Assembly: GCF_000242635.2 (NCBI RefSeq)
Contig: NC_017770.1
Span: 2,988,669-3,052,668, forward strand
Direction of reading: 5' to 3'
Source: Solitalea canadensis DSM 3403
GTDB lineage: Bacteria; Bacteroidota; Bacteroidia; Sphingobacteriales; Sphingobacteriaceae
DNA: 64,000 bases
Shown here: positions 1 through 64,000 of the stretch, piece after piece
How positions within the stretch are numbered: the stretch's first letter is position 1
Layout of the letters: each line of letters starts with the position of its first letter
Notes under the pieces: generated by a model
The model's database searches: none
What the model saw: the letters and a program-made list of their open reading frames with translations, nothing else
What the model was told of the DNA's origin: nothing
Made by a program: the position numbers and the translations under genes

Positions 1-1323
1 AGGGTTATTGGTTAACGCCACCGAGTTTACCCCAATATTGGTGGTTTGCACAAAGTTTCCGTATGCATCTCTAACCGGAGATACAGGCGTGTTATACAAT
101 ACGGTACTTGTTACTGCGTCAAAAGCATCGGTTAAACCAACGGTTTGATTGCTACGCGATAAGTTAGCACTAAAACCGGCTTTGAACCAGCTTTTTACTT
201 GCTGATCGATGTTTGCACGCAATGTATATCTTTTAAAGCCTGTTCCGATAAGTGTACCTTTTTGATCTAAAAAGCCACCCGAAAAGTAGTAAGAAGTTTT
301 TTCAGCACCTCCAGAGAAAGCCAACTGATGGCTATTCATTGCACCACTTTGGTAGATTTCATCTTGCCAGTCGGTACCATGACCTAATAACGTCGGATTT
401 CTAAACTCACCAACACTATCAATATAACTACCCGGAACAGCTCTTATCTCATCTACAATTGAATTTGAATATTGCGCATACTGATTCAGGTTCATCACAT
501 CTAACTTTTTAGGAATGGTTTGAATACCATAATAAGTATCGTAAGTAACCTTACCTTGGCCCTGACGGCCTTTTTTGGTATTGATTAAAACAACACCATA
601 AGCACCTCTTGAACCATAAATAGCCTGAGCAGATGCGTCTTTTAAGATATCGATGGATGCAATATCCGCAGGGTTTATCGTAGCCAGCACACTTTGTCCG
701 GTCTGACCACCACCACCGCCAAGGAAATCCTGAGAAAGGGTAGTTTTGCTGGTAGCGTCTACGGGAACACCGTCGATAACATATAACGGCTCATTACCAT
801 TTACGGTACTGATACCACGCACCCTTACCGAAACACCACCACCAGGTTGTCCACTGTTACTTGTAACTGTAACACCGGATACTTTACCCTGGATAGCCTG
901 GTCGATACCGGCTACCGGTACGTTTTTAAGTTCTTTTTCGCTAACGGAAGCAATTGAAGATGTTACGTTAGCTCTTCTTAGCGTTCCGTAACCGATCACT
1001 ACAACTTCATCCAGTTTTTTTGTTGCGGGGTTTAGGCTGATATTGATTGTTGTTTGACTACCTATTGTTACTTGTTTCTCTTCCATTCCAAGGAAAGTAA
1101 ATACAAGTATTGAGTTAGGGGCAGCTTTGATTGTAAACCTACCGTTTACATCAGTTGCGGTAGCCGTTTTGGTATTTTTCACCAAAACTGTGGCACCCGG
1201 AAGTGGTAAGCCTTTTTCGTCAGAAACACTACCTGTTATAGTGAGGTTCTGAGCGAATATGAAAGACTGAAAACTCACAATCAGGGATGCGGTAAGCATG
1301 ACTGCTAGTAGAAATTTTCGCAT
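1..1323 (-). CDS. SusC/RagA-family TonB-linked outer membrane transporter (3' end beyond window)
   Basis: This encodes an outer membrane TonB-dependent transporter of the SusC type, which imports oligosaccharides together with a SusD lipoprotein. About 441 residues are visible: a signal peptide ending in FAQ at about residue 25, a carboxypeptidase-regulatory-like domain (about 27-105), a TonB-box-like DEVVVIGYGT segment, and then the plug domain. The reading frame runs off the left edge without a stop, so the barrel and any SusD gene lie outside the window. The start is the ATG at 1321-1323, preceded by a TATATTTG promoter box. It follows the mannan operon on the same strand after a 196-bp gap, so a mannan or mannooligosaccharide substrate is inferred from context. 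Confidence 0.93.
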   Translation of the reverse strand, partial: MRKFLLAVMLTASLIVSFQSFIFAQNLTITGSVSDEKGLPLPGATVLVKNTKTATATDVNGRFTIKAAPNSILVFTFLGMEEKQVTIGSQTTINISLNPATKKLDEVVVIGYGTLRRANVTSSIASVSEKELKNVPVAGIDQAIQGKVSGVTVTSNSGQPGGGVSVRVRGISTVNGNEPLYVIDGVPVDATSKTTLSQDFLGGGGGQTGQSVLATINPADIASIDILKDASAQAIYGSRGAYGVVLINTKKGRQGQGKVTYDTYYGIQTIPKKLDVMNLNQYAQYSNSIVDEIRAVPGSYIDSVGEFRNPTLLGHGTDWQDEIYQSGAMNSHQLAFSGGAEKTSYYFSGGFLDQKGTLIGTGFKRYTLRANIDQQVKSWFKAGFSANLSRSNQTVGLTDAFDAVTSTVLYNTPVSPVRDAYGNFVQTTNIGVNSVALTNNP

Positions 1324-1519
1324 GTTAATAATAAATTGGTCTAATCAAATATAGAATGCTATCTATCTCTTTTTATAATACTTTTTTATCAATTACTTAT
1401 ATACAAATTTCAATTTACTATGAAATTATTACCTAATAAACTGTATATAAGTCAATAATGAGAGATTGTAAATTCAATATATTTTTTACCATAATTAGAA
1501 TACTTAATTATCATTATAA
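1324..1519. other. Intergenic control region between epimerase and susC genes
   Basis: This is a very AT-rich spacer separating the end of the GH26-symporter-GH130-epimerase unit from the SusC gene. It holds the SusC promoter box but no ORF and no clear terminator hairpin. A separate promoter implies that SusC is not simply read through from the enzyme operon. Confidence 0.4.
1346..1353 (-). promoter_or_regulatory. Bacteroidota -7 promoter box for the susC-like gene
   Basis: Minus-strand TATATTTG matches TAnnTTTG and lies 22 bases upstream of the ATG. I see no clear -33 TTG at the usual spacing, which would fit activator dependence. Between it and the start codon is an ATAAATTGGT motif (1331-1340, plus-strand reading) that recurs before the symporter and mannanase genes. 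Confidence 0.5.
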
Positions 1520-2692
1520 TTATGCTATTCTTCTCATGATTTCTATACAGGCCCTACTGTTATGATATGGACACTTCCAGAAACCTGCCTTATCCTCGTG
1601 TTGCATTAACGAATAATCGCTATGTACTCCCCAGTACCACTCGCCTTTGTCAACATCAAGAATGTATTTTTCAATAAAATCCCAGCTCTTCTCAAATCTT
1701 TCAAGAAAAACCTTATCTCCCGTAAGTTGAAATGCATTATAAAAACCCACCAATGCTTCTGCCTGCACCCACCAATGCTTTTCTTCAATGAGATGACCGT
1801 TTTCAAATTCATAATTTAACCCGCCATCACCTGACAATCCTTTGGCTGCAGCATTGGCCATTTGGACTGCTATTTCTTTGATTTTGGCGATTAACTCTTC
1901 ATCATTCGTTACCTCTGCTGCTTCCAGCAGTAACCAGGACGCTTCAATATCATGACCATAAGAAATGATCGTTGATTTTGATTTCCAGTTTTCATCGAAG
2001 AACAACTGAAGATGTGCTGTTTCCTTATGAATGATGTGATTAATGAATACGTCGATGAGTTGCTTAATCTGTTTAAGTACCGAGCTTTCCGGCCAAACTC
2101 TGTACAAATTGGTATAAGCTTCCAGAATATGCAGGTGCGTGTTCATGGTCTTCTTCTCATTGGCATCTTTAGCACTCAACCTTAAGTCACCTGCAGATGA
2201 CCAATCGCTGTTAAATGCTTCCAGGTAACCCAATTGAACAGGATCAAAACTGTGTTGCTCTATCAACATATATAAACCAATTGCCACATCAAGCGCTTTT
2301 TCTTCCTTACGAACCATGTAATACTCCGTAAGACCGTAAATCGCAAACGACAATGCATAAATCTGTTTTTTAGTATCAAGAGGCTCCCCATTCGAATCCA
2401 GCGACCAGTAAACACCTCCGTATTCTTTATCTAGAAACTTATCGATCAGGTATTCATAAGCTTTATCGGCAAACTGTAGATAATCTTCATTTTGGGTCGC
2501 TTTGTATCCCGCACAGAACGACCATAATATGCGGGAATACAAAACCGAACCTAACGACGCAAACACATCAACTTGATTTTCATTACCAATCTTACCATAA
2601 AACCGGTCGTTCGTTTTATCAAAGGCTACTGTACTCCAATAGCTTAGGATTCGTCCTAATTCTTTTTGATATTTTGCGGCATCAACCATCAT
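1520..2692 (-). CDS. AGE-family cellobiose 2-epimerase-like enzyme
   Basis: About 390 residues, the normal length for the N-acylglucosamine 2-epimerase/cellobiose 2-epimerase family, an (alpha/alpha)6 barrel. Family signatures include the histidine motif GHDIEASWLL, HWWVQAEALVGF and the C-terminal FWKCPYHNSRACIEI. In this setting it should convert mannobiose to mannosylglucose by epimerising the reducing-end mannose. I chose the ATG at 2690-2692 because it overlaps the GH130 stop as TAATG, the usual coupled arrangement; a TTG at 2696-2698 is less likely. There is no signal peptide, so the enzyme is cytoplasmic. It is the last enzyme gene of the operon. The exact substrate is inferred from the neighbouring GH130 and GH26 genes. 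Confidence 0.9.
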   Translation of the reverse strand: MMVDAAKYQKELGRILSYWSTVAFDKTNDRFYGKIGNENQVDVFASLGSVLYSRILWSFCAGYKATQNEDYLQFADKAYEYLIDKFLDKEYGGVYWSLDSNGEPLDTKKQIYALSFAIYGLTEYYMVRKEEKALDVAIGLYMLIEQHSFDPVQLGYLEAFNSDWSSAGDLRLSAKDANEKKTMNTHLHILEAYTNLYRVWPESSVLKQIKQLIDVFINHIIHKETAHLQLFFDENWKSKSTIISYGHDIEASWLLLEAAEVTNDEELIAKIKEIAVQMANAAAKGLSGDGGLNYEFENGHLIEEKHWWVQAEALVGFYNAFQLTGDKVFLERFEKSWDFIEKYILDVDKGEWYWGVHSDYSLMQHEDKAGFWKCPYHNSRACIEIMRRIA

Positions 2693-3873
2693 TAACAATT
2701 AACTTTTACCGTTTTATTTTTATCAATCAACTGATAAATCTGCTGAACAGAAGCTGCAGAGCGAAGACCGTCTTGCGGAGTGTTCACTACATAATCAATC
2801 AGTTGATCGACAGTTGTTGTAGCTACATGCATACGTGTATCTGACGAGGCGTAATAAATAAATACATCACCATTATCATCAGCGATCCATCCATTACTAA
2901 ACACCACATTTGAAACATCACCAACACGCTCTTCACCAACAGGAGCAATAAAGTAACCTGCCGGCTTGTGAATGATTTTGGTGATATCTTTTAAATCTGT
3001 CATGAACATGTATAAAACATAACGCAAGCCTGCAGCAGTATTCCGAACTCCATGAGCCAAATGCAGCCAACCTTTTTCCGTTTTTATCGGAGCTGGCCCT
3101 TGCCCGTTTTTAGACTCATAAACAGTGTGATACTGCTTTTTATCCAGCAGTTGATCTTCCAGGATTTCTGCATTTTCAATTGAATCAGATAAACCGAACC
3201 CAATCCCTCCTCCTTTGCCAGCTTCGATAAAACTATCTTGCGGACGGGTGTAGAAGGCATATTTCCCATTCACAAATTCAGGATGCAACACTACATTCCG
3301 TTGCTGTGGTGAACTTGTTTTTAAATCGGCCAGACGCTCCCATTTTACCAGATCCTTAGTCCGCGCAATACCGCATTGAGCTAATGCAGCCGACTGGTCA
3401 CCCTCAGGAGCCGACGGATCACGACGTTCTGTACAGAATAATCCATAGATCCACCCATCTTCATGAGCAGTTAAACGAATATCATAAACATTGGTATCGG
3501 GATTCGCTGTTTCAGGCATATTTACCGGATACTCCCAAAACCGAAAATTATCGATGCCATTCGGACTTTCAGCAACAGCAAAAAATGATTTACGGTCAGC
3601 ACCTTCTACACGGGCCACCAACACATACTTTCCATTCCATTTTATTGCACCTGCATTAAACGCTGCATTAATACAGATGCGCTCCATTAAATAGGGATTG
3701 GTGTCCTGATCCAGATCAAACCTCCAAACCAATGGAGCATGAGCAGCGGTAAGTACCGGATACCTGTACCGTACAAAGATTCCGTTACCCAACTCCTGCT
3801 GACTATTTGGCCGACTCACAAGAGCTTCGTGAGCTGCTTTTAACTCCTGTAATCTTGTTTCAAAATCTATCAT
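2692..3873 (-). CDS. GH130 4-O-beta-D-mannosyl-D-glucose phosphorylase
   Basis: A 393-residue glycoside phosphorylase that cleaves mannosyl-1,4-glucose with phosphate to mannose 1-phosphate and glucose. It is a five-bladed beta-propeller of GH130 subfamily 1 type. The catalytic aspartate sits in [11 protein letters not shown] and falls at residue 131, the same number as in the characterised Bacteroides fragilis enzyme as I recall it. Other conserved stretches are [17 protein letters not shown] and [15 protein letters not shown]. There is no signal peptide. The 3' end overlaps the epimerase start (TAATG), so the two enzymes that act consecutively on mannobiose are translationally coupled. The symporter gene lies 46 bp upstream. 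Confidence 0.94.
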
Positions 3874-3919
3874 TACTTTTATAAGTTCGGTTCTAAAAAC
3901 ATATCATTGATCATTGCTA

Positions 3920-5749
3920 TTAATCTTCCAACTTATCCCACCAGGTTCTTTTCAGGATCAACACAATTACTGTAAGAATCAGAATGGTTACTAATAATGG
4001 AAGTTTCATCATTAACACGAGGTACATAGGCAAAATGGTTAAGCACAATTGTGCAGTTACGCCTAAAACCACGTTGAACATATCTCTGCCAAAGTTTTTA
4101 TTGCCCACAAAAGAAGGATCATCGGCTACTACCAGATCATGAATAGGCTTCCAGAAACCCCATGGACGAACAGTGCGGTAAAATTTCTTTAACACTTCGA
4201 TATCTGTAGGAGGAGCTGCCAGCGTGCCAACAATTGACCCGGTAAGTGACAATAAGAATAAAACAGGGAAGAAATAAAGGAATTCGATTCCTTCGAAGAA
4301 GCGGGTAAATACCAATGCGGAAACAATACCGGTTAACATTCCCCAGAAGAATCCGTTGGCATTAAATCGCCACCAGTACCATTTTAGTACGTTTGCAGCA
4401 ATGTATCCACCATATAAAGCTGACACTATCCATTGAAGGATACTGTTTACATCCTTTGCAAAGAATCCTAAAAACACTCCAACAGCAACTACTAACACCC
4501 CTACCAGGTAGTTCATGGAGATTACCTTTTTGGTTGAAGCGTTTGGATTAATGTATTTCAGGTAAATATCATTTACGATGTAAGCTTGTGCTGCATTTAA
4601 CGTACCGCTGAAGGTGCCCATAAATGCGCCTAACAAACCTGTTAACACCAAACCAATTAAACCGGTAGGTAAGAAATTATTGATGGTAGCGGGAAGAATA
4701 CGTTCAAAATCAATTACTCCATCAACACCTTTTAAGTTCATTTGGTGGTAATGAAGCAAACCTAAAACGGTTAAACCAATTACCAACGAATAACGAATCG
4801 GCAATAAAATAATGGAAACAAAACCGCTCATTTTACTAGCCTCTCTTGGCGAGCGCGTTGACAGGATTTTTTGCATATCGTAATTCGGAGCAGGACCAGC
4901 TAGTGCGGCAAAAATCCCTTTGAAGGTCATCATCATAAAGAAAATACCGAACAATGAATAGCCGTCACTTTTTATTTTTTCATTCACATCGGCAATGATC
5001 TTCGACCAGTCCATGTCGAGGTGCGCTCCAAAGAATGGGCTATACCACTCTTGTGGTACGTTTAATTCGTTTCCTCTTAAATTGATAACGGCTATAATGG
5101 CAATTGAAAAACAAGCAACAGTCATAATTGCGTATTTTATCATATCACCCAACACAATGCTGTGCATACCTCCAAGAATGGAATAAAACATAGCAAAAAG
5201 GGTAAATACAATTCCATAAAAATGAGCGACATACTGCGGTGCTACTTCAAAAGGAACATAGGGTCTTACCATATCCCATGGAAGAAATATCTCCACAAAC
5301 TTTCCTAATCCAACAAACCCGTAAGCAAGGAAACCCAGACAACTTAACAAGGCAAATGCGATTACCACCTTATGTGATAGGCCTACACCTTTGCCAACAG
5401 ATCCAAAACGTGTTGCCAGCCATTCAGCACCCGTATTGGCATTTGATCTGCGTAGCCATTTTGATAAGAACATCATTAAAAACACCTGGTTAAACACCGG
5501 CCATAGCCAGGGAATCCAGATACTTTTCATACCGTACACAAAACAAAGGCTCACCATCCACATGGTACCGCTGATATCAAACATGTCTGAGGCATCGCTT
5601 AGCCCCAACTTGTACCATGGCAGCGACTTACCGCCCATTAAATAACTTTCTTTGTTTTCTCTCGCTTTTTTTCTGTACCACAGCCCGATAACCACCGTAG
5701 TAAGCAGATACACAACGATGATTGCTATGTCAATGAATTGAAGTTTCAT
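3920..5749 (-). CDS. Sodium:solute symporter (SSS family), probable mannooligosaccharide importer
   Basis: 609 residues with about 14 hydrophobic segments, typical of SSS-family sodium/sugar symporters. The N-terminus runs IDIAIIVVYLLTTVVIGLWYR and is followed by the loop YLMGGKSLPWYKLGLSDAS, both typical of the SGLT-like branch. It is an inner membrane protein. Its position between the GH26 mannanase and the GH130/epimerase pair implies import of mannobiose or longer mannooligosaccharides. The start is the ATG at 5747-5749, four bases from a motif reading ATAAATTGGT on the plus strand that is shared with the SusC and mannanase leaders. The substrate is inferred, not read from the sequence. 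Confidence 0.9.
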   Translation of the reverse strand: MKLQFIDIAIIVVYLLTTVVIGLWYRKKARENKESYLMGGKSLPWYKLGLSDASDMFDISGTMWMVSLCFVYGMKSIWIPWLWPVFNQVFLMMFLSKWLRRSNANTGAEWLATRFGSVGKGVGLSHKVVIAFALLSCLGFLAYGFVGLGKFVEIFLPWDMVRPYVPFEVAPQYVAHFYGIVFTLFAMFYSILGGMHSIVLGDMIKYAIMTVACFSIAIIAVINLRGNELNVPQEWYSPFFGAHLDMDWSKIIADVNEKIKSDGYSLFGIFFMMMTFKGIFAALAGPAPNYDMQKILSTRSPREASKMSGFVSIILLPIRYSLVIGLTVLGLLHYHQMNLKGVDGVIDFERILPATINNFLPTGLIGLVLTGLLGAFMGTFSGTLNAAQAYIVNDIYLKYINPNASTKKVISMNYLVGVLVVAVGVFLGFFAKDVNSILQWIVSALYGGYIAANVLKWYWWRFNANGFFWGMLTGIVSALVFTRFFEGIEFLYFFPVLFLLSLTGSIVGTLAAPPTDIEVLKKFYRTVRPWGFWKPIHDLVVADDPSFVGNKNFGRDMFNVVLGVTAQLCLTILPMYLVLMMKLPLLVTILILTVIVLILKRTWWDKLED

Positions 5750-5792
5750 AAAAATAAATTGGTCAATAGAGAGCGAGGGTTTATTTTAATTG

Positions 5793-6902
5793 TTACTTAT
5801 AAATTTTTAACGGCGTTAGTTTATCCTGAAACATTATTTTGGGATGATTATAAAACCGAATAAAATCATCAGCACTTACCTGGCCGGGATAAGGTGCATA
5901 AAAATGCTCTTTACGGTCGTTCCTCCACATTAATGCATACGCCATATTGTATTTCGAAAGAACTGGCAACAAAGTTTCTGTCCACCAGTTTGCCATCGGA
6001 ACACGTTCGTAACCGGTTTCTGTTAATGCCGGAATTTTATGATGTTCTTTTGCCACCTCCTGCAGAATCGCCAGTTGCTTGTCTAATTTTGCCTTAAAGA
6101 ACTCCTGATTGTCGAAGCAATAGATATCAAAACCTACTACATCTATATATTCATCACCAGGATAATACTCCAGGAAATCTTCTTTGGAATTAAAATCAGC
6201 CGAAGAGTAGGAGAAAAGCAGGTTATTCAGCTTCTTTGTTTTCGTTAAATAGTCAACAGTAAATCTCCAGAGCGACTTAAACTCTTCGGGAGTACAAGTA
6301 TTCTTACACCACCAAAACCAACTTCCGGTATGCTCGTGAAAAGGGCGGAAAATTACAGGAACCATCGTTCCGTCAGCAGTTTTTAGGCTGACTAGGAATT
6401 TGGCAACTTTATCAAGGCTATTTTTAAAAGCTGTATGTTTTGCTCCGCCAGGGATCAGTTGCTTAACCGAGTGCTCGGTAGTGTCCCAAGCTGATTTTCC
6501 ATTTACCGGATTCGTTGAATGCCAGCTGATGGTATTAATACCGCCGCGTTCATAAACTTGAACCATAAATCTCCGGCTCATTTCAAAAGGAACACCATCC
6601 AGTTCTTTGAGACTATCCAGTTCTATATGTCCGATATCCCAGCCATAAACAGCTGGATAGGAACCTATGACACTTTTCACATCAGAGCGGCCATTTTCAA
6701 ATTTCCATCCAACACCGTAAGCAAGATCATCCTGATGACCAAATAATGTATAAGTATCCGTCAATTTTTGAAGATTAGCATACAACGCTTGCGTTTTAGC
6801 ACTTGCTTTTTTATCGGCCGTAACCACCTTTTGAGCTGTGCATGAAGCACTTAACACTGAAGCAGCAATTACAGATAAAGCTATTTTTTTTAGGTGTTTC
6901 AT
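5793..6902 (-). CDS. GH26 endo-beta-1,4-mannanase, lipoprotein
   Basis: A secreted beta-mannanase of family GH26. I start it at the ATG at 6900-6902, which gives a clean lipoprotein signal peptide, MKHLKKIALSVIAASVLSAS followed by Cys21; the frame is open 60 bases further upstream but that stretch is not signal-like. In the 369-residue product the general acid/base is Glu190 in FRPFHEHTGSWFWW and the nucleophile is Glu295 in ALTETGYE, each in its standard GH26 context. It should be a surface or periplasmic lipoprotein generating mannobiose. It is first in the minus-strand mannan operon, divergent from the AraC regulator. Confidence 0.92.
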   Translation of the reverse strand: MKHLKKIALSVIAASVLSASCTAQKVVTADKKASAKTQALYANLQKLTDTYTLFGHQDDLAYGVGWKFENGRSDVKSVIGSYPAVYGWDIGHIELDSLKELDGVPFEMSRRFMVQVYERGGINTISWHSTNPVNGKSAWDTTEHSVKQLIPGGAKHTAFKNSLDKVAKFLVSLKTADGTMVPVIFRPFHEHTGSWFWWCKNTCTPEEFKSLWRFTVDYLTKTKKLNNLLFSYSSADFNSKEDFLEYYPGDEYIDVVGFDIYCFDNQEFFKAKLDKQLAILQEVAKEHHKIPALTETGYERVPMANWWTETLLPVLSKYNMAYALMWRNDRKEHFYAPYPGQVSADDFIRFYNHPKIMFQDKLTPLKIYK

Positions 6903-7114
6903 TAATACATAATTCGGATCTGTCCGATAAATTGGTTGCATCAAAACTAAATTAGTTTTCAAATAATAATTAATATTTTTTTAACATTTATTTGTATTGA
7001 TATATCATTTTATGCTGATATTTAGTAGATAATCACAATATATAGGCTATACTATTTTTACCATGTACTATTCATATATTGACAAATAGTATTATATTTA
7101 TTTACCTTTATACT
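6903..7114. promoter_or_regulatory. Divergent control region between mannanase operon and araC-type regulator
   Basis: This 212-bp AT-rich spacer holds a minus-strand TAGTTTTG box (6942-6949) suited to the mannanase promoter, and a minus-strand copy of the leader motif at 6927-6936. Towards the regulator it contains repeated ACTATT/AATAGT words (about 7049-7093) that could be AraC half-sites. The operator assignment is inference. Confidence 0.45.
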
Positions 7115-7990
7115 ATGAATAATAACATCATCAGAGAAATAACACCGTTAACGCAGAACGATTGCTTCACCATTTTCTCACGGACTAAGAAAGAATTCGA
7201 CTTCCCGTTGCATTATCATGAGGAGTACGAGCTAAACTTAATATTAAATGCAAAAGGTGCAAAGCGAATAGTTGGCGATCACATTGATATTATTGATGAT
7301 GCCGAACTGGTTTTTGTGGGATCAAACCTTTGTCATGCCTGGTTTACTCATCAATGTGAGAGTGAAGAAATTACGGAGGTAACCATTCAGTTCCATAAAG
7401 ATCTGTTTGATGCTAAACTGATGAAACGTAACCAGCTTAGTTTAATACGAAATATGTTTGAACGTTCTCAAAAAGGCATTTTGTTTTCACCTGAAACTAT
7501 TGAACGCTTAAAACCCCGAATTTTAACGCTTAATCAAAAAAGTGGATTCGACTCGGTGTTAGAGTTATTGTCTATCCTGCACGATCTTTCTTCATCAAGA
7601 AACATGCGCACATTATCGGATGCCAGTTTTAGTAATGAGCAGTTTAATTACAACAGCCGCCGAATTGAGAAAGTGTTTGAGTACATGAATAATAACTACA
7701 ATAAGCAAATTACGCTTGCGGAGGTTTCAAAAATTGCAAGCATGCCGGAGGTTTCATTTAGCAGGTTTGTTAAAAAACGGACAGGGAATACCTTTATAGA
7801 CAGTTTGAACGAAATCCGCCTGGGACATGCCACCCGTATGCTGATCGACAGTACCCAAACAGTTGCAGAAATTGCTTATAAATGCGGGTTCAATAACATA
7901 TCAAACTTCAACCGTATCTTCAAGAAAAAGAAAAACTGCACCCCTAAAGAATTCAGGGATAGTTTTTCAGGAACCAGGATATTTATTTAG
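7115..7990 (+). CDS. AraC-family transcriptional regulator (cupin plus HTH)
   Basis: About 291 residues. The N-terminal cupin-like sensing domain carries FPLHYHEEYELNLI (near residue 30). The C-terminal AraC DNA-binding domain has two helix-turn-helices, covering roughly residues 190-285 (ITLAEVSKIASMPEVSFSRF and TVAEIAYKCGFNNISNFNRIFKK). I chose the ATG at 7115; an upstream TTG at 7079 would add 12 residues of low plausibility. It diverges from the mannan operon, so it is the likely sugar-responsive activator of that locus. The ligand is not evident from the sequence. Confidence 0.88.
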   Translation: MNNNIIREITPLTQNDCFTIFSRTKKEFDFPLHYHEEYELNLILNAKGAKRIVGDHIDIIDDAELVFVGSNLCHAWFTHQCESEEITEVTIQFHKDLFDAKLMKRNQLSLIRNMFERSQKGILFSPETIERLKPRILTLNQKSGFDSVLELLSILHDLSSSRNMRTLSDASFSNEQFNYNSRRIEKVFEYMNNNYNKQITLAEVSKIASMPEVSFSRFVKKRTGNTFIDSLNEIRLGHATRMLIDSTQTVAEIAYKCGFNNISNFNRIFKKKKNCTPKEFRDSFSGTRIFI

Positions 7991-8075
7991 GTTCATTTCT
8001 GAAGCGATGTGCAAGACTAATTGTCTATCAATTAATAATTGGCAATGCTAAGAATAGGAGCTTTTATCTAAAGTT

Positions 8076-8130
8076 CCCCTTTAGGGGTTAGGGGTATTTT
8101 TCTCTATGCAAATTCCCCTCTTGAGAGGGG
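8076..8130. repeat. Paired G/C-rich palindromes (interspersed repeat type)
   Basis: Two short hairpins, CCCCTTTAGGGG (8076-8087) and CCCCTCTTGAGAGGGG (8115-8130), lie in the spacer between the convergent araC-type and Fur-like genes. They may act as a bidirectional terminator or be a copy of a dispersed repeat. There is no strong T-run. Confidence 0.4.
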
Positions 8131-8154
8131 CTGGGGCTGTGTAACATAATTTTC

Positions 8155-8529
8155 TTAAGCACACCTATCACAAACTCCCGAAATCCAACAATTAACATTT
8201 TGCGCTGTATAACCAGCAGGCAGTTTAAAAATAACATGTTCGCTCATACATTCCACTTTATTGCATTTCAGGCACCTGAAGTGAAAATGATCATGATCGT
8301 GATGGCCTTCCTTGCATTCGGTACATAAGGCAAAGTAGTTTTTCCCTTCATCCGAAACGATTTTATGCACAATACCATCTTCACAAAAACTATTTAAAAC
8401 CCGATAAATAGTAACCCTATCCACTGTTCCTTTCATTTGCTGCTCAATCATATCCTGACTTAATGCCGAATGGGCATCTTGAAGCATCAACAATATTTCT
8501 TGCTTAGCAGGTGTGTTTCTTCGTTGCAT
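8155..8529 (-). CDS. Fur-family transcriptional repressor, Zur-like
   Basis: 124 residues, with the winged-helix N-terminus of the Fur family (TPAKQEILLMLQDAHSALSQ, VDRVTIYRVLNSFCEDG). The C-terminal dimerisation/metal region is very rich in Cys and His: CTECKEGHHDHDHFHFRCLKCNKVEC and a final CDRC. The paired cysteine knuckles point to a structural zinc site, and the small size fits Zur-like Fur proteins of Bacteroidota. The regulated metal cannot be settled from sequence. Two palindromes in its upstream region (8561-8575 and 8585-8602) suggest autoregulation. Confidence 0.86.
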   Translation of the reverse strand: MQRRNTPAKQEILLMLQDAHSALSQDMIEQQMKGTVDRVTIYRVLNSFCEDGIVHKIVSDEGKNYFALCTECKEGHHDHDHFHFRCLKCNKVECMSEHVIFKLPAGYTAQNVNCWISGVCDRCA

Positions 8530-8560
8530 AATGATTTATTCTTTAAGCCCAACCAATCCC

Positions 8561-8602
8561 TGCAACAAAATTGCATTAATAAAATAATACTGACAAGTAT
8601 TA
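8561..8602. promoter_or_regulatory. Two palindromes upstream of the Fur-like gene (candidate operators)
   Basis: TGCAACAAAATTGCA (8561-8575, arms of 5) and TAATACT-GACA-AGTATTA (8585-8602, perfect arms of 7) lie between the Fur-like gene and the sensor kinase gene. On the minus strand the first overlaps a CAATTTTG -7-like box and the second overlaps a TTG 20 bases upstream, which is a layout suited to repression. Confidence 0.45.
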
Positions 8603-8684
8603 GTGATTTGCCGAATTTCTTAATGCCAATATTAACTTTCTGTAACATATTTCTTAGGGGAGCGATTATGCTGTTTTTAAGCTC

Positions 8685-8692
8685 TATTTTTG
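8685..8692 (+). promoter_or_regulatory. TATTTTTG -7 promoter box before the sensor kinase gene
   Basis: An exact TAnnTTTG match ends only 3 bases before the first ATG (8696) and 9 before the second (8702). If it is used, the mRNA is leaderless or nearly so. Confidence 0.4.
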
Positions 8693-8695
8693 AAT

Positions 8696-9787
8696 ATGAC
8701 TATGAATAAACAAGAGGAAAACTATCTCGACAATCCGTTTATACATTTCCTGATTGGCTCAAAATGGCGTATAGTACGACATAGCTTATTGATACTTGTG
8801 CTGGCCAATATGTTTTTTCTGCAAAATGGAGGTATACAGGTAAAGGTCGGACTGTCTGAACAAGAGAGTTCAACCATCAATTTTTATCTTAATATCCTGT
8901 TTTTCATTTTCTTCACTTCCATTATTTACCTGAATATCTATGTGCTGGTTCCTAACTACCTGACCATGAATAAGTATGCTGCGTATCTTCTTGTTTTATC
9001 CGGAATCATACTTAGTTTTTTTTCACTTATTTATCTTTTCGACAGATTTTATGTTGCTACCACATTTTCTGAAGGAGACAATCTTAATTTATCTTTTTGG
9101 GATTTAATCGGCTTCAGTTTTTTTATTTGCTTGTTCCTTGCAGCTGTAAGCAGTATTAAATTATTTCAGCTGTGGATCGTTAACAATTACAGGATCGGTC
9201 AGCTGGAACGCAACAGCCTACGCTCTGAACTGGCTCATTTAAAGAGTCAGATTAACCCACATTTTTTGTTTAATACACTAAATAATATCCATGTACTCAT
9301 TCGCCGGGATACCGAAAAAGCTTCAGATTTATTATTGAAACTTTCTGAGTTGCTGCGTTATCAACTCTACGATAATACACAGGATAAAGTATTTCTTTCA
9401 GCCGATATCAGATTTCTAAAGAATTTGCTTGAATTAGAAAAAACACGCCGCGATCAATTCAATTACTCGATAGAAATTGATGGAAATAGTAATGAAATAA
9501 TGCTCCCTCCTTTTCTGTTTATTCCCTTTGTTGAAAACGCGATCAAGCATAATGTAACAACAAGTGAAATACCTTTTGTAGCTATTCGTTTTAGGGTAGA
9601 AAGTGACGAATTGCATTTCGAATGTATTAACCCGGTTGGAGCTTCAAACAATATAAAACAAACTGTTGGAGGTATTGGCCTTACCAATATAAAAAGGCGT
9701 TTAGAGCTTATTTATGCGGATAAGCACACCCTTCAATCAACGAACCAAACTAACCAGTACATTGTTAATCTTGAATTACCTTTATGA
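8696..9787 (+). CDS. LytS/YehU-type sensor histidine kinase
   Basis: About 363 residues. Four hydrophobic segments fall in the first 165 residues. They are followed by the His_kinase (PF06580-type) phosphoacceptor motif INPHFLFNTLNN (about residue 190), then an HATPase domain with the N-box VENAIKHN and a G-box region GGIGLTNIKRRL. It is an integral membrane kinase that phosphorylates the LytTR regulator encoded next, whose ATG overlaps this stop (ATGA). The start could be the ATG at 8696 or 8702; an in-frame TTG at 8690 overlaps the promoter box and is unlikely. The signal sensed is unknown. Confidence 0.9.
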   Translation: MTMNKQEENYLDNPFIHFLIGSKWRIVRHSLLILVLANMFFLQNGGIQVKVGLSEQESSTINFYLNILFFIFFTSIIYLNIYVLVPNYLTMNKYAAYLLVLSGIILSFFSLIYLFDRFYVATTFSEGDNLNLSFWDLIGFSFFICLFLAAVSSIKLFQLWIVNNYRIGQLERNSLRSELAHLKSQINPHFLFNTLNNIHVLIRRDTEKASDLLLKLSELLRYQLYDNTQDKVFLSADIRFLKNLLELEKTRRDQFNYSIEIDGNSNEIMLPPFLFIPFVENAIKHNVTTSEIPFVAIRFRVESDELHFECINPVGASNNIKQTVGGIGLTNIKRRLELIYADKHTLQSTNQTNQYIVNLELPL

Positions 9788-10503
9788 ATTATATAATTGT
9801 TGACGACGAACCAATAGCTCGGGATGGCATACAAATGATGGCTGATAATTTTAATCAGCTCACGTTTTCCGGCTCCTTTAACAATCCGTTGGCGGCGGCA
9901 GAGTTTATCAAATCGCATAAAATAGACCTGGTATTTTTAGATATTAATATGCCAGAGCAAAACGGGCTGGATTTTGCAGCCTTGCTGTCTGATAATGTAT
10001 TAATCATTTTTACAACCGCTTATGCACAGTATGCGGTTGACAGTTATGCGCTAGATGCGATCGACTATTTGGTAAAACCCATTGAACCCAAACGATTTGA
10101 AAAAGCTGTCCAGAAAGCTGTTTCTTATTTCGGACTGATTCAATCTAGTGAAAAGCAGAATAGCGTTCAATCCATTGAAGATGATTTTATGTTCGTAAGA
10201 TCAGATCGGAAATTCTATAAGATCATTTTGAAGGATATTCTTTTTATTGAAGGACTCAAAGATTATGTAATTATCCATTTAGAGGGACAAAATATCATAA
10301 CTGCGATGAATATCAAAACCATTGGACAGCAGCTACCTGCTAATTTTTACCGGATAGCCAAATCTTTCATTGTTAATGCTAATCAAATAACATCCCTTGA
10401 TAATAATTTTGCCTATATCAATGAGCATGAAATACCAATTGGCAACAGTTACAGAGATGCCTTTTTTGAGGAATATTTCAAAGGCAAGGTACTACTAAAA
10501 TAA
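9784..10503 (+). CDS. LytTR-family response regulator
   Basis: 239 residues. The receiver domain spans residues 1-115, with the acidic pair Asp7/Asp8 and phosphoacceptor Asp53 in LVFLDINMP. The LytTR DNA-binding domain spans about 135-235 (FMFVRSDRKFYKI to the C-terminus). The start codon overlaps the sensor kinase stop by four bases, so the two form one translationally coupled two-component operon. Targets are not apparent; LytTR regulators usually bind direct repeats upstream of a small regulon. Confidence 0.92.
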   Translation: MNYIIVDDEPIARDGIQMMADNFNQLTFSGSFNNPLAAAEFIKSHKIDLVFLDINMPEQNGLDFAALLSDNVLIIFTTAYAQYAVDSYALDAIDYLVKPIEPKRFEKAVQKAVSYFGLIQSSEKQNSVQSIEDDFMFVRSDRKFYKIILKDILFIEGLKDYVIIHLEGQNIITAMNIKTIGQQLPANFYRIAKSFIVNANQITSLDNNFAYINEHEIPIGNSYRDAFFEEYFKGKVLLK

Positions 10504-10529
10504 AGGGCGCCTTAACCAGAAGGCACCCT
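10504..10529. terminator. Hairpin between convergent genes
   Basis: AGGGCGCCTT and AAGGCACCCT form an imperfect stem directly after the response-regulator stop. There is no T-run, so termination is only suggested. Confidence 0.35.
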
Positions 10530-10561
10530 ACTAACAACATTGAAAAACCGAAACAATTAAA

Positions 10562-11743
10562 TTACTTAGCAGAGATACCTCTCGATATCAACTCATCAAG
10601 GAGCGAAATAAGATCATCCATAGATTCCTGATTTTTGAAATCACTGTTAACCAAAATAATAGCTCCGACATTAGTTTCTGCATTATACCACATAAAGGCA
10701 TTGCTTCCGAACATGCTGCCATTATAACCTCCGAGTTTATATTTACCCGGTTTAAAATACTCCCATAGCAAAGCGTGAGCGCTAAGGTCCTTATCCGGAC
10801 TACTGGGGAATGGTATTTTTTTCATTTCGGCAATGGTAGAGGCTGCATAAAGCTGTTTACCATTAGCCTTTCCGTCCTGAATAACAAGGCTTAATATTTT
10901 CGATAGATCAACTACATTAGTATTTAATCCTCCGCTCGGCAAATCAACTAATGAATATATTCCGTAAGGCTTTAGATCCTCATCATAAGGCATGGCCAAT
11001 CGTTTTTTATCGTAGGATGAAATATGCCATGATGTATTTTGCAAACCCAATGGCCTAAACAACACTTCTTTGCTATAAGTCTCAAAACTTTTACCGCTAA
11101 CATGTTCAACAACACACCCAACCAGTGAAACAGCTACATTGCTGTAATTGAATGTGGTTCCTGGTTTGTTTGCATCAAAGCTTTTTGGATCATAATATGA
11201 TCCGTTGACACTGAGCATTTCTTTGCAAAATTCGGTAAGTGGCAAAGGATGATCTTTATCCAACACTACAAAATCCTCTAATAAACGCTCTCTGTAAACC
11301 AGATCATTTATTCCTGAGGTATGCGTAAGAATATGACGAAGTGTTATTTTTTCGCTAGGAAAATGAGGGTTGTGAACAGTAAACGACAGATAGTTGTTAA
11401 TATCCTCATCAAGGTTAACTTTTTTCTCTTCTACTAACTTCAGTAAAACCAATGCGGTTACCGGCTTAGCCACTGAAGCGACTTTAAAGACGGTTTGTTG
11501 ATCTACGTTGGTATTGGTTTCGATGTTGGCTTTTCCAAACTGCTGACTCCACTGGAGTTTATCATTTTTCACTATCCCAACTGATAATCCCGGGAACTTG
11601 TTCTTGTCAACGATCTTTTGAATCATTGCCGGAAGATCCTTAAAGTTATCCTTAGGAGGTTCAATGTCTTTATCATTTTTCTTACAGGCGGTGCTTGTCA
11701 GCACTAAAAAAGCCGACAACAAGAGTGCATTTGATACTTTCAT
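10562..11743 (-). CDS. Serine hydrolase of the class C beta-lactamase family, lipoprotein
   Basis: 393 residues with a lipoprotein signal peptide (MKVSNALLLSAFLVLTSTAC). The catalytic SxxK motif is SVAK near residue 90 and the YxN motif is YSN (in FNYSNVAVSLVG). The conserved HILTHTSGI segment is characteristic of this family of esterases, D-aminopeptidases and penicillin-binding-like hydrolases. It is anchored in the envelope. The substrate cannot be inferred; it stands alone, convergent with the two-component operon. Confidence 0.88.
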   Translation of the reverse strand: MKVSNALLLSAFLVLTSTACKKNDKDIEPPKDNFKDLPAMIQKIVDKNKFPGLSVGIVKNDKLQWSQQFGKANIETNTNVDQQTVFKVASVAKPVTALVLLKLVEEKKVNLDEDINNYLSFTVHNPHFPSEKITLRHILTHTSGINDLVYRERLLEDFVVLDKDHPLPLTEFCKEMLSVNGSYYDPKSFDANKPGTTFNYSNVAVSLVGCVVEHVSGKSFETYSKEVLFRPLGLQNTSWHISSYDKKRLAMPYDEDLKPYGIYSLVDLPSGGLNTNVVDLSKILSLVIQDGKANGKQLYAASTIAEMKKIPFPSSPDKDLSAHALLWEYFKPGKYKLGGYNGSMFGSNAFMWYNAETNVGAIILVNSDFKNQESMDDLISLLDELISRGISAK

Positions 11744-11861
11744 GATTTAAATTTTAACCAAAAGTATCGGCGCTCTTCTTAGCGTTTTTTGATTTTATAC
11801 CAAGTGCATTCTTTCTTATACCAAACTGTAAAAATTAGGTCTGTTTCAAACGAGCTTAAGC

Positions 11862-12362
11862 TTATAATAAGGCATCTTTTGCCACTGACACCCATTTTGG
11901 TGCATCATCAATCTTTTGTCGCAATAACAAATTTAACTGTGCGGTATGATGCTGAATATGACGCATGTTATAAAGTATAACTTCTAGGATGCTGTAATCT
12001 CTGTACTCATTAACAAATCGTTTGGCTGCGATTTCATCCGTTAAACCGCTAATCAGTTGTCGTCCTTTTTGACGACCATAGTGGAGATAATCGAGTAATT
12101 CTTGTTTGCTATACACCCGCTCGGGCATGGCGCCTTCAGGATCAAACTCCGACAATGTATAGGGTTCGGGAGGGGAAAAATATTGTGGCTCTTCTGTTGA
12201 ATAGTAATCAAGGTAAAAAATACAGTGATAGGCAATGTACCAAAACTGACTTTCATCATCCCAAACCGTCTCAGGACACATACTAATGGCATTTTCAAGC
12301 ATATCAATGGCTGCACCTAGTTGCTGCCAGATTACTGTTTTAAAGGAAATATTCATCGTCAT
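11862..12362 (-). CDS. DinB-like four-helix protein
   Basis: 166 residues, mostly helical, with histidines placed as in the DinB/YfiT metal-binding superfamily: H47-type in YIAYHCIFYLDYY and the pair in MRHIQHHTAQLNLLLR. DinB-like proteins are usually metal-dependent thiol transferases or of unknown function. The start ATG overlaps the stop of the upstream lipoprotein gene (TAATG), so the two are co-transcribed. The family assignment rests on the histidine spacing and helical pattern; the activity is unknown. Confidence 0.72.
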   Translation of the reverse strand: MTMNISFKTVIWQQLGAAIDMLENAISMCPETVWDDESQFWYIAYHCIFYLDYYSTEEPQYFSPPEPYTLSEFDPEGAMPERVYSKQELLDYLHYGRQKGRQLISGLTDEIAAKRFVNEYRDYSILEVILYNMRHIQHHTAQLNLLLRQKIDDAPKWVSVAKDALL

Positions 12363-12778
12363 TAAAGTTGAATTTCATAAATGAACATTTTACCAGTTAG
12401 CGAATCGATATAATAAACGGAACCTTGGTCATCATCAGGTGATTTCCAAGCAATACAATTTCTGCCAGGTTTAAACCATTTAGGAGCATCGCTAGGGATA
12501 TTTTCGCCTCCGTTACTTTTCTTCAATTTATTGTCGCTTACAAATTTTTTCCGCCATTGCTTTGTAGTTTGTAACTCAAGATAAACAATATACTCTTTTG
12601 ACCAATGTGCTGATTCCCAAAAGCTACCTGCAATAACTTTTACATCAGTAGGAGGATGAGTTCCTGTCCAAAATTTATAAGCTTTAGCAGCATTATCAGT
12701 TTTACGTTCACTACAACCCGTTAATACAATAAACGGGATAAAGAAAATCGTTAGAAGCAAATAGAGAATACTTTTCAC
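12362..12778 (-). CDS. Hypothetical lipoprotein
   Basis: 138 residues with a GTG start (12776-12778) and a lipobox LTGC at the end of a 22-residue signal peptide. The mature part has many aromatic residues (FWTGTHPPTDVKV, SAHWSKEYIVYLEL) but no family that I recognise. It is expressed with the downstream DinB-like gene, which overlaps its stop. No function can be assigned. Confidence 0.7.
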   Translation of the reverse strand: MKSILYLLLTIFFIPFIVLTGCSERKTDNAAKAYKFWTGTHPPTDVKVIAGSFWESAHWSKEYIVYLELQTTKQWRKKFVSDNKLKKSNGGENIPSDAPKWFKPGRNCIAWKSPDDDQGSVYYIDSLTGKMFIYEIQL

Positions 12779-12904
12779 GAGCTAATAGATTTTATGCTGA
12801 ATATAAAGATTAACGTTTTGCACTTGTGATGCAAGCTTTTGCATATCACAATTGATATTTTTCGGGTTTAGTAGAAAGCCAACGTTAGTAGCCATCGGAA
12901 AGTT

Positions 12905-12972
12905 TAGCCCCTAAAGGGGCTATAGATATTATTGAGGTCTTTTTTGTTACCGATCTTTTGTCCCGATGGGAC
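12905..12972. repeat. Dispersed palindromic repeat, copy A
   Basis: The unit has TAGCCCCTAAAGGGGCTA (12905-12922), then a spacer containing GTTACCGATC, then GTCCCGATGGGAC (12960-12972). The same order of words is found in inverted orientation at about 61970-62040, so this is a dispersed element and not a local hairpin. Confidence 0.6.
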
Positions 12973-13049
12973 ATTAACTCTTCAAGATGTCGACTTATGG
13001 GGACATTAATTATTCTGGAACGACTAGCTAATCTTTAACACTGTTTTTA

Positions 13050-13439
13050 TCAAACCCTTATCATTACACTGCCTGATAACTCATCATGAATTGCACGTCT
13101 TTCGTTATTACTAAAAACAGTAATAAATGACAGCCATCCCAACGATAATTTAATTATCTGACGAAGTATGGCTTTCACAAAACTTATTTTTTGTGTATTG
13201 TCGGCGTGCTGTCTTACTCTGATTTTCTTTACATAATTACCTAATGTACAGCCATTAGCAACACAAATGGGTTCGTAACCAATAATAAGGATAATGAAAA
13301 GCGTGCCGCGAATCCATCCTGGTGTATCTTCAAATTGCTCTAATAATGAGAACATACAGATCATTACGATCACAACAAAAATTGCATCAACAAAGGTTGA
13401 TTGAAATCTGTCGATTAATCTTGGGTATTTGTCGGTCAT
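13050..13439 (-). CDS. RDD-family membrane protein
   Basis: 129 residues. It opens with YPRLIDRFQSTFVDAIFV, the RDD motif that names the family, though here the usual R-x-x-D spacing is PRLIDR. Three hydrophobic segments follow and it ends IHDELSGSVMIRV, matching the usual HD...G end. It is an inner membrane protein of unknown role. It is monocistronic on the minus strand; the DinB-like pair lies further downstream across a repeat-containing spacer. Confidence 0.8.
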   Translation of the reverse strand: MTDKYPRLIDRFQSTFVDAIFVVIVMICMFSLLEQFEDTPGWIRGTLFIILIIGYEPICVANGCTLGNYVKKIRVRQHADNTQKISFVKAILRQIIKLSLGWLSFITVFSNNERRAIHDELSGSVMIRV

Positions 13440-13584
13440 ACTTTTTTAATTAATAAACTTCGAAATTAGAGCTCCTGAAACTAAAAGTCAAATTAATATA
13501 TTATTAGTTAAATAAATTTTGACCTTGTAATTAAATCTTTTACATGTTGACTTATCGCCTTAGTAGAACGAAGGGTATTCCCTT

Positions 13585-13630
13585 AAACCAAGGAAGGCAG
13601 AAGTTTCTAAACTTCTGCCTTCCTTGGTTT
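13585..13630. terminator. Perfect 22-bp inverted repeat, probable terminator of the VOC gene
   Basis: Two perfectly complementary 22-base arms (13585-13606 and 13609-13630, containing CCAAGGAAGGCAGAAG and its complement) are separated by CT only. The element lies 28 bp after the minus-strand VOC gene. The long perfect stem could terminate in both directions or be a miniature palindromic repeat. Confidence 0.5.
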
Positions 13631-13657
13631 GCTATAAATTATAATACTCCCCGAATA

Positions 13658-14065
13658 TTAACTTTGTGGTAATTGGCTCATGTCTGCGAACATAATTTCC
13701 CAATGGTGACCATCAAGGTCGTAAAAACCTCTTGCGTACATCCATCCGTGATCTTGAGGATCACCCGTAATTGCTCCACCTGCTGCTACTGCTTTATTGA
13801 TCATTTCATCTACTTCTGCTTTTGTTTCAACAGAGATTGTCAGAATTGCCTCAGTGCTTTTTTTAGCGTCGCAGATTTCTTTTTTAGTAAATGTTTGGAA
13901 GAATTTCTCTACTAAAAGCATGAAGAAAATATTCTCGCCAACAATCATACATGTTGCTTTTTCATCGGTAAACTGTGCATTAAAAGTAAAGCCAAGTTTG
14001 GTAAAGAATTCAACTGTCGCGTCGAGATTCTTAATAGGTAAATTAACGAAAATTTGAGTTGCCAT
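13658..14065 (-). CDS. VOC-superfamily (glyoxalase/bleomycin-resistance-like) protein
   Basis: 135 residues with one VOC fold: FVNLPIKNLDATVEFFTKLGFTFN at the start and GFYDLDGHHWEIMFAD at the end, the latter carrying the usual metal-ligand region. I chose the ATG at 14063-14065 (MATQIFVNLP), the standard start for this subfamily; an upstream in-frame ATG would add 19 residues with no homology feel. It is cytosolic. The substrate is unknown. Confidence 0.85.
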   Translation of the reverse strand: MATQIFVNLPIKNLDATVEFFTKLGFTFNAQFTDEKATCMIVGENIFFMLLVEKFFQTFTKKEICDAKKSTEAILTISVETKAEVDEMINKAVAAGGAITGDPQDHGWMYARGFYDLDGHHWEIMFADMSQLPQS

Positions 14066-14161
14066 AAGTTTATCTGTTAAATTGTCTAATGCAAACTTAC
14101 GTTCAAATAGTGAAAGCTGCATTGTATAAATCCGACAAACTCAGGGGTTATTTCCGACAAA

Positions 14162-16369
14162 TTAGGTTGTTGACGAACGTGTTTTATGATAGGCAAGTAC
14201 AGCTTTAATATCAGCATAAGAAAAATCGGCTCCTAACTTCTCTTTTAATACTCCTAACGAATTACTTCCGACTTCATTAATTGCATTTAATATGACGGGA
14301 AGCTTTTCTGCCGCCACCAATTCTTCTATGGTTATTTCTCCTGTTGCAATAAAAGAAGCAAGATGCCCTTCTATCGTGCTTTCAGCCATTTCGCGTTCTG
14401 AGGCTATTTCTGTTATTGCTTTTCCGTTTTTATACAGCTCCAGACTTATGCGATGTGAATCACCCTTTTTCTTTTTCTCAGGAGTTTCAGGCTCCGGCTC
14501 AACTTTAACCGGATGCTTCACTTGAGCCGCTTCAATCAACTCTTCAGTTTCCTCGCCTGAAGCTAAACCATGTGCAATGCGTTGGGCAGCTTTGATCAAT
14601 TCAGCTTTTCTTATTAGAAACACCTCCAGCTCCTTTAGCGTTTTCACATACTTTGTCGTACGCTTTTTCTTCCGGGTAACATTAATATGATCTCCGAGTG
14701 TGGAGATGATCTCATCCAATGAAGTATTGAAATACTGTTCAGCCTTGTCAATTCGCTCTTTTAATCGCTCATAACCTGCCGATTGTGCTTCGGCAATCAA
14801 ATTATTCAATTGGGCGATAAATTTATCCGCCGTATTTTTCTGTTCAACACTTATTCGGTACCACTTTTCGGCTAGGGATGCCGCCTCCGACTTATCTGGA
14901 ACTAATCCCCTGGCAAAATCATTATAATGATATTCCAATCGATCAGTCACTTTTGCCCATTCAAAAGTCTTTACTAACAGACTATGAACAAACTGTTTCC
15001 GGTCTTCTTTAAATTGTTCTTCCAGCAATCTTTCTTCAACGCCACTTTTACAAAACTCCAATACCGAACGATCGGCAGTTATGGAACCAGGCTTTATAGG
15101 TGATAATAAAACCATTCCTTCCATATTGGTAAGCCTACTCAATGCAACATACACCTGGCCGGAAGCAAAAGAGGCGCCTGCATCAATAACTGCTTTTTCA
15201 AATGTTAATCCCTGACTCTTATGAATGGTAATTGCCCACGCTAACCGCACAGGGTATTGTTTAAACTCACCTATTATCTTTTCTTCAAAACTATCATCGT
15301 CATTATTGAACTGGTATTTAATATTCTTCCAACTCTCTTTCTCCAACTCAATATCCGTTCCGTCGGCAAACTGAACAACGATACTTTCTGCAGCAATACT
15401 TTTAACAGTTGCTAATTTCCCGTTGTAATATCGTCGATTATCTCCTTTATCATTTCTGATAAACATAATCTGCGCATTTTCTTTCAACTCCAGGGCTTCT
15501 TCAGCAGGAAATGACTTTTCTCCGAAATCGCCAATAATTTCAGCTTTGAAAGTCCGGATTTCTCCTGATAATTGCTCCAATTCAGTCCGGTTGATTGTAT
15601 CTGCTTTGGCCGTATGAGAAGTTAACGTAATATAATTTTCTTCTCTGGGTGCTTTAAAATCAGGTTTGTAGTATTTGTGCAATAGATCCAGATCAGACTG
15701 CAATACAATACTATTTCGGATATTGTTCAGAATATCAATAAAAACATGATCCTTTTGACGGTAAATCTTGGTAAGCTCAAGATAAAGCGGGGCTGTTTGC
15801 TCAATTACCCTTGCGTCAAAAAAGAAGGGTGTTTTATAGTATTGTCTCAATGTTGCCCATTCACCGTCTTTTACCACCGGCGGAAGCTGAAATAAGTCAC
15901 CAATGTACAATACCTGCACACCACCAAAGGGTTGAGGGTTCTTTCGGATATGACGTAAAGCAGCATCAATGGTATCAAGCAAATCAGCTCTAACCATACT
16001 TACCTCATCAATGATCAGTAATTCCATTTCCTGAATCAATTCCCTTCGCTCTCTGCTCACTTTTGCATTTTTCAAAAAGGAATGAATCGTATGAAACTGG
16101 CCATTCTCACTACCCCAAAAAGGTTTATTTACCGGAAGGAAAGCCCCAAATGGCAACTGAAAAAAAGAATGAATGGTTACACCACCGGCATTAATGGCAG
16201 CAACTCCTGTAGGTGCCACAATAATGGTTTTTTTGGATGTATGATCATGAATATAGCGCAGAAAGGTGGTTTTACCTGTCCCCGCCTTTCCCGTTAAAAA
16301 TAAATGTCTGTTGGTTTGATTTACAAATTGAACAGCAAGTTTAAAAGTGGAATTCTGATGATCGTACAT
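14162..16369 (-). CDS. PIF1/RecD-like helicase with C-terminal HTH domain
   Basis: 735 residues of a PIF1-type superfamily 1 helicase. Walker A is GKAGTGKTT (about residue 27), Walker B is LLIIDEVSMV (about 115), and further motifs are VLYIGDLFQLPPV and AITIHKSQGLTFEKAVID with YVALSRLTNMEGM. After the motor comes a Lys/Glu-rich linker (EPETPEKKKKGD) and a helix-turn-helix-like C-terminal domain (HRISLELYKNGKAITEIASE). Such proteins unwind DNA during repair or replication-fork maintenance. It stands alone; the upstream side is 1.3 kb of decayed sequence. Confidence 0.88.
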   Translation of the reverse strand: MYDHQNSTFKLAVQFVNQTNRHLFLTGKAGTGKTTFLRYIHDHTSKKTIIVAPTGVAAINAGGVTIHSFFQLPFGAFLPVNKPFWGSENGQFHTIHSFLKNAKVSRERRELIQEMELLIIDEVSMVRADLLDTIDAALRHIRKNPQPFGGVQVLYIGDLFQLPPVVKDGEWATLRQYYKTPFFFDARVIEQTAPLYLELTKIYRQKDHVFIDILNNIRNSIVLQSDLDLLHKYYKPDFKAPREENYITLTSHTAKADTINRTELEQLSGEIRTFKAEIIGDFGEKSFPAEEALELKENAQIMFIRNDKGDNRRYYNGKLATVKSIAAESIVVQFADGTDIELEKESWKNIKYQFNNDDDSFEEKIIGEFKQYPVRLAWAITIHKSQGLTFEKAVIDAGASFASGQVYVALSRLTNMEGMVLLSPIKPGSITADRSVLEFCKSGVEERLLEEQFKEDRKQFVHSLLVKTFEWAKVTDRLEYHYNDFARGLVPDKSEAASLAEKWYRISVEQKNTADKFIAQLNNLIAEAQSAGYERLKERIDKAEQYFNTSLDEIISTLGDHINVTRKKKRTTKYVKTLKELEVFLIRKAELIKAAQRIAHGLASGEETEELIEAAQVKHPVKVEPEPETPEKKKKGDSHRISLELYKNGKAITEIASEREMAESTIEGHLASFIATGEITIEELVAAEKLPVILNAINEVGSNSLGVLKEKLGADFSYADIKAVLAYHKTRSSTT

Positions 16370-16379
16370 TGACTGTTAT

Positions 16380-16703
16380 AACCCGTAAAATGTTTCTGAT
16401 GGGGATGCTAAAATACGGCAATCGACTTACTTTTTTAGTGTTTCAAGATTATTTATACCCAACATAGTTGGATCACTGGCAAACTATCGTTGATCGTCTT
16501 GGCACCTGGTTTAAACGCTGTAAAAATAGGTGCAAGTTGAGCATGGACTGAAATTGCTATAAACTGAAAAAAGCATACGCCTATAATGACCTTATAGGTG
16601 ATGCGCATGTAAATGACATAGGTTTAATAAACAGTAGAAATAGATAATTATAAGCCCCATTTAACGTAAGCCAATAGTTTATCGCATCTTAAGAAATGTA
16701 AAA
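16380..16703. other. Non-coding stretch, probably further decayed antiporter sequence
   Basis: No credible ORF or RNA signal. It continues in the direction of the antiporter pseudogene, so it may be its degraded 3' part, but I could not match any segment with confidence. Confidence 0.3.
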
Positions 16704-17138
16704 CTCTTGTATTGTAGGAGAAATAATTGCTCCAACAATAAGCAGTACATAAAATCAATTGACGTATTAAAAAGATCACAAATAACCCATAGGAGCATAC
16801 CAATAATTACTGTAGATAATAGTGCTGGTGATAGAAAAAGAAAGAATGGTACGGTATTGTGCCTTCAGTTTTTCAAAATCAGTGCGTAGTGAACAGCCAA
16901 CACCATAAAACATAACACACTTGCATTAGCGTTTTACCGAATCAATTTCACTTATCATCCCTTTTACCAGAGAAAACGTTTGAGTAAACACTGCGTGAGT
17001 AATAATCAATAGCAATGAAAAACAACCGAATATAAACATTAACCCAATCGCCTAAGGAAGCTTGAGGTACTTTACATTGATAAAAGCAAAAATCGCTGAG
17101 ATGAGCAATAAGAAAGCGATGATGCTAAAAATATCCAT
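16704..17138 (-). pseudogene. Decayed CPA1-family Na+/H+ antiporter remnant
   Basis: Reading the minus strand from the ATG at 17136-17138 gives MDIFSIIAFLLLISAIFAFI, then NVKYLKLP and an in-frame stop where intact antiporters read LKLPTTIGLML. AIGLMFIFGCFSLLLI resumes after the stop. Further on, in other frames, come DFEKLKAQYRTIL, SIDFMYCLL and GAIISPT. The last two match the family motif YCLLFGALISPT but are displaced by one base, consistent with a lost T. With a nonsense codon and several frameshifts this is clearly dead. The region to about 16380 may hold the unrecognisable rest of the gene. Confidence 0.75.
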
Positions 17139-17520
17139 AAGTGGTATATATATCCTTAAAATAGCATTTTAATCTATTCTTTTTTGAAGAAAATTGTAAT
17201 TTCGCCCCCGCATTTATTTAATCGGCTCTCATGAAATCAGTTATTTCTATCACGACTCGAAACCTAATAAAGGCTCAACCGGAAAAAGTTCCAATTCAAC
17301 TGATTGTTTTTTCAGATACGGAGCCAGTTGGGATGTCATTGGTGAAATTGTTTTTGGGGTATAATGGCATTTATCTTTAGGTGTTTCTAAAAAATTCTAA
17401 TTCAAGGCTTTAACCTTTGTGAAACTTCTTTACAAAACGGTTAATTTTTGTTAATCACAACATCAATCAATAAACCCTTATTTTAGTTTTTAATTTTTTT
17501 TAAAAATATTTTCAAAAATA
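17139..17520. other. Spacer with no recognisable gene
   Basis: AT-rich spacer between the antiporter remnant and the candidate small RNA. A 49-codon plus-strand ORF (17231-17380) is present but has no family resemblance. I see nothing else in it. Confidence 0.3.
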
Positions 17521-17553
17521 TTTGGAGTTAGTGTATTATTTACACTATCTTTG
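17521..17553 (+). promoter_or_regulatory. Canonical Bacteroidota promoter with internal palindrome
   Basis: TTTG (17521-17524), 21 bases, then TATCTTTG (17546-17553): the best -33/-7 pair in the window. The spacer holds the inverted repeat AGTGTA-TTATT-TACACT (17530-17546), placed where a repressor could bind. Confidence 0.55.
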
Positions 17554-17558
17554 AGACA

Positions 17559-17624
17559 TATTCATAATACATAAATTGGTTGTGAGGAACTTCGCATCTC
17601 CCCGGTCGAAGTTCCTTGTTTTTT
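17559..17624 (+). ncRNA. Candidate small RNA or attenuated leader of about 65 nt
   Basis: From the predicted start just after the TATCTTTG box, transcription would meet an intrinsic terminator after about 25 bases: stem AGGAACTTCG/CGAAGTTCCT (17585-17594 and 17607-17616) followed by TTGTTTTTT. No ORF fits inside. It may be a free small RNA or a short leader that limits read-through into the Lrp-like gene at 17741. It has no resemblance to an RNA family known to me. Confidence 0.45.
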
Positions 17625-17740
17625 ATACCTACCTGATCTATTTAAATTCCCATTAAATTATTTAATTCGATTTTTTACATATGCTATTGTATATTATTCA
17701 GTTTTTACATATATTTAATGAATAATATTCTGTTTTACTC

Positions 17741-18232
17741 ATGTTTGAATTAGATGATATTGATTTAAAAATTCTCGCTCTTAAACAAGATAATGCATGC
17801 ATGTCTAATGCAGATCTTGCAAAAAGTTTAGGAATGGCTCCTTCTGCCATGCTGGAACGGGTCCGTAAACTCGAAAAAAGGGGAATAATTCAATCCTACA
17901 CTACACGGATAAACCCTTTAGCTCTCAATCAACGATTATTAGCCTTTGTATTTATTAAAACAAGTTCGGCACCATGCGACTGTAACCAAGATGAAGCTAT
18001 TGTTCAGCTTCCAGGAATTCAAGAGGTGCATCATATTGCCGGCGACGACTGTTATTTAATAAAGATCAGGACTGAAAATTCGCAATCGCTGGTTAAATGG
18101 ATGCGAGAAGAACTGGGCCGAGTCTCCGGTATTTTATCAACCCGGACCACCATCGTTCTGGAAACACTAAAAGAAACAACTCAACTAACAATACCAAATC
18201 TTCAAAATGAAAACGATCGACAACAACTATGA
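17741..18232 (+). CDS. Lrp/AsnC-family transcriptional regulator
   Basis: 163 residues. The N-terminal winged helix is typical (LDDIDLKILALKQDNACMSNADLAKSLGMAPSAMLERVRKLEKRG split across residues 4-48), with the family's IDLKIL and LGMAPSAM motifs. The C-terminal AsnC ligand-binding domain covers about 65-150 (EVHHIAGDDCYLIKIR). The gene overlaps the following DMT exporter by 26 bp, so the regulator probably controls an amino-acid-responsive exporter in its own operon. The effector is unknown. Confidence 0.9.
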   Translation: MFELDDIDLKILALKQDNACMSNADLAKSLGMAPSAMLERVRKLEKRGIIQSYTTRINPLALNQRLLAFVFIKTSSAPCDCNQDEAIVQLPGIQEVHHIAGDDCYLIKIRTENSQSLVKWMREELGRVSGILSTRTTIVLETLKETTQLTIPNLQNENDRQQL

Positions 18233-19247
18233 GCCATCGAAAGCGCTTGTTATAGCTGCCTTCGCTGCAATTTATATCATATGGGGATCAACCTATTTGG
18301 GAATTATGGTTGCCATACAAAGCATTCCTCCTATGTTAATGGGTGGCTTGCGCTTTCTAGTTGCGGGCCTGTTATTGCTTTCGTGGTGTATTTATAAGAA
18401 AGAAAAATTCCCCCCCAGATCTACCATTATTAAAAGCGGAATCACAGGCTTAATCCTCTTATTATGGGGTAATGGGGCTGTAATTTGGGCTGAACAATAT
18501 ATTCCAAGCAATATTACAGCAATTGTGGTAGCCGGTGCACCACTATGGATGACGTTATTAGATAAACGCGAATGGAAGAATTCATTCACCAATATGGCAA
18601 TCGTAGCTGGATTGCTCGTTGGTTTTGCAGGGGTAATTCTTTTGGTTTCGAGTGGAGGTAAGGAAGCTCACTTTTCGTTAAGCGACCCTAAACAGTTTAT
18701 GGGTTTACTCGTATTACTAAGTGGATCTATCGCATGGGTTGCAGGCTCTTTATTTACCAAATACTCACCTACAGAAGGCTCTACATTAATGAAAGTTAGC
18801 ATTCAAATGCTGGTAGCAAGTGTAGCATTTTTACTTGTTGCCTTTTCCCGTGGCGAATTCCATACGTATGACTGGTCACAAACCACCACAAAATCATGGG
18901 TTGCATTGGGTTACTTAATTACCTTCGGATCATTAATAGGCTATTTATCTTATGTTTGGCTGCTTTCTGTAAAAACACCCGCACAAGTGGGTACCTATGC
19001 GTATGTAAACCCTTCTGTTGCTGTATTATTGGGATGGTTGATTATTGATGAACCGATCACAATGATTCAGATATTTGCACTAGTCATTATTTTATTTGGG
19101 GTGATGCTGGTAAATAAAGGTAACCAGGTTAGAGCAAAGAAAAATTTAGCAAAGGTGCAAGAACCTACAATAATGGAAAAAATTGAACATGAACGCTCCT
19201 TTGTTACGGCAGATAAAGGAATGTTATGTACTGAAGATAAAGCCTGA
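18207..19247 (+). CDS. EamA/DMT-family exporter (RhaT/YedA-like)
   Basis: 346 residues with ten hydrophobic segments in two EamA repeats. It begins after a short cytosolic tail with AAFAAIYIIWGSTYLG, a hallmark of the drug/metabolite transporter group. The second repeat ends LGWLIIDEPITMIQIFALVI. A charged tail of about 40 residues follows. The start overlaps the Lrp-type gene by 26 bp, which supports an amino-acid or related metabolite efflux role, but the substrate is inferred from context only. Confidence 0.88.
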   Translation: MKTIDNNYEPSKALVIAAFAAIYIIWGSTYLGIMVAIQSIPPMLMGGLRFLVAGLLLLSWCIYKKEKFPPRSTIIKSGITGLILLLWGNGAVIWAEQYIPSNITAIVVAGAPLWMTLLDKREWKNSFTNMAIVAGLLVGFAGVILLVSSGGKEAHFSLSDPKQFMGLLVLLSGSIAWVAGSLFTKYSPTEGSTLMKVSIQMLVASVAFLLVAFSRGEFHTYDWSQTTTKSWVALGYLITFGSLIGYLSYVWLLSVKTPAQVGTYAYVNPSVAVLLGWLIIDEPITMIQIFALVIILFGVMLVNKGNQVRAKKNLAKVQEPTIMEKIEHERSFVTADKGMLCTEDKA

Positions 19248-19253
19248 TTAACT

Positions 19254-19286
19254 AAAAAATGCCTGAAATAATCAGGCATTTTTTTT
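19254..19286. terminator. Bidirectional intrinsic terminator
   Basis: AAAAAATGCCTGA and TCAGGCATTTTTTTT form a stem with A/T-runs on both sides, between the plus-strand exporter and the minus-strand hicB-like gene. Confidence 0.85.
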
Positions 19287-19662
19287 ATCCATTGAGTTTT
19301 ACTGCTTGCAATCGTCTACCCAAATCATGAACAGCATCCTCTATTTTTTGAACCTGAATAGCTGTTGCCGTTTTTTCGCCTAAAGCGTATTGATGAACAA
19401 GTGTAGGATCCAAGCCCGTAATGTGGGCAATTTCTATTGTTTTCAATTCTTTAAACTCATCGAAAAATGCTTCCAGATCGTACTCTACATCAAATCTGAC
19501 ATGCTGATATTCCTGACCGTGAAAGTCGATGGCAAGATTGTGTATTTTAGTTTTTAACTCTTCTTTCGTGTCAGCATAATCTGTTAACAGGTCGTCTTCA
19601 ATAATTGTACGCCCCCAAAATTGCCCCCCTTGACGCTCTATAACCAGGTTAATCGTTTTCAT
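19285..19662 (-). CDS. hicB: HicB-like antitoxin with C-terminal HTH
   Basis: 125 residues. The N-terminal part (LVIERQGGQFWGRTIIEDDLLTDYADTKEELKTKI) has the partial RNase-H-like fold pattern of HicB antitoxins. The C-terminal part (LKTIEIAHITGLDPTLVHQYALG) is a helix-turn-helix that would bind the operator. It lies 5 bp downstream of the HicA-like gene, in the toxin-first order. It should neutralise the HicA partner and autoregulate. Confidence 0.75.
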   Translation of the reverse strand: MKTINLVIERQGGQFWGRTIIEDDLLTDYADTKEELKTKIHNLAIDFHGQEYQHVRFDVEYDLEAFFDEFKELKTIEIAHITGLDPTLVHQYALGEKTATAIQVQKIEDAVHDLGRRLQAVKLNG

Positions 19663-19667
19663 AGTTA

Positions 19668-19862
19668 TTACAATAAGGTACTTAGCTGACTCCAGCCTGT
19701 TTTAATATTAAAAAGTGTACCCAAAGGAATGTCCCCCGAATGAACCGGAATGGTAATTTTTCCAATTTTGGCGGGATGTTTCAACTGTAAATAACTTCTT
19801 TTTTGTGTTATTTCTTCCCAACCATGAGCCTTTAGCGTTTCAAGTAATTCTTTACAAGTCAT
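19668..19862 (-). CDS. hicA: HicA-like mRNA interferase, catalytic His apparently missing
   Basis: 64 residues from the ATG at 19860-19862 (MTCKELLETLKAHGWEE), the usual HicA start and size. HicA toxins have a small dsRNA-binding fold with a GSH-type motif whose histidine is catalytic. Here the aligned stretch reads TQKRSYLQLKHP, with Arg and Tyr at the Gly and His positions, followed by KIGKITIPVHSGDIPLGTL. This may be an inactive or altered toxin. It is paired with the downstream HicB-like gene. Confidence 0.75.
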   Translation of the reverse strand: MTCKELLETLKAHGWEEITQKRSYLQLKHPAKIGKITIPVHSGDIPLGTLFNIKTGWSQLSTLL

Positions 19863-19974
19863 CGGATTACAATTAACAAACAAGGGCGGCAAAAATGCCA
19901 CCCTTGCCAACTGTGTTTAATGATAAATTTTATCCAAAGGACAGGATTTTATCATATATCTTTTATGACCAAAA

Positions 19975-21864
19975 TCATTTCACTGCTTTCCAAACGTTAT
20001 TTTCTTTAAATTTATCCGGCGTATAAATATTTCCAACTTCTACAGACGCAATGCCCGAAGCGTATTTATCACTGATAACAAATTCTTTATTTCCTTTTGC
20101 CCATACTTCCGCGGTATAATGCTTCTCAATTTTCTTTCCGTCAGAAAGAACTATGGTCAAATAAATAGGAACTGGTAGTCCGCCTTTATTCTCAATAATT
20201 ACTGAACTTTCAGCATTAGCAGTTGAAACATTCTTGATTGCCAGATCGGGATAATCCCAGCCAAAGAACCAAGCTTTCCAAAACCAGTTTAAATCCTTTC
20301 CGGTAGCTGCATTAAAACTATTAAAGAAATCATAAGGGATCGGATGTTTACCATTCCAGTTGTCCATATACTGATGTAACGCTTTAAAGAACAGTTTATC
20401 GCCCAACATATTCTGCAATGTATGATAACACAATGCCCCTTTACCATAAGAGTTAGTTATGTAAGCCCGTTCATCATAATATTTAGTATTGGTGATCAAT
20501 GGCATATCTGCATCAGTACCGGATATATTTTCATATCGGGTTTTACTGTAAATCCCATCATCTTCAGCCTCTCCCATCATAGGAGATAATATCGATTCGC
20601 CAATTGTTGCCCAACCTTCATCCATCCATGCATAGGCTGTTTCATTAATTCCCATGTAAAAAGGAAAATAGGTGTGAAACACTTCATGAGAAACTAATTG
20701 AACCGCATCCTTACGTGTTTGAGTTGGGTTATCATTTACCATCATCGGATACTCCATCTGATCGGTTCCGTCAACAATAGTAATTTGAGGATAAGGGAAT
20801 GGAATCGCCGGATAATGATGACTCATTAACTCCACGGATTTATTGGCAATATCCTGCACTTCAAAATAATCATGGTGTTTTTTATTATAAGCAGTATGCA
20901 CCATTACCCTGCGCTTGGTTACCGAATCAGCAAGTACGCTACTTGCATCCCATAAATAATGATCGCTAAGCGCAAAGGCAAAGTCAGGTACATACTTAGC
21001 TTTGAACTTCCAGCTACCTGTTGGATTAGCCGCAAAAACGTTATTTTTTTTATAATCTGTTGAATCAATTACATGAACATTTTTATTAGTAATGGCTGCT
21101 GATTTTAAACGTTTTAAAACGGTTGCACTCAAATTATCTGTAGCATTTTGTAATTCGCCGGTGGCCCAAACCACATAGTTTTTAGATGCTGTAATTTCTA
21201 CATCAAAATCGCCAAAATCATTATAAAACTCCTGGGTTCCTTTATAACTCCAATAATCCCAACCATTTACATCATCATAAACAGACACTCTCGGAAATGA
21301 ATAAGCAATAAAATAAGAAGTTTCATCAACCGCCCCGGTTCTCATTTGCGAGCCTGTATTTACTGTATAATGCCATTTAATATAAATAGTTTGAACACTT
21401 TTTGCCTGAATTGCTTTTGCGGGTGTCAAATACATATTGGTTCCACTACGAACAATTTTCCGTGTATTATTAAATTCATTAATCTCCTCGTTACCAATCC
21501 TAACCGCCTCTATGGTAACACCATCATTTTCATCTTTTGGGTCGATAGTTACATTTCGCTCTACTCCTTTTTTATATAGATCAGAATACAAACGAATAGC
21601 AACATTATTTAGTGAATCCGGACTGTTATTGTAATAGGTGATGGTTTCTTCACCGCTTAACACCTTTGTTTGAGGATCAAAATTGATCTTCATTTTATAG
21701 TCAGCCTTGTTTTGCCAGTAGTTCGAACCCGGTTTTCCATTTTCTGACCGTGTGCCTTTTTCTATCGCAGCCTTCACATTGACCGATTTATAGAGTTCCT
21801 GACTATAGGAGTAAAAAGAGAAGAACGTACCCAGACTAAACAAACAGACTTTAATTAGCTTCAT
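19975..21864 (-). CDS. M1-family (gluzincin) metallopeptidase, secreted
   Basis: 629 residues with a signal peptide ending SYSQ (about residue 22). An N-terminal beta domain like that of M1 aminopeptidases (DYKMKINFDPQTKVLSGEETITYYNNS) is followed by the zinc site HEVFH near residue 391 and the third ligand in MDEGWATIGE about 20 residues on. The C-terminus ends in a beta domain (VWAKGNKEFVI). It probably releases N-terminal amino acids in the periplasm or at the surface. It is monocistronic, on the minus strand downstream of a spacer holding GCTATTAG-type repeats. Confidence 0.9.
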   Translation of the reverse strand: MKLIKVCLFSLGTFFSFYSYSQELYKSVNVKAAIEKGTRSENGKPGSNYWQNKADYKMKINFDPQTKVLSGEETITYYNNSPDSLNNVAIRLYSDLYKKGVERNVTIDPKDENDGVTIEAVRIGNEEINEFNNTRKIVRSGTNMYLTPAKAIQAKSVQTIYIKWHYTVNTGSQMRTGAVDETSYFIAYSFPRVSVYDDVNGWDYWSYKGTQEFYNDFGDFDVEITASKNYVVWATGELQNATDNLSATVLKRLKSAAITNKNVHVIDSTDYKKNNVFAANPTGSWKFKAKYVPDFAFALSDHYLWDASSVLADSVTKRRVMVHTAYNKKHHDYFEVQDIANKSVELMSHHYPAIPFPYPQITIVDGTDQMEYPMMVNDNPTQTRKDAVQLVSHEVFHTYFPFYMGINETAYAWMDEGWATIGESILSPMMGEAEDDGIYSKTRYENISGTDADMPLITNTKYYDERAYITNSYGKGALCYHTLQNMLGDKLFFKALHQYMDNWNGKHPIPYDFFNSFNAATGKDLNWFWKAWFFGWDYPDLAIKNVSTANAESSVIIENKGGLPVPIYLTIVLSDGKKIEKHYTAEVWAKGNKEFVISDKYASGIASVEVGNIYTPDKFKENNVWKAVK

Positions 21865-22053
21865 AAATTAGTATTGAAATGAATCGCTTAAATTAGCTAA
21901 TAGCTTTTAGGTTTTAGCTATTAGGCTTTCGCTTTTAGTGAGTTTTTACTTGTAGTATTTTAAATGCAGTTAAATATGTACTATCAAACAAACAGCTACC
22001 AATGTGGGTATATCTATTAGGGCTAAGAGCTAATGGCTAAAAGCTAATGACTG

Positions 22054-22710
22054 ATGAACATCAAAGAAGTACATATTTTAACTAACGATTTAAAGAAAAC
22101 AGCGGCTTTTTATAGTGATTTGTTAGGTTTTACCATCATTGAAAAAGATCTGCAACATGTTTCATTTTCGGTTAACCAAACTATCCTTCGTTTTTCTCTT
22201 ACGACATCAATTATCAATCCTGTTTATCACCTGGCCTTTGATATTCCTAACAACACTTTTGATGAGGCTTTTACGTGGTTAGCCCCAAAAGCTGAAATCC
22301 TAAATGTTACTCCGGAAAGTAAAATAGCGGATTTTGTACGTTGGAATGCCAAGTCGTTCTATTTTTTTGACAGCAATGGAAATATTCTTGAGTTTATTAC
22401 CCGATACGATAATCATGTTGAAACCACAGCAGCATTTAACGCTTCGGCGGTGCTTTCTGTAAGCGAGGTTGGTATTGTAACAGATAACGTAAACGATACC
22501 AGTAACAAGCTTGTTGCTAAATATGATTTACAGTTTTTCTCTAAACAGCCTCCTCTGCCGGATTTTACAGTACTAGGCGACAATAACGGATTATTTATCA
22601 TCGTTCAGAAAGATAGAGCCTGGTATCCTACCGATAAAAAGTCGTCAGTTTTCTATACAAAAGTTATTTTTGAGGATAAAGGACAACTACAGGAATTTGA
22701 ATTAACATAG
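22054..22710 (+). CDS. Two-domain VOC protein (CatE/ring-cleavage dioxygenase-like)
   Basis: 218 residues with two VOC modules. The first (KEVHILTNDLKKTAAFYSDLLGF to SFYFFDSNGNILEFI, residues about 4-115) is complete; the second (SVSEVGIVTDNVND onward) is shorter. Metal-ligand-like His and Glu are present in the first module (VHILT, LEFI). The gene lies 4 bp before the metal-sensing AraC-type regulator, so they are probably co-transcribed, although no functional link is obvious. Confidence 0.8.
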   Translation: MNIKEVHILTNDLKKTAAFYSDLLGFTIIEKDLQHVSFSVNQTILRFSLTTSIINPVYHLAFDIPNNTFDEAFTWLAPKAEILNVTPESKIADFVRWNAKSFYFFDSNGNILEFITRYDNHVETTAAFNASAVLSVSEVGIVTDNVNDTSNKLVAKYDLQFFSKQPPLPDFTVLGDNNGLFIIVQKDRAWYPTDKKSSVFYTKVIFEDKGQLQEFELT

Positions 22711-22714
22711 TATC

Positions 22715-23281
22715 ATGATCTTACATGTAAAAAATATGGTTTGTAACCGCTGCATTAAAGTGGTTAATGATGAATTGAATAATCTTGGTTTAAACCCTAA
22801 AGAGGTTAAGTTAGGTGAAATTGAGTTTGAAGAAGAATTACAGCCTCAGGCTTTGCAAAAAATAAAATCTGCCCTAGAAGAAAATGGATTTGAACTTTTG
22901 GAAGACAAACAAACGCAGTTAATTGAGCGTATTAAAGCTTTAATCATTGAATTGGTACAGGATGAAAAAGGAATTAACCTTAAGACAAACCTTTCGGAAT
23001 ATCTTTCATCAGCTTTACACACGGATTACAGTGCATTAAGTAATTTATTTTCTTCTTTTGAAGGAATCACCATTGAGAAATACCTGATTCTTCAGCGCAT
23101 CGAAAAAGCAAAGGAGCTTTTGTTATACGATGAGCTTACATTAAGTGAGATTTCATACCGCTTAAACTATAGTAGTGTTGCTCACCTTTCATCACAATTT
23201 AAGAAGGTAACTGGCTTAACACCCAGCGAATTCAAAAAGATGCTTGCTCCCAAGCGTTTGCCTTTGGATAGTGTTATCTGA
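22715..23281 (+). CDS. AraC-type regulator with N-terminal metal-binding CxxC segment
   Basis: 188 residues. The first 70 look like a heavy-metal-associated fold (MILHVKNMVCNRCIKVVNDEL, motif MVCNRC) and the last 90 are an AraC DNA-binding domain (LTLSEISYRLNYSSVAHLSSQF, KKVTGLTPSEFKKM). This domain combination suggests a copper- or metal-responsive activator whose sensor is a chaperone-like fold in place of the usual cupin. It sits directly upstream of CopA and the RND pump, so control of that island is inferred. Confidence 0.82.
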   Translation: MILHVKNMVCNRCIKVVNDELNNLGLNPKEVKLGEIEFEEELQPQALQKIKSALEENGFELLEDKQTQLIERIKALIIELVQDEKGINLKTNLSEYLSSALHTDYSALSNLFSSFEGITIEKYLILQRIEKAKELLLYDELTLSEISYRLNYSSVAHLSSQFKKVTGLTPSEFKKMLAPKRLPLDSVI

Positions 23282-23305
23282 TTGTTGATCATATTCCCAT
23301 TTATA

Positions 23306-23590
23306 CATGTCCGTTGACTGAAGTCAACGGACATGAAGTCTCTGCTTACCGATAACTTTTATCAAGAGCTTCATTTCTCTGTTGACTGAAGTCAACGACA
23401 ATGAAGTCTTTTTTTATCGATCGCTATTATCAATCATGACAAGAGCTTCATTTCTCTGTTGATTGAAGTCAACGGCAATGAAGTCTTTGCCAACTGATTA
23501 TTACTATCAATCTTAAAAAGAGCTTCAATAAATTCATTATCAATCATAACAAGAGCTTCATTGCCGTTCCGCTTTAGCGAACGGAAAGAG
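23306..23590. repeat. Four successive hairpin repeats of about 75-bp period
   Basis: Unit 1 is a perfect hairpin with 14-base arms (23306-23319 and 23322-23335, CATGTCCGTTGACT and its complement). Units 2 and 3 centre on GTTGACTGAAGTCAAC (23381-23396) and GTTGATTGAAGTCAAC (23458-23473), each flanked by GAGCTTCATTTCTCT and CAATGAAGTC. Unit 4 keeps GAGCTTCATTG but has a different hairpin, CCGTTCCGCT/AGCGAACGG (about 23564-23584). Spacing and imperfection exclude CRISPR. Further downstream to 23710 I see no other element. Confidence 0.7.
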
Positions 23591-23710
23591 TAGTTTAGTT
23601 TATTATAATTCCTTCCCTTTTAGGATTTTATTCATTTGGCTTTAGCCCCAATTTTCAAAGCTTATAAACCTTTTCCAAAATTATGTAAGTCCCAGGCATA
23701 GGAGTGATAG

Positions 23711-23725
23711 TACATTTGTAATGTA
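23711..23725. promoter_or_regulatory. copA promoter box overlapping a palindrome
   Basis: TACATTTG (23711-23718) fits the -7 consensus and is itself the left part of the perfect inverted repeat TACATT-TGT-AATGTA (23711-23725). It lies 18 bp before the copA ATG. A regulator bound here would block the promoter. Confidence 0.5.
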
Positions 23726-23743
23726 ATAATTAATCATAAAGCA

Positions 23744-25981
23744 ATGACAGCTATCACACATACATCAGGAACGAACAAACTTCTAAAACAGATTTTTCCA
23801 GTAGATGGGATGACCTGTGCGTCGTGCGCCGTAAGCGTCGAGAGCATGTTAAGGAATACTCCTGGAGTAGCCAAAGCAGATGTAAACTTTGCAGCAAGTT
23901 CTGTTACTGTTGAATACGATAACCATAAGACGAATCCTGATCTACTAAAAAAAACAGTACAGTCTATCGGATACGACATACTGATAACAGAAAAGGCTTC
24001 GGAAGAACAAGCCGAACAGCAGGAACTGAAATATGAACAGTTGAAAAAGCGAACCATCTGGGCCGGCATCTTTACATTTCCGGTTTTTGTAATCGGTATG
24101 TTCTTTATGCATTGGCAACCCGGCAACTGGATTATGATGGTACTTACCGGAATCGTACTGTTTGTTTTCGGAAAACAGTTCTTTATTAATGCTTACAAAC
24201 AGGCAAAAATTGGCGCAGCTAATATGGACACCCTGGTAGCACTAAGTAGTGGTGTAGCTTACATTTTCAGTGCCATCAATACCCTGTTTCCACATTTATT
24301 ACATCGTATAGGACAACATACACCGGTTTATTATGAATCCGCAGCCGTTGTGGTAACGTTTATCCTCGTTGGTAGATTACTGGAAGAACGCTCCAAATCA
24401 AAAACTTCTTCAGCTATTAAGAAATTAATGGGATTGCAAGCTAAAACGGTAACTATTGACGATAATGGAACGGAAAGAGAGATCTCTATTGATGATGTTC
24501 ACCCGGACCAGATCATCATTGTAAAACCTGGTGAAAAGATTCCTGTTGACGGAACCCTGATTTCAGGATCGTCATTCATTAATGAAAGTACAATTACAGG
24601 AGAATCATTACCTGTAGCCAAAACCATTGATGATAAGGTTTTTGCCGGAACTATTAACCAGCAAGGCAGCTTTAAGTTCAAAGCAGAAAAAGTAGGAAAA
24701 GAAACGTTGCTGGGCCAAATTATCCGACATGTAGAAGAAACAATGGGTAGTAAAGCCCCTGTTCAAAAGCTGGTGGATAAAATATCCGGCATTTTTGTTC
24801 CTATTGTGATGTTGATTGCTATCACTTCATTTGCTGCATGGATGTTCTTTGGACAAAAAGACCCGTGGTACCATGCCATTACAGCCTTGGTGGCTGTATT
24901 AGCCATTGCTTGTCCTTGTGCTTTAGGTTTAGCAACCCCAACTGCACTAATGGTTGGTGTTGGTAAAGGTGCAGAAAATGGAATCTTGGTTAAGGATGCT
25001 GAAAGTCTTGAAATTGCCCGTAAGGTGAATGCAATTGTACTTGATAAAACAGGAACAATTACCCGAGGAATGCCTGAAGTAACCGACTTCATTTGGTTAA
25101 AAAAGGATGCTGAACAATATGCATCATTTGTTTTAAGCCTTGAGCAACGGTCAGAACACCCGCTGGGTAAATCAATTGTAGAATACTTAAAAGCAAAGGA
25201 TGTTTCATCCATCGATCCCGATGACATTGAAAATATCTCAGGTAAAGGACTTAAAGGACTATTTAACGACAAAACAGTATTAGCAGGAAATAAGGCTTTG
25301 CTGGATCAGTTTTCAATTGCAATAACAGCTGAAGTATTGAATCAGGCTCAACAATTACAGCAACAGGCCAAAACCGTTTCTTACATCGCTGTAGATAAAG
25401 AGGTAGTAGCTCTTGTTGCCATTGCCGACCAGATAAAAGAAGGTTCAAAAGCAGCCATTAGTGAATTGCAGGCATTAGGTGTGGATGTTTATATGTTAAC
25501 CGGTGACAATATGGAAACAGCCCAGGCTGTTGCTAAACAAACTGGCATTCAGCATGTAAAAGCAGGTTTATTGCCGACTGATAAAGCCGCGTTCGTAAAA
25601 CAATTGCAGTCTGAGGGTAAAATTGTAGCCATGTCGGGTGACGGTATTAACGACTCTCCTGCCCTTGCTCAAGCCGACTTAAGTATAGCAATGGGTAAAG
25701 GTGCAGACATTGCCATGGATGTTGCTAAAATAACCTTAATCTCTTCTGACTTACGTCAGATTCCTAAGGCATTACACTTATCAACATTCACCGTTCGAAC
25801 CATACGCCAAAACTTATTCTGGGCGTTCATCTATAACCTGGTTGGAATTCCATTAGCAGCCGGCTTGTTCTATCCAATTTTCGGATGGCAATTAGACCCA
25901 ATGTTTGCCGGAGCAGCAATGGCTTTAAGCTCAGTGTCTGTGGTGACTAATAGTTTAAGATTGCAGCGGAAAAGGATTTAA
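23744..25981 (+). CDS. copA: Copper-translocating P1B-type ATPase
   Basis: 745 residues. One N-terminal heavy-metal-associated domain carries GMTCASC (about residues 22-28), followed by eight hydrophobic segments. TGES appears in the actuator domain (about 284), the transport motif ACPCALG lies in a membrane helix (about 389), the phosphorylation site is DKTGTITRG (about 433), and the ATP-binding segment has SEHPLG. The CPC motif marks it as a copper(I)/silver exporter in the inner membrane. It heads the copper island, just downstream of the metal-sensing AraC-type regulator. Confidence 0.96.
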   Translation: MTAITHTSGTNKLLKQIFPVDGMTCASCAVSVESMLRNTPGVAKADVNFAASSVTVEYDNHKTNPDLLKKTVQSIGYDILITEKASEEQAEQQELKYEQLKKRTIWAGIFTFPVFVIGMFFMHWQPGNWIMMVLTGIVLFVFGKQFFINAYKQAKIGAANMDTLVALSSGVAYIFSAINTLFPHLLHRIGQHTPVYYESAAVVVTFILVGRLLEERSKSKTSSAIKKLMGLQAKTVTIDDNGTEREISIDDVHPDQIIIVKPGEKIPVDGTLISGSSFINESTITGESLPVAKTIDDKVFAGTINQQGSFKFKAEKVGKETLLGQIIRHVEETMGSKAPVQKLVDKISGIFVPIVMLIAITSFAAWMFFGQKDPWYHAITALVAVLAIACPCALGLATPTALMVGVGKGAENGILVKDAESLEIARKVNAIVLDKTGTITRGMPEVTDFIWLKKDAEQYASFVLSLEQRSEHPLGKSIVEYLKAKDVSSIDPDDIENISGKGLKGLFNDKTVLAGNKALLDQFSIAITAEVLNQAQQLQQQAKTVSYIAVDKEVVALVAIADQIKEGSKAAISELQALGVDVYMLTGDNMETAQAVAKQTGIQHVKAGLLPTDKAAFVKQLQSEGKIVAMSGDGINDSPALAQADLSIAMGKGADIAMDVAKITLISSDLRQIPKALHLSTFTVRTIRQNLFWAFIYNLVGIPLAAGLFYPIFGWQLDPMFAGAAMALSSVSVVTNSLRLQRKRI

Positions 25982-26070
25982 TCTTGTTAGGTGTGAGATT
26001 TGAGATTTAACTAACTATAATCGCATATTTCAAAATTTAAAATCAGCAGTCGAAGCCTAACATACGCTTA

Positions 26071-26141
26071 TCATCCTGACGCAGGAAGGATCTGTAAGCT
26101 AAGTGCTTTAATCTACAGATGCTTCGTTCCTCAGCATGACA
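26071..26141. repeat. TCATCCTGA...TCAGCATGACA dispersed inverted repeat, copy A
   Basis: This element starts TCATCCTGACGCAGGAAGGA and ends GATGCTTCGTTCCTCAGCAT followed by GACA, so its ends are roughly complementary. A second copy lies at 30304-30378, inside the start region of the tolC-like gene. Confidence 0.6.
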
Positions 26142-26228
26142 CAAATCAAAAAAGTCAATCAATTAATAACAATACATATAACACGGGATATAAGAAGTCT
26201 CAAATCCCATATCTAAAATCTAAATAAA

Positions 26229-26435
26229 ATGAACACGTTAAAATTTAAAACCAATATCAAATGCAGTGGTTGTATTGCAACCGTAACTCCAAAATTAAAC
26301 GCATTAACAGCTGAAGAAAACTGGCAAGTTGACTTGACTAGTCCCGACAAAGTTTTATCGGTTGAAGGAGATGTAACTCCTGAACAAGTTGAAAAAGCAC
26401 TTGCAGAAGTTGGCTACAAAGCAGAAATACTTTAA
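26229..26435 (+). CDS. Small heavy-metal-associated-domain protein (copper chaperone-like)
   Basis: 68 residues forming one HMA fold: LKFKTNIKCSGCIATV with metal ligands in CSGC (residues 13-16) and the final GYKAEIL strand. It is cytosolic. The usual CopZ motif MxCxxC has Lys here in place of Met's neighbour (IKCSGC). Placed between CopA and the RND genes, it likely carries copper to CopA. Confidence 0.88.
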   Translation: MNTLKFKTNIKCSGCIATVTPKLNALTAEENWQVDLTSPDKVLSVEGDVTPEQVEKALAEVGYKAEIL

Positions 26436-26455
26436 TCTGCTTTAACCATACCAAA

Positions 26456-26499
26456 ACGGCAATGATCTTTGTTTTTAAACAAATAAATCATTGCCGTTA
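26456..26499 (+). terminator. Long hairpin after the chaperone-like gene
   Basis: AACGGCAATGAT (26456-26467) pairs perfectly with ATCATTGCCGTT (26488-26499), with an inner TTTGTTT/AAACAAA stem. The T-tract is weak (TATTTG), but the position fits a terminator. Confidence 0.6.
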
Positions 26500-26553
26500 T
26501 TTGATTGATAACTAATAATCAACTATATTGTTACCAATACAAGGGTAGCAAGT

Positions 26554-26586
26554 ATTGTTTTACCGAAAAGAAATTTTCTATTTTTG
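26554..26586 (+). promoter_or_regulatory. Promoter before the cysteine-rich small protein gene
   Basis: A TTG near 26555 and TATTTTTG at 26579-26586 are about 21 bases apart, matching Bacteroidota promoters. The ATG follows 5 bases later, implying a very short or absent leader. Confidence 0.5.
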
Positions 26587-26591
26587 TAGTT

Positions 26592-26978
26592 ATGACGAAA
26601 CGAGTGCTCATATTATGCTTTACCTTCTTATTTCTGCTACTGAATGCAGGAATACCTGTGTATGCGCATTATTGTGGCAAAAAGGTAACGTCGACTGATT
26701 TTCAAGAACAAAAGAAATGCTGCTGCAATAAACCGGAAGAAAAACCGATGAAAGATTGCTGCAAGGATGAGGCTAAACTGGTAAAGGTAGAAGATAACTT
26801 CCTTAAAATTCATCATGAGTTTAAAGCACCTTTATTAAGTGTCCATTTTGCGATTTCTTTTGTAATTACTTCATTAGGGATACTGACAGATGCTAATGAG
26901 CAGTCTGTTTACCTGAACACCTCACCACCCGACCTCCCCGTCGCGCGGTTTATTCTGCTTCAAAACTTCCGTATTTAA
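26592..26978 (+). CDS. Small secreted Cys-rich protein, HYC_CC_PP-type
   Basis: 128 residues from the ATG at 26592 (MTKRVLILCFTFLFLLLNAG), a signal peptide ending around VYA. The mature protein has the order AHYCGKK, a cysteine cluster (KKCCCNKPEEKPMKDCC) and TSPPDLPV, which I recognise as the HYC, CC and PP signature of a Bacteroidota family of unknown function. Clustered Cys and His and the location between CopA and the RND pump suggest periplasmic copper binding. The function is inference. Confidence 0.75.
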   Translation: MTKRVLILCFTFLFLLLNAGIPVYAHYCGKKVTSTDFQEQKKCCCNKPEEKPMKDCCKDEAKLVKVEDNFLKIHHEFKAPLLSVHFAISFVITSLGILTDANEQSVYLNTSPPDLPVARFILLQNFRI

Positions 26979-27094
26979 ATTAATTTCCCTTACTCAAATA
27001 AGGATACCTTCCTTATTGTGATTAATTAAGAATTTGGATCATTTCATATCCAAGTTTTCAAATTCTCCTATTCTAAAATTTTCAAATTTAATAC

Positions 27095-28369
27095 ATGATT
27101 TCAGCCATTATTTCGTGGTCTATGCGAAATCGGTTCATTGTAATCATTGCAACGATAGGATTAACCATTTTCGGTTGGTTCTCCATGCAGGATACACCGA
27201 TTGATGCAATCCCTGACCTGTCGGAAAATCAGGTTATCGTTTATACAGAATGGATGGGCCGAAGCCCGCAAATTATGGAAGACCAGGTAACATTCCCCTT
27301 GGTCACCAATCTGCAAGGTATGCCCAAAGTAAAAGATGTGCGTGCTGCATCCATGTTTGGAATGAGCTTTATCTACGTAATTTTTGAAGACAACGTGGAT
27401 ATTTATTGGGCTCGTACACGTGTGATGGAGCGTCTTAATTCTGCTCAACGTTCACTTCCAGAGGGTGTAACTCCAACCCTTGGTCCCGACGGTACTGGTG
27501 TCGGCCATATTTTTTGGTATACATTAGACGCTCCAGGTTATGACTTGGGTGAGCTGCGTGCCTTACAAGACTGGTATGTGAAATTTGCGCTGCAAAACGT
27601 ACCTGGTGTAAGTGAGGTAGCCTCTTATGGTGGCTTTCAAAAACAATATCAGGTAACTATCGACCCTAATAAAATAAACTACTACAAACTAACACTGATG
27701 GATGTGTTAAACACCATCAAAAACAACAATAATGATGTTGGAGGCCGTGTATTCGAAATGAATGGAACCGGCTACATCGTGCGCGGATTGGGTTATGTAA
27801 AAAACATCAGTGACATCGAAAACATGACCATTGCCACCAGAAACACTATTCCGGTAAGAGTAAAAGATATTGGCACTGTGCAAATGGGTGGTGATGCCCG
27901 TTTAGGAATTATTGAAGAAAACGGTAATGGTGAAGTTGTAGGTGGAATTGTTGTAATGCGCTACGGAGAAAATGCCGATGCCGTGATCAACAGAGTGAAA
28001 GAGAAAATGAAAGAGGTGGAGAAAGGACTTCCTAAAGGGGTGAAGTTTAAAGTAGCCTACGATCGTAGCGATTTGATTGAAGCAGCCATCAACAGCCTTA
28101 AAAACACCATGATCGAAGAGATCATACTGGTATGTATTGTCATTATCATTTTCTTGTTCCATTTCAGTAGTTCACTGGTGGTAATGATCAATATCCCAAT
28201 CTCAATCTTATTAAGTTTTATTGCAATCAAATACTTCGGTATTACTTCAAATATTATGTCATTAAGCGGAATCGCAATTGCCATTGGGGTTATTGTAGAT
28301 GATGGAATTGTAATGGTAGAAAATGCCTACCGTCATTTAACAGAGGAAGGAGGAGATGATCATGCGTGA
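27095..28369 (+). CDS. cusA: CusA/CzcA-type RND pump, N-terminal part (split gene)
   Basis: 424 residues corresponding to the first part of a heavy-metal RND permease: TM1 (residues 10-30), the first porter half (PDLSENQVIVYTEWMGRSPQ, GVSEVASYGGFQKQY), TM2 to TM4 and the TM4 motif GVIVDDGIVMVENAYRH with its proton-relay aspartates (about 402-416). It ends at TGA in the loop after TM4, 8 bases beyond the ATG of the second part, which is in another frame. Lengths add to about 1,055, that of one intact pump. This may be gene fission or a frameshift; see findings. Confidence 0.9.
   Translation: MISAIISWSMRNRFIVIIATIGLTIFGWFSMQDTPIDAIPDLSENQVIVYTEWMGRSPQIMEDQVTFPLVTNLQGMPKVKDVRAASMFGMSFIYVIFEDNVDIYWARTRVMERLNSAQRSLPEGVTPTLGPDGTGVGHIFWYTLDAPGYDLGELRALQDWYVKFALQNVPGVSEVASYGGFQKQYQVTIDPNKINYYKLTLMDVLNTIKNNNNDVGGRVFEMNGTGYIVRGLGYVKNISDIENMTIATRNTIPVRVKDIGTVQMGGDARLGIIEENGNGEVVGGIVVMRYGENADAVINRVKEKMKEVEKGLPKGVKFKVAYDRSDLIEAAINSLKNTMIEEIILVCIVIIIFLFHFSSSLVVMINIPISILLSFIAIKYFGITSNIMSLSGIAIAIGVIVDDGIVMVENAYRHLTEEGGDDHA
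28349..28364 (+). promoter_or_regulatory. Shine-Dalgarno site at the cusA split
   Basis: GGAGGAG (28349-28355) is followed after 6 bases by ATG (28362-28364), overlapping the stop TGA (28367-28369) of the upstream part. The same GGAGG-spacing-ATG layout is used at the three later junctions of this operon. Confidence 0.6.
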
Positions 28370-30257
28370 TGTTCGTAAACTTTCAACAGAAGAGCGTATC
28401 TCAATCATTGAAAAATCTGCCCGCCAGGTGGGTAAACCAGTGGTGTATTCAACCATTATTATTATTGTATCGTTCCTTCCGGTTTTCCTGTTAACCGGAC
28501 AAGAAGGTAAACTGTTCCATCCGTTAGCATGGACCAAAACATTGGTAATGCTATCGTCTGTGGTGTTGGCTATTACTTTTGTTCCGGTAATGATGACGTT
28601 TTTCCTTAAAGGAAAAATGAGACCGGAAAGCCAAAACCCGATCAGTAATTTCTTTAACCGCATCTATGAGCCCATCTTAAAATGGTGTCTGGAGTGGAAA
28701 AAAACCGTTTTAGGAATTAACATTCTGGCGTTAGGCATCTCTGTTCCGATGATTATGGGATTGGGTCGAGAATTTATGCCTCCATTGGATGAAGGATCGT
28801 TGCTCTTTATGCCTGTTACACTTCCTGATGTTTCTAACTCGGAAGCTAAACGAATCTTACAGGTTCAGGACAAGATCATTATGTCTGTACCTGAAGTAAA
28901 AAATGTATTAGGAAAAGCTGGAAGAGCGAATACCGCTACTGATAATGCTCCTATGAGTATGATCGAAAGTATTATCCTGCTTAAACCACAAAGTGAGTGG
29001 CGCAAGGGCAAAACAAAAGATGATATTATTGCAGAGCTTAACGCCAAGCTTCAAATTCCGGGTGTAACCAACGGTTGGACTCAACCTATTATCAACCGCA
29101 TTAACATGCTTTCTACCGGAATCAGAACGGATGTAGGTGTAAAAGTATACGGGCAAAACCTGGATACGATCTATACCATTTCGCGTGAAATCGAAAAAGC
29201 GTTGAAAGATGTTGAAGGTATAGCAGATCTGTACCCCGAGCAAGTTACAGGTGGTAAATTCCTCGATATAAAAATCAAGGAAGCTGAACTGGGACGCTAT
29301 GGTTTGAGTGTTAATGATGTTAACATGATCGTTGAAAGCGCCTTGGGAGGAATGAATATTACCAATACCGTTGAAGGTCGAGAACGCTATAGTGTAAGCG
29401 TGCGTCTGGCTCAGGATTTCAGAAGCAGTATCGAAGATATTAAGCGTACACTAATTCAAACCGCTAACGGACCTATTCCACTTTCTTCGGTAGCTGATGT
29501 AGCCATTAAAAATGGCCCTGCCATGATCAATTCGGAAAATGCCATGCTGCGAGGAACGGTATTATTTAACGTTCGCGGTCGCGATTTGGGTAATACAGTT
29601 AACGATGCCATCCAAAAACTGAATGAAACCCTTACCCTTCCTAAAGGTTACTACATCGATTGGAGCGGACAATGGGAAAATCAGCTGAGAGCCACTAAAA
29701 CATTATCGATAATTGTTCCGATCGTGTTAGTGATCATCTTCTTCATCCTGTACATGACCTATAACCAGATGAAAGAAGCCATAATCACCATGTTAAGCGT
29801 TCCTTTTGCTTTAATCGGAGGTGTTTTCCTGGTGTATTTCTGGGGAATGAATATTTCTGTGGCTGTTGCCGTTGGTTTCATTGCCTTGTTTGGCGTTGCC
29901 GTTGAAACGGGTATGCTGATGGTAGTTTACCTTGATGAGGCTATGCAGAAAATGGTAAAAGAAAAAGGCGCTTCGGTTTCAATTTCAGAACTACGTCATT
30001 ATGTAATCGAAGGCTCTGCAAAACGTCTTCGTCCTAAATTAATGACTGTTTCGGTTACCTTATTCGGTCTTATTCCTATTCTTTGGAGTCATGGTACAGG
30101 TATCGACCTGATGCTCCCAATTGCTTTACCGATGATCGGTGGTATGATCACATCAACAATTCACGTGTTATTGGTTACTCCAATCATTTTTGAGATGACT
30201 AAAGAACATGAGTTAAAAAAACATGGAAAAGTGGAGGTGCTCAATGTTAAACATTAA
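28362..30257 (+). CDS. cusA: CusA/CzcA-type RND pump, C-terminal part (split gene)
   Basis: 631 residues from the ATG at 28362; an ATG at 28356 is also in frame but overlaps the Shine-Dalgarno. It continues exactly where the first part stops: STEERISIIEKSARQVGKPVVYS (cytosolic loop), TM5 and TM6 (SFLPVFLLTGQEGKLFHPLA), the second porter half (GLGREFMPPLDEGSLLFMP, RINMLSTGIRTDVGVKVYG) and the final TM bundle. It has no internal defects, so both halves look under selection. It would pump copper, silver or divalent metals across the envelope together with the adaptors and TolC protein that follow. Confidence 0.9.
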   Translation: MRDVRKLSTEERISIIEKSARQVGKPVVYSTIIIIVSFLPVFLLTGQEGKLFHPLAWTKTLVMLSSVVLAITFVPVMMTFFLKGKMRPESQNPISNFFNRIYEPILKWCLEWKKTVLGINILALGISVPMIMGLGREFMPPLDEGSLLFMPVTLPDVSNSEAKRILQVQDKIIMSVPEVKNVLGKAGRANTATDNAPMSMIESIILLKPQSEWRKGKTKDDIIAELNAKLQIPGVTNGWTQPIINRINMLSTGIRTDVGVKVYGQNLDTIYTISREIEKALKDVEGIADLYPEQVTGGKFLDIKIKEAELGRYGLSVNDVNMIVESALGGMNITNTVEGRERYSVSVRLAQDFRSSIEDIKRTLIQTANGPIPLSSVADVAIKNGPAMINSENAMLRGTVLFNVRGRDLGNTVNDAIQKLNETLTLPKGYYIDWSGQWENQLRATKTLSIIVPIVLVIIFFILYMTYNQMKEAIITMLSVPFALIGGVFLVYFWGMNISVAVAVGFIALFGVAVETGMLMVVYLDEAMQKMVKEKGASVSISELRHYVIEGSAKRLRPKLMTVSVTLFGLIPILWSHGTGIDLMLPIALPMIGGMITSTIHVLLVTPIIFEMTKEHELKKHGKVEVLNVKH

Positions 30258-31614
30258 ATACAATCGCAAAGGCGCTAAGACGCAAAGAAATTTAATAATG
30301 CAGTGTCATCCTGAGAAACGAAGAATCTGTAAGTTCCCGGGCATTTTTGTTAAAGATGCTTCGTACCTCAGCATGACAAGCATATGGTTATTCATCATTT
30401 TAACAGGATTTGCTTTAACTGCAAATGCTCAATCGGTTGTACCGTTAAGAGCTGTGCTTGATAGTATTACGGCTAACAATCCCGGGTTACAGAAGTTTGA
30501 ATATAGCACCAAGGCTAATATTGAAATGGGTAACATGTCAAAGGCTTGGGACGCTCCTACTATTGCAGTGGGATTAGATGAATTCCCATACCCTAGCGAA
30601 ATGCAAATGGATGGCGCTGCACGAAAAATGTTTATGGTCAACGTCGATCAGATGTTGCCTAATTTCGCTAATCAAAAAGCTAAGTCTGAATATTATAAAT
30701 CATTCAGAAATCAAAATCAGAACGATTACGAAACACTTAAAAACAAGCTTTTTGCTCAGGCTAAAGCAGCTTACTATACTGAATTAATTAGTGTTAAGCG
30801 CTTAAAAGTTATTGAGGAACAGTCTAAAATGTTGGAGTTGCTAATAAAAATTGCGGAGGCACGACTACAATATTCTCAATCAGATTTGCCAACGATTTAT
30901 AATGCAAAAGCCAAAATAAGCAGTCTTGAATCCATGAAGATCAAGGAAGAAAGTATGATCAAACAATCTCGATCAACGTTGAATTATTTAATGGGCCGGC
31001 CATTAACTGATGATTTTAAGGTAGATACTTCGCTTGCATTAAACAGGTACACCGAGCAAATCAGTCAGTATGATACATCCTTTGTAATGCATAACCGAAG
31101 TGATATTCAACGTATGAGCAATGATATTGCCAGTATGCGTTTAAACCAAAAAGTGGCACAAACAATGGCTAAACCTATGTTTGGCTTTGGCTTCAAGAAC
31201 ATGCGTATGCAGGATGGCACTTACATGTATAGTGCTATGGCCAGCATGAAACTTCCAATAGTTCCATGGGCATCTAAAGGCTATAAATCAGAAGTAAAAG
31301 CCATCGATTATGAAATTAAAGCAATGGAACGAGAACGTACAAATATGGTTCGTGAAACCAGCAGTATGATTAAAAATACAATGCTCGATCTTCAGGCTCA
31401 ATACAGAGAAGTTGATGTGTACGAAAAGCGTATTCTTCCTGATTATAAAAAGACTTTCGATGTTAACCTGAATGCTTTCGGCGAAAACAAAGGAGATATC
31501 TTCCGTACACTTATGGCTTGGGACGACCTGCTTATGAAGCGTATGGATTATTTAAATGTTTTGGATCAAACCTATAAAATGGAGGTGATGTATGAAGAAG
31601 CTATTCAGAAATAG
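30244..31614 (+). CDS. TolC-family outer membrane factor
   Basis: About 456 residues from the ATG at 30244, which has GGAGG six bases upstream and overlaps the pump stop. The alternating helical outer-membrane-efflux repeats (TLKNKLFAQAKAAYYTELI, LNYLMGRPLTDDF) are typical. The signal peptide is MTSIWLFIILTGFALTANAQ from Met51 of the longer frame (30373), preceded by a 43-residue stretch translated from two interspersed repeats. So the true start may be 30244 with a long leader or 30373. Sits between pump and adaptors as the exit duct. Confidence 0.88.
   Translation: MLNIKYNRKGAKTQRNLIMQCHPEKRRICKFPGIFVKDASYLSMTSIWLFIILTGFALTANAQSVVPLRAVLDSITANNPGLQKFEYSTKANIEMGNMSKAWDAPTIAVGLDEFPYPSEMQMDGAARKMFMVNVDQMLPNFANQKAKSEYYKSFRNQNQNDYETLKNKLFAQAKAAYYTELISVKRLKVIEEQSKMLELLIKIAEARLQYSQSDLPTIYNAKAKISSLESMKIKEESMIKQSRSTLNYLMGRPLTDDFKVDTSLALNRYTEQISQYDTSFVMHNRSDIQRMSNDIASMRLNQKVAQTMAKPMFGFGFKNMRMQDGTYMYSAMASMKLPIVPWASKGYKSEVKAIDYEIKAMERERTNMVRETSSMIKNTMLDLQAQYREVDVYEKRILPDYKKTFDVNLNAFGENKGDIFRTLMAWDDLLMKRMDYLNVLDQTYKMEVMYEEAIQK
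30262..30285. repeat. CGCAAAG-type interspersed repeat, copy 1, inside tolC-like start
   Basis: CGCAAAGGCGCTAAGACGCA and following AAGAAA lie within the first codons of the tolC-like frame and encode RKGAKTQRN. Related copies are at 31621-31681, 32979-33042 and 41208-41270. Confidence 0.6.
30304..30378. repeat. TCATCCTGA...CAGCATGACA dispersed inverted repeat, copy B
   Basis: It starts TGTCATCCTGAGAAACGAAG and ends CTTCGTACCTCAGCATGACA. The last ATG in it is the possible signal-peptide start of the tolC-like protein. It matches copy A at 26071-26141. Confidence 0.6.
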
Positions 31615-32965
31615 GCTTGGTAACCACCAAAACGCAAAGGCGCAAAGAAATAACCTTAGTGTGATTGCGACTTTGCGTACCTCTTCTTTTCGTTGGTTAT
31701 TCCTTGTGATTGTTGCGCTAGGACTCTTCTCATGTAATTCAAAAAAATCTACAGTAAGCGAAGCCGCTGCCGTTTATACCTGTCCGATGCACCCTCAGGT
31801 AGTTCAGGACCATCCGGGAACCTGTCCAATGTGCGGTATGGATCTCGAAAAAAAGGTGGAGGCTTCGGATGTAAGTGATAAGGAGAAGCAAGAATTAGCC
31901 GCTCTGGCTCAAGAAGTAAACGAAACAGTTGTAGGAAACTTTAAAACAATCTATCCACGTAAAAGGTCTGCAACTGACACCATCCGCTTGAAAGGATATT
32001 TAGGCTTAGATGATCGTGCCAAAAACAAGGTTTCTTCTCGTGTTAGTGGTCGCATTGAAAGGTTATACATAAAATATGAAAACCAAACGGTTAAGAAAGG
32101 ACAAAAACTATTTGAGATTTATAGTCCGGAGTTATTAGCTGCGCAAAGAGACTTGCTGTATGTGATCAAGAATGATGACCAGCAGCTGGTTTCAGGTTTA
32201 AAAAACAGATTAATAAACCTTGGGATGACGTCAGCCGAAGTTAACCAGGTAATTAAAACAGGTAAGCCGATTCAATACATTAGCATATACAGTGCATATA
32301 ATGGCATTTCACACCAAATTACATCAGGTACTTCAGGTGCTGCTGCCACATCCGGAGGTGCTGCGATGGGAATGGGTGGAGGTTCAGCTGGTGCTACTCC
32401 GGCTACCTCTTCTGCCCCATTAAGCAGTATCCGGGAAGGAATGTATGTTAATAAAGGTCAAACACTTTTTGAACTTATGGGACACGGACAAGCATGGGCG
32501 CTATTTTCTGCCTATGATAAGGACTTGCCTTTTATTAAAGAAGGAGACAACGTATTGATTACTATACCATCAGAAAAGGGCCACCAAATGAGCGGTAAAG
32601 TTGATTTTATACAACCTTACTATGGAGAAAATGAACAAACGGCAACAATCAGGGTATACCTTCCTAATCATCATGAATTAAAAATAGGAACATTGATAGA
32701 GGGTGAGATTAGTGGCAAAAATGCCGCTGATGGCTATTTTGTTCCGAAAACAGCTGTTTATAACCTGGGAAAAACAACCATTGTATGGGTTGCCGATAAA
32801 GCCGATAAGGTTTTTAAAGCCAGAAAAATAACTATCGGCGCTGCTGCTGGCGATTGGGTTGAAGTTAAAACAGGCCTAAACGCTAGTGAAAAAGTAGCTG
32901 TAAATGCAGCCTATCTGGTAGATAGTGATTCGTTTATTCAAGTAGAGGAAGGAGGAACAAAATGA
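31592..32965 (+). CDS. CusB-type periplasmic adaptor with heavy-metal-binding domain (1)
   Basis: 457 residues. Start ATG at 31592 with GGAGG six bases upstream, overlapping the tolC-like stop by 23 bp. The signal region is unusual: about 33 residues derived from an interspersed repeat (QNAKAQRN) precede the hydrophobic core and lipobox LGLFSC. Next is a heavy-metal-binding domain, YTCPMHPQVVQDHPGTCPMCGM. The membrane-fusion barrel follows (RVSGRIERLYIKYENQTVKKG) with an insert rich in Gly and Ala (about residues 246-272). It links the RND pump to TolC and may hand over copper. Confidence 0.9.
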   Translation: MKKLFRNRLGNHQNAKAQRNNLSVIATLRTSSFRWLFLVIVALGLFSCNSKKSTVSEAAAVYTCPMHPQVVQDHPGTCPMCGMDLEKKVEASDVSDKEKQELAALAQEVNETVVGNFKTIYPRKRSATDTIRLKGYLGLDDRAKNKVSSRVSGRIERLYIKYENQTVKKGQKLFEIYSPELLAAQRDLLYVIKNDDQQLVSGLKNRLINLGMTSAEVNQVIKTGKPIQYISIYSAYNGISHQITSGTSGAAATSGGAAMGMGGGSAGATPATSSAPLSSIREGMYVNKGQTLFELMGHGQAWALFSAYDKDLPFIKEGDNVLITIPSEKGHQMSGKVDFIQPYYGENEQTATIRVYLPNHHELKIGTLIEGEISGKNAADGYFVPKTAVYNLGKTTIVWVADKADKVFKARKITIGAAAGDWVEVKTGLNASEKVAVNAAYLVDSDSFIQVEEGGTK

Positions 32966-34239
32966 GTAACTATAAAATCTCTCGCAAAGACGCAAGGACG
33001 CAAAGTAATTTAAACCTTGGCAGCTTGGCGACTTGGCGTGCAATTTCTTTTTCGCTCTTATTTTTTCTTGTCTCTTGTACTCAAGAGAAACCAAAGGAGC
33101 ATGATCACGCTGCCGAAACCAAAAATAAAGCTGCTGAAGTATATTCATGCTCAATGCACCCTAATGTACGATCAGACAAACCGGGTAATTGTCCGATTTG
33201 CGGTATGCCATTAACAAAGATTGCAGGTTCAGAGGCTAAACATGAAGAACGAACACTTCACCTTGCTCCTGTTCAACTGGTAACTGCCAATATCAAAACC
33301 GATTCGATAAGAATGGGAAATCTGAATGCGAATATCACTCTAACGGCTAAAACCAACTACAATCGTCAGGCGCAAGATGTAATAAGTGCACGAGTAGCAG
33401 GTCGTATAGAACGAATGTTTGTCCGCAATCCGGGTGAGCAAATTTCCGCAGGTCAAAAATTATATGAGTTGTATAGTGAAGAATTGCAATCGACCCAACA
33501 GGAATACCTGATCAGTTTAAAACAGCAAAAAGCTTTTGAAGCTGTTTCAGTTGATATGAGTCGCGCCATTAATTCTCTCGAACGCAAAATGGAGTTATGG
33601 GGAATGAGTAAAAGTCAGATCCACCAAATTGCCACATCCGGAAAGGTAAGTCCAACCATTACTGTTTACAGTAAACAATCGGGTACGGTTACCGAAATCC
33701 TTAAAAACGAAGGTGAATACGTAGCAGAAGGTGATGCTGTACTTAACCTTGCAAAGCTTAATGAAATTTGGATTGAAGCAGAGGTATTTGACAATGAACT
33801 AGCCGTTTTAGCTAAAAAACCTAAAATAGAAGTTGAGCTAGAGGCATTTCCGGGTAAACTCTATCCTGCGAGTGTTGTTTTTGATAACCCTCACATGCGG
33901 GGTGTGTCAAATGTTAATTTGTTAACACTAAAAATCAACAATAACCTCGACCTAAAACCAGGGATGTTGGCAAGCGTTCACCTTTCCACAGGAGAAAATA
34001 ATGAAATAACTGTTCCTAAAAGTGCAATCGCATTTGGAGAACACATGAACCATGCCTGGATAAGGCGCCCGGATGGCAGTTTTGAGCGACGTGAAGTTAA
34101 GCTTGGCAAAGAGAACAAACGCAGTGTTCAATTAATCAGTGGAGTGCATATTGGAGAAGTGATCGTTACCTCCGGAGTATACCTCCTAGACAGTGAATAC
34201 ACGTTAAAATTTGGAACAGCAATGGGTCATCAACACTAA
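32962..34239 (+). CDS. CusB-type periplasmic adaptor with heavy-metal-binding domain (2)
   Basis: 425 residues, second adaptor, start ATG overlapping the previous stop by four bases with GGAGG upstream. The N-terminus again contains a repeat-derived tract (SRKDARTQSNLNL) before a lipobox FFLVSC. The metal-binding domain is YSCSMHPNVRSDKPGNCPICGM. The barrel and lipoyl region includes ARVAGRIERMFVRNPGEQI and EVFDNELAVLAKKPKIEVELE. A pair of different adaptors fits a hetero-oligomeric tripartite pump. Confidence 0.9.
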   Translation: MSNYKISRKDARTQSNLNLGSLATWRAISFSLLFFLVSCTQEKPKEHDHAAETKNKAAEVYSCSMHPNVRSDKPGNCPICGMPLTKIAGSEAKHEERTLHLAPVQLVTANIKTDSIRMGNLNANITLTAKTNYNRQAQDVISARVAGRIERMFVRNPGEQISAGQKLYELYSEELQSTQQEYLISLKQQKAFEAVSVDMSRAINSLERKMELWGMSKSQIHQIATSGKVSPTITVYSKQSGTVTEILKNEGEYVAEGDAVLNLAKLNEIWIEAEVFDNELAVLAKKPKIEVELEAFPGKLYPASVVFDNPHMRGVSNVNLLTLKINNNLDLKPGMLASVHLSTGENNEITVPKSAIAFGEHMNHAWIRRPDGSFERREVKLGKENKRSVQLISGVHIGEVIVTSGVYLLDSEYTLKFGTAMGHQH

Positions 34240-34269
34240 AACTAAACTCAATCTCAACTTAAATCAACA

Positions 34270-34932
34270 ATGTTCAATACATTTTTCAGACATATATTAA
34301 CAGGGCTTTTTCTCCTGTCTCTGTTTTCATTACCGGCTCAGGCTCATAATGGAGAAGATCATGTAAAAGACACTTCAAAAAAAGAAGAAGTCATTAAAAA
34401 TGACCACCAGCATCAGGGTGAATTGCATGCTAAACATGAGCACTCTCCGGCAGCAGCATCAGAAGCAGCTGCACCAGGCGAATTCCCTCATCTTCATCCA
34501 TTATTTGTACACATACCGATTTCCTTTATATGCATAACCGCCTTAGTTGTGCTTGTAAACCTATTGTTACGAAAACGTGAGTTTGATTGGCTAATTTTAG
34601 GGTTTATAGCAATTGGGGTTATCAGTGCATATATAGCAGGTAAATGGTTCCACCCACACACACGTGGAATAAGTGAGCAGGCAAAACATTTGCTTACTGA
34701 ACATGATTTTTGGGCCGACTGGACCATTTATCTTGGTTTCGTTGGATTGATCATCCAAATTGTTTATCTGTTCGTCCTTAAAGGAAAGCGATGGGTATCG
34801 GCAATTGCCTACTTGTTCATACTAGGTTCGGCTTATGCTATTTTCCATGCCGGACATTACGGAGCCGCATTAGTACATATTGAAGGTGTTGGCCCACAAG
34901 GGAAATACCTGGAACAGCACCACAATCATTAA
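34270..34932 (+). CDS. DUF2231-type membrane protein with His-rich region
   Basis: 220 residues: a signal peptide ending PAQA, a His-rich periplasmic stretch (HQHQGELHAKHEHSP), then HPLFVHIPISF, the DUF2231 motif, and four transmembrane helices, ending HHNH. Histidines at the entrance of helices (WFHPHTRG, HAGHYGAAL) could bind metal or haem. It is part of the copper operon after the adaptors. The exact role is unknown; metal binding is suggested by residue content. Confidence 0.82.
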   Translation: MFNTFFRHILTGLFLLSLFSLPAQAHNGEDHVKDTSKKEEVIKNDHQHQGELHAKHEHSPAAASEAAAPGEFPHLHPLFVHIPISFICITALVVLVNLLLRKREFDWLILGFIAIGVISAYIAGKWFHPHTRGISEQAKHLLTEHDFWADWTIYLGFVGLIIQIVYLFVLKGKRWVSAIAYLFILGSAYAIFHAGHYGAALVHIEGVGPQGKYLEQHHNH

Positions 34933-34963
34933 TTATAACTATCAATAGAAACCAAAAGAGAAT

Positions 34964-35524
34964 ATGAAAACCAAGTTTTATATCGCCGTAGCTCTTGTAG
35001 CAGGAGTATTGGCAGCTTGCGACGGACAAGCAAAGAAAGCTGAAAATCACGAAGGTCATGATCATTCGTCGCACGATGGACACAGTCATGAGGCAACTGT
35101 TCAAAACACATCTCCAACAGGTCCAAGCTTTAACAGTGATGCATTGAATAATGTATATGGTCATTACATTCACTTAAAAAACAATTTAGTGGCCTCTAAT
35201 GAAGCTGAGTCAAAAACTGCCGCTGCAGCATTAAAAACTGCTATTGCTGATTTAAAAGATGCAGAAGTATTAAAAGCTGCTGAACAAACAGCCGCTGCTA
35301 CCAACTTAGAAGGTATCAGAGCGTCATTCAACGATTTGAGCAAGCAAATTGAACGTGTAATAAAAAGCACCGGTGTTAAATCAGGCGAAGTATATGTAGA
35401 GTTTTGCCCAATGGCCAACAATGATAAAGGTGGCTTTTGGTTATCAAATAGCAGCGAAATTCAAAACCCATACTATGGTGATCAAATGATGAAATGTGGA
35501 TCAGTTGAAGAAACATTGAAATAA
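34964..35524 (+). CDS. DUF3347 lipoprotein, copper-associated
   Basis: 186 residues with a lipobox VLAAC and a His-rich linker (HEGHDHSSHDGHSHE). A helical DUF3347 domain follows (LNNVYGHYIHLKNNLVAS; residues about 65-150). It ends with EVYVEFCPMANNDKGGFWLS and YYGDQMMKCGSVEETL, whose CPM and MMKCG residues resemble the copper-ligand set found in this family and in adaptor C-terminal domains. It is a periplasmic or membrane-attached copper scavenger at the end of the island. Confidence 0.88.
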   Translation: MKTKFYIAVALVAGVLAACDGQAKKAENHEGHDHSSHDGHSHEATVQNTSPTGPSFNSDALNNVYGHYIHLKNNLVASNEAESKTAAAALKTAIADLKDAEVLKAAEQTAAATNLEGIRASFNDLSKQIERVIKSTGVKSGEVYVEFCPMANNDKGGFWLSNSSEIQNPYYGDQMMKCGSVEETLK

Positions 35525-35545
35525 GAAAATTTCACAAAAGAATGT

Positions 35546-35576
35546 AAAAAGGCTGCCTTCGGGCGGCCTTTTTTGT
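35546..35576 (+). terminator. Intrinsic terminator of the copper operon
   Basis: AAAAAGGCTGCC-TTCG-GGCGGCCTTTTTT after the DUF3347 gene, a strong stem with a T-run. Confidence 0.92.
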
Positions 35577-35677
35577 TGGTAATTATATTTTAGTATGTTT
35601 GAATGATTTTTAATACTGCAACTCACCTATTGATCTTAAAACGTAACAAAAGTTTTCCATTAGTAAACTTTTAGTAT

Positions 35678-35685
35678 TATTTTTG
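35678..35685 (+). promoter_or_regulatory. TATTTTTG promoter box before higB
   Basis: Exact -7 match ending one base before the higB ATG (35687). If functional, the transcript would begin at or after the ATG, so this may instead belong to a leaderless mRNA. Confidence 0.4.
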
Positions 35686-35686
35686 T

Positions 35687-35998
35687 ATGTTTAACATTAT
35701 TACCAGAAGAACATTAATTGAATATTATAATTTATATCCAGAAGCAAAAAATGCTTTAATTGAATGGTATAACGAATTGATAAAGGCCGATTTTAATAAT
35801 TTTAATGAGTTAAAGATAGTTTTTGGAAATGCTAGCATAGTAGCTGATAACAGGGTTATATTTAATATAATGGGAAATAAATATCGGCTGATAGTTCGAA
35901 TCGCATTTGAATTTAGGGCAATTCAAATAAAATGGTTTGGAACGCATAAAGAATACAATGAAATTGATGTTGCAAAAGTTAACTATATACGAAAATGA
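35687..35998 (+). CDS. higB: HigB-type mRNA interferase toxin
   Basis: 103 residues of the HigB_toxin family: ITRRTLIEYYNLYPEAKNAL near the start and RIAFEFRAIQIKWFGTHKEYNEID near the end, the usual order in RelE-like folds of this branch. It cleaves mRNA on the ribosome. Its stop overlaps the start of the antitoxin gene by four bases (ATGA), the canonical higBA layout with toxin first. Follows a terminator, so it is an independent unit. Confidence 0.92.
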   Translation: MFNIITRRTLIEYYNLYPEAKNALIEWYNELIKADFNNFNELKIVFGNASIVADNRVIFNIMGNKYRLIVRIAFEFRAIQIKWFGTHKEYNEIDVAKVNYIRK

Positions 35999-36354
35999 GA
36001 CTAAAACCTATTTCAAATGAGTCAGAATATGATTATTGGTTAAACTGGGTTGACGAAGCTTTTGACAAACAAATTAAACCTGGTACCATTGAGGGCGATA
36101 AACTCTCCGTTGTTTTACTGTTGATAAAGGATTATGAAGACAAGAATTATTCTATTCCTTCTGCAGATCCAATTGAGGTAATTAAATTAAAAATGGAAGA
36201 AAAAGGACTCAAAAACAAAGATCTTACACAAATTCTTGGGCTTGACAAAAGTTATATTTCAGCTATTCTTAATCGCAAAAAACCACTAACACTAACAATT
36301 GCTAAACAGTTACATAAACAATTGGGAGTTTCTGCCGAGGCTTTATTAGTTTAA
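35995..36354 (+). CDS. higA: HigA-type antitoxin (HTH)
   Basis: 119 residues. The N-terminal half (LKPISNESEYDYWLNWVDEAFD) is typical of HigA antitoxins of the COG5499 group, and the C-terminal half holds a Cro/CI-type HTH (LKNKDLTQILGLDKSYISAILNRKKPL). It binds and inhibits HigB and represses the operon. Confidence 0.92.
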   Translation: MRLKPISNESEYDYWLNWVDEAFDKQIKPGTIEGDKLSVVLLLIKDYEDKNYSIPSADPIEVIKLKMEEKGLKNKDLTQILGLDKSYISAILNRKKPLTLTIAKQLHKQLGVSAEALLV

Positions 36355-36407
36355 AAACTGTTCTAAAAGCAAGCTATCAAAATCAGGTAGCTTATTTTTT
36401 GAAATAA

Positions 36408-36444
36408 ATTTAATCAAATGATTAAATCTTTTGTTTAAATCATT
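36408..36444. promoter_or_regulatory. Candidate TetR operator
   Basis: ATTTAATCA-AA-TGATTAAAT (36408-36427) is a perfect 20-bp palindrome 58 bp before the tetR-type ATG. A further half-site AAATCATT follows at 36437-36444. It is the most symmetrical sequence in this spacer and lies where a self-repressing TetR regulator would bind. Confidence 0.6.
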
Positions 36445-36485
36445 TTTATTTACAACATTTGCCTTATCAAGCACTTAATCATAAA

Positions 36486-37112
36486 ATGAGCAAAAAAAAT
36501 TCAAAAGAATTAGATAATTCAACGGAAGAAAAAATTAAGGAGGCGGCTAAAAAGCTCTTTATGCAAAAGGGGTTTGCCGCAACCAAAACCCGCGATATTG
36601 CGATGGAATCCGGGATTAATTTGGCTTTGCTCAATTATTACTTCCGCAGTAAAGAGAAACTCTTTGAAATCATTATCAGAGAGCGTTTGCAACAGTTTAT
36701 TCAAGGAATTAAGCTAGTGTTTAACGATGAGTCTACCACGTTCTATGAAAAAATTGAAACACTGGCAGCTCATTACATCGATATGCTTTCTGAACAACCC
36801 GATCTACCTTTATTCATTTTAAGTGAACTTAGAGCTCAACCTTTGCAGGTACTAAATAAACTGGGAGTCAAAGATTTTCTTATGAGTTCAGTTTTCATAA
36901 AGCAACTGTTTGAAGAAATGAAAACAGGCAATATAACACAGGTACATCCACTTCATTTCATGGCAAATCTTATGGGTTCACTCGTATTTCCATTTGTTGC
37001 CAGTCCGATTTTAAAAGGTATTACCGAAATGGATCAGGATACATTCAATAAATTGATGCAGGAGCGAAAAAAACTGGTTCCACAATGGATCATTAAAAGC
37101 TTTAGACCCTAA
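36486..37112 (+). CDS. TetR/AcrR-family regulator of the downstream ABC exporter
   Basis: 208 residues from the ATG at 36486 (MSKKNSKELDNS). The N-terminal HTH is KKLFMQKGFAATKTRDIAMESGINLALLNYYFRSKEKLF. The C-terminal helical domain resembles that of YbiH/CecR (about residues 90-205, EQPDLPLFILSEL). It is the first gene of a unit with an adaptor, two ATPases and two permeases, the same gene content as E. coli cecR-ybhGFSR. It likely represses the unit through the palindrome at 36408 and responds to drugs or toxic small molecules. Confidence 0.9.
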   Translation: MSKKNSKELDNSTEEKIKEAAKKLFMQKGFAATKTRDIAMESGINLALLNYYFRSKEKLFEIIIRERLQQFIQGIKLVFNDESTTFYEKIETLAAHYIDMLSEQPDLPLFILSELRAQPLQVLNKLGVKDFLMSSVFIKQLFEEMKTGNITQVHPLHFMANLMGSLVFPFVASPILKGITEMDQDTFNKLMQERKKLVPQWIIKSFRP

Positions 37113-37182
37113 TTAATCAGTGCAATCAAAAAATCAGTAAAAATCGGTGTAATCAAAAACTAATCCGTGTAATCCAAAAAAA

Positions 37183-38073
37183 ATGAAAACAACCATCATA
37201 TTTGCCTCATCCCTCCTTCTACTTGTTTCGTGCAAGCAAAAGGATAATATCTCTGATGCTTCCGGAACATTTGAAACTGAAGAAACGATTATATCAGCTG
37301 AGGCGACAGGCACATTAAAACAATTTGACATTCAGGAAGGTCAGACAATACCGGCGGGAACAATGATTGGCTATATCGACAGCCTTCAATTATATCTTAA
37401 GAAACGTCAGCTGGAAGCTCAAATAAAGGCCACATTAAGTAAAAAACCGGATATTTCAGCTCAACTTGCAGCTTTGCAGGAACAATTAAAAGCAGCTGAA
37501 AGAGACCAGGTAAGATATACCAACCTGTTAAAAGACGATGCAACTACAAGAAAGCAAGTGGATGACATCAATTCTCAGGTGGCCATCTTAAAAAGACAAA
37601 TCGCTGCACAGCAATCTTCTTTAGCCATCTCAACAGGAAGTATTTCAGAAGAAACCAATCCGCTTAAAGTACAGATTGCACAAACAAATGATCAGCTTGA
37701 AAAATGCAGAATCATTAATCCAATTACAGGAACTGTGCTAACCAAATATGCTGAACGTAATGAAATGGCTTCACCGGGGAAAGCACTTTATAAAATTGCA
37801 GATCTTTCGTCACTTAATCTTCGCGCCTATGTAACAGGCGATCAGCTTCCTAAAATCAAGTTAAATCAAAAGGTTAAAGTATTAACGGATAACGGAAAAG
37901 ACAGTTACAAAGAGCAGCAAGGTACTATCATCTGGATTAACGATAAAGCCGAATTTACTCCTAAAACCATTCAGACCAAAGATGAACGCGCTAACCTTGT
38001 CTATGCAGTAAAGATCAAAGTACCGAATGACGGTTCTCTTAAAATTGGAATGTATGGTGAGGTGAAGTTTTAG
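37183..38073 (+). CDS. HlyD/YbhG-type membrane-fusion protein
   Basis: 296 residues with a lipoprotein signal (MKTTIIFASSLLLLVSC). Biotinyl-lipoyl barrel halves appear at ETIISAEATGTLKQFDIQEG and INPITGTVLTKYAERNEM, with a long coiled coil between them (AQLAALQEQLKAAERDQVRY to KRQIAAQQSS, about residues 90-150). This is the periplasmic adaptor of the ABC exporter. It lies 70 bp after the tetR-type gene, in a spacer made of GTGTAATC-type words. Confidence 0.9.
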   Translation: MKTTIIFASSLLLLVSCKQKDNISDASGTFETEETIISAEATGTLKQFDIQEGQTIPAGTMIGYIDSLQLYLKKRQLEAQIKATLSKKPDISAQLAALQEQLKAAERDQVRYTNLLKDDATTRKQVDDINSQVAILKRQIAAQQSSLAISTGSISEETNPLKVQIAQTNDQLEKCRIINPITGTVLTKYAERNEMASPGKALYKIADLSSLNLRAYVTGDQLPKIKLNQKVKVLTDNGKDSYKEQQGTIIWINDKAEFTPKTIQTKDERANLVYAVKIKVPNDGSLKIGMYGEVKF

Positions 38074-38245
38074 GGGAATTGCGGGTTGCGAGTTAAGGGT
38101 TGCGAGTTCTTATTAAATGTTACAATTATTTTATTAGAGATTAATAATGAAGTTTTGAACCCTAATGCATTATATATGAACCAGTAACGCGCAACACGAA
38201 ACTCGTAATATCAATAAACAACCCGAAAATCGTAAATACAAAAAA
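38074..38245. repeat. Spacer repeat family (GGGTTGCGAGTT...AACACGAAACTCGTAA)
   Basis: The left side has GGGTTGCGAGTTAAGGGTTG, a tandem of GGGTTGCGAGTT. The right side has GCGCAACACGAAACTCGTAA. These ends are approximately complementary. Similar words end the spacer at 42680 and at 51105-51130. Confidence 0.5.
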
Positions 38246-39157
38246 ATGGTAAACCTGAAAGAACTTACAAAAACATATAACAAAGGGAGCCTGACTGCGG
38301 TTGATAAGGTTTCGTTTGAGGTATCCAAAGGTGAGCTATTTGGATTAATAGGTCCGGATGGTGCCGGAAAAACCAGCATATTCCGCATGCTAACCACCCT
38401 GCTACTTCCGGATGGCGGATCAGCTACTGTAGATGGTTTTGATATAGTTAAGGATTATAAACAGATCAGGAATACAGTTGGTTATATGCCCGGACGGTTT
38501 TCACTGTACCAGGATCTAACTGTTGAGGAAAACCTGAAGTTTTTTGCTACCGTTTTTAATACCACAATTGAAGAGAATTACCATCTCATAAAAGATATTT
38601 ACATTCAAATAGAGCCTTTTAAAACTCGAAGGGCAGGAAAATTATCCGGAGGGATGAAGCAAAAACTGGCGCTTTGCTGTGCCTTGGTCCATAAACCTAC
38701 TGTTCTTTTTCTGGATGAGCCCACAACCGGTGTTGATGCTGTTTCAAGAAAAGAGTTTTGGGAAATGTTGAAAAAACTTAAGGAACAAGGCATTACCATT
38801 CTTGTTTCAACCCCTTATATGGATGAAGCTACCTTATGTGATCGGATTGCACTAATCCAATCAGGGAAAATTTTATCTATAGATACCCCAGAACAAATTA
38901 TAGGTAGTTACAAAGGAAATTTATATGCTATTAAGTCGAATAAAATTTATCAACTATTAAAAGATGTTCATCAATATGCAGAAACATTAAGTTGCTATGC
39001 TTTTGGCGAATACCTTCATATTCAATTTAAAAACAACAATACTGAAAATGAGACGCTGTTGATAAATTACCTTAAACAGAAAGATCACCGTAATTTGACA
39101 CTTAAGCAAACCATTCCTACAATTGAGGACTGCTTTATCAAGTTGATGACAAGTTAA
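38246..39157 (+). CDS. ABC transporter ATP-binding protein (YbhF N-half-like)
   Basis: 303 residues. Walker A is GLIGPDGAGKTS (about 35-45), with Asp where Asn is usual, as in the first ATPase half of YbhF. The signature is KLSGGMKQKLALC, Walker B is VLFLDEPTTGVD, and the H-loop region reads ILVSTPYMDEA, with Pro-Tyr replacing the usual His, so the switch histidine is missing. The C-terminal extension of about 70 residues is probably regulatory. It pairs with the second ATPase in a heterodimer. Confidence 0.9.
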   Translation: MVNLKELTKTYNKGSLTAVDKVSFEVSKGELFGLIGPDGAGKTSIFRMLTTLLLPDGGSATVDGFDIVKDYKQIRNTVGYMPGRFSLYQDLTVEENLKFFATVFNTTIEENYHLIKDIYIQIEPFKTRRAGKLSGGMKQKLALCCALVHKPTVLFLDEPTTGVDAVSRKEFWEMLKKLKEQGITILVSTPYMDEATLCDRIALIQSGKILSIDTPEQIIGSYKGNLYAIKSNKIYQLLKDVHQYAETLSCYAFGEYLHIQFKNNNTENETLLINYLKQKDHRNLTLKQTIPTIEDCFIKLMTS

Positions 39158-39258
39158 ATTAACTAGATCATGGATCATAGTTCATTGTTCATAGAATAAA
39201 CAGCTGACTATCAGCTATGAACCAAGATCTATGATCTATAAACCATAAACTAAACATT
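39158..39258. repeat. Spacer repeat family (GATCATAG/CTATGATC words)
   Basis: CATGGATCATAGTTCATTGT on the left and ATGAACCAAGATCTATGATC on the right are partly complementary words around a middle ATCAGCTATGAAC. This is a different family from those in the neighbouring spacers. Confidence 0.45.
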
Positions 39259-39999
39259 ATGCAAACAGTAATCCACGCAGAGAAACTAAGTAAGCATTTC
39301 GGCGACTTTAAAGCGGTAAGTGAGATTAGTTTTAATGTACAGACTGGTGAGATTTTTGGTTTTCTGGGTGCTAATGGAGCCGGAAAAACGACCGCCATGC
39401 GCATGCTTTGTGGCTTATCCATTCCAACTTCGGGAAAGGCTTCTGTGGCAGGTTTTGATGTTTTTAAACAAACCGAGCAAATCAAAAAGAACATCGGTTA
39501 TATGAGTCAGAAGTTTTCTCTTTATGAAGACCTGACAGTAACGGAAAACATCAGATTCTTTGGAGGAATCTATGGACTTTCCAATGCTGAACTTAAGGAG
39601 AAAAGCGAACTTCTGATCAACCAATTAGGGCTACAAAATGAAACCAAAAAGTTAGTTGGTGCTTTACCATTAGGCTGGAAACAGAAACTATCGTTCTCAG
39701 TTGCTGTATTACATAATCCTAAAATCGTATTTCTCGATGAACCTACAGGCGGTGTTGACCCTGTAACTCGTCGGCAGTTTTGGGATTTAATATACGAAGC
39801 CGCAGAACGTGGAGTAACCATTTTTGTAACCACGCATTATATGGATGAAGCCGAATATTGCAACCGGGTTTCCATTATGGTCGACGGTAAAATTGAAGCA
39901 TTGGACTCCCCTACTGGACTTAAAGAACAATTTAACGCCGATTCAATGAATGAAGTGTTCTTTGAATTGGCCCGGGGAGCAAAACGAAACGGAGATTAA
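39259..39999 (+). CDS. ABC transporter ATP-binding protein (YbhF C-half-like)
   Basis: 246 residues. Walker A is LGANGAGKTT (about 36-45). The signature is degenerate, GALPLGWKQKLSF in place of LSGG. Walker B is IVFLDEPTGGVD, and the switch histidine in FVTTHYMDEAEYCN is present. With the neighbouring ATPase (good signature, missing histidine) it forms an asymmetric pair with one consensus and one degenerate site. In E. coli the two halves are one polypeptide. Confidence 0.9.
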   Translation: MQTVIHAEKLSKHFGDFKAVSEISFNVQTGEIFGFLGANGAGKTTAMRMLCGLSIPTSGKASVAGFDVFKQTEQIKKNIGYMSQKFSLYEDLTVTENIRFFGGIYGLSNAELKEKSELLINQLGLQNETKKLVGALPLGWKQKLSFSVAVLHNPKIVFLDEPTGGVDPVTRRQFWDLIYEAAERGVTIFVTTHYMDEAEYCNRVSIMVDGKIEALDSPTGLKEQFNADSMNEVFFELARGAKRNGD

Positions 40000-40101
40000 T
40001 GAATTGGCTATTAGGTTTTAGCTATTAGCTCCTAAAGATTTACTAATTGATGCTTTAACCTAGTTGCTAAGACTAATTGCTAATAGCTAAAAAACAAAAA
40101 A
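40000..40101. repeat. Spacer repeat family (GCTATTAG/CTAATAGC)
   Basis: GGCTATTAGGTTTTAGCTATTAG-type words, split here as GCTATTAGGTTTTAGC and TTAGCTATTAG, face TTGCTAATAGCTAAAAAAC at the right end. Related words occur at 21890-22050 and 61810-61930. Confidence 0.5.
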
Positions 40102-41208
40102 ATGAACCAGTTTCTTTCATTCGTAAAAAAAGAGTTTCTGCACGTTTTCCGCGACAGGAAAACACTACTTATGTTATTTGGCTTACCAATAGTACAGATT
40201 GTACTCTTTGGGTTTGCTTTAACCAATGAAATCAAAAATTCTAAAATTACGGTGGTTGATTATGCAAAAGATTTAACCTCCCAGGAGCTGATTACCAAAA
40301 TTGCAGCCAGCAATTATTTTGATATCGATAAATCAGTGCTAGGACCGAAGGAAATTGAAAAAGCGTTTCAGGAGGGGAGAATAAAACTGGTTGTCATTTT
40401 CCCTAATAACTTTGGCTCGGATTTACAGCATTTGAAAAAAACCCAGATACAGATTCTGGCAGATGCATCCGATCCCAATACGGCCACTACATTAACAAGC
40501 TACGTTTCAAACATTGTTGCAGATTATCAAAAGGAACAACAGGCTCTTCAAGCATTACCTTTAAGTATAACACCTCAAATCAGAATGTTATACAACCCGC
40601 AGCTAAAAGGAGCACCTAACTTTGTTCCGGGTGTAATGGCACTCGTTTTAATGTTGGTTTGTGTTATGATGACTTCGATTTCAATTGTTAGAGAAAAGGA
40701 ATTGGGAACAATGGAGATCTTGTTAGTTTCCCCATTTAAACCCGTCTATGTTATTCTGTCTAAAGCAATTCCTTACTTAATACTTTCACTGGTTAACCTT
40801 ACAGTTATTTTGCTTTTGAGCAGGTTTGTACTCGATGTTCCCGCAAATGGCAGTGTGTTTTTATTGGTAGCTATCAGTACTTTATTTATTATCACAGCAC
40901 TTTCATTAGGTTTATTGATATCCACAAGTACTGCTTCACAGCAAACGGCTATGTTACTCTCCTTAATGGGAATGCTATTGCCAACAATGTTATTTACCGG
41001 CTTTATGTTTCCGATTGAAAATATGCCATTACCATTACAGATCCTATCTAATGCAGTTCCGGCTAAGTGGTATTATATCATAGTAAAGGCAATTATGATA
41101 AAAGGTTTAGGTTTCTCAGCGATCTGGAAAGAAACATTGATTTTATTGGGAATGACACTGTTTCTGCTGGCATTGAGTCTTAAAAAGTTTAATGTAAGAT
41201 TAGGATAA
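40102..41208 (+). CDS. ABC-2 type permease (YbhS-like)
   Basis: 368 residues with the ABC-2 layout: one N-terminal TM (LFGLPIVQIVLFGFALT), a large extracytoplasmic domain (about 45-175) and five to six C-terminal helices. The IVREKELGTMEILLVSPF motif, found in the cytosolic loop of the family, is present near residue 190. It forms the membrane channel with the next permease for drug export. Start ATG at 40102. Confidence 0.9.
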   Translation: MNQFLSFVKKEFLHVFRDRKTLLMLFGLPIVQIVLFGFALTNEIKNSKITVVDYAKDLTSQELITKIAASNYFDIDKSVLGPKEIEKAFQEGRIKLVVIFPNNFGSDLQHLKKTQIQILADASDPNTATTLTSYVSNIVADYQKEQQALQALPLSITPQIRMLYNPQLKGAPNFVPGVMALVLMLVCVMMTSISIVREKELGTMEILLVSPFKPVYVILSKAIPYLILSLVNLTVILLLSRFVLDVPANGSVFLLVAISTLFIITALSLGLLISTSTASQQTAMLLSLMGMLLPTMLFTGFMFPIENMPLPLQILSNAVPAKWYYIIVKAIMIKGLGFSAIWKETLILLGMTLFLLALSLKKFNVRLG

Positions 41209-41270
41209 ACCGCTAAGACGCTAAGTCGCAAAGAAAAAAGGCGTACACCTGAGTGACTTTGCGGTAAAAA
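41208..41270. repeat. CGCAAAG-type interspersed repeat, copy 4
   Basis: CCGCTAAGACGCTAAGTCGC and AAAGAAAAAAGGCGT then GTGACTTTGCGG. The ends form an inverted repeat. Here the element fills a true spacer between two permease genes, unlike copies 1-3, which lie in reading frames. Confidence 0.6.
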
Positions 41271-41277
41271 ATACATT

Positions 41278-42399
41278 ATGAGAACGATCTTATTTTTATT
41301 GCAAAAGGAATTTAAGCAGATATTCAGGAACAAGGCATTGTTACCTGTACTGTTTGCTGCTCCAATTATACAGTTGATCATTTTACCTTTGGCAGCCAAT
41401 TATGAAGTAAAGAATATTTCAATTGCGGTTGTAGATCATGATCGTTCACCGTATTCACAAAAGCTGATCTCTAAAATAATAGCTTCCGGTTATTTCAAAT
41501 TGACAGGATATAATTCATCATTTGCAGAAGCAGATGAATTAATTAAGGCAGATAAAGCCGACTTAATATTAGAAATTCCGGCAAGATTTGAACGCGATTT
41601 GGTGAGAAATAATCAACAACAGCTTTTTGTTGCCGTAAATGCCATTAACGGTACAAAAGCTAATTTAGGAGGGGCTTACCTGGGCCAGATCATTGCAGCT
41701 TTTAATAATGACATTCGTATCGACTGGATTCAACCATCAAGGGTTAGCCAACAACCAACGATTGAAATTGCAAGCTCCAACTGGTTTAATCCGTTATTAA
41801 ATTACCGTTTTTTCATGGTTCCGGGCATTCTGGCTGTTTTGGTAACAATGATTGCCGGCTATATGTCGTCGCTAAATATTGTAAAAGAAAAAGAAATAGG
41901 AACCATCGAACAAATTAATGTTACCCCTATCCGCAAGCATCATTTTATCTTGGGTAAACTTATTCCATTTTGGGTTCTGGGAATGTTCATTTTTTCATTT
42001 GGACTATTTATTATCGCCCGCTTTATTTACGGCATTATTCCGGTCGGAAACATCTTGCTACTTTACGCATTTCTTGCTGTTTATTTGCTGGCATTGTTAG
42101 GCTTCGGATTATTAATATCCACTTATTGTGATACCCAACAACAAGCTATGTCAGTAGCCTTTTTCTTTGTAATGATCTTTATGCTAATGAGTGGATTATT
42201 TACTCCTATTGAAAGTATGCCCGAATGGGCAAAATGGATTAGCAGATTTAGTCCGGTTACTTATTTTATCGAAGTAATGCGTATGGTTGTTTTAAAAGGA
42301 AGTGGATTCAACGACATCAAGTTTCATTTTCTGAAAATTATCGGATTCGCTATTGTATTAAATAGTTGGGCAATATGGAATTATAGAAAAACATCGTAG
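41278..42399 (+). CDS. ABC-2 type permease (YbhR-like)
   Basis: 373 residues with the same ABC-2 layout as its neighbour: N-terminal TM (LPVLFAAPIIQLIILPLA), an extracytoplasmic domain, then a helical bundle with IVKEKEIGTIEQINVTPI as the family loop motif and SPVTYFIEVMRMVVLKG near the end. The last gene of the exporter operon. The heterodimer of the two permeases would be energised by the two ATPases. Confidence 0.9.
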   Translation: MRTILFLLQKEFKQIFRNKALLPVLFAAPIIQLIILPLAANYEVKNISIAVVDHDRSPYSQKLISKIIASGYFKLTGYNSSFAEADELIKADKADLILEIPARFERDLVRNNQQQLFVAVNAINGTKANLGGAYLGQIIAAFNNDIRIDWIQPSRVSQQPTIEIASSNWFNPLLNYRFFMVPGILAVLVTMIAGYMSSLNIVKEKEIGTIEQINVTPIRKHHFILGKLIPFWVLGMFIFSFGLFIIARFIYGIIPVGNILLLYAFLAVYLLALLGFGLLISTYCDTQQQAMSVAFFFVMIFMLMSGLFTPIESMPEWAKWISRFSPVTYFIEVMRMVVLKGSGFNDIKFHFLKIIGFAIVLNSWAIWNYRKTS

Positions 42400-42704
42400 A
42401 CGACCTCATTACGGATTGTGAATTTCGTGTTACGAGTTTTAAATTAATGATAACGGATCGATCGGAAAAAGTTGGGAAGGATCGAATTGTATACTCAGAA
42501 TTTATGACGCTTAAATTATTTAAATCTCTGGAGGAGAATAGCCTTAGTAGATATACATCAGTCTAATACATAAGCCCCGAATGGGCGAAACTAATTCTCG
42601 GTTTAGTTTCACTCCATCCGGAGTTAACTTTTCTAATCTTTTATTTTAAAGATGATATTATGGTAACTCATAACACGAAACATGTAATCACCAATTATAA
42701 ATTT
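42400..42704. other. Non-coding spacer with repeat fragments
   Basis: No gene seen. It holds AAGCCCCGAATGGGCGAAACT (split as AAGCCCCGAATGGGC then GAAACT), related to the GCCC...GGGC palindromes at 12905 and 62023, and an end GTAACTCATAACACGAAACA resembling the spacer family at 38074. Confidence 0.4.
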
Positions 42705-43115
42705 TCAATTCTTTTTTAGCTTATATTCATAAATGGTACTTCCTCCATCATATTTTACCTCTTTTTTAAGGTTCAGATTCTTTCCATCAAATGAATACTC
42801 ATACTCTCCAGAGAGAATCAGCCCCCAGTCGAAATCGGCTGTCCAGTAATTTTGATCAGCAAAAGCCATTTTACCGAGATTTATAGTACAGGAGCCTGAA
42901 CCACCGGCTGGAAACCTGTTCGCTCCGGCAGTTGAAGAAAACCGGTTACCTTCAATAGTCAAACTTGTTTTTCCAGTGTGAACAGTTGAGCCATAACTCA
43001 CTTTAAAATCACCGGAATAAGAACCTTCTTCTACTCTATTCTCCTCTTTTTTACTGCATGCGATAAATGAAACGACAGCAACAAAAACTATTAATGTAAG
43101 TAGTGTTTTTTTCAT
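42705..43115 (-). CDS. Hypothetical lipoprotein
   Basis: 136 residues with a lipoprotein signal (MKKTLLTLIVFVAVVSFIAC) and a mature part that looks like a small beta-barrel or beta-sandwich (alternating short strands: GSYSGDFKVSYGSTVHTG, TSLTIEGNRFSST). No family recognised. It stands alone between the drug exporter and the iron-sulfur protein gene. Confidence 0.7.
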   Translation of the reverse strand: MKKTLLTLIVFVAVVSFIACSKKEENRVEEGSYSGDFKVSYGSTVHTGKTSLTIEGNRFSSTAGANRFPAGGSGSCTINLGKMAFADQNYWTADFDWGLILSGEYEYSFDGKNLNLKKEVKYDGGSTIYEYKLKKN

Positions 43116-43171
43116 AACTAAACATGTTTAACAACAATACGATACTATAACTAATTATGCTACAAACAGTT

Positions 43172-43600
43172 TTATCCTTCAAAACCATTTTTCACATGAC
43201 TACCATCGCAATAAGGTTTATTATGAGAGCCTCCACATCGACAAAACGCTGTTGTTTTATTCTTTATACTTTCATTTCCATCTCTATCTCTCACTTTCAA
43301 GGTACCATAAATCAACAAAGGTCCATTCTTTAAAACCTCGACCACTGTTTCCAGCTGTTCGGCCTCTTTGTTTTCTTCACCGTTTATGTAATAACTTAAG
43401 GCTCCCGACGGGCACCGCTTCACCTGTTCAATAATTTCTTTGGTTGAGCCTCCTTCAATAGCTATCCAAGGTCGTTTTGTTGGATTAAATACAGATGGTA
43501 AACCTGTAAAGCAAATACGTGAATGAATGCATTTGCCACTTTCCCACACTACCGTTACCTCTCCATTGCTATATTTCTTTTTAACATTTTGCTTATCCAT
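43172..43600 (-). CDS. YjdI-type 4Fe-4S domain fused to a CDGSH iron-sulfur domain
   Basis: 142 residues. The N-terminal half (residues 8-75) is the divergent mono-cluster ferredoxin domain of YjdI (SGKCIHSRICFTGLP...VKRCPSGALSYYI), with four or more Cys. The C-terminal half has the CDGSH motif CRCGGSHNKPYCDGSH (about 118-134), which binds a redox-active [2Fe-2S] cluster through three Cys and one His. The two-domain order is widespread in Bacteroidota. Probably an electron-transfer or sensor protein in the cytosol; partners unknown. Confidence 0.9.
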   Translation of the reverse strand: MDKQNVKKKYSNGEVTVVWESGKCIHSRICFTGLPSVFNPTKRPWIAIEGGSTKEIIEQVKRCPSGALSYYINGEENKEAEQLETVVEVLKNGPLLIYGTLKVRDRDGNESIKNKTTAFCRCGGSHNKPYCDGSHVKNGFEG

Positions 43601-43880
43601 GATATTTTACATTAAGGTTAAGAGGGTGTTATAAATTTAACAGTTCTATGTTATCTTTTTGTAAGATTTTTAAAAATCTACCAATAAAAGAAAGCTTAGT
43701 ATTATATTTGATAGACCCCATAAGCAAAAACTCCTGCTTTTGGCTCGATTTGTGATATTAATTGATATCATAACCAAAACATTCCTTTCGGAATGAGTTA
43801 AGAACACGACCTGGATCTACACTCTTAACAATTTTTTACCTGCAATTAATCGTATTTATAATCAAATAACGCTTATCCGT

Positions 43881-44585
43881 ATGAAAATTCATTATTTCCA
43901 ACACGTACCATTTGAAGGATTAGGTTTTATAGAAAGCTGGATTAAAGAAAAAGGCTTTGAACTAAGCAGCACACATTTTTTCGAAAATCATACACTTCCC
44001 GACCTTAATGATGTTGATTGGTTAATAGTGATGGGCGGACCAATGGGCGTTTATGATGAAGATAAATATGAATGGCTAAAAGCAGAAAAGGAGTTTATTA
44101 AAAAAGCTATTGAAGCTGACAAGGTTGTTTTGGGTATATGTCTTGGCTCACAATTAGTTGCGGAGGTGTTAGGAGCCAATGTATTTCCGAATAAATTCAA
44201 AGAAATTGGATGGTTTCCGGTGGAAGTTTTTGAAGCTACTCACAAATTCAATTTTCCACAAAACAGAATAACAGTATTTCATTGGCATGGAGATACATTT
44301 GAATTGCCTGAAGGAGCTACTTTGGCAGCAAGCTCAAGAGCTTGCATTAACCAGGCTTTTAGATTTAAAGACAAAGTGGTGGGACTGCAATTTCATTTAG
44401 AAGCGACCCCTGAATCAATTGAACAAATGATCAAACACTGCGGCGATGAATTAGAACCTAATGCTTTTATTCAATCAGCCGAGCAGATCAGAAATAATGC
44501 TTCCAACTATTTTGAACAAAACCATACAGCTATGCGACTGATTCTGGAATATATGGAATCATTGGAAGCTGTTAATACCATTTAA
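43881..44585 (+). CDS. Class I glutamine amidotransferase-like protein
   Basis: 234 residues of a GATase-1 fold. The nucleophile Cys is in VLGICLGSQLVAE near residue 87, and the catalytic His-Glu pair is in VGLQFHLEATPE. An N-terminal strand (FPF-like: KIHYFQHVPFEGLGFI) and the oxyanion loop MGGPMGVYDED are typical of the GuaA-like, stand-alone amidotransferases. No partner synthetase is next to it, so it may be a hydrolase of gamma-glutamyl compounds or a free glutaminase. Substrate unknown. Confidence 0.88.
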   Translation: MKIHYFQHVPFEGLGFIESWIKEKGFELSSTHFFENHTLPDLNDVDWLIVMGGPMGVYDEDKYEWLKAEKEFIKKAIEADKVVLGICLGSQLVAEVLGANVFPNKFKEIGWFPVEVFEATHKFNFPQNRITVFHWHGDTFELPEGATLAASSRACINQAFRFKDKVVGLQFHLEATPESIEQMIKHCGDELEPNAFIQSAEQIRNNASNYFEQNHTAMRLILEYMESLEAVNTI

Positions 44586-44629
44586 AAAGAAACGGGTTCA
44601 GTTAATTACTCTGAACCCGTTTCTTTTTT
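44584..44629. terminator. Bidirectional intrinsic terminator
   Basis: AAAAAGAAACGGGTTCAG and CTGAACCCGTTTCTTTTTT form a 16-bp stem with A and T runs, located between the convergent amidotransferase and M28 peptidase genes. It overlaps both stop regions. Confidence 0.9.
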
Positions 44630-46271
44630 ATTGTTTTTCTCTTATTGCCTTAAATTCTGATCCTTCTTTCCATTGAGGCATTCCCTCCTGGGCTGCTAAA
44701 TGTTTACCCACTTTAAAGAGGAGCTGCAAATCCTCAATTGCGCCCACCAGATTCCATGTGTCATTAAATTCATCTGATGGTCGATGGTATCGTTGAGAAG
44801 TGTATTCATCTGATTTCTGCTTTCCAAACTCCTTACCTTTGCCAACCACATCAACACCACTATTTACATACAGAGCAGGAACTCCAACTTTAGCAAAGTT
44901 AAAATGATCGCTGCGATAATAATGGCCTGCCTCAGGGTGTGATTCATATGCAATATATCTACCTGAATCTTTTGCATATTCCATTACATAATCTTCCAGA
45001 TCACTTTGTCCTTTACCCACAACCACTAAGTCGTTGGTTTTTCCATAACCATTCAAACAATCCATATTGATATTGGCCAGGGTTTTATTTAAAGGATAGA
45101 CAGGATTTTGAGCATACCAAGCTGAGCCCCATAACCCCTGTTCTTCGGCTGTAACTGATAAGAAAACGATTGTACGTTCCGGTTGTTCTTTCATGCTTTT
45201 AAAACCCCTTGCCAACTCAAGCAAACCAGCCGTCGCACTAGCATTATCTAATGCGCCGTTATAAATTGAATCTCCCTTTTCATCAGCCTTTCCAATGCCT
45301 AAGTGATCCCAGTGAGCAGTATAAATTATGCACTCATCAGGATGCTTTGATCCAGTAATCTTAGCGATCACATTATGCGATTTATTATAAGTGGCTTTCA
45401 CCTTCAACTTAGCAGAGAGCTGCATATTTAATGATACAGGCTTAAAATCCGGTTTATTGGCTGCAACTAATAAGCTAGAATCTTTACCTGCTGCAGCAAG
45501 TATTTTTTTCGCCGCATCTGCCGAAACCCAACCGATCATGTCGCATAGTTTCTCCGATTTTCCGCGATTATCTAATCGCAATCGTGACGTATTCCAATTG
45601 TTCTGCACCACTTTAAACGGGTAGCTTGCCGCTGCAGTGTTGTGAATAATTAAACAACCTTTTGCACCTTGCCGGCCTGCTTCTTCAAACTTATAAGTCC
45701 AACGACCATAATAAGTCATTGTTTTACCCTTAAACAACGTTGTATCAGCAGAACCAAAACCTGGATCATTTACCATCACCATTACTACCTTCCCTTTTAC
45801 ATCTAACCCTGCATAATCATTCCAGTTATATTCCGGAGCAACTACACCATAACCGGCGAATACGATTTCTGAGTTTTTCAGTTCAATAACAGAATCCGTT
45901 TTATCGGTCCAGATAACATAATCATTCAAGCCTTTAAGATCGAACTTGCCCTTACTACTGCTAATTTGCATAATAGGATCTGCCTTGGTCGCAATATTTA
46001 CCATGGGAACTTCCTGTAAATAACTATCACCATTACCAGGCTCCAATCCTAAGGATTTGAATTGTTTTTCGAGAAATTCAATGGTTTTTGTTTCTCCTTC
46101 AGTAAAGGGTTTTCGTCCCATAAACTCATCAGAAGCCAATACCTTAATATTACCGGCTAAACTGTCTGCATTAAAGGCCGACAAACCATCGTCATTATTT
46201 TGCTTTTTGCTCTGGCATGCAGTAAACAACAACACCGCTGCCGCAATGAGATAATAATTTGATTTTTGCAT
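44628..46271 (-). CDS. M28-family zinc aminopeptidase, lipoprotein
   Basis: 547 residues. Lipobox LFTAC (about residue 19) places it in the envelope. A PA-type domain insertion (about 135-260, IVFAGYGVVAPEYNWNDYAG, then GRQGAKGCLIIHNT) is followed by the M28 catalytic domain. Metal ligands and catalysis are visible in YTAHWDHLGIG, GALDNASATAG, VTAEEQGLWGS and SHPEAGHYYRSDHFNF. It likely releases amino acids from peptides or proteins. Convergent with the amidotransferase gene; otherwise isolated. Confidence 0.92.
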   Translation of the reverse strand: MQKSNYYLIAAAVLLFTACQSKKQNNDDGLSAFNADSLAGNIKVLASDEFMGRKPFTEGETKTIEFLEKQFKSLGLEPGNGDSYLQEVPMVNIATKADPIMQISSSKGKFDLKGLNDYVIWTDKTDSVIELKNSEIVFAGYGVVAPEYNWNDYAGLDVKGKVVMVMVNDPGFGSADTTLFKGKTMTYYGRWTYKFEEAGRQGAKGCLIIHNTAAASYPFKVVQNNWNTSRLRLDNRGKSEKLCDMIGWVSADAAKKILAAAGKDSSLLVAANKPDFKPVSLNMQLSAKLKVKATYNKSHNVIAKITGSKHPDECIIYTAHWDHLGIGKADEKGDSIYNGALDNASATAGLLELARGFKSMKEQPERTIVFLSVTAEEQGLWGSAWYAQNPVYPLNKTLANINMDCLNGYGKTNDLVVVGKGQSDLEDYVMEYAKDSGRYIAYESHPEAGHYYRSDHFNFAKVGVPALYVNSGVDVVGKGKEFGKQKSDEYTSQRYHRPSDEFNDTWNLVGAIEDLQLLFKVGKHLAAQEGMPQWKEGSEFKAIREKQ

Positions 46272-46312
46272 ATTGGTTTTTAAAGATTGTGGCCAAAAGA
46301 TAAGGAAAAAGT

Positions 46313-47752
46313 TTACATCATTTCATTTGCCAAATTGCCAACCACTTCAATCGCATGTTCTACTTGCTGATCAAACGGATAACAACATCCTATTCTGACA
46401 AAATGCTGGTGACGTTTTTGAGCCGAAAAAATTGATCCCGGTAAAATTGCCACACCATTTTCTATTGACTTTCGCTGTAATTCAACAGCGTCTAAGTTGG
46501 GCGGTAATTCAATCCATAGCACATGACCTCCATGAGGATCCGTGACTTTGGTTCCGGTTGGAAAATACCTGAATATGGCCTCTCGGTATTTTCGCATTTG
46601 AATATGATAAGTAAGTCGTAAACCCTTCAGGTGGTTATTATAGCGGCCATTTTCAAGAAAATGAGCAACCGCCTGCTGCATAAGTGAAGGGGCTGCTATA
46701 TTGGTCATAAATTTTAATCGCTCAACTTTTTCTTTATAACGGCCGGGGGCAGTCCATCCTACGCGCATTCCGGGAGCAATGGTTTTAGAAAATGAAGAGC
46801 ATAATAAAACTAACCCCTCTTTATCAAATGTCTTTGCGTTCTTAGGCCGATTCTTCCCAAAATAGAGGTCGCCAAGGATATCGTCCTCAATCAAAGGAAT
46901 CTGACGTTTTGCAAGTAATTTAACCAGACGTTCTTTATCAACATCAGACGTGCAACTTCCCAACGGATTATTAAAATTCAACGTAAACAAACAAGCCGCT
47001 ATTTTCGTTTTGCCCAACGCTTTTTCCAACTCATCCAAATCAATTCCTTTCTCAGGATGTGTGGCTATTTCCAAAACCTTCATCCCCAAACTTTCAATAG
47101 TTTGCAACACACCATAATAAGTTGGCGATTCAATTGCAATGGTATCGCCCTGATTGGCTACCGCACGTAAACAGAGATTTACAGCTTCTAAACAACCATT
47201 GGTAATAATGATTTCATCGGGAGACAATGAACCTTGCCAGTTTAGCGACAAACGCGCTATTTGTCGTAAGAGATTTTCATTTCCCGGTGGAAACTCATAT
47301 TGAAATGAATTGCCCTTATTAGTCCTCAAAACAGCTTGAATAGACTTATTGAGTTTCGCAACAGGCAACATTTCAATCGAAGGTCCGGCAATGGTAAGGT
47401 CTATAAATGTGCCTTTATGGGTGGTCTTCACAAAATCCGACACTAAACTATCTACCCGAACATTGATAGGCATTTTCCAGGTAGTGGTTGCTGCGGGTTG
47501 TGCTGCTACCCGTTTATAAGGTTTTCGCACATAATAACCTGAACGCGGCCGCGCTTCAATTAAGCCTTTTTTTTCCAGCAGGTAATATGCCTGAAACACT
47601 GTCGACATACTTATTTTTTGCTCACGGCTTAAGGTGCGAACAGATGGCATTTTATCTCCTGTTTTTAAAACTTCCTGCTCAATAAGCCGTTGAATATTGA
47701 AAGCAATTTTTTCAAAAAGCGTTTCTTTGACGAGTAACACGTTTTCTTGCAT
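46313..47752 (-). CDS. MocR/PdxR-type GntR-aminotransferase regulator
   Basis: 479 residues. An N-terminal GntR winged helix (LIEQEVLKTGDKMPSVRTLSREQKISMSTVFQAYY, about 23-57) is joined to an aminotransferase class I domain. The PLP-lysine is in LCSSFSKTIAPGMRVGW. It is divergent from the DMT exporter and GNAT genes, 95 bp apart. The PLP ligand and the neighbouring exporter suggest control of amino acid or vitamin B6-related export, which is inference only. Confidence 0.9.
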   Translation of the reverse strand: MQENVLLVKETLFEKIAFNIQRLIEQEVLKTGDKMPSVRTLSREQKISMSTVFQAYYLLEKKGLIEARPRSGYYVRKPYKRVAAQPAATTTWKMPINVRVDSLVSDFVKTTHKGTFIDLTIAGPSIEMLPVAKLNKSIQAVLRTNKGNSFQYEFPPGNENLLRQIARLSLNWQGSLSPDEIIITNGCLEAVNLCLRAVANQGDTIAIESPTYYGVLQTIESLGMKVLEIATHPEKGIDLDELEKALGKTKIAACLFTLNFNNPLGSCTSDVDKERLVKLLAKRQIPLIEDDILGDLYFGKNRPKNAKTFDKEGLVLLCSSFSKTIAPGMRVGWTAPGRYKEKVERLKFMTNIAAPSLMQQAVAHFLENGRYNNHLKGLRLTYHIQMRKYREAIFRYFPTGTKVTDPHGGHVLWIELPPNLDAVELQRKSIENGVAILPGSIFSAQKRHQHFVRIGCCYPFDQQVEHAIEVVGNLANEMM

Positions 47753-47847
47753 GACACCAAACTGATATGGTCAAAAATACAAAAACTGAATCTGTTTTGT
47801 TTTTAATTTTTTCTTGACTTTTGTAATGAAGGAAACAGAATATCTAA

Positions 47848-48750
47848 ATGCAGAATAATAATACCAAAGCCTATATCGCCCTTGCCATTATTTGTGTAAC
47901 ATGGGGAACCACCTTTTTAGCAACTCGAGTGGGCATTCAATCGATACCACCGATTTTGTTTGGAGCTATTCGCCAAACAACTGCTGCAGCGTTCTTCTTT
48001 ACGGTGTTCTTTTTCAAGGATGGAAGATTACCTGCCTGGAAAGACATGCGAATGCAGGTGTTGGCGGGGATGTTAATGATTGCTTTGGGAAATGGTGTTG
48101 TTGCCTGGGGGGTTAAATATGTTAGCAGTGGATTAGCCACCATTATTTGTTCGATGATGCCGATCTGGGTTATTATTATTAATCTTTTTACCAATGGCAG
48201 TGAAAAGTTGAACTGGAAAATCGGATTAGGCACGCTACTGGGATTTGTTGGTTTGGCATTAATCTTCAGTGATCATCTTGCCGACTTTGAAAACCGCGAC
48301 TATCTGTTTGGTATTATTGTAATTGTTTTTGCAAGTATTTCATGGACAGTAGGAACAATGATTGCGAAAAAGAACTATAGTGAGAAGGTAAGTCCTTTTT
48401 TATCGTCGGGTATTCAGACATTAACAGGTGGCCTTATGCTGTTTCTGGTTAGTCCTTTCCTTGATGATTATAGCTATTTAAGGTTTGACCAAAGCGGCTT
48501 GTTGGCTTTAGCGTACCTGGTTATTTTGGGTTCGGCTGTTTCATACACCTGTTATAGTTATGCACTATCCAAGCTTCCTACCTCGGTAGTGGCTATGTAT
48601 GCCTATATAAATCCGGTTATTGCAGTTATTATGGGCTGGCTCATTTTAGATGAAAAACTGAACAGCATTATTGGTGTTTCTGCTGCAATAATATTATCAG
48701 GATTGTATTTAGTGAACCAAGGTTTTAAAACTCAAAAAGTAACTGCGTAA
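47848..48750 (+). CDS. EamA/DMT-family exporter
   Basis: 300 residues, ten hydrophobic segments in two EamA repeats, with YIALAIICVTWGTTFLATRVGIQ at the start and LGWLILDEKLNS-type segment near the end (MGWLILDEKL). Divergent from a MocR-type regulator and overlapping the acetyltransferase gene by one base. Likely an amino acid or metabolite exporter under that regulator. Confidence 0.9.
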   Translation: MQNNNTKAYIALAIICVTWGTTFLATRVGIQSIPPILFGAIRQTTAAAFFFTVFFFKDGRLPAWKDMRMQVLAGMLMIALGNGVVAWGVKYVSSGLATIICSMMPIWVIIINLFTNGSEKLNWKIGLGTLLGFVGLALIFSDHLADFENRDYLFGIIVIVFASISWTVGTMIAKKNYSEKVSPFLSSGIQTLTGGLMLFLVSPFLDDYSYLRFDQSGLLALAYLVILGSAVSYTCYSYALSKLPTSVVAMYAYINPVIAVIMGWLILDEKLNSIIGVSAAIILSGLYLVNQGFKTQKVTA

Positions 48751-49217
48751 TGGAAACGATGATCGTAAATATTATTGACTACACGCCTGCTCATCAGGCT
48801 GCTTTTGAAGCGCTCAATAGTGCGTGGATTGAGAAATATTTTTACCTGGAGCCTATCGACAAAGAGGTTTTACGTAACCCCGAAGAACATATTTATGCTC
48901 ATGGTGGCGTTATTATCATGGCCGAGATTGATAAGCAATCGGTTGGAACGGTTGCTTTGAAACGGGTTGATGATCATGTGTTTGAAATGACTAAAATGGC
49001 GGTAGACGAAAAATATCAGGGACATCATATTGGGTGGCAGTTAGGCCAGGCTGTTTTACAAAAAGCCAAAGAGATGAATGCTCAAAAAGTGATACTTTAT
49101 TCTAACCGGAAATTAGCTCCGGCTATAAGCATGTATCATAAACTAGGCTTCGTTGAAGTTGAATTGGAAAAAGGTTTGTATGTGCGGTCAGATATTAAAA
49201 TGGAGATTACCATATAG
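48750..49217 (+). CDS. GNAT-family N-acetyltransferase
   Basis: 155 residues. The acetyl-CoA site is KMAVDEKYQGHHIGWQLGQA (motif A) and the C-terminal SNRKLAPAISMYHKLGFVEVE is motif B. It starts on the last base of the exporter stop (TAATG), so it is coupled. It might acetylate the exported compound or an amino acid, but the substrate is unknown. Confidence 0.92.
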   Translation: METMIVNIIDYTPAHQAAFEALNSAWIEKYFYLEPIDKEVLRNPEEHIYAHGGVIIMAEIDKQSVGTVALKRVDDHVFEMTKMAVDEKYQGHHIGWQLGQAVLQKAKEMNAQKVILYSNRKLAPAISMYHKLGFVEVELEKGLYVRSDIKMEITI

Positions 49218-49228
49218 TATATAATTAA

Positions 49229-49436
49229 ACCATATAAGACATATAAGGACATTGAAGGTATACGACTTAAACTTATAGGTCGTATAATTAATAAACCATA
49301 TAAGACATATAAGAACATTAAGATATAACGACTTAGACTTACATGATCTTATATGTCTTATATGGTTTAAATATTTTTGGACATTGAAGATTATAACCCT
49401 TTAGACACTTACATGATCTTATATGTCTTATATGGT
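49229..49436. repeat. Four copies of a 19-bp AT-rich repeat, two per orientation
   Basis: ACCATATAAGACATATAAG occurs at 49229-49247 and 49295-49313, and its exact complement at 49348-49366 and 49418-49436. Each copy is joined to related words (ACATTGAAG, ACTTAGACTTACATGATC). The two facing orientations could fold into large cruciforms. It lies between the GNAT gene and the channel gene. Confidence 0.75.
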
Positions 49437-49456
49437 TTAAACCCTTATATGGTTAA

Positions 49457-50284
49457 TCACAATTCACTTCCACAAAACTTGCAATACTTTGCATCCACTT
49501 CATGGCCTTCCTTATTACAATTTCCACAAACTCTTTTCTCCCCTAACTTATTCCGGTTTCTGAACGCCATTTCAGTTGTCACAATTCCTGTTGGAACAGC
49601 AATGATTGCATAACCACAAAGCATCAGCATTGTTGCCAATAATTTACCCACGGCTGTTGCCGGAGAAATATCACCGTAACCAACCGTTGTAATAGTTACT
49701 ACTGCCCAATAAATACTTTGCGGAATGCTGGTAAACCCATTCTCTCCTCCTTCAATCAGGTACATTAATGAACCTATAATGATGGTGAGGATGATAACAA
49801 ACAACATGAAAATACTAATCTTACGTAAACTGGCGTAGATGGCTGAAATCAAGAAACGACTTTCATCCATAAAATGCCAAAGTTTAAAAATTCGGAAAAT
49901 CCTTAACAGTCGTAGAGCTCTAACTACCAACAAATATTGAGAACCTACAACAAAAAAACTGATATAAGTAGGCACAATTGCTACCAAATCAATTATTCCT
50001 ATAGAACTTACTGCATACGCCATTGGCTTTCGAATGCAGATTAATCGTAGAATGTATTCTATAGTAAATAAAATGGTGAAGAACCATTCAAAACTGTAAA
50101 GTAAATTGCCATATTTCTGATGAATACCCGGAACACTATCCAACATCACCACTACAACACTTAAACAAATAGCAATCAGCAAACAAACATCAAACAACTT
50201 TCCCTTAAAAGTTCCCGATTCGTAAATAATTTCATGAAGTTCGTATTGCCAGTTTTTGAGTGTTCTCTTATTTTCAGGGAGCAT
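49457..50284 (-). CDS. Voltage-gated-type potassium channel with C-terminal zinc ribbon
   Basis: 275 residues. Six TM helices: S4-like LLVVRALRLLRIFRIFKLWHF with regularly spaced Arg, pore helix and selectivity filter TTVGYGD (about residue 200), then S6. The last 45 residues hold a two-knuckle zinc ribbon, CGNCNKEG...KYCKFCGSEL. Conducts K+ across the inner membrane. The zinc ribbon may be a regulatory or assembly domain on the cytosolic side. Confidence 0.92.
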   Translation of the reverse strand: MLPENKRTLKNWQYELHEIIYESGTFKGKLFDVCLLIAICLSVVVVMLDSVPGIHQKYGNLLYSFEWFFTILFTIEYILRLICIRKPMAYAVSSIGIIDLVAIVPTYISFFVVGSQYLLVVRALRLLRIFRIFKLWHFMDESRFLISAIYASLRKISIFMLFVIILTIIIGSLMYLIEGGENGFTSIPQSIYWAVVTITTVGYGDISPATAVGKLLATMLMLCGYAIIAVPTGIVTTEMAFRNRNKLGEKRVCGNCNKEGHEVDAKYCKFCGSEL

Positions 50285-50430
50285 AGTGAGATATAGAATT
50301 GCCGTAAATTTATTGTTTATTTATGTTATTTCAATCAATCTATCCGCTAACACCTAACAAGCTAGTTACAAAGCCCGATTGGTTTATTCAGGATTTGATC
50401 GCTATTTTCGGAACATAATCAAGCATTGCA

Positions 50431-51057
50431 ATGATCAGCATACAATCAGTTAAACAACAGTATAACGGCTCTGTACAAATTGACTTCCGCAATTGGGAAA
50501 TTAACTCCGGAGAGCATTGGCTTATGTTGGGAGGCTCGGGAACAGGCAAAACTACTTTATTACACATCATCAGTGGTTTGTTAAAGCCTACTAGTGGAAG
50601 CGTTAATATTGAAGGTACCGACCTCTATAATTTGAGAGGAGCCGAACTTGATCATTTTAGAGGAAAAAATATTGGTGTTATTTTTCAGCAACCACACCTG
50701 ATAAAAAACCTTTCATTGTTAAACAATGTAATGGCAGCGCAGTATTTCGCCGGATTACCGCAAGATAAAAAACGGGCATTGACAGTGCTAGATTCTCTTG
50801 ACTTGGTCGCTAAAGCCAAATCAATGCCTTCCGAATTAAGCCAGGGACAAATGCAGCGAGTGGCAATTGCACGTGCAATGATTAATCATCCTAAAATTGT
50901 TATTGCAGATGAGCCGACATCAAGTTTGGATGATGCAAATACGGAAGCCGTTTTAAAATTATTGGAAGAACAGGCTGATTATAATAACGCAACATTAATT
51001 ATTGCCACACATGATGAACGTGTAAAAAAACGTTTCGAGAAGCAATATGTACTTTGA
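50431..51057 (+). CDS. LolD/MacB-type ABC ATPase (zinc-linked Zrg-like system)
   Basis: 208 residues. Walker A is LGGSGTGKTT, signature ELSQGQMQRVAIARAM, Walker B VIADEPTSSLD, and switch His in IIATHDERV. Typical small ATPase of FtsX-type (MacB/LolD) exporters, lacking its own membrane part. Downstream by 83 bp is an FtsX permease, then three secreted paralogues. I assign it to that unit. In Proteobacterial Zrg-type operons an ATPase like this one drives a His-rich permease. Confidence 0.9.
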   Translation: MISIQSVKQQYNGSVQIDFRNWEINSGEHWLMLGGSGTGKTTLLHIISGLLKPTSGSVNIEGTDLYNLRGAELDHFRGKNIGVIFQQPHLIKNLSLLNNVMAAQYFAGLPQDKKRALTVLDSLDLVAKAKSMPSELSQGQMQRVAIARAMINHPKIVIADEPTSSLDDANTEAVLKLLEEQADYNNATLIIATHDERVKKRFEKQYVL

Positions 51058-51140
51058 GAGTTTGGGAATTTGTGAATCAGATAATTTGAGCATAATAATT
51101 CAACAATCCGAAACTCGTAACCTGAAACCCTTAATTAAAA

Positions 51141-52466
51141 ATGAATCTTATCAAGCTAAGCTGGTACAATCTTAAAGCCAATATACTCTCTACTCTATTA
51201 AATGTGCTGCTGTTATCTTTTGGTATTGGCATCATTGCATTATTAATGTTGGTTTCAGATCAAATTGGAAAGAAACTGGAAAACAACTCAAAGGGAATTG
51301 ACGTTGTTGTGGGTGCAAAAGGGAGTCCTTTACAGCTTATTTTATCAAGCATTTATCATATTGATTTTCCTACAGGTAATATAAAACTTTCGGAAGCAGA
51401 AGCAATTATGCGCAATCCGTCTGTTAAAATGGCTGTTCCTGTTGGCTTGGGTGATAGTTTTGAACAGTTTCGAATTGTAGGAACCAATCCCAAATTTGCT
51501 GAATTATATGAATTAAAGCTTGCCCAGGGCAAACCATTCGACAGCTTGTTTGAAGTTAATATTGGTGCTAATGTAGCCCGTGTAAAACATTTAAAAGTTG
51601 GCGATACGTTTCATGGCTCACACGGCTTAAGTGCAGGTGGAGAAGAACACCATGAACATGATTATAAGGTTACAGGAATTTTTGAAGAAAATGGATCAGT
51701 GGCGGATAATCTTGTTTTAACTTCAATGGAAAGTATTTGGGGAATGCACGAGTCGGTAGAAACGGCTGATCATGATGCGCACGGACACAAGCAAGGTGAA
51801 ATTGAAACCGCTAAAAAAGATACAGAAGAGGTCGACGAGATGAAATTGGTTCACGATCAGTTTCATGGTGAAGCCCCATTAACACAAACACCAACACCAC
51901 ACTCGGATGAACCGGAAACTGACGATCATGAAATCACAGCTTTATTGATCAAATACCGATCTCCAGTAAGTGTAGTTACTTTCCCTCGATTTATAAATAA
52001 TGAAACCAATATGCAGGCCGCCTCTCCTGCACAGGAAAGTGCACGATTATTCTCACTTATCGGTGTTGGCGTAAACGCTTTACAATGGTTCGCAGGCTTA
52101 ATAATTGTTATTTCAATATTTAGTGTATTCATCAGTCTTTACAATTCATTAAAAGACAGAAAATATGATCTGGCTATTATCAGGACAATTGGAGCTTCCC
52201 GTTCTAAAGTATTCCTTTTAATCATCACTGAAGGCTTGCTTTTAGCAGCAATTGCCACAGTTATTGGCTTGTTGTGGTCGCACGGAGCGTTGGAAATCAT
52301 TGGGAAATATCAGGATGCCGAACAAACTAAGTTAACAGGTTTAGCGTTTGTAAAGGATGAATATAAATTAATAGCCGGAGGATTGATCATCGGATTGATT
52401 GCTTCTGTTATCCCAGCGATACAAGCATACAAAACAGATATTTCAAAAACATTGGCAGAGAATTAA
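51141..52466 (+). CDS. FtsX-type ABC permease with His/Asp/Glu-rich extracytoplasmic insert
   Basis: 441 residues. TM1 is at about 15-37, followed by a periplasmic domain whose start carries IDVVVGAKGSPLQLILSSIYHIDFPTGNI and VKMAVPVGLGDSFEQFRIVG, hallmarks I recall from the permeases of Zrg-type operons. An extra region (about 155-265) is rich in His, Asp and Glu: GEEHHEHDYK, TADHDAHGHKQGEIE, HSDEPETDDHE. Three C-terminal TM helices bear the FtsX motif (LKDRKYDLAIIRTIGASRSK). The acidic His-rich insert suggests metal binding. It pairs with the preceding ATPase. Confidence 0.9.
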   Translation: MNLIKLSWYNLKANILSTLLNVLLLSFGIGIIALLMLVSDQIGKKLENNSKGIDVVVGAKGSPLQLILSSIYHIDFPTGNIKLSEAEAIMRNPSVKMAVPVGLGDSFEQFRIVGTNPKFAELYELKLAQGKPFDSLFEVNIGANVARVKHLKVGDTFHGSHGLSAGGEEHHEHDYKVTGIFEENGSVADNLVLTSMESIWGMHESVETADHDAHGHKQGEIETAKKDTEEVDEMKLVHDQFHGEAPLTQTPTPHSDEPETDDHEITALLIKYRSPVSVVTFPRFINNETNMQAASPAQESARLFSLIGVGVNALQWFAGLIIVISIFSVFISLYNSLKDRKYDLAIIRTIGASRSKVFLLIITEGLLLAAIATVIGLLWSHGALEIIGKYQDAEQTKLTGLAFVKDEYKLIAGGLIIGLIASVIPAIQAYKTDISKTLAEN

Positions 52467-52561
52467 ATCAGTCCATAGTCAATTGACCATAGACCATAGC
52501 TAAAACTGGATAAAAATACCATGGACTATCGACTATGGACCATGGACTCAATCAAACTAAA

Positions 52562-53029
52562 ATGACAAAAAAGAACATATTCACACTCACTTTCATTGCA
52601 GCGGTAACAATTGCCAGCTTATCTGCTAAAGCCCAAAAAGCGGAGCGACCGCCAGAGCATTTGGCAATAAAATCAGCTAGCTGGGATATCATAAATGATC
52701 TTAGCTATAAGATGGATAAAAGCGGCGATTTTGCACCTGTGTTCAGTGATCGGCTTAAAGATGCCAATGGCAAACTGATGGAGCTAAAAGGTTATATTGT
52801 TCCTTTTAAAATGGGAGCAAAACATAAGAATTTCGCGATATCCGTATTACCCATCAGTCAATGTTATTTTTGTGGTACCGGAAATATACCTCCAATGGTA
52901 GAAGTGATCATGAAAGATGCGTTGCCTTATACAGATAAGATCATTACTGTTAAAGGGAAGATAAAGCTAAATGCTGATGATTCCACACATATGGAAATCA
53001 TTCTGGAGCAAGCCGAACAAGTAGATTAA
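52562..53029 (+). CDS. Secreted DUF3299-like CYxCG protein, paralogue 1
   Basis: 155 residues from the ATG at 52562 (MTKKNIFTLTFIAAVTIASLS), with signal peptide ending SAKAQ. Core: LKGYIVPFKMG, then FAISVLPISQCYFCGTGNIPPMVEVIMKD and TDKIITVKGKIKLN. The QCYFCG motif has two cysteines placed like a metal- or redox-binding knuckle. I recognise this as the Bacteroidota version of the DUF3299 proteins found with LolD/FtsX pairs. It is one of three tandem, diverged copies. Confidence 0.78.
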   Translation: MTKKNIFTLTFIAAVTIASLSAKAQKAERPPEHLAIKSASWDIINDLSYKMDKSGDFAPVFSDRLKDANGKLMELKGYIVPFKMGAKHKNFAISVLPISQCYFCGTGNIPPMVEVIMKDALPYTDKIITVKGKIKLNADDSTHMEIILEQAEQVD

Positions 53030-53059
53030 ACGGTTAAAGATTTAATAGTGCCGTTAAAC

Positions 53060-53647
53060 ATGAACTTTTTAGAACAACTGAAGAAAAATAAGTCTGTATT
53101 CCTGTATCTACTAGGGTTACTGGTCATACTCCTTTTGTTTTCAAAAGTGCAATGCAGTTCAATGGGCGAAAACACTTCACCTATTGCCGCATCTTACAAT
53201 AAAACAATAAGTGAAATTCCTGTTCCGAGAGACACTGCTGCTCTACCAGCACACGAACTCCATAATTTGATTACAAGTGAAATCTGGACAAAAATAGCCT
53301 CGTTAAAGTACCGGACTGATACAATTGATGGACAACTATGGCATATTCCTATTTTTACTCCGGAAATTAAAGCATTGGAAGGATCAATTATTCAACTGAA
53401 AGGTTATCTAATTCCATTACAACCGGGAAAGTTCCAGCAACATTTCCTTATTTCTGTTTTACCATTTAGTCAATGTTACTATTGTGGTAAATCTGCAGGA
53501 ATACCGGAAATGGTTGAAGTTGAAATGAATAGTCCGATTAATTATACAGATAAAGTGATTACCGTTAGTGGCATACTCCAGTTAAATGAGTTGGATGAAG
53601 AACATTATGCGCTTCGCTTGGTAGGTACGGAGTATATCGAAAAGTAA
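53060..53647 (+). CDS. Membrane-anchored DUF3299-like CYxCG protein, paralogue 2
   Basis: 195 residues from the ATG at 53060; the GTG at 53048 is a poorer start. A single TM helix (VFLYLLGLLVILLLFSKV, about 13-30) replaces the cleavable signal, so this copy is anchored. A longer N-terminal region of about 70 residues precedes the shared core: LKGYLIPLQPGKFQQHFLI, PFSQCYYCGKSAGIPEMVEVEM, YTDKVITVSGILQLN. The Cys pair is intact. The next gene starts one base after this stop. Confidence 0.78.
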   Translation: MNFLEQLKKNKSVFLYLLGLLVILLLFSKVQCSSMGENTSPIAASYNKTISEIPVPRDTAALPAHELHNLITSEIWTKIASLKYRTDTIDGQLWHIPIFTPEIKALEGSIIQLKGYLIPLQPGKFQQHFLISVLPFSQCYYCGKSAGIPEMVEVEMNSPINYTDKVITVSGILQLNELDEEHYALRLVGTEYIEK

Positions 53648-53648
53648 A

Positions 53649-54089
53649 ATGAAAAAGCTATTAATCCTGACTACCTTACTTTCAAGCAGCTTTATGGTAA
53701 AGGCACAACATGTATCTGACATGATTAAATCTCCTGTTTGGGATATCATCGGAACATTGAAAATAAATACCGTTAACCAAAGCAAACAGGTGGCTGTATT
53801 TCCCCCACAACTTAAATCTCTTGATAATAAGAATGTCACTCTACAAGGTTATATAATTCCTACAGAAGAAGGGATTAAGCACAAACGATTCCTGCTTTCG
53901 ACATTGCCTATTAACCAGTGTTATTATTGCGGTAAAAATGGGATTCCGATTATGATTGAGGTGGAAATGGGAGAAGCCATCGATTTCACTTATAAACCGG
54001 TAATGATTGCAGGCATATTAAAACTTAACTATGCCAATGCAGCTGAAAATATTCCAATTTCATTAGAAAAAGCGAGCCAGTTAAACTAA
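53649..54089 (+). CDS. Secreted DUF3299-like CYxCG protein, paralogue 3
   Basis: 146 residues, signal peptide MKKLLILTTLLSSSFMVKAQ. Core: LQGYIIPTEEGIKHKRFLLST, PINQCYYCGKNGIPIMIEVEMGE, FTYKPVMIAGILKLN. The three copies share the same order of motifs but differ widely, so the duplications are old. All three would act outside the inner membrane, where they could accept substrate from the His-rich permease. Confidence 0.78.
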   Translation: MKKLLILTTLLSSSFMVKAQHVSDMIKSPVWDIIGTLKINTVNQSKQVAVFPPQLKSLDNKNVTLQGYIIPTEEGIKHKRFLLSTLPINQCYYCGKNGIPIMIEVEMGEAIDFTYKPVMIAGILKLNYANAAENIPISLEKASQLN

Positions 54090-54100
54090 CTGGCTCGCTT
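54070..54100 (+). terminator. Hairpin overlapping the stop of paralogue 3
   Basis: AAGCGAGCCAGTTA and TAACTGGCTCGCTT form a perfect 14-bp stem with a 3-base loop. The TAA stop lies at the loop. No strong T-run follows, but the structure closes the operon. Confidence 0.6.
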
Positions 54101-54188
54101 GCTTACTAATTAAAGTTGTTTATAATGTTATCCCGGTTGCAATCAACATTAAAGTATCAGCAACCAGTCTTACCCTCAATAAAACACG

Positions 54189-54890
54189 TTAATCTTTTAA
54201 CACCAGTTTATACTCGCGTTTAAAGCTTTTAGGATTCAAATCCTCTAATTCAAAATGATCGGGGTTCTTCACAAACTTTTTAAAGGCTTCTACAGCTTCT
54301 ACAGTAGTTATGTCAGAAGGTAAATAAATACCTGAGAACTTAACGTTATTAACAAGTGTTTTAAAACTGTGATTAAATTCATAATCGCCTCCGTACGTTA
54401 AGGCAATACGGCCATTCCATTGAATGTTAAAACTACCATCTGTATTTCTGTCGGCAAAATTAATCTCATGTTCAGCGCAGGTATCATGTCCTAACAGGTA
54501 AATATGGAAAGCAAGCTCATCGTCACTCCAGTCGTCAGGCAATATATTTACACCTTCGGGCAGTTTATCAGCAGTTAAAACAGTAGAGGTAAGTGAATCA
54601 AAATCTAACAGCGTATTTTCGGTCGCTATTAATACCCCTCCATTATCCCAATTAGTCGAAGATAGTGTACATTTATGGTAATTACTCCAAACGCCTTTTG
54701 AAGTCCAGTCTGATTCAGGATCACTTACATCAGTGCTGTTATCTTCAGCGTAGTAATTTTCAGTTTCAAGATGGAAGTCAAAATAAATCCCTTGACTAGG
54801 ATCTAAGCGGCCGGACCACACAAATTTCTTTATCGTATGTCCTTTTGGGTAAGGATTCCCTTCAAAAAATATTCTGTTTACAGTTTCCAT
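54189..54890 (-). CDS. Hypothetical protein, 233 residues
   Basis: No signal peptide, many aromatic and acidic residues (IYFDFHLETENYYAEDNSTD, DPESDWTSKGVWSNYH). It has a predicted mixed alpha/beta content: the middle has WSDDELAFHIYLLGHDTCAEHEINFADRN and GSFNIQWNGRIALTYGGDYEF. I do not recognise the family. Starts at the ATG at 54888-54890 and is monocistronic. Confidence 0.7.
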   Translation of the reverse strand: METVNRIFFEGNPYPKGHTIKKFVWSGRLDPSQGIYFDFHLETENYYAEDNSTDVSDPESDWTSKGVWSNYHKCTLSSTNWDNGGVLIATENTLLDFDSLTSTVLTADKLPEGVNILPDDWSDDELAFHIYLLGHDTCAEHEINFADRNTDGSFNIQWNGRIALTYGGDYEFNHSFKTLVNNVKFSGIYLPSDITTVEAVEAFKKFVKNPDHFELEDLNPKSFKREYKLVLKD

Positions 54891-55008
54891 ATTAAAGCAG
54901 AGCGTTAGCTATGTGAAATTATTAAAGATTTATGATATTGCTGCTAATAACAAGGCAAATGCATGTCTGCATTTGCCCGTCATTAAAATGAATTTTATAA
55001 AGTAGCAT

Positions 55009-55839
55009 TTAATTTCTGGCAGTTTGCGGGGATCCGACGGTGATCATAATACCAATGATCCGTGTTGGAAGTGGTAAACGATCAAGATTCATTTTACGGT
55101 ACCAACGTTTTGGTATGTCAGATGTGTCCATTACAAAATCTATCCCTTCCCGATTACGTACTATTAAATTTTCTTCCTCCCAACGCGACTCCAGGAAACC
55201 ATATGCCAGAATCAAATCATCCAGCATCATTCCCACTTTGATGTCGCGTTCCGTTTTGAAGTAAACATTCTTTGCCACAATTTGCCTGATGCTACAGATC
55301 GAATCACCGTCGCATTCAGGGTTAATCAACAAAAACTGGCTCGATTTATCTGCAGCTGTAACCTGGTATTGTTCGTATTTATCTTTTGCATCATATACAT
55401 ACACACGATACACGCGATCCTTGGGGAACAACTTTTTGATCGTATCAATCCGCATCCCCAATTTTAATATCCCTACCGAATTCGGCTTGATAAGATCGGG
55501 GGCCAATTTAACTACAACCGGTTTCACAGGTGTTTTCTTTGGGTCGACCACAGTTTTACCATCAGGGGTCTTCTTTCCCGCAGCAGCAGCCGTTTTCTGA
55601 TTAACGGCCGTTTTACCTTTTGCTTTTGATAATGAATCAACCGGTTTAACTGCTTTTTTAGCAGAATCTTGTACAGCTGGCTTCTTAGCAACTCCTGTTT
55701 TCTGAGAAGCAGTAGAAGTAGTTTTACCCGTTGATGTAGATTTAGTATCCTTTTTTACCTGAGCAAATGCAGGACCTACACCCAATAACATTACCAGCAA
55801 AAAAATTGGCAACACACTATATAACCCTTTCACTTTCAT
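55009..55839 (-). CDS. Secreted protein with Lys/Thr/Ala-rich linker
   Basis: 276 residues from the ATG at 55837-55839 (MKVKGLYSVLPIFLLVMLLG), with signal peptide ending AFAQ. Residues about 28-115 form a low-complexity linker rich in Lys, Thr, Ala and Pro (DTKSTSTGKTTSTASQKTG, KPVVVKLAPD). The C-terminal 160 residues (IGILKLGMRIDTIKKLFP onward) look like a folded domain that has a FLLINPECDGDSICSIR strand. No family recognised; the linker suggests tethering to the cell wall or an outer membrane partner. Confidence 0.7.
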   Translation of the reverse strand: MKVKGLYSVLPIFLLVMLLGVGPAFAQVKKDTKSTSTGKTTSTASQKTGVAKKPAVQDSAKKAVKPVDSLSKAKGKTAVNQKTAAAAGKKTPDGKTVVDPKKTPVKPVVVKLAPDLIKPNSVGILKLGMRIDTIKKLFPKDRVYRVYVYDAKDKYEQYQVTAADKSSQFLLINPECDGDSICSIRQIVAKNVYFKTERDIKVGMMLDDLILAYGFLESRWEEENLIVRNREGIDFVMDTSDIPKRWYRKMNLDRLPLPTRIIGIMITVGSPQTARN

Positions 55840-55938
55840 TGCAACACCTTGCTCAAAAACCATTCCTTATATTTACCATTAATTACAAATTACGGCTAAA
55901 AAAAGTAATCCTTATTCTTTTTGGCTATAATTTTTGAT

Positions 55939-56382
55939 TTAGTTAGTACGTGTCCAAACGTCGGTTCTTCCAATTATAGAAACACCAATGAAACCACGTA
56001 CGTTTAAATTGTTCTTATCTTTTAGGGTTAACTTACAATCATAAGTTTTTCCGCTTTTAGGATCATAAATTGTTCCTTCCGACCACTTCTCATCAGACGT
56101 ATCATATTTAAACGACTTTAAAATCTCAAGTCCGTTTATTGTACGTTTCTTTAAGTTATCATCTGGGTTTTTATCGTCTTTTTTATCCTGTCCTTGTTCA
56201 TTTTTAGGATTTTTTAACCAGATAATCTTTCCGAAATATTCATTTCCCTTTTTAAAAATCTGAATTTTTGCGTCTTTATCTTTATTAAACCACGTTCCGT
56301 TAATAGCATCGGCTCCACTTTGAGCAAAACTTGCTACCGAAAAAAAGCAGGCAACAAGTGTAAATAACAATAGTTTCTTCAT
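55939..56382 (-). CDS. DUF2147 secreted protein
   Basis: 147 residues, signal peptide ending SFAQ. The DUF2147 barrel is recognisable: INGTWFNKDKDAKIQIFKKG, YFGKIIWLKNPKN, TINGLEILKSFKYD, WSEGTIYDPKSGKTYDCKLTL and VRGFIGVSIIGRTDVWTR. These small beta-barrel proteins are periplasmic and of unknown function. Monocistronic. Confidence 0.88.
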   Translation of the reverse strand: MKKLLLFTLVACFFSVASFAQSGADAINGTWFNKDKDAKIQIFKKGNEYFGKIIWLKNPKNEQGQDKKDDKNPDDNLKKRTINGLEILKSFKYDTSDEKWSEGTIYDPKSGKTYDCKLTLKDKNNLNVRGFIGVSIIGRTDVWTRTN

Positions 56383-56471
56383 AAAAATATTTCAGTAAAT
56401 CGATTATGTTTTACAAAACTATAATAAAACGCGAGTGTTATGTAATTTTACCACAAAACGTATAAAGTAAT

Positions 56472-57026
56472 ATGCAAACGCTATTTATCATTATGACCTT
56501 ATTCTTTGGAGCCTGTAACAGCCAGGTTGTTAGCAACGATGGCAATACTCCTCCAAAAACCAGTTTTTACGACTTGAAATTTACTTCCATTGATGAAGAG
56601 CCGATAAATTTCAGCAAATATAAAGGTAAAAAACTGCTGATTGTTAATACAGCATCAGAATGTGGCTACACGCCTCAGTATGCAGATCTTGAAAAATTAA
56701 ACGAAGAGTATGGCGATAAGATTGTAATCCTTGGATTTCCGGCGAACAATTTCGGTGGACAAGAACCTGGTTCAAATACTGAAATCAAAGGTTTTTGTAA
56801 GAAAAATTATGGGGTTACTTTTCAGATGTTTGAAAAATCATCAGTTAAAGGTGACGACAAGAATGTGGTTTATCAATGGTTAACTGATAAAAATAAAAAT
56901 GGATGGAATGATCAGGAACCTACCTGGAACTTCTGTAAATACCTAATCAATGAAAATGGGGAACTGGTGAAATTTTTCCCCTCTAAAATTAAACCTACTG
57001 ACCAGCAGATTCTTTCTTTATTATAA
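56472..57026 (+). CDS. Glutathione peroxidase-family lipoprotein
   Basis: 184 residues. Lipobox FGAC within the first 16 residues suggests a membrane-attached enzyme. The GPx fold has the peroxidatic Cys in NTASECGYT (about residue 63), the catalytic Gln in LGFPANNFGGQEPG and Trp in EPTWNFCKYL. It should reduce peroxides using thioredoxin rather than glutathione in this group. Single gene followed by a terminator. Confidence 0.92.
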   Translation: MQTLFIIMTLFFGACNSQVVSNDGNTPPKTSFYDLKFTSIDEEPINFSKYKGKKLLIVNTASECGYTPQYADLEKLNEEYGDKIVILGFPANNFGGQEPGSNTEIKGFCKKNYGVTFQMFEKSSVKGDDKNVVYQWLTDKNKNGWNDQEPTWNFCKYLINENGELVKFFPSKIKPTDQQILSLL

Positions 57027-57043
57027 GAAATAGCACATACAAC

Positions 57044-57074
57044 AAAGCCGCTTAAGTTTTTTAAGCGGCTTTTG
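57044..57074 (+). terminator. Intrinsic terminator
   Basis: AAAGCCGCTTAA-GTTTT-TTAAGCGGCTTT after the peroxidase gene, with a short T-run. Confidence 0.85.
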
Positions 57075-57181
57075 TCTTTAGTAGAAATTTTGATGTGCCC
57101 ATTACAGTCAATTACTTTTTCTTGTATGTAAAAAATTTATACCTTAAGTTATCCAATTTAACAATTTATCTTAGTGTATCT

Positions 57182-57886
57182 ATGACTGCATACTTGTATG
57201 AATTTATCGGAACAGCAATTTTAATCTTATTAGGCAATGGTGTTGTTGCAAATGTACTATTAGCAAAATCGAAAGGTCAAAACGGAGGATGGATTGTTAT
57301 CACCTTTGGTTGGGCGATCGCCGTTTTTGTAGCGGTAATTGTAAGTAGCAAAAACAGTGGAGCGCATTTGAATCCGGCTGTTAGCATTGGGTTGGCTATG
57401 GCAGGTAAATTTTCATGGCAGCTTGTACCAGCTTATGTATTGGCACAAATTTCAGGAGCATTTGCAGGTGCCGTATTGGTTTGGCTTACCTACAAAAAGC
57501 ATTATGATGAAACCACCGAAGCCGGGTTAATTGAAGCTACTTTTTGTACCGCACCAGCTATTCCACATACCATCAATAATCTGTTTACTGAAATTGTTGG
57601 CACATTTGTCCTAATCTTTACCATACTATACCTAGCCTCTCCACAAGTTGGAATAGGTTCTGTTGATGCTTTACCAGTAAGTCTTGTTGTTTTAGGAATT
57701 GGTTTATCGCTCGGCGGACCTACAGGTTATGCTATTAATCCTGCCCGCGACTTTGGCCCTCGTTTAGCACATGCTTTTCTTCCTATTAACCATAAAGGAA
57801 TGAACAACTGGAACTATTGCTGGATCCCTATTATCGGACCCATTATAGGCTCAATACTTGCCGCACTGGTTTTTAAAGGATTATAA
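57182..57886 (+). CDS. MIP-family aquaporin/glycerol facilitator
   Basis: 234 residues from the ATG at 57182 (MTAYLYEFIGTAILILLG); an upstream in-frame ATG would add 29 residues without a sensible role. Six TM helices and two NPA boxes, HLNPAVS (about 62) and INPARDFGPR (about 184), which form the pore. It admits water or small neutral solutes such as glycerol. The residues near the second NPA (RDFGPR) suit the glycerol facilitator branch. No glycerol kinase is next to it. Confidence 0.92.
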   Translation: MTAYLYEFIGTAILILLGNGVVANVLLAKSKGQNGGWIVITFGWAIAVFVAVIVSSKNSGAHLNPAVSIGLAMAGKFSWQLVPAYVLAQISGAFAGAVLVWLTYKKHYDETTEAGLIEATFCTAPAIPHTINNLFTEIVGTFVLIFTILYLASPQVGIGSVDALPVSLVVLGIGLSLGGPTGYAINPARDFGPRLAHAFLPINHKGMNNWNYCWIPIIGPIIGSILAALVFKGL

Positions 57887-57919
57887 AAAAAGCCTGAAAG
57901 ATTTACTTTCAGGCTTTTT
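57885..57919. terminator. Bidirectional intrinsic terminator
   Basis: AAAAAAAGCCTGAAAG and CTTTCAGGCTTTTT form a stem between the convergent channel gene and rpoN. Confidence 0.88.
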
Positions 57920-57934
57920 AATCGTTAATTTAAC

Positions 57935-59413
57935 TTATAATTCTTTTCGTAACCTGGCTACCGGAATGTTCATTTGCTCCCGGTATTTCGCCACCGTTCT
58001 ACGAGCAATATTATATCCTTTATCTTTTAAGATTTCTGCCAGTTTCTCATCAGCCAATGGACGGCGCTTATCCTCATTGCCAATGCAATCTTCCAAAATT
58101 TTCTTTACCTCACGGTTAGAAACCTCTTCCCCACTTTCAGTTTGTATTGCTTCTGAGAAAAATGATTTTAACAAAAAGGTACCAAATTCAGTTTGAACAT
58201 ACTTGCTGTTAGCCACACGCGAAACGGTTGAAATATCCATTCCGATCTGATCAGCAATATCTTTCAAAATCATTGGCTTCAGTTTACGCTCATCCCCTTC
58301 CAGAAAATAATCATATTGATAATGCATAATAGCATTCATCGTTTTGATGAGTGTTTGCTGACGCTGCTTTATTGCATCAATAAACCATTTTGCTGAATCA
58401 AGTTTTTGTTTTACAAACTGTACGGCTTCTTTCAGCTTTTTATCTTTATTGGTTTGCTTATCGTAGGTCTGAAACATTTCCTTATAATCACGACTTACGC
58501 GCAATTCGGGAGCATTTCTTGAATTTAGGGTTAGTACAAGTACTCCGTCGTTGTTTGCTATATGAAAATCAGGAATAACTTGCATTTGCTTTGAGTTCCC
58601 GTCGGCATTTGAATCACCTGGTTTTGGATTTAACTTCAGAATCTCATTAACAGCCATTTTTAATTCTTCTGAAGAAATATTTAATGACCGTTCCAGTTTT
58701 TCGTAATGCTTCTTGGTAAACTCATCAAGGTAATTTTCTACAATCTCGGTTGCAAGATGTACGATTCGATTATCCTGATCTTTCTTTCGCAACTGGATTA
58801 ATAAACATTCTTGCAGATCACGGGCACCGATACCTGGTGGATCAAAACTTTGAATGATTTTCAGCATTGCCTCAATCTCTTCTTCAGTGGCATCAATATT
58901 TTGAGAAAAAGCAAGATCATCTGTCAGTGAAATAATCGGGCGACGCAAATAACCGTCGTCATCCAGACTACCAATTATTTGCTGTGCGATCAGAAAATTA
59001 CGATCTTCCAGCTCTACTAAACTTAATTGGAACTGAAGTAATTCAAAGAAAGAACGACTTTCTGCATAAGGCAGCTCTTTTTTATCATCCTCATCCTCTC
59101 CGTCATAAGCTAAAGAGGTGGCGTAATCCTTTTCACCGTCATCTTGCAAATAATCTTCTATACTAAACTCTTCTGATGACGATTCATTTTCAGATTCGTT
59201 ATAATCATCACTATTATCATCATCAAAATTGTATTCGTCCTTTTCTTCGTTATGCGAAATTAAGCTAACATCCTCTAAAGCAGGGTTTTCCTCTAACTCC
59301 TCCTTAATTCTCGTGTCAAGCATCACAGTTGGTATCTGCAAAAGCTTAATAAATTGTAGCTGTTGCGGCGATAATTTCTGTAATAACTTTTGCTGTAGGT
59401 TCTGTTTTAGCAT
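57935..59413 (-). CDS. rpoN: RNA polymerase sigma-54 factor
   Basis: 492 residues. The N-terminal region I is Gln/Leu-rich (LKQNLQQKLLQKLSPQQLQFIKLL, ELEENPAL). An acidic linker rich in Asp, Glu and Asn (about residues 50-100) follows, then core-binding and DNA-binding regions: HTH (LKDIADQIGMDISTVSRVANSKYV) and the RpoN box ARRTVAKYRE near the C-terminus. It directs transcription from -24/-12 promoters with enhancer-binding proteins. No enhancer-binding protein gene lies nearby. Confidence 0.96.
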   Translation of the reverse strand: MLKQNLQQKLLQKLSPQQLQFIKLLQIPTVMLDTRIKEELEENPALEDVSLISHNEEKDEYNFDDDNSDDYNESENESSSEEFSIEDYLQDDGEKDYATSLAYDGEDEDDKKELPYAESRSFFELLQFQLSLVELEDRNFLIAQQIIGSLDDDGYLRRPIISLTDDLAFSQNIDATEEEIEAMLKIIQSFDPPGIGARDLQECLLIQLRKKDQDNRIVHLATEIVENYLDEFTKKHYEKLERSLNISSEELKMAVNEILKLNPKPGDSNADGNSKQMQVIPDFHIANNDGVLVLTLNSRNAPELRVSRDYKEMFQTYDKQTNKDKKLKEAVQFVKQKLDSAKWFIDAIKQRQQTLIKTMNAIMHYQYDYFLEGDERKLKPMILKDIADQIGMDISTVSRVANSKYVQTEFGTFLLKSFFSEAIQTESGEEVSNREVKKILEDCIGNEDKRRPLADEKLAEILKDKGYNIARRTVAKYREQMNIPVARLRKEL

Positions 59414-59435
59414 TATTCAGGCCTTTGGTTTTTGA

Positions 59436-59443
59436 CAAATGTA
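59436..59443 (-). promoter_or_regulatory. TACATTTG -7 box for rpoN
   Basis: Minus-strand TACATTTG (plus-strand CAAATGTA) is 22 bases before the rpoN ATG, a normal leader length. No clear -33 element seen. Confidence 0.45.
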
Positions 59444-59770
59444 AATGTAAAAAACGGAAATTTCTTAAAATTCCCGACGTTCTGCACGTGTATTGTTTTA
59501 AAACATTGCATCCTAATAACAAAAAATGCGTCAAAAAATTTCCTTTTGGCAATTTTTGGTAGAAAAGTTGCTTATACTTTGAAAAACAGCATTTTATTTA
59601 AAAAAAACACACAATACAACTACTTAAATTTGGTTCAGTTTTAAAATACACAATTTCTGGTATTCTACACACCTTGGATTTTTTTACTCAATAAATTTTC
59701 TGTTTGATAATATGTTTAAAGAATCATAAATTCAAGTAAATAATGGAAAGTAAACTTTGAATTAATTGTT
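59444..59770. other. AT-rich spacer between rpoN and mscL
   Basis: No gene or repeat recognised. Divergent promoters for the two genes must lie here; the rpoN box is at 59436, and for mscL I found no exact consensus. Confidence 0.35.
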
Positions 59771-60184
59771 ATGAGCTTTATTAAAGAATTTAAAGAATTT
59801 GCCATGAGAGGCAATGTCATCGATCTGGCTGTCGGTGTTGTTATTGGTGGTGCATTTGGCAAAATTGTTACTTCACTGGTTGATGACATTATTATGCCTC
59901 CAATTGGTTATTTAATCGGTGGATTTGATTTTAAAGCCTTTAAAATAACCCTTAAAGAAGCAGTAGTTGATGCTGCAGGAAAAGTAACACCGGAAGTAGC
60001 TATAAATCTTGGCAATTTTATCCAGGTACTTATTCAATTTGTAATAATTGCATTTGCTATCTTTATCGCAATAAAAGCAATTAATACCTTAAAGAAAAAA
60101 GAAGAAGCTGCTGCAGCTCCCACACCTCCTACCGAGGCTTTGTTAGCGGAGATCAGAGATCTTCTGAAGAACAGACCACTTTAG
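59771..60184 (+). CDS. mscL: Large-conductance mechanosensitive channel
   Basis: 137 residues. The N-terminal amphipathic helix ([45 protein letters not shown], split here as family-typical TM1), second TM ([22 protein letters not shown]), and the C-terminal cytosolic helix ([13 protein letters not shown]) are all present. It opens under membrane tension to release solutes in hypo-osmotic shock. Single gene with its own terminator. Confidence 0.95.
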
Positions 60185-60198
60185 TAAATCGATATATG

Positions 60199-60227
60199 GC
60201 GCCAACTGTTTTAAGTTGGCGTTTTTT
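60199..60227 (+). terminator. Intrinsic terminator of mscL
   Basis: GCGCCAAC, loop, GTTGGCG and TTTTTT after the mscL stop. Confidence 0.88.
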
Positions 60228-60257
60228 GTATATTAAACTTTTATTTAACCAAACTAC

Positions 60258-60737
60258 ATGAAAAGTATTCCAACATTATATGAATGGGTGGGCGGAAACG
60301 ATGCGCTTGAAAAATTAACCGAAGTATTTTATGATAAGGTTTTAAAAGATGACCTTTTATATCCCGTATTCAAAAATATGTCGGGCAATCACAGTAAACA
60401 TGTTGCCCATTTCATAGCCGAAGTATTTGGAGGCCCTTCTTTATATACTCAGGGTGATAAAGGCAGTCATGCAACGATGGTTGCACATCATCTCGGAAAA
60501 ATGCTTGATGAACAAAAAAGACAACGCTGGATACAATTGCTATTGCAAAGTGCAGATGAGATTGAATTAGCTAATGATCCGGAGTTCAGGTCTGCCTTGG
60601 TTGCTTACCTGGAATGGGGAAGCAGAATAGCCGTTATTAATTCAACCACTACTGAAAATCCTGTTAATGAAAATGAACCTATGCCATCATGGGGATGGGG
60701 AGAAACCAAAGGACCTTACATTCCGGATACCGATTAA
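60258..60737 (+). CDS. Group II truncated haemoglobin
   Basis: 159 residues. Key positions: YEWVGGNDALEKLTEVFYDK at the N-terminus, proximal His in MVAHHLGKML (about 75-85), and a conserved Trp near RQRWIQLL (about 93-98). It ends with a Pro/Trp-rich tail of about 20 residues (PSWGWGETKGPYIPDTD) that is frequent in bacterial group II globins. A haem protein that may detoxify nitric oxide or bind oxygen. Single gene; the following OFA-type transporter and pfl genes are anaerobic. Confidence 0.92.
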   Translation: MKSIPTLYEWVGGNDALEKLTEVFYDKVLKDDLLYPVFKNMSGNHSKHVAHFIAEVFGGPSLYTQGDKGSHATMVAHHLGKMLDEQKRQRWIQLLLQSADEIELANDPEFRSALVAYLEWGSRIAVINSTTTENPVNENEPMPSWGWGETKGPYIPDTD

Positions 60738-60867
60738 TTTTATTTTCAGACAAAACAACCTATATATAACATTATCAACCAAACATTTAAAACTAATAAA
60801 ATACCTACTGTATTTCGCTTTTCTCTACGGATTTCATAACAAAAATAGGCTTCCAGTTTTTTTATCT

Positions 60868-60875
60868 TATTTTTG
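60868..60875 (+). promoter_or_regulatory. TATTTTTG promoter box before the DUF3078 gene
   Basis: Exact -7 consensus ending 4 bases before the chosen ATG, another case of promoter box almost touching the start codon. Confidence 0.45.
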
Positions 60876-60879
60876 CGGC

Positions 60880-61809
60880 ATGAGAAAACCGACCGTTTTA
60901 TTAACTATCGTTTTACTTTTTTGCCTTAAAGCTTTCTCACAAGATGTGGATTCGACCCGCAAATGGACTTTAGGAGGAACCAATACTTTTCAGTTTAGCC
61001 AGGCAAGTTTTAGTAACTGGGCAGCCGGAGGACAAAACTCCCTTACCTTTATTACCGCATTCAAGGCTTTTGCCAAAAGAAACACGCCCAAAAATGATTG
61101 GGAAACTATTTTTGATGCTGCATTTGGTACGCAACGCTTAGAAGATAACGATTACAGAAAAACAGAGGACCGCTTTGAGCTTAACTCAAAATATGGTATT
61201 AAAGCCTCAGATAAATTGTATGCCACCTTCCTGATGTCGTTAAGAAGTCAGTTTTTAGTGGGCTACAAATTTGCGGCAGATGGCTCAAGCACCAAGGTTT
61301 CTAATTTCTTAGCTCCCGGGTATTTAACTGCTTCTTTTGGTTTGGACTATAAGCCTTACCAGGGTTTATCGTTATATATATCTCCTTTTGGTTCGAGGAC
61401 AACAATGGTATTTGATCAAGATCTGGCTGATCAGGGTGCATATGGTGTTAAACCTGCTGATACGGCTAACGGACAAATCTTAAAACATGGAAGCAACATA
61501 TTTCAGCAAGTGGGTTTAAATGCAAGTTTCCGTTATGATGGAAAACTGTTTGAAAATGTAAAACTAACCACCAAGCTCGATCTCTTTAGTACGTACGAAA
61601 ATTTAAATGCAATGGACGTTTATTGGGAAGCTTTGTTTGATTGTAAGATCAATCGTTTTCTTACAGCAAATTTGTCTACCGGTTTGATATATGATCAAAA
61701 AGTCATGATCAAAAAACCTGAATACGTTAACGGTGTTCTAACAGATGTTTCTCGTCCCAGGGTTCAGTTTAAAGAAATTATAAGTTTAGGGGTTAAGTTC
61801 AGCTATTAA
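60880..61809 (+). CDS. DUF3078 outer-membrane-type protein
   Basis: 309 residues from the ATG at 60880 (MRKPTVLLTIVLLFCLKAFS), signal peptide ending FSQ. The longer in-frame upstream stretch overlaps the globin gene and is not coding. The DUF3078 family signature WTLGGTNTFQFSQASFSNWAAGGQNS is present early. Regular amphipathic strands (FELNSKYGIKASDKLYATFLMSLR) suggest an outer membrane barrel. Function unknown. Confidence 0.88.
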   Translation: MRKPTVLLTIVLLFCLKAFSQDVDSTRKWTLGGTNTFQFSQASFSNWAAGGQNSLTFITAFKAFAKRNTPKNDWETIFDAAFGTQRLEDNDYRKTEDRFELNSKYGIKASDKLYATFLMSLRSQFLVGYKFAADGSSTKVSNFLAPGYLTASFGLDYKPYQGLSLYISPFGSRTTMVFDQDLADQGAYGVKPADTANGQILKHGSNIFQQVGLNASFRYDGKLFENVKLTTKLDLFSTYENLNAMDVYWEALFDCKINRFLTANLSTGLIYDQKVMIKKPEYVNGVLTDVSRPRVQFKEIISLGVKFSY

Positions 61810-62233
61810 ATTTTACTGGCTGTTAGTATTAGTTGTTAACCGTTAGCCATTAGAAATTAACTGAAATTACCAGTTCAATAAGATATCCCTATCTATAGGT
61901 AATAATAGTAATTAGCCGTTAGCTATTGGAAATTAACTGAAGTTATCAATTCAATAAGATATCCCTATCGGGACACTGGATCGGTAACAATACCTTGTTT
62001 GCACTATGTCTATAGCCCTTATGGGCTAAACAACAGCGCAAAAAGCTTCTTTTATAATCGAGGCATTACCGATCTTATACTCCAATGGATTATCATTTAG
62101 AACTAACAACTTAGCTTAATTAAAGTTATCAGGTTTTTAGTTTCATTAACTATTTGAAGTTCATAAAATATGAGCATAATCAACTTTCATTGTAGCTACA
62201 GCACCTATATTTGCCTCGCTCAAAAAATGAATT
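61810..62233. repeat. Spacer with two repeat families
   Basis: GTTAGCCATTAGAAATTAAC-type words occur twice (about 61837-61862 and 61917-61942), each followed by AACTGAA and CAATTCAATAAGATATCCCT. Then CCCTATCGGGAC to AGCCCTTATGGGCT (about 61972-62034), which is an inverted copy of the repeat at 12905-12972. The OFA-type promoter region follows. Confidence 0.65.
62170..62214 (+). promoter_or_regulatory. FNR/Crp-like site and -7 box before the OFA-type transporter
   Basis: TATGA-N6-TCA (62170-62183) is centred 29.5 bases before TATATTTG (62207-62214). The pfl promoter has the same TATGA-N6-TCA at the same distance. The predicted position of the site, near -41, fits class II activation by a Crp/FNR-family protein. 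Confidence 0.55.
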
Positions 62234-63424
62234 ATGTTGAAAAGGAATAAATGGTTGATTGCATTGGCCGGAATGATGTTACAGCTATCAATTGGTTCAG
62301 TGTATGCGTATAGCGTTTGGATAAAACCAATAAACCTATCAAACGGATGGGATGCACATCAATTGAAACTAGCATTTAGTTTAGCCATTTGTTTTCTCGG
62401 GCTTACCGCTGCATTTATGGGCAAGTTCGTTCAAAAGATAGGTCCACAAAAAGCAGGTTTATTAGGCGCTATATTTTGGGGAGCCGGTTTATTAGGAAGC
62501 GGTTTTGCTGCTTCACAAGGTTCTTTACCTTTATTTTACTTCTTTTATGGTATAATCAGTGGTATCGGTTTAGGGTTCGGTTATATAACGCCGGTTTCAG
62601 TAGTTGTTAAATGGTTTACAGAAAAACCGGGATTCGCGAGCGGACTTGTCATTATGTCTTTTGCTGCTGGTTCCATTATTGCTTCCAAAATAATTCCATC
62701 GCTTGCCGCAACATATGGAGTTCCTAATGCTTTTTACATTTTAGGCATCACCTATTTCATATTGATGCTTTTAGCATCCATTTATCTTACTTTACCTGAA
62801 ACTACAGTCAACAGTAGCTCAAATACAACAACAGTAAAACTTTCAGAACTTTTATCAGACCTTCGTTTTTATAGCCTTTGGCTAATGTTGTTTTTTAATA
62901 CTACCTGCGGCATTGCCTTAATCGCTATTGCTGCACCAATGGCTAAAGATATCATCCACATAAATGATGCAGCAGCTATTACTTTTGTGGCAACAATAGG
63001 ATTGTTCAATGGGCTTGGGCGACTTATCTGGTCGAGCATTTCAGATAAAATTGGCCGTTGGAATACCTTTATGGCTTTTTTCCTGATAGGAGCTATTTGT
63101 TTCCTTGTACTGAGTAATACACAAACTTCATTCATATTTCAGGTAACTGTATTTATTATCATCAGTTGTTATGGTGGAGCCTTTGCAACCATGCCTGCTT
63201 TTGTAAAAGATATTTATGGTACAGATAAGGTTGGTTCAGTGTTAGGCTATGTATTAACAGCTTGGTCAGCAGCTGCCTTTGCAGGTCCGTGGTTAATTAC
63301 TGTTACCACCAACTATTCAATGATTTTTTACCTATTCGCAGGTTTATTAATCTTAATTGCAGCAATTAGCTTACTGGTTAAGAGTAAGTTACAAAACAAA
63401 ATTGCCGTTTTAGTCATAAGCTAA
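62234..63424 (+). CDS. OFA-type MFS transporter (oxalate:formate antiporter-like)
   Basis: 396 residues, about 12 TM helices. N-terminal GMMLQLSIGSVYAYSVWIKPI is characteristic of the oxalate/formate antiporter (OFA) branch, and GLGFGYITPVSVVVKWFTEKPGFASG is the usual loop 4-5 signature. It lies immediately upstream of pyruvate formate-lyase and shares its regulatory site, so export of formate or exchange of pyruvate-derived acids is likely. The exact substrate is inferred from context. Confidence 0.88.
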   Translation: MLKRNKWLIALAGMMLQLSIGSVYAYSVWIKPINLSNGWDAHQLKLAFSLAICFLGLTAAFMGKFVQKIGPQKAGLLGAIFWGAGLLGSGFAASQGSLPLFYFFYGIISGIGLGFGYITPVSVVVKWFTEKPGFASGLVIMSFAAGSIIASKIIPSLAATYGVPNAFYILGITYFILMLLASIYLTLPETTVNSSSNTTTVKLSELLSDLRFYSLWLMLFFNTTCGIALIAIAAPMAKDIIHINDAAAITFVATIGLFNGLGRLIWSSISDKIGRWNTFMAFFLIGAICFLVLSNTQTSFIFQVTVFIIISCYGGAFATMPAFVKDIYGTDKVGSVLGYVLTAWSAAAFAGPWLITVTTNYSMIFYLFAGLLILIAAISLLVKSKLQNKIAVLVIS

Positions 63425-63443
63425 GTGTAATTTTTACACATTA

Positions 63444-63488
63444 TATGATTATAGTCATAATTTCAGAAAAATCGACAAGTTACCTTTG
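63444..63488 (+). promoter_or_regulatory. FNR/Crp-like palindrome and -7 box before pfl
   Basis: TATGA-TTATAG-TCATA (63444-63459) is a perfect palindrome centred 29.5 bases before TACCTTTG (63481-63488). No -33 TTG is visible, which suits an activator-dependent promoter. An additional TGTAATTTTTACA (63426-63438) inverted repeat lies just upstream. Confidence 0.6.
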
Positions 63489-63518
63489 TGCTACGCAAAC
63501 AAATTAAAATTGATTAAC

Positions 63519-64000
63519 ATGAAAGCGGATGTCGAAAAAGTTCCATTTACATCTGGCGAATGGAATACCAGCCTAAATGTTTACAACTTTGTTGTAAAAA
63601 ATATTACTTCTTATACCGGAGATTCGTCTTTTTTAGTAGGACCATCCATTAAGACTACTTACTTATGGAATATCTGTCAAGATACCTTACGCAAAGAGAG
63701 AGAGAATGACGGCTGTCTGGGTATTGATACGGAAACTATTTCCACTATGACAGCTTTCAAACCTGGTTTCATCAACAAAGAAAATGAAGTAATTGTTGGG
63801 TTACAAACCGATGAATTGCTAAAAAGAGCAATGAAACCATTTGGAGGCATCAAATTGGTTGAATCAGCAGTAAAAGAAAGAGGCCTGAAGGTTTCTGACC
63901 GTGTTATAGATGTTTTCAACTATGCAAAAAACCATAATGAAAAGGTATTTGATGCATACGATCAGGAAATCAGAACTTTTCGCTCTAAACATATACTTAC
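63519..64000 (+). CDS. pflB: Formate acetyltransferase (pyruvate formate-lyase), N-terminal part
   Basis: 160 residues visible, cut by the window edge. PFL N-terminal motifs are present: SLNVYNFVVKNITSYTGDSSFLVGPS, NEVIVGLQTDELLKRAMKPFGGIKLVES and KVFDAYDQEIRTFRSKHILT. It converts pyruvate and CoA to formate and acetyl-CoA in anoxic growth through a glycyl radical installed by an activase, whose gene may follow outside the window. The upstream OFA-type transporter and shared FNR/Crp-like site agree with anaerobic fermentation. Confidence 0.93.
   Translation, partial: MKADVEKVPFTSGEWNTSLNVYNFVVKNITSYTGDSSFLVGPSIKTTYLWNICQDTLRKERENDGCLGIDTETISTMTAFKPGFINKENEVIVGLQTDELLKRAMKPFGGIKLVESAVKERGLKVSDRVIDVFNYAKNHNEKVFDAYDQEIRTFRSKHIL

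Follow-up and report, generated by a model that had tools for sequence, protein, structure and literature searches.

A five-gene operon of Solitalea canadensis DSM 3403 probably encodes a Zrg-type ABC machine, of the MacB/LolCDE fold (type VII), that handles periplasmic zinc, most likely under zinc scarcity. It represents a Bacteroidota form of such operons, in which homologous ATPase and permease genes are followed by DUF3299-like proteins, no ZrgA was found, and an acidic, His-bearing disordered insert lies within the permease.

Organization and conservation of the operon

Five ORFs occupy positions 50431-54089 on one strand of the window, the 64,000-nucleotide stretch of DNA that was analysed, and encode an ATPase, a permease and three CxxCG paralogues. 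The first (50431..51057; plus strand, as for all five) encodes a ZrgC-like ABC ATPase of LolD/MacB type with 208 residues (PF00005, 121.9 bits), and the second (51141..52466) a ZrgB-like, FtsX-type permease of 441 residues with a MacB-like periplasmic domain (PF02687 and PF12704 over cut-off). Paralogue 1 (52562..53029; 155 residues) is a predicted exported OB-fold, DUF3299-like protein. Its ORF extends upstream to 52535; the likely true start at 52562 matches the start in relatives. Paralogue 2 (53060..53647; 195 residues) has a strongly hydrophobic N-terminal segment that is probably a membrane anchor, in agreement with the suggestion in a preliminary description of this DNA that one copy is membrane-anchored; the likely start at 53060 was assigned by eye, with a GTG at 53048 as an alternative. 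Paralogue 3 (53649..54089; 146 residues), also predicted to be exported, is separated from paralogue 2 by one base (53647/53649). The gene order, coordinates and tight spacing first reported are borne out by these ORF positions. All three CxxCG copies are present in each of the three other Solitalea genomes searched, and the cluster, whose absence from relatives was to have counted against the preliminary description, is conserved.

The transporter and its insert

LolD and LolCE are the best NCBIfam matches of the ATPase-permease pair, at scores far below the equivalog cut-offs (ATPase, 176.3 versus 307.75 bits; permease, 60.4 versus 362.45 bits). The permease has the FtsX and MacB_PCD domains and the fold that characterize type VII ABC systems, and its structural model matches LolCDE, MacB and HrtBA, with LolCDE ranked first by Foldseek.

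The His/Asp/Glu-rich segment originally placed at about residues 155-265 of the permease is real and is sharpest at residues 204-263 (51750..51929, plus strand), which are 12% His and 30% Asp plus Glu and are predicted to be disordered (model pLDDT <50 over residues 207-260). In S. canadensis, however, where the peak His count is only 6 per 40 residues, the insert is more acidic than His-rich. The count is uneven across genera: peaks range over 12-20 among 30 Sphingobacterium permeases, 5-16 among 10 from Parapedobacter and only 4-5 among 27 from Pedobacter. The median for 81 related permeases was 10 His per 40 residues, versus 3 for 254 other ORFs of 350-520 aa, none of which reached 8. No insert was found at the corresponding place in three Roseobacter-group ZrgB-type permeases.

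The CxxCG proteins

Pairwise identity among the three copies is 41-42% (BLAST E 7e-32, 6e-32 and 1e-30), and 34 alignment columns, the start Met included, are identical in all of them. Their common core consists of GY[IL][VI]P, QCY[FY]CG, IPxM[VI]EV and a final G[KI][IL][KQ]LN. The shared motifs noted at the outset are thus real, and the copies are clear homologues, not three unrelated folds. CxxCG itself is invariant in 26/26 and 38/38 aligned members of two overlapping sets.

An AlphaFold model of paralogue 1 (pLDDT 89.2) had as its best structural match PA4066 of Pseudomonas aeruginosa (4hsp; Z 8.4, rmsd 3.5, 103 aligned residues, 16% identity; next match Z 7.2), which also came first by sequence, weakly (E 0.072). 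With Foldseek, paralogue 1 had no match at E <= 0.001, other OB-type folds appearing among the top 50, and a profile built from the three copies found nothing among PDB sequences. Comparison of the CxxCG family with seven DUF3299 proteins by hhalign gave 81.8% (E 1.1e-5), with the Cys motifs out of register. None of the S. canadensis copies reached the Pfam gathering score of 22 bits for DUF3299 (PF11736): paralogue 3 scored 20.4 bits, and paralogues 1 and 2 had no match at E <= 1. Matches at E <= 1 were obtained for 31 of 38 family members (best 5.4e-5, which may pass the cut-off), and none of ten members scanned singly attained 22 bits. A DUF3299 search of the organism's own genome returned no matches and is uninformative, since 14 control genomes were equally blank. 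The seven DUF3299 proteins carry the motif ACIHxPPPP; ACIHxPPPPxNQ is absent from the three copies, all of which have CxxCG instead. Intermediate motifs (CxFH, CYFE and CFFC-PGG) occur in distant relatives from other Bacteroidota classes, where the second Cys can be replaced by His or Glu and the first is kept. Taken together, the predicted fold and the profile comparison argue that the CxxCG protein is DUF3299-like; the proposed link to DUF3299 therefore holds by these two measures, although all three copies fall below the Pfam cut-off.

The copies had been interpreted as a triplication. They are indeed three homologous copies, but this account is too simple, as the tree splits them across genera: paralogue 1 groups with the single Sphingobacterium copy and paralogue 3 with the copy that comes last in Pedobacter operons, while paralogue 2 is confined to a Solitalea-only clade and the first two Pedobacter copies form a younger pair. 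Judged from these trees, which were built by rapid searches and contain unresolved forks as well as long branches, the "triplication" is an old split with separate later additions.

Zrg-type operons among relatives

The S. canadensis operon contains, in order, the ATPase, FtsX/MacB permease and DUF3299-type gene of a Zrg system. Among plasmid-borne relatives of the permease, the highest-ranking ones examined lie in operons of the order Fur-ZrgA-ATPase-permease-DUF3299 or ZrgA-ATPase-permease-DUF3299-DUF3299; tandem DUF3299 pairs are present in Proteobacteria as well. These annotated operons support the kinship with Zrg-type operons that had been proposed in the preliminary description. ZrgA (PF10986) scored over cut-off in none of 395 genomes of the phylum, S. 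canadensis included (four weak sub-threshold matches), a count to be read with the controls: 14 control genomes also gave none, but the model does recognise a Phaeobacter ZrgA, at 165 bits by hmmscan. Nine loci that duplicated named ones, among them L060, a near-copy of L058, were removed manually; of the 92 de-duplicated loci, 80 have one or more CxxCG genes after the permease. The Bacteroidota form has one to four putative CxxC carriers. Apparent "solo" CxxCG genes in some Pedobacter loci proved to be artefacts of an antisense ORF.

Metal-gene neighbours and a palindromic element

The metal context proposed earlier is evident in relatives. Across 27 Pedobacter loci a Fur-family gene was present in 27, MerC in 26 and COG0523 in 18, and these neighbours were confirmed by Pfam in three loci (L034, L042 and L044). 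In the Pedobacter operon MerC and the Fur-family gene, usually with COG0523 adjoining, are preceded by the palindrome AAATGCAAYNNNRTTGCATTT. Its core was found without mismatch in 29/30 regions before MerC and 20/27 before COG0523, often as the same site and partly in regions used for finding the motif, versus 0.03% of letter-shuffled regions. The palindrome was identified by a symmetric EM search whose sole control was two letter-shuffled sets per test; exact counts exceeded letter shuffles for the 6-5-6, 7-4-7 and 7-5-7 forms only. At <=1 mismatch it occurs in only 4 of 81 ATPase promoters, and the EM search found other palindromes in those of Sphingobacterium and Parapedobacter. A relaxed box, WTGCAAN5TTGCAW, occurred 40 times in ten genomes versus 21 for a reversed control, and 5 versus 8 times (no excess) in that of S. 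canadensis. Four of nine site regions examined lie before metal-interest or cluster-family genes (L161, L166, L167 and L169); the remaining five (L162-L165 and L168) do not.

In S. canadensis the operon is preceded by AACAAN5TTACA (50354..50370), an element found by eye in four Solitalea and, with three mismatches to the palindrome core, a candidate operator at most. The best box match at the operon promoter likewise has three mismatches in S. canadensis and two of three congeners, and one in S. agri. The Fur-family gene of this genome that is closest to the one in Pedobacter operons (8155..8529, minus strand) is 42 kb from the operon and not part of it, and was not found in any of the three Solitalea congeners. 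A perfect core, TGCAAN5TTGCA (8560..8576), lies about 30 bp upstream of it. Among nine loci around Fur relatives the core was upstream of the Fur gene in none and at the gene's end in three, so the S. canadensis site is a single case. MerC and COG0523 genes of S. canadensis are located elsewhere than the operon. Because the operon in Solitalea shows no link to the box or to the regulator, zinc control there is something we only infer. Should the palindrome prove to be a Zur box, it would provide a handle on zinc-limitation control in Bacteroidota; the literature searched describes no Zur box in this phylum, and ZntR, a zinc-excess regulator, is reported in Riemerella.

Mechanism and alternative explanations

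In the mechanism that we favour, the ATPase and permease would assemble into a homodimeric mechanotransmission machine. Zinc would be caught by the disordered insert in place of the His-rich loop of ZrgA, and the CxxCG proteins, two probably soluble and one probably tethered to the inner membrane, would hold or pass the metal at a putative Cys site. ATP-driven motion of the periplasmic domain would load or unload them, and the net result may be uptake, export or local delivery. The zinc reading is weakened by the low His content of the insert in S. canadensis and Pedobacter, and in Solitalea by the poor box match, the absence of the Fur-like gene from congeners, and the location of MerC and COG0523 elsewhere. 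The small share of ATPase promoters with the box, the out-of-register Cys motifs, and the published results on PA4066 crystals and a zrgE knockout given below also count against it.

An unlikely but tenable alternative is a MacB-like exporter that, in zinc-starved cells, would expel a metallophore, a metal complex or a surrogate metal present in surplus; the OB-fold proteins would then serve as its periplasmic adaptors. The MacB/LolCDE fold is consistent with this, and PA4063-PA4066 were proposed, from mutant metal contents, to export cobalt-pyochelin (PMC11481552, accessible portion). Against it, the Vibrio papers, as far as their available text goes, interpret the Zrg system as zinc uptake, and neither MacA nor TolC was recognised among neighbour proteins in a general Pfam scan not dedicated to them. 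A LolCDE-like machine handling lipoproteins or proteins, to which insert and Cys motif would be incidental, is highly improbable: the NCBIfam and Foldseek rankings point to Lol, but the equivalog shortfall, the single permease gene, the DUF3299-like partner and the metal-gene neighbours fit it poorly.

The invariance of CxxCG could also indicate thiol-disulfide partners in a system that protects or reduces periplasmic thiols, and a thioredoxin-reductase-like FAD enzyme adjoins in 3/92 loci. We consider this improbable, as a redox CxxC should not tolerate the His or Glu of distant relatives or the ACIHxPPPP of DUF3299, and the fold is OB, not thioredoxin. MerC, present in 30/92 neighbourhoods, might suggest copper or mercury as the metal; it is named after mercury, and Cys/His sites in general are not metal-specific. 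The COG0523 and Fur-family neighbours, the relatives' ZrgA operons and the Zur control described in the published text available point to zinc and make copper or mercury quite improbable.

Comparison with known systems

To the preliminary statement that no characterised example was known, the literature searched agrees for Bacteroidota; ZrgABCDE and PA4063-PA4066 are, from the accessible parts of the reports, partly characterised. Those parts report Zur control and zinc phenotypes for zrg and PA4063-66, unaffected growth of a zrgE knockout, and PA4066 crystals with no evident zinc binding; they differ on direction, the Vibrio groups favouring uptake and the Pseudomonas group export. The available text of PMC10957091 describes ZepA, another zinc exoprotein, and does not mention DUF3299; that of PMC9976891 and PMC2770081 holds nothing on the CxxCG/DUF3299 family.

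Related operons in Deinococcus radiodurans and in Rhizobium and Paracoccus plasmids open with alkaline phosphatase, which is a zinc enzyme. Their order is alkaline phosphatase-CPFC protein-ATPase-permease, and the CPFC OB-like protein matches the CxxCG family by hhalign (97.1%, E 7.6e-11). Like the S. canadensis operon, they have a homologous permease, with a His-rich insert in two of three, and no ZrgA annotated in the stretch; unlike it, they have the small protein first, just one of it, and alkaline phosphatase. They suggest a client enzyme open to testing. A broader reading, which we regard as a long shot, is that Zrg-type machines are neither uptake nor efflux pumps and would perform ATP-driven periplasmic zinc delivery, from a capture loop to CxxC/DUF3299 OB-fold carriers and on to exported enzymes, with alkaline phosphatase as client in Deinococcus, Rhizobium and Paracoccus. 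The capture loop would then lie within the permease in Sphingobacterium and in the Rhizobium/Paracoccus form; in the Zrg operons of Proteobacteria, ZrgA would provide it.

MacB, LolCDE and HrtBA share with the S. canadensis system the FtsX and MacB_PCD domains and the fold, whereas S. canadensis has a separate ATPase and one permease gene and falls far under Lol equivalog scores. P. aeruginosa PA4063-PA4066 has the same ATPase-permease-DUF3299 order and supplies the best structural match; it differs in having PA4063 (ZrgA) and ACIHxPPPP in place of CxxCG, and Zur control is established there, unlike in S. canadensis. Vibrio ZrgABCDE, in which zrgE encodes the DUF3299 protein, likewise combines an ATPase, a MacB-like permease and a DUF3299-type protein of OB fold within a single operon and, according to the available text, includes a His-rich ZrgA (DUF2796) and ZrgD in a zinc setting. 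In contrast, the S. canadensis operon lacks ZrgA, carries its insert in the permease and has three CxxCG copies, and the Bacteroidota form can be viewed as a natural re-wiring, available in non-pathogenic strains, in which loop, carrier and pump are genetically separable.

A Zrg-type operon with three CxxCG paralogues

The five-gene operon at 50431-54089 (+), which encodes an ATPase, a permease and three CxxCG proteins (copies 1 to 3), is a Zrg-type operon re-wired in Bacteroidota. A zinc role is probable; its mechanism is one that we infer. No described Bacteroidota case was found among the open-access papers listed by the literature searches. The three CxxCG proteins are clear paralogues, as judged from their sequences, with 34 alignment columns identical across all copies and pairwise E values of 1e-30 to 7e-32. 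Copies 1 and 3 have signal-peptide-like N-termini ending in KAQ. Because the N-terminal segment of copy 2 is more hydrophobic (KD mean over 19 residues, 2.42 vs. 1.70 and 1.26) and no good lipobox was seen in it by eye, copy 2 is probably membrane-anchored; the preliminary description had proposed one anchored copy, and that proposal holds as a probability. In one distant genome (locus L049) the third copy likewise has a hydrophobic stretch at its N-terminus, but it falls in a different part of the tree. The stretch between the permease gene and copy 1 (52470-52550) contains short CATAGTC/GACTATGG-type repeats. Adjoining the operon (49457-50284, minus strand) is a gene whose product resembles, by eye, a voltage-gated ion channel and has a C-terminal CGNCN...CKFCG tail.

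The CxxCG proteins are DUF3299-like

Excerpts from published papers on Zrg systems (PMC11481552, PMC9817125, PMC9820375, PMC8561739) describe Zur control and the structures of ZrgA and PA4063, identify the DUF3299 protein PA4066 as 4hsp, and disagree on uptake versus export. PA4066 was the best structural match to an AlphaFold model of copy 1 (pLDDT 89.2) when 999 chains were re-aligned (Z 8.4, next 7.2). It was absent from Foldseek's own top 50, in which no match reached E ≤ 0.001. By sequence, 4hsp ranked first for the CxxCG family profile, weakly (E 0.072), and a seven-protein DUF3299 profile matched the family at 81.8% (E 1.1e-5), in an alignment that did not superpose the two Cys motifs. 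Members from other classes carry the bridging motifs CxFCG, CFFC-PGG, CxFH and CYFE, and the first Cys was retained in those printed. None of the three window copies reached the Pfam DUF3299 cut-off. The link to DUF3299 drawn in the preliminary description is therefore kept as a relationship and not as membership: the proteins are DUF3299-like.

Distribution and copy history

With the three window copies as query, the CxxCG family was found in 16 of 60 relatives, and each of the three other Solitalea genomes has exactly three copies. Family matches occurred in 190/300 genomes of the order and 62/395 of the phylum sample. Among 92 de-duplicated loci, chosen because they carry the family and including many close kin rather than a random sample, the permease was followed by no copy in 12, one in 45, two in 10, three in 24 and four in 1. 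A quickly built 80-row tree placed copy 3 with the final copy of Pedobacter operons (support 98) and copy 1 with the single Sphingobacterium/Parapedobacter copy and the first Pedobacter copies (support 94). Copy 2 formed a clade confined to Solitalea (support 93), and Pedobacter copies 1 and 2 were a younger group. Three homologous copies are present, as first described, but in this tree the "triplication" resolves into an ancient divergence to which further copies were added later and independently. The last-copy class (L054:8992-9441, L067:8998-9444) may be linked to a further family, since it matches DUF1980_C weakly and below the cut-off (E 0.0046 and 0.017).

Neighboring genes and a candidate regulatory site

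Pedobacter loci carry a Fur-family gene (27/27), MerC (26/27) and COG0523 (18/27), typically in the order COG0523 (divergent), MerC, ATPase, permease, two or three CxxCG genes, Fur. In Sphingobacterium and Parapedobacter the operon's neighbors are instead genes for a TonB receptor and for an unassigned exported protein (38/92 loci each). At L036:11680-15001 the TonB-dependent receptor and an exported protein of ~400 aa with no Pfam match lie beside the operon, a candidate outer-membrane uptake pair.

A symmetric motif search yielded AAATGCAAYNNNRTTGCATTT (score 185.7 vs. 41.4 and 44.3 for two shuffles). In counts that include the discovery regions and draw on closely related Pedobacter species, its perfect core, TGCAAN5TTGCA, preceded MerC in 29/30 regions and COG0523 in 20/27, the two often being the same site read in opposite directions; at up to one mismatch it was found in 6/18 regions labelled solo CxxCG and only 4/81 ATPase regions. 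Letter-shuffled control regions contained it at 0.03% (no mismatch) and about 1% (up to one). Sites also occur outside Pedobacter (L034, L042, L044, L064, L074, L122). Of nine opened elsewhere, four precede genes of the following kinds: a lipoprotein-MerC pair, a His-rich protein together with a TonB receptor, a P-type ATPase, or, in the S. canadensis genome itself, the FAD oxidoreductase described below; the other five do not. At L169:2083-4605 the palindrome lies at the junction of a Fur-family gene and a following His-rich P-type ATPase gene. In L219 and L220, from two genera (G006, G018), Fur-like genes that start identically are accompanied by the same 21-bp site and by another identical site nearby; is this a recently exchanged element?

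In the window, a Fur-family gene (8155-8529) has a perfect core about 30 bp upstream (8155-8576 in all), and its product is 34-38% identical to most Fur proteins of Pedobacter operons. The gene is missing in all three congeners, and was therefore gained in Solitalea canadensis or lost in the others. Palindrome sites in the S. canadensis genome did not exceed the reversed control (5 vs. 8). Given these two results, any control of the Solitalea operon by zinc is something we infer from its relatives. Elsewhere in this genome (L161:2673-3634), the palindrome ATGCAATATTGTTGCAT lies 27 bp before a gene for a thioredoxin-reductase-like FAD enzyme, whose family neighbors COG0523, MerC or CxxCG genes in 3/92 loci.

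The permease insert and comparison with known systems

The permease model matches LolCDE, MacB and HrtBA. Its insert (residues 204-263) is predicted to be disordered and is found in all 22 Sphingobacteriaceae permeases aligned, at 18 to 118 residues, and in permeases of further classes. His is strongly enriched in the inserts of Sphingobacterium (12-20 per 40 residues) and of most Parapedobacter (5-16), but weakly in those of Pedobacter (4-5) and Solitalea (6).

The gene for alkaline phosphatase, a zinc enzyme, heads the order alkaline phosphatase, CPFC protein, ATPase, permease in the three records opened from Deinococcus radiodurans (L208:105-4598), Rhizobium (L209:242-4619) and Paracoccus (L210:360-4664) plasmids; PF00245 was confirmed in the first two phosphatases, the third being assigned by annotation. 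The CPFC protein matched the CxxCG family profile at 97.1% (E 7.6e-11). On a Catenovulum plasmid (L207:1433-4721), MerC, a divergent DUF3299 gene, ATPase and permease lie together, so that the MerC link extends outside Bacteroidota.

Phaeobacter permeases were the best plasmid-record matches to the permease, and both Phaeobacter records opened have the order Fur-ZrgA-ATPase-permease-DUF3299; two other plasmid records carry ZrgA with tandem DUF3299 genes. The insert is missing from all four ZrgA-operon permeases read (L200-L202, L211), and the one ZrgA sequence read completely (L201) bears a long His loop. The Bacteroidota form has no ZrgA (none over the cut-off in 395 genomes of the phylum sample) and carries the insert in its permease. 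This suggests that the loop's job may have moved between subunits, with exceptions in Catenovulum (L207; neither insert nor adjacent ZrgA), in the insert-free Deinococcus permease and in Pedobacter, where the insert is short. In a quick permease tree, the Bacteroidota, ZrgA-operon and phosphatase-operon forms separate.
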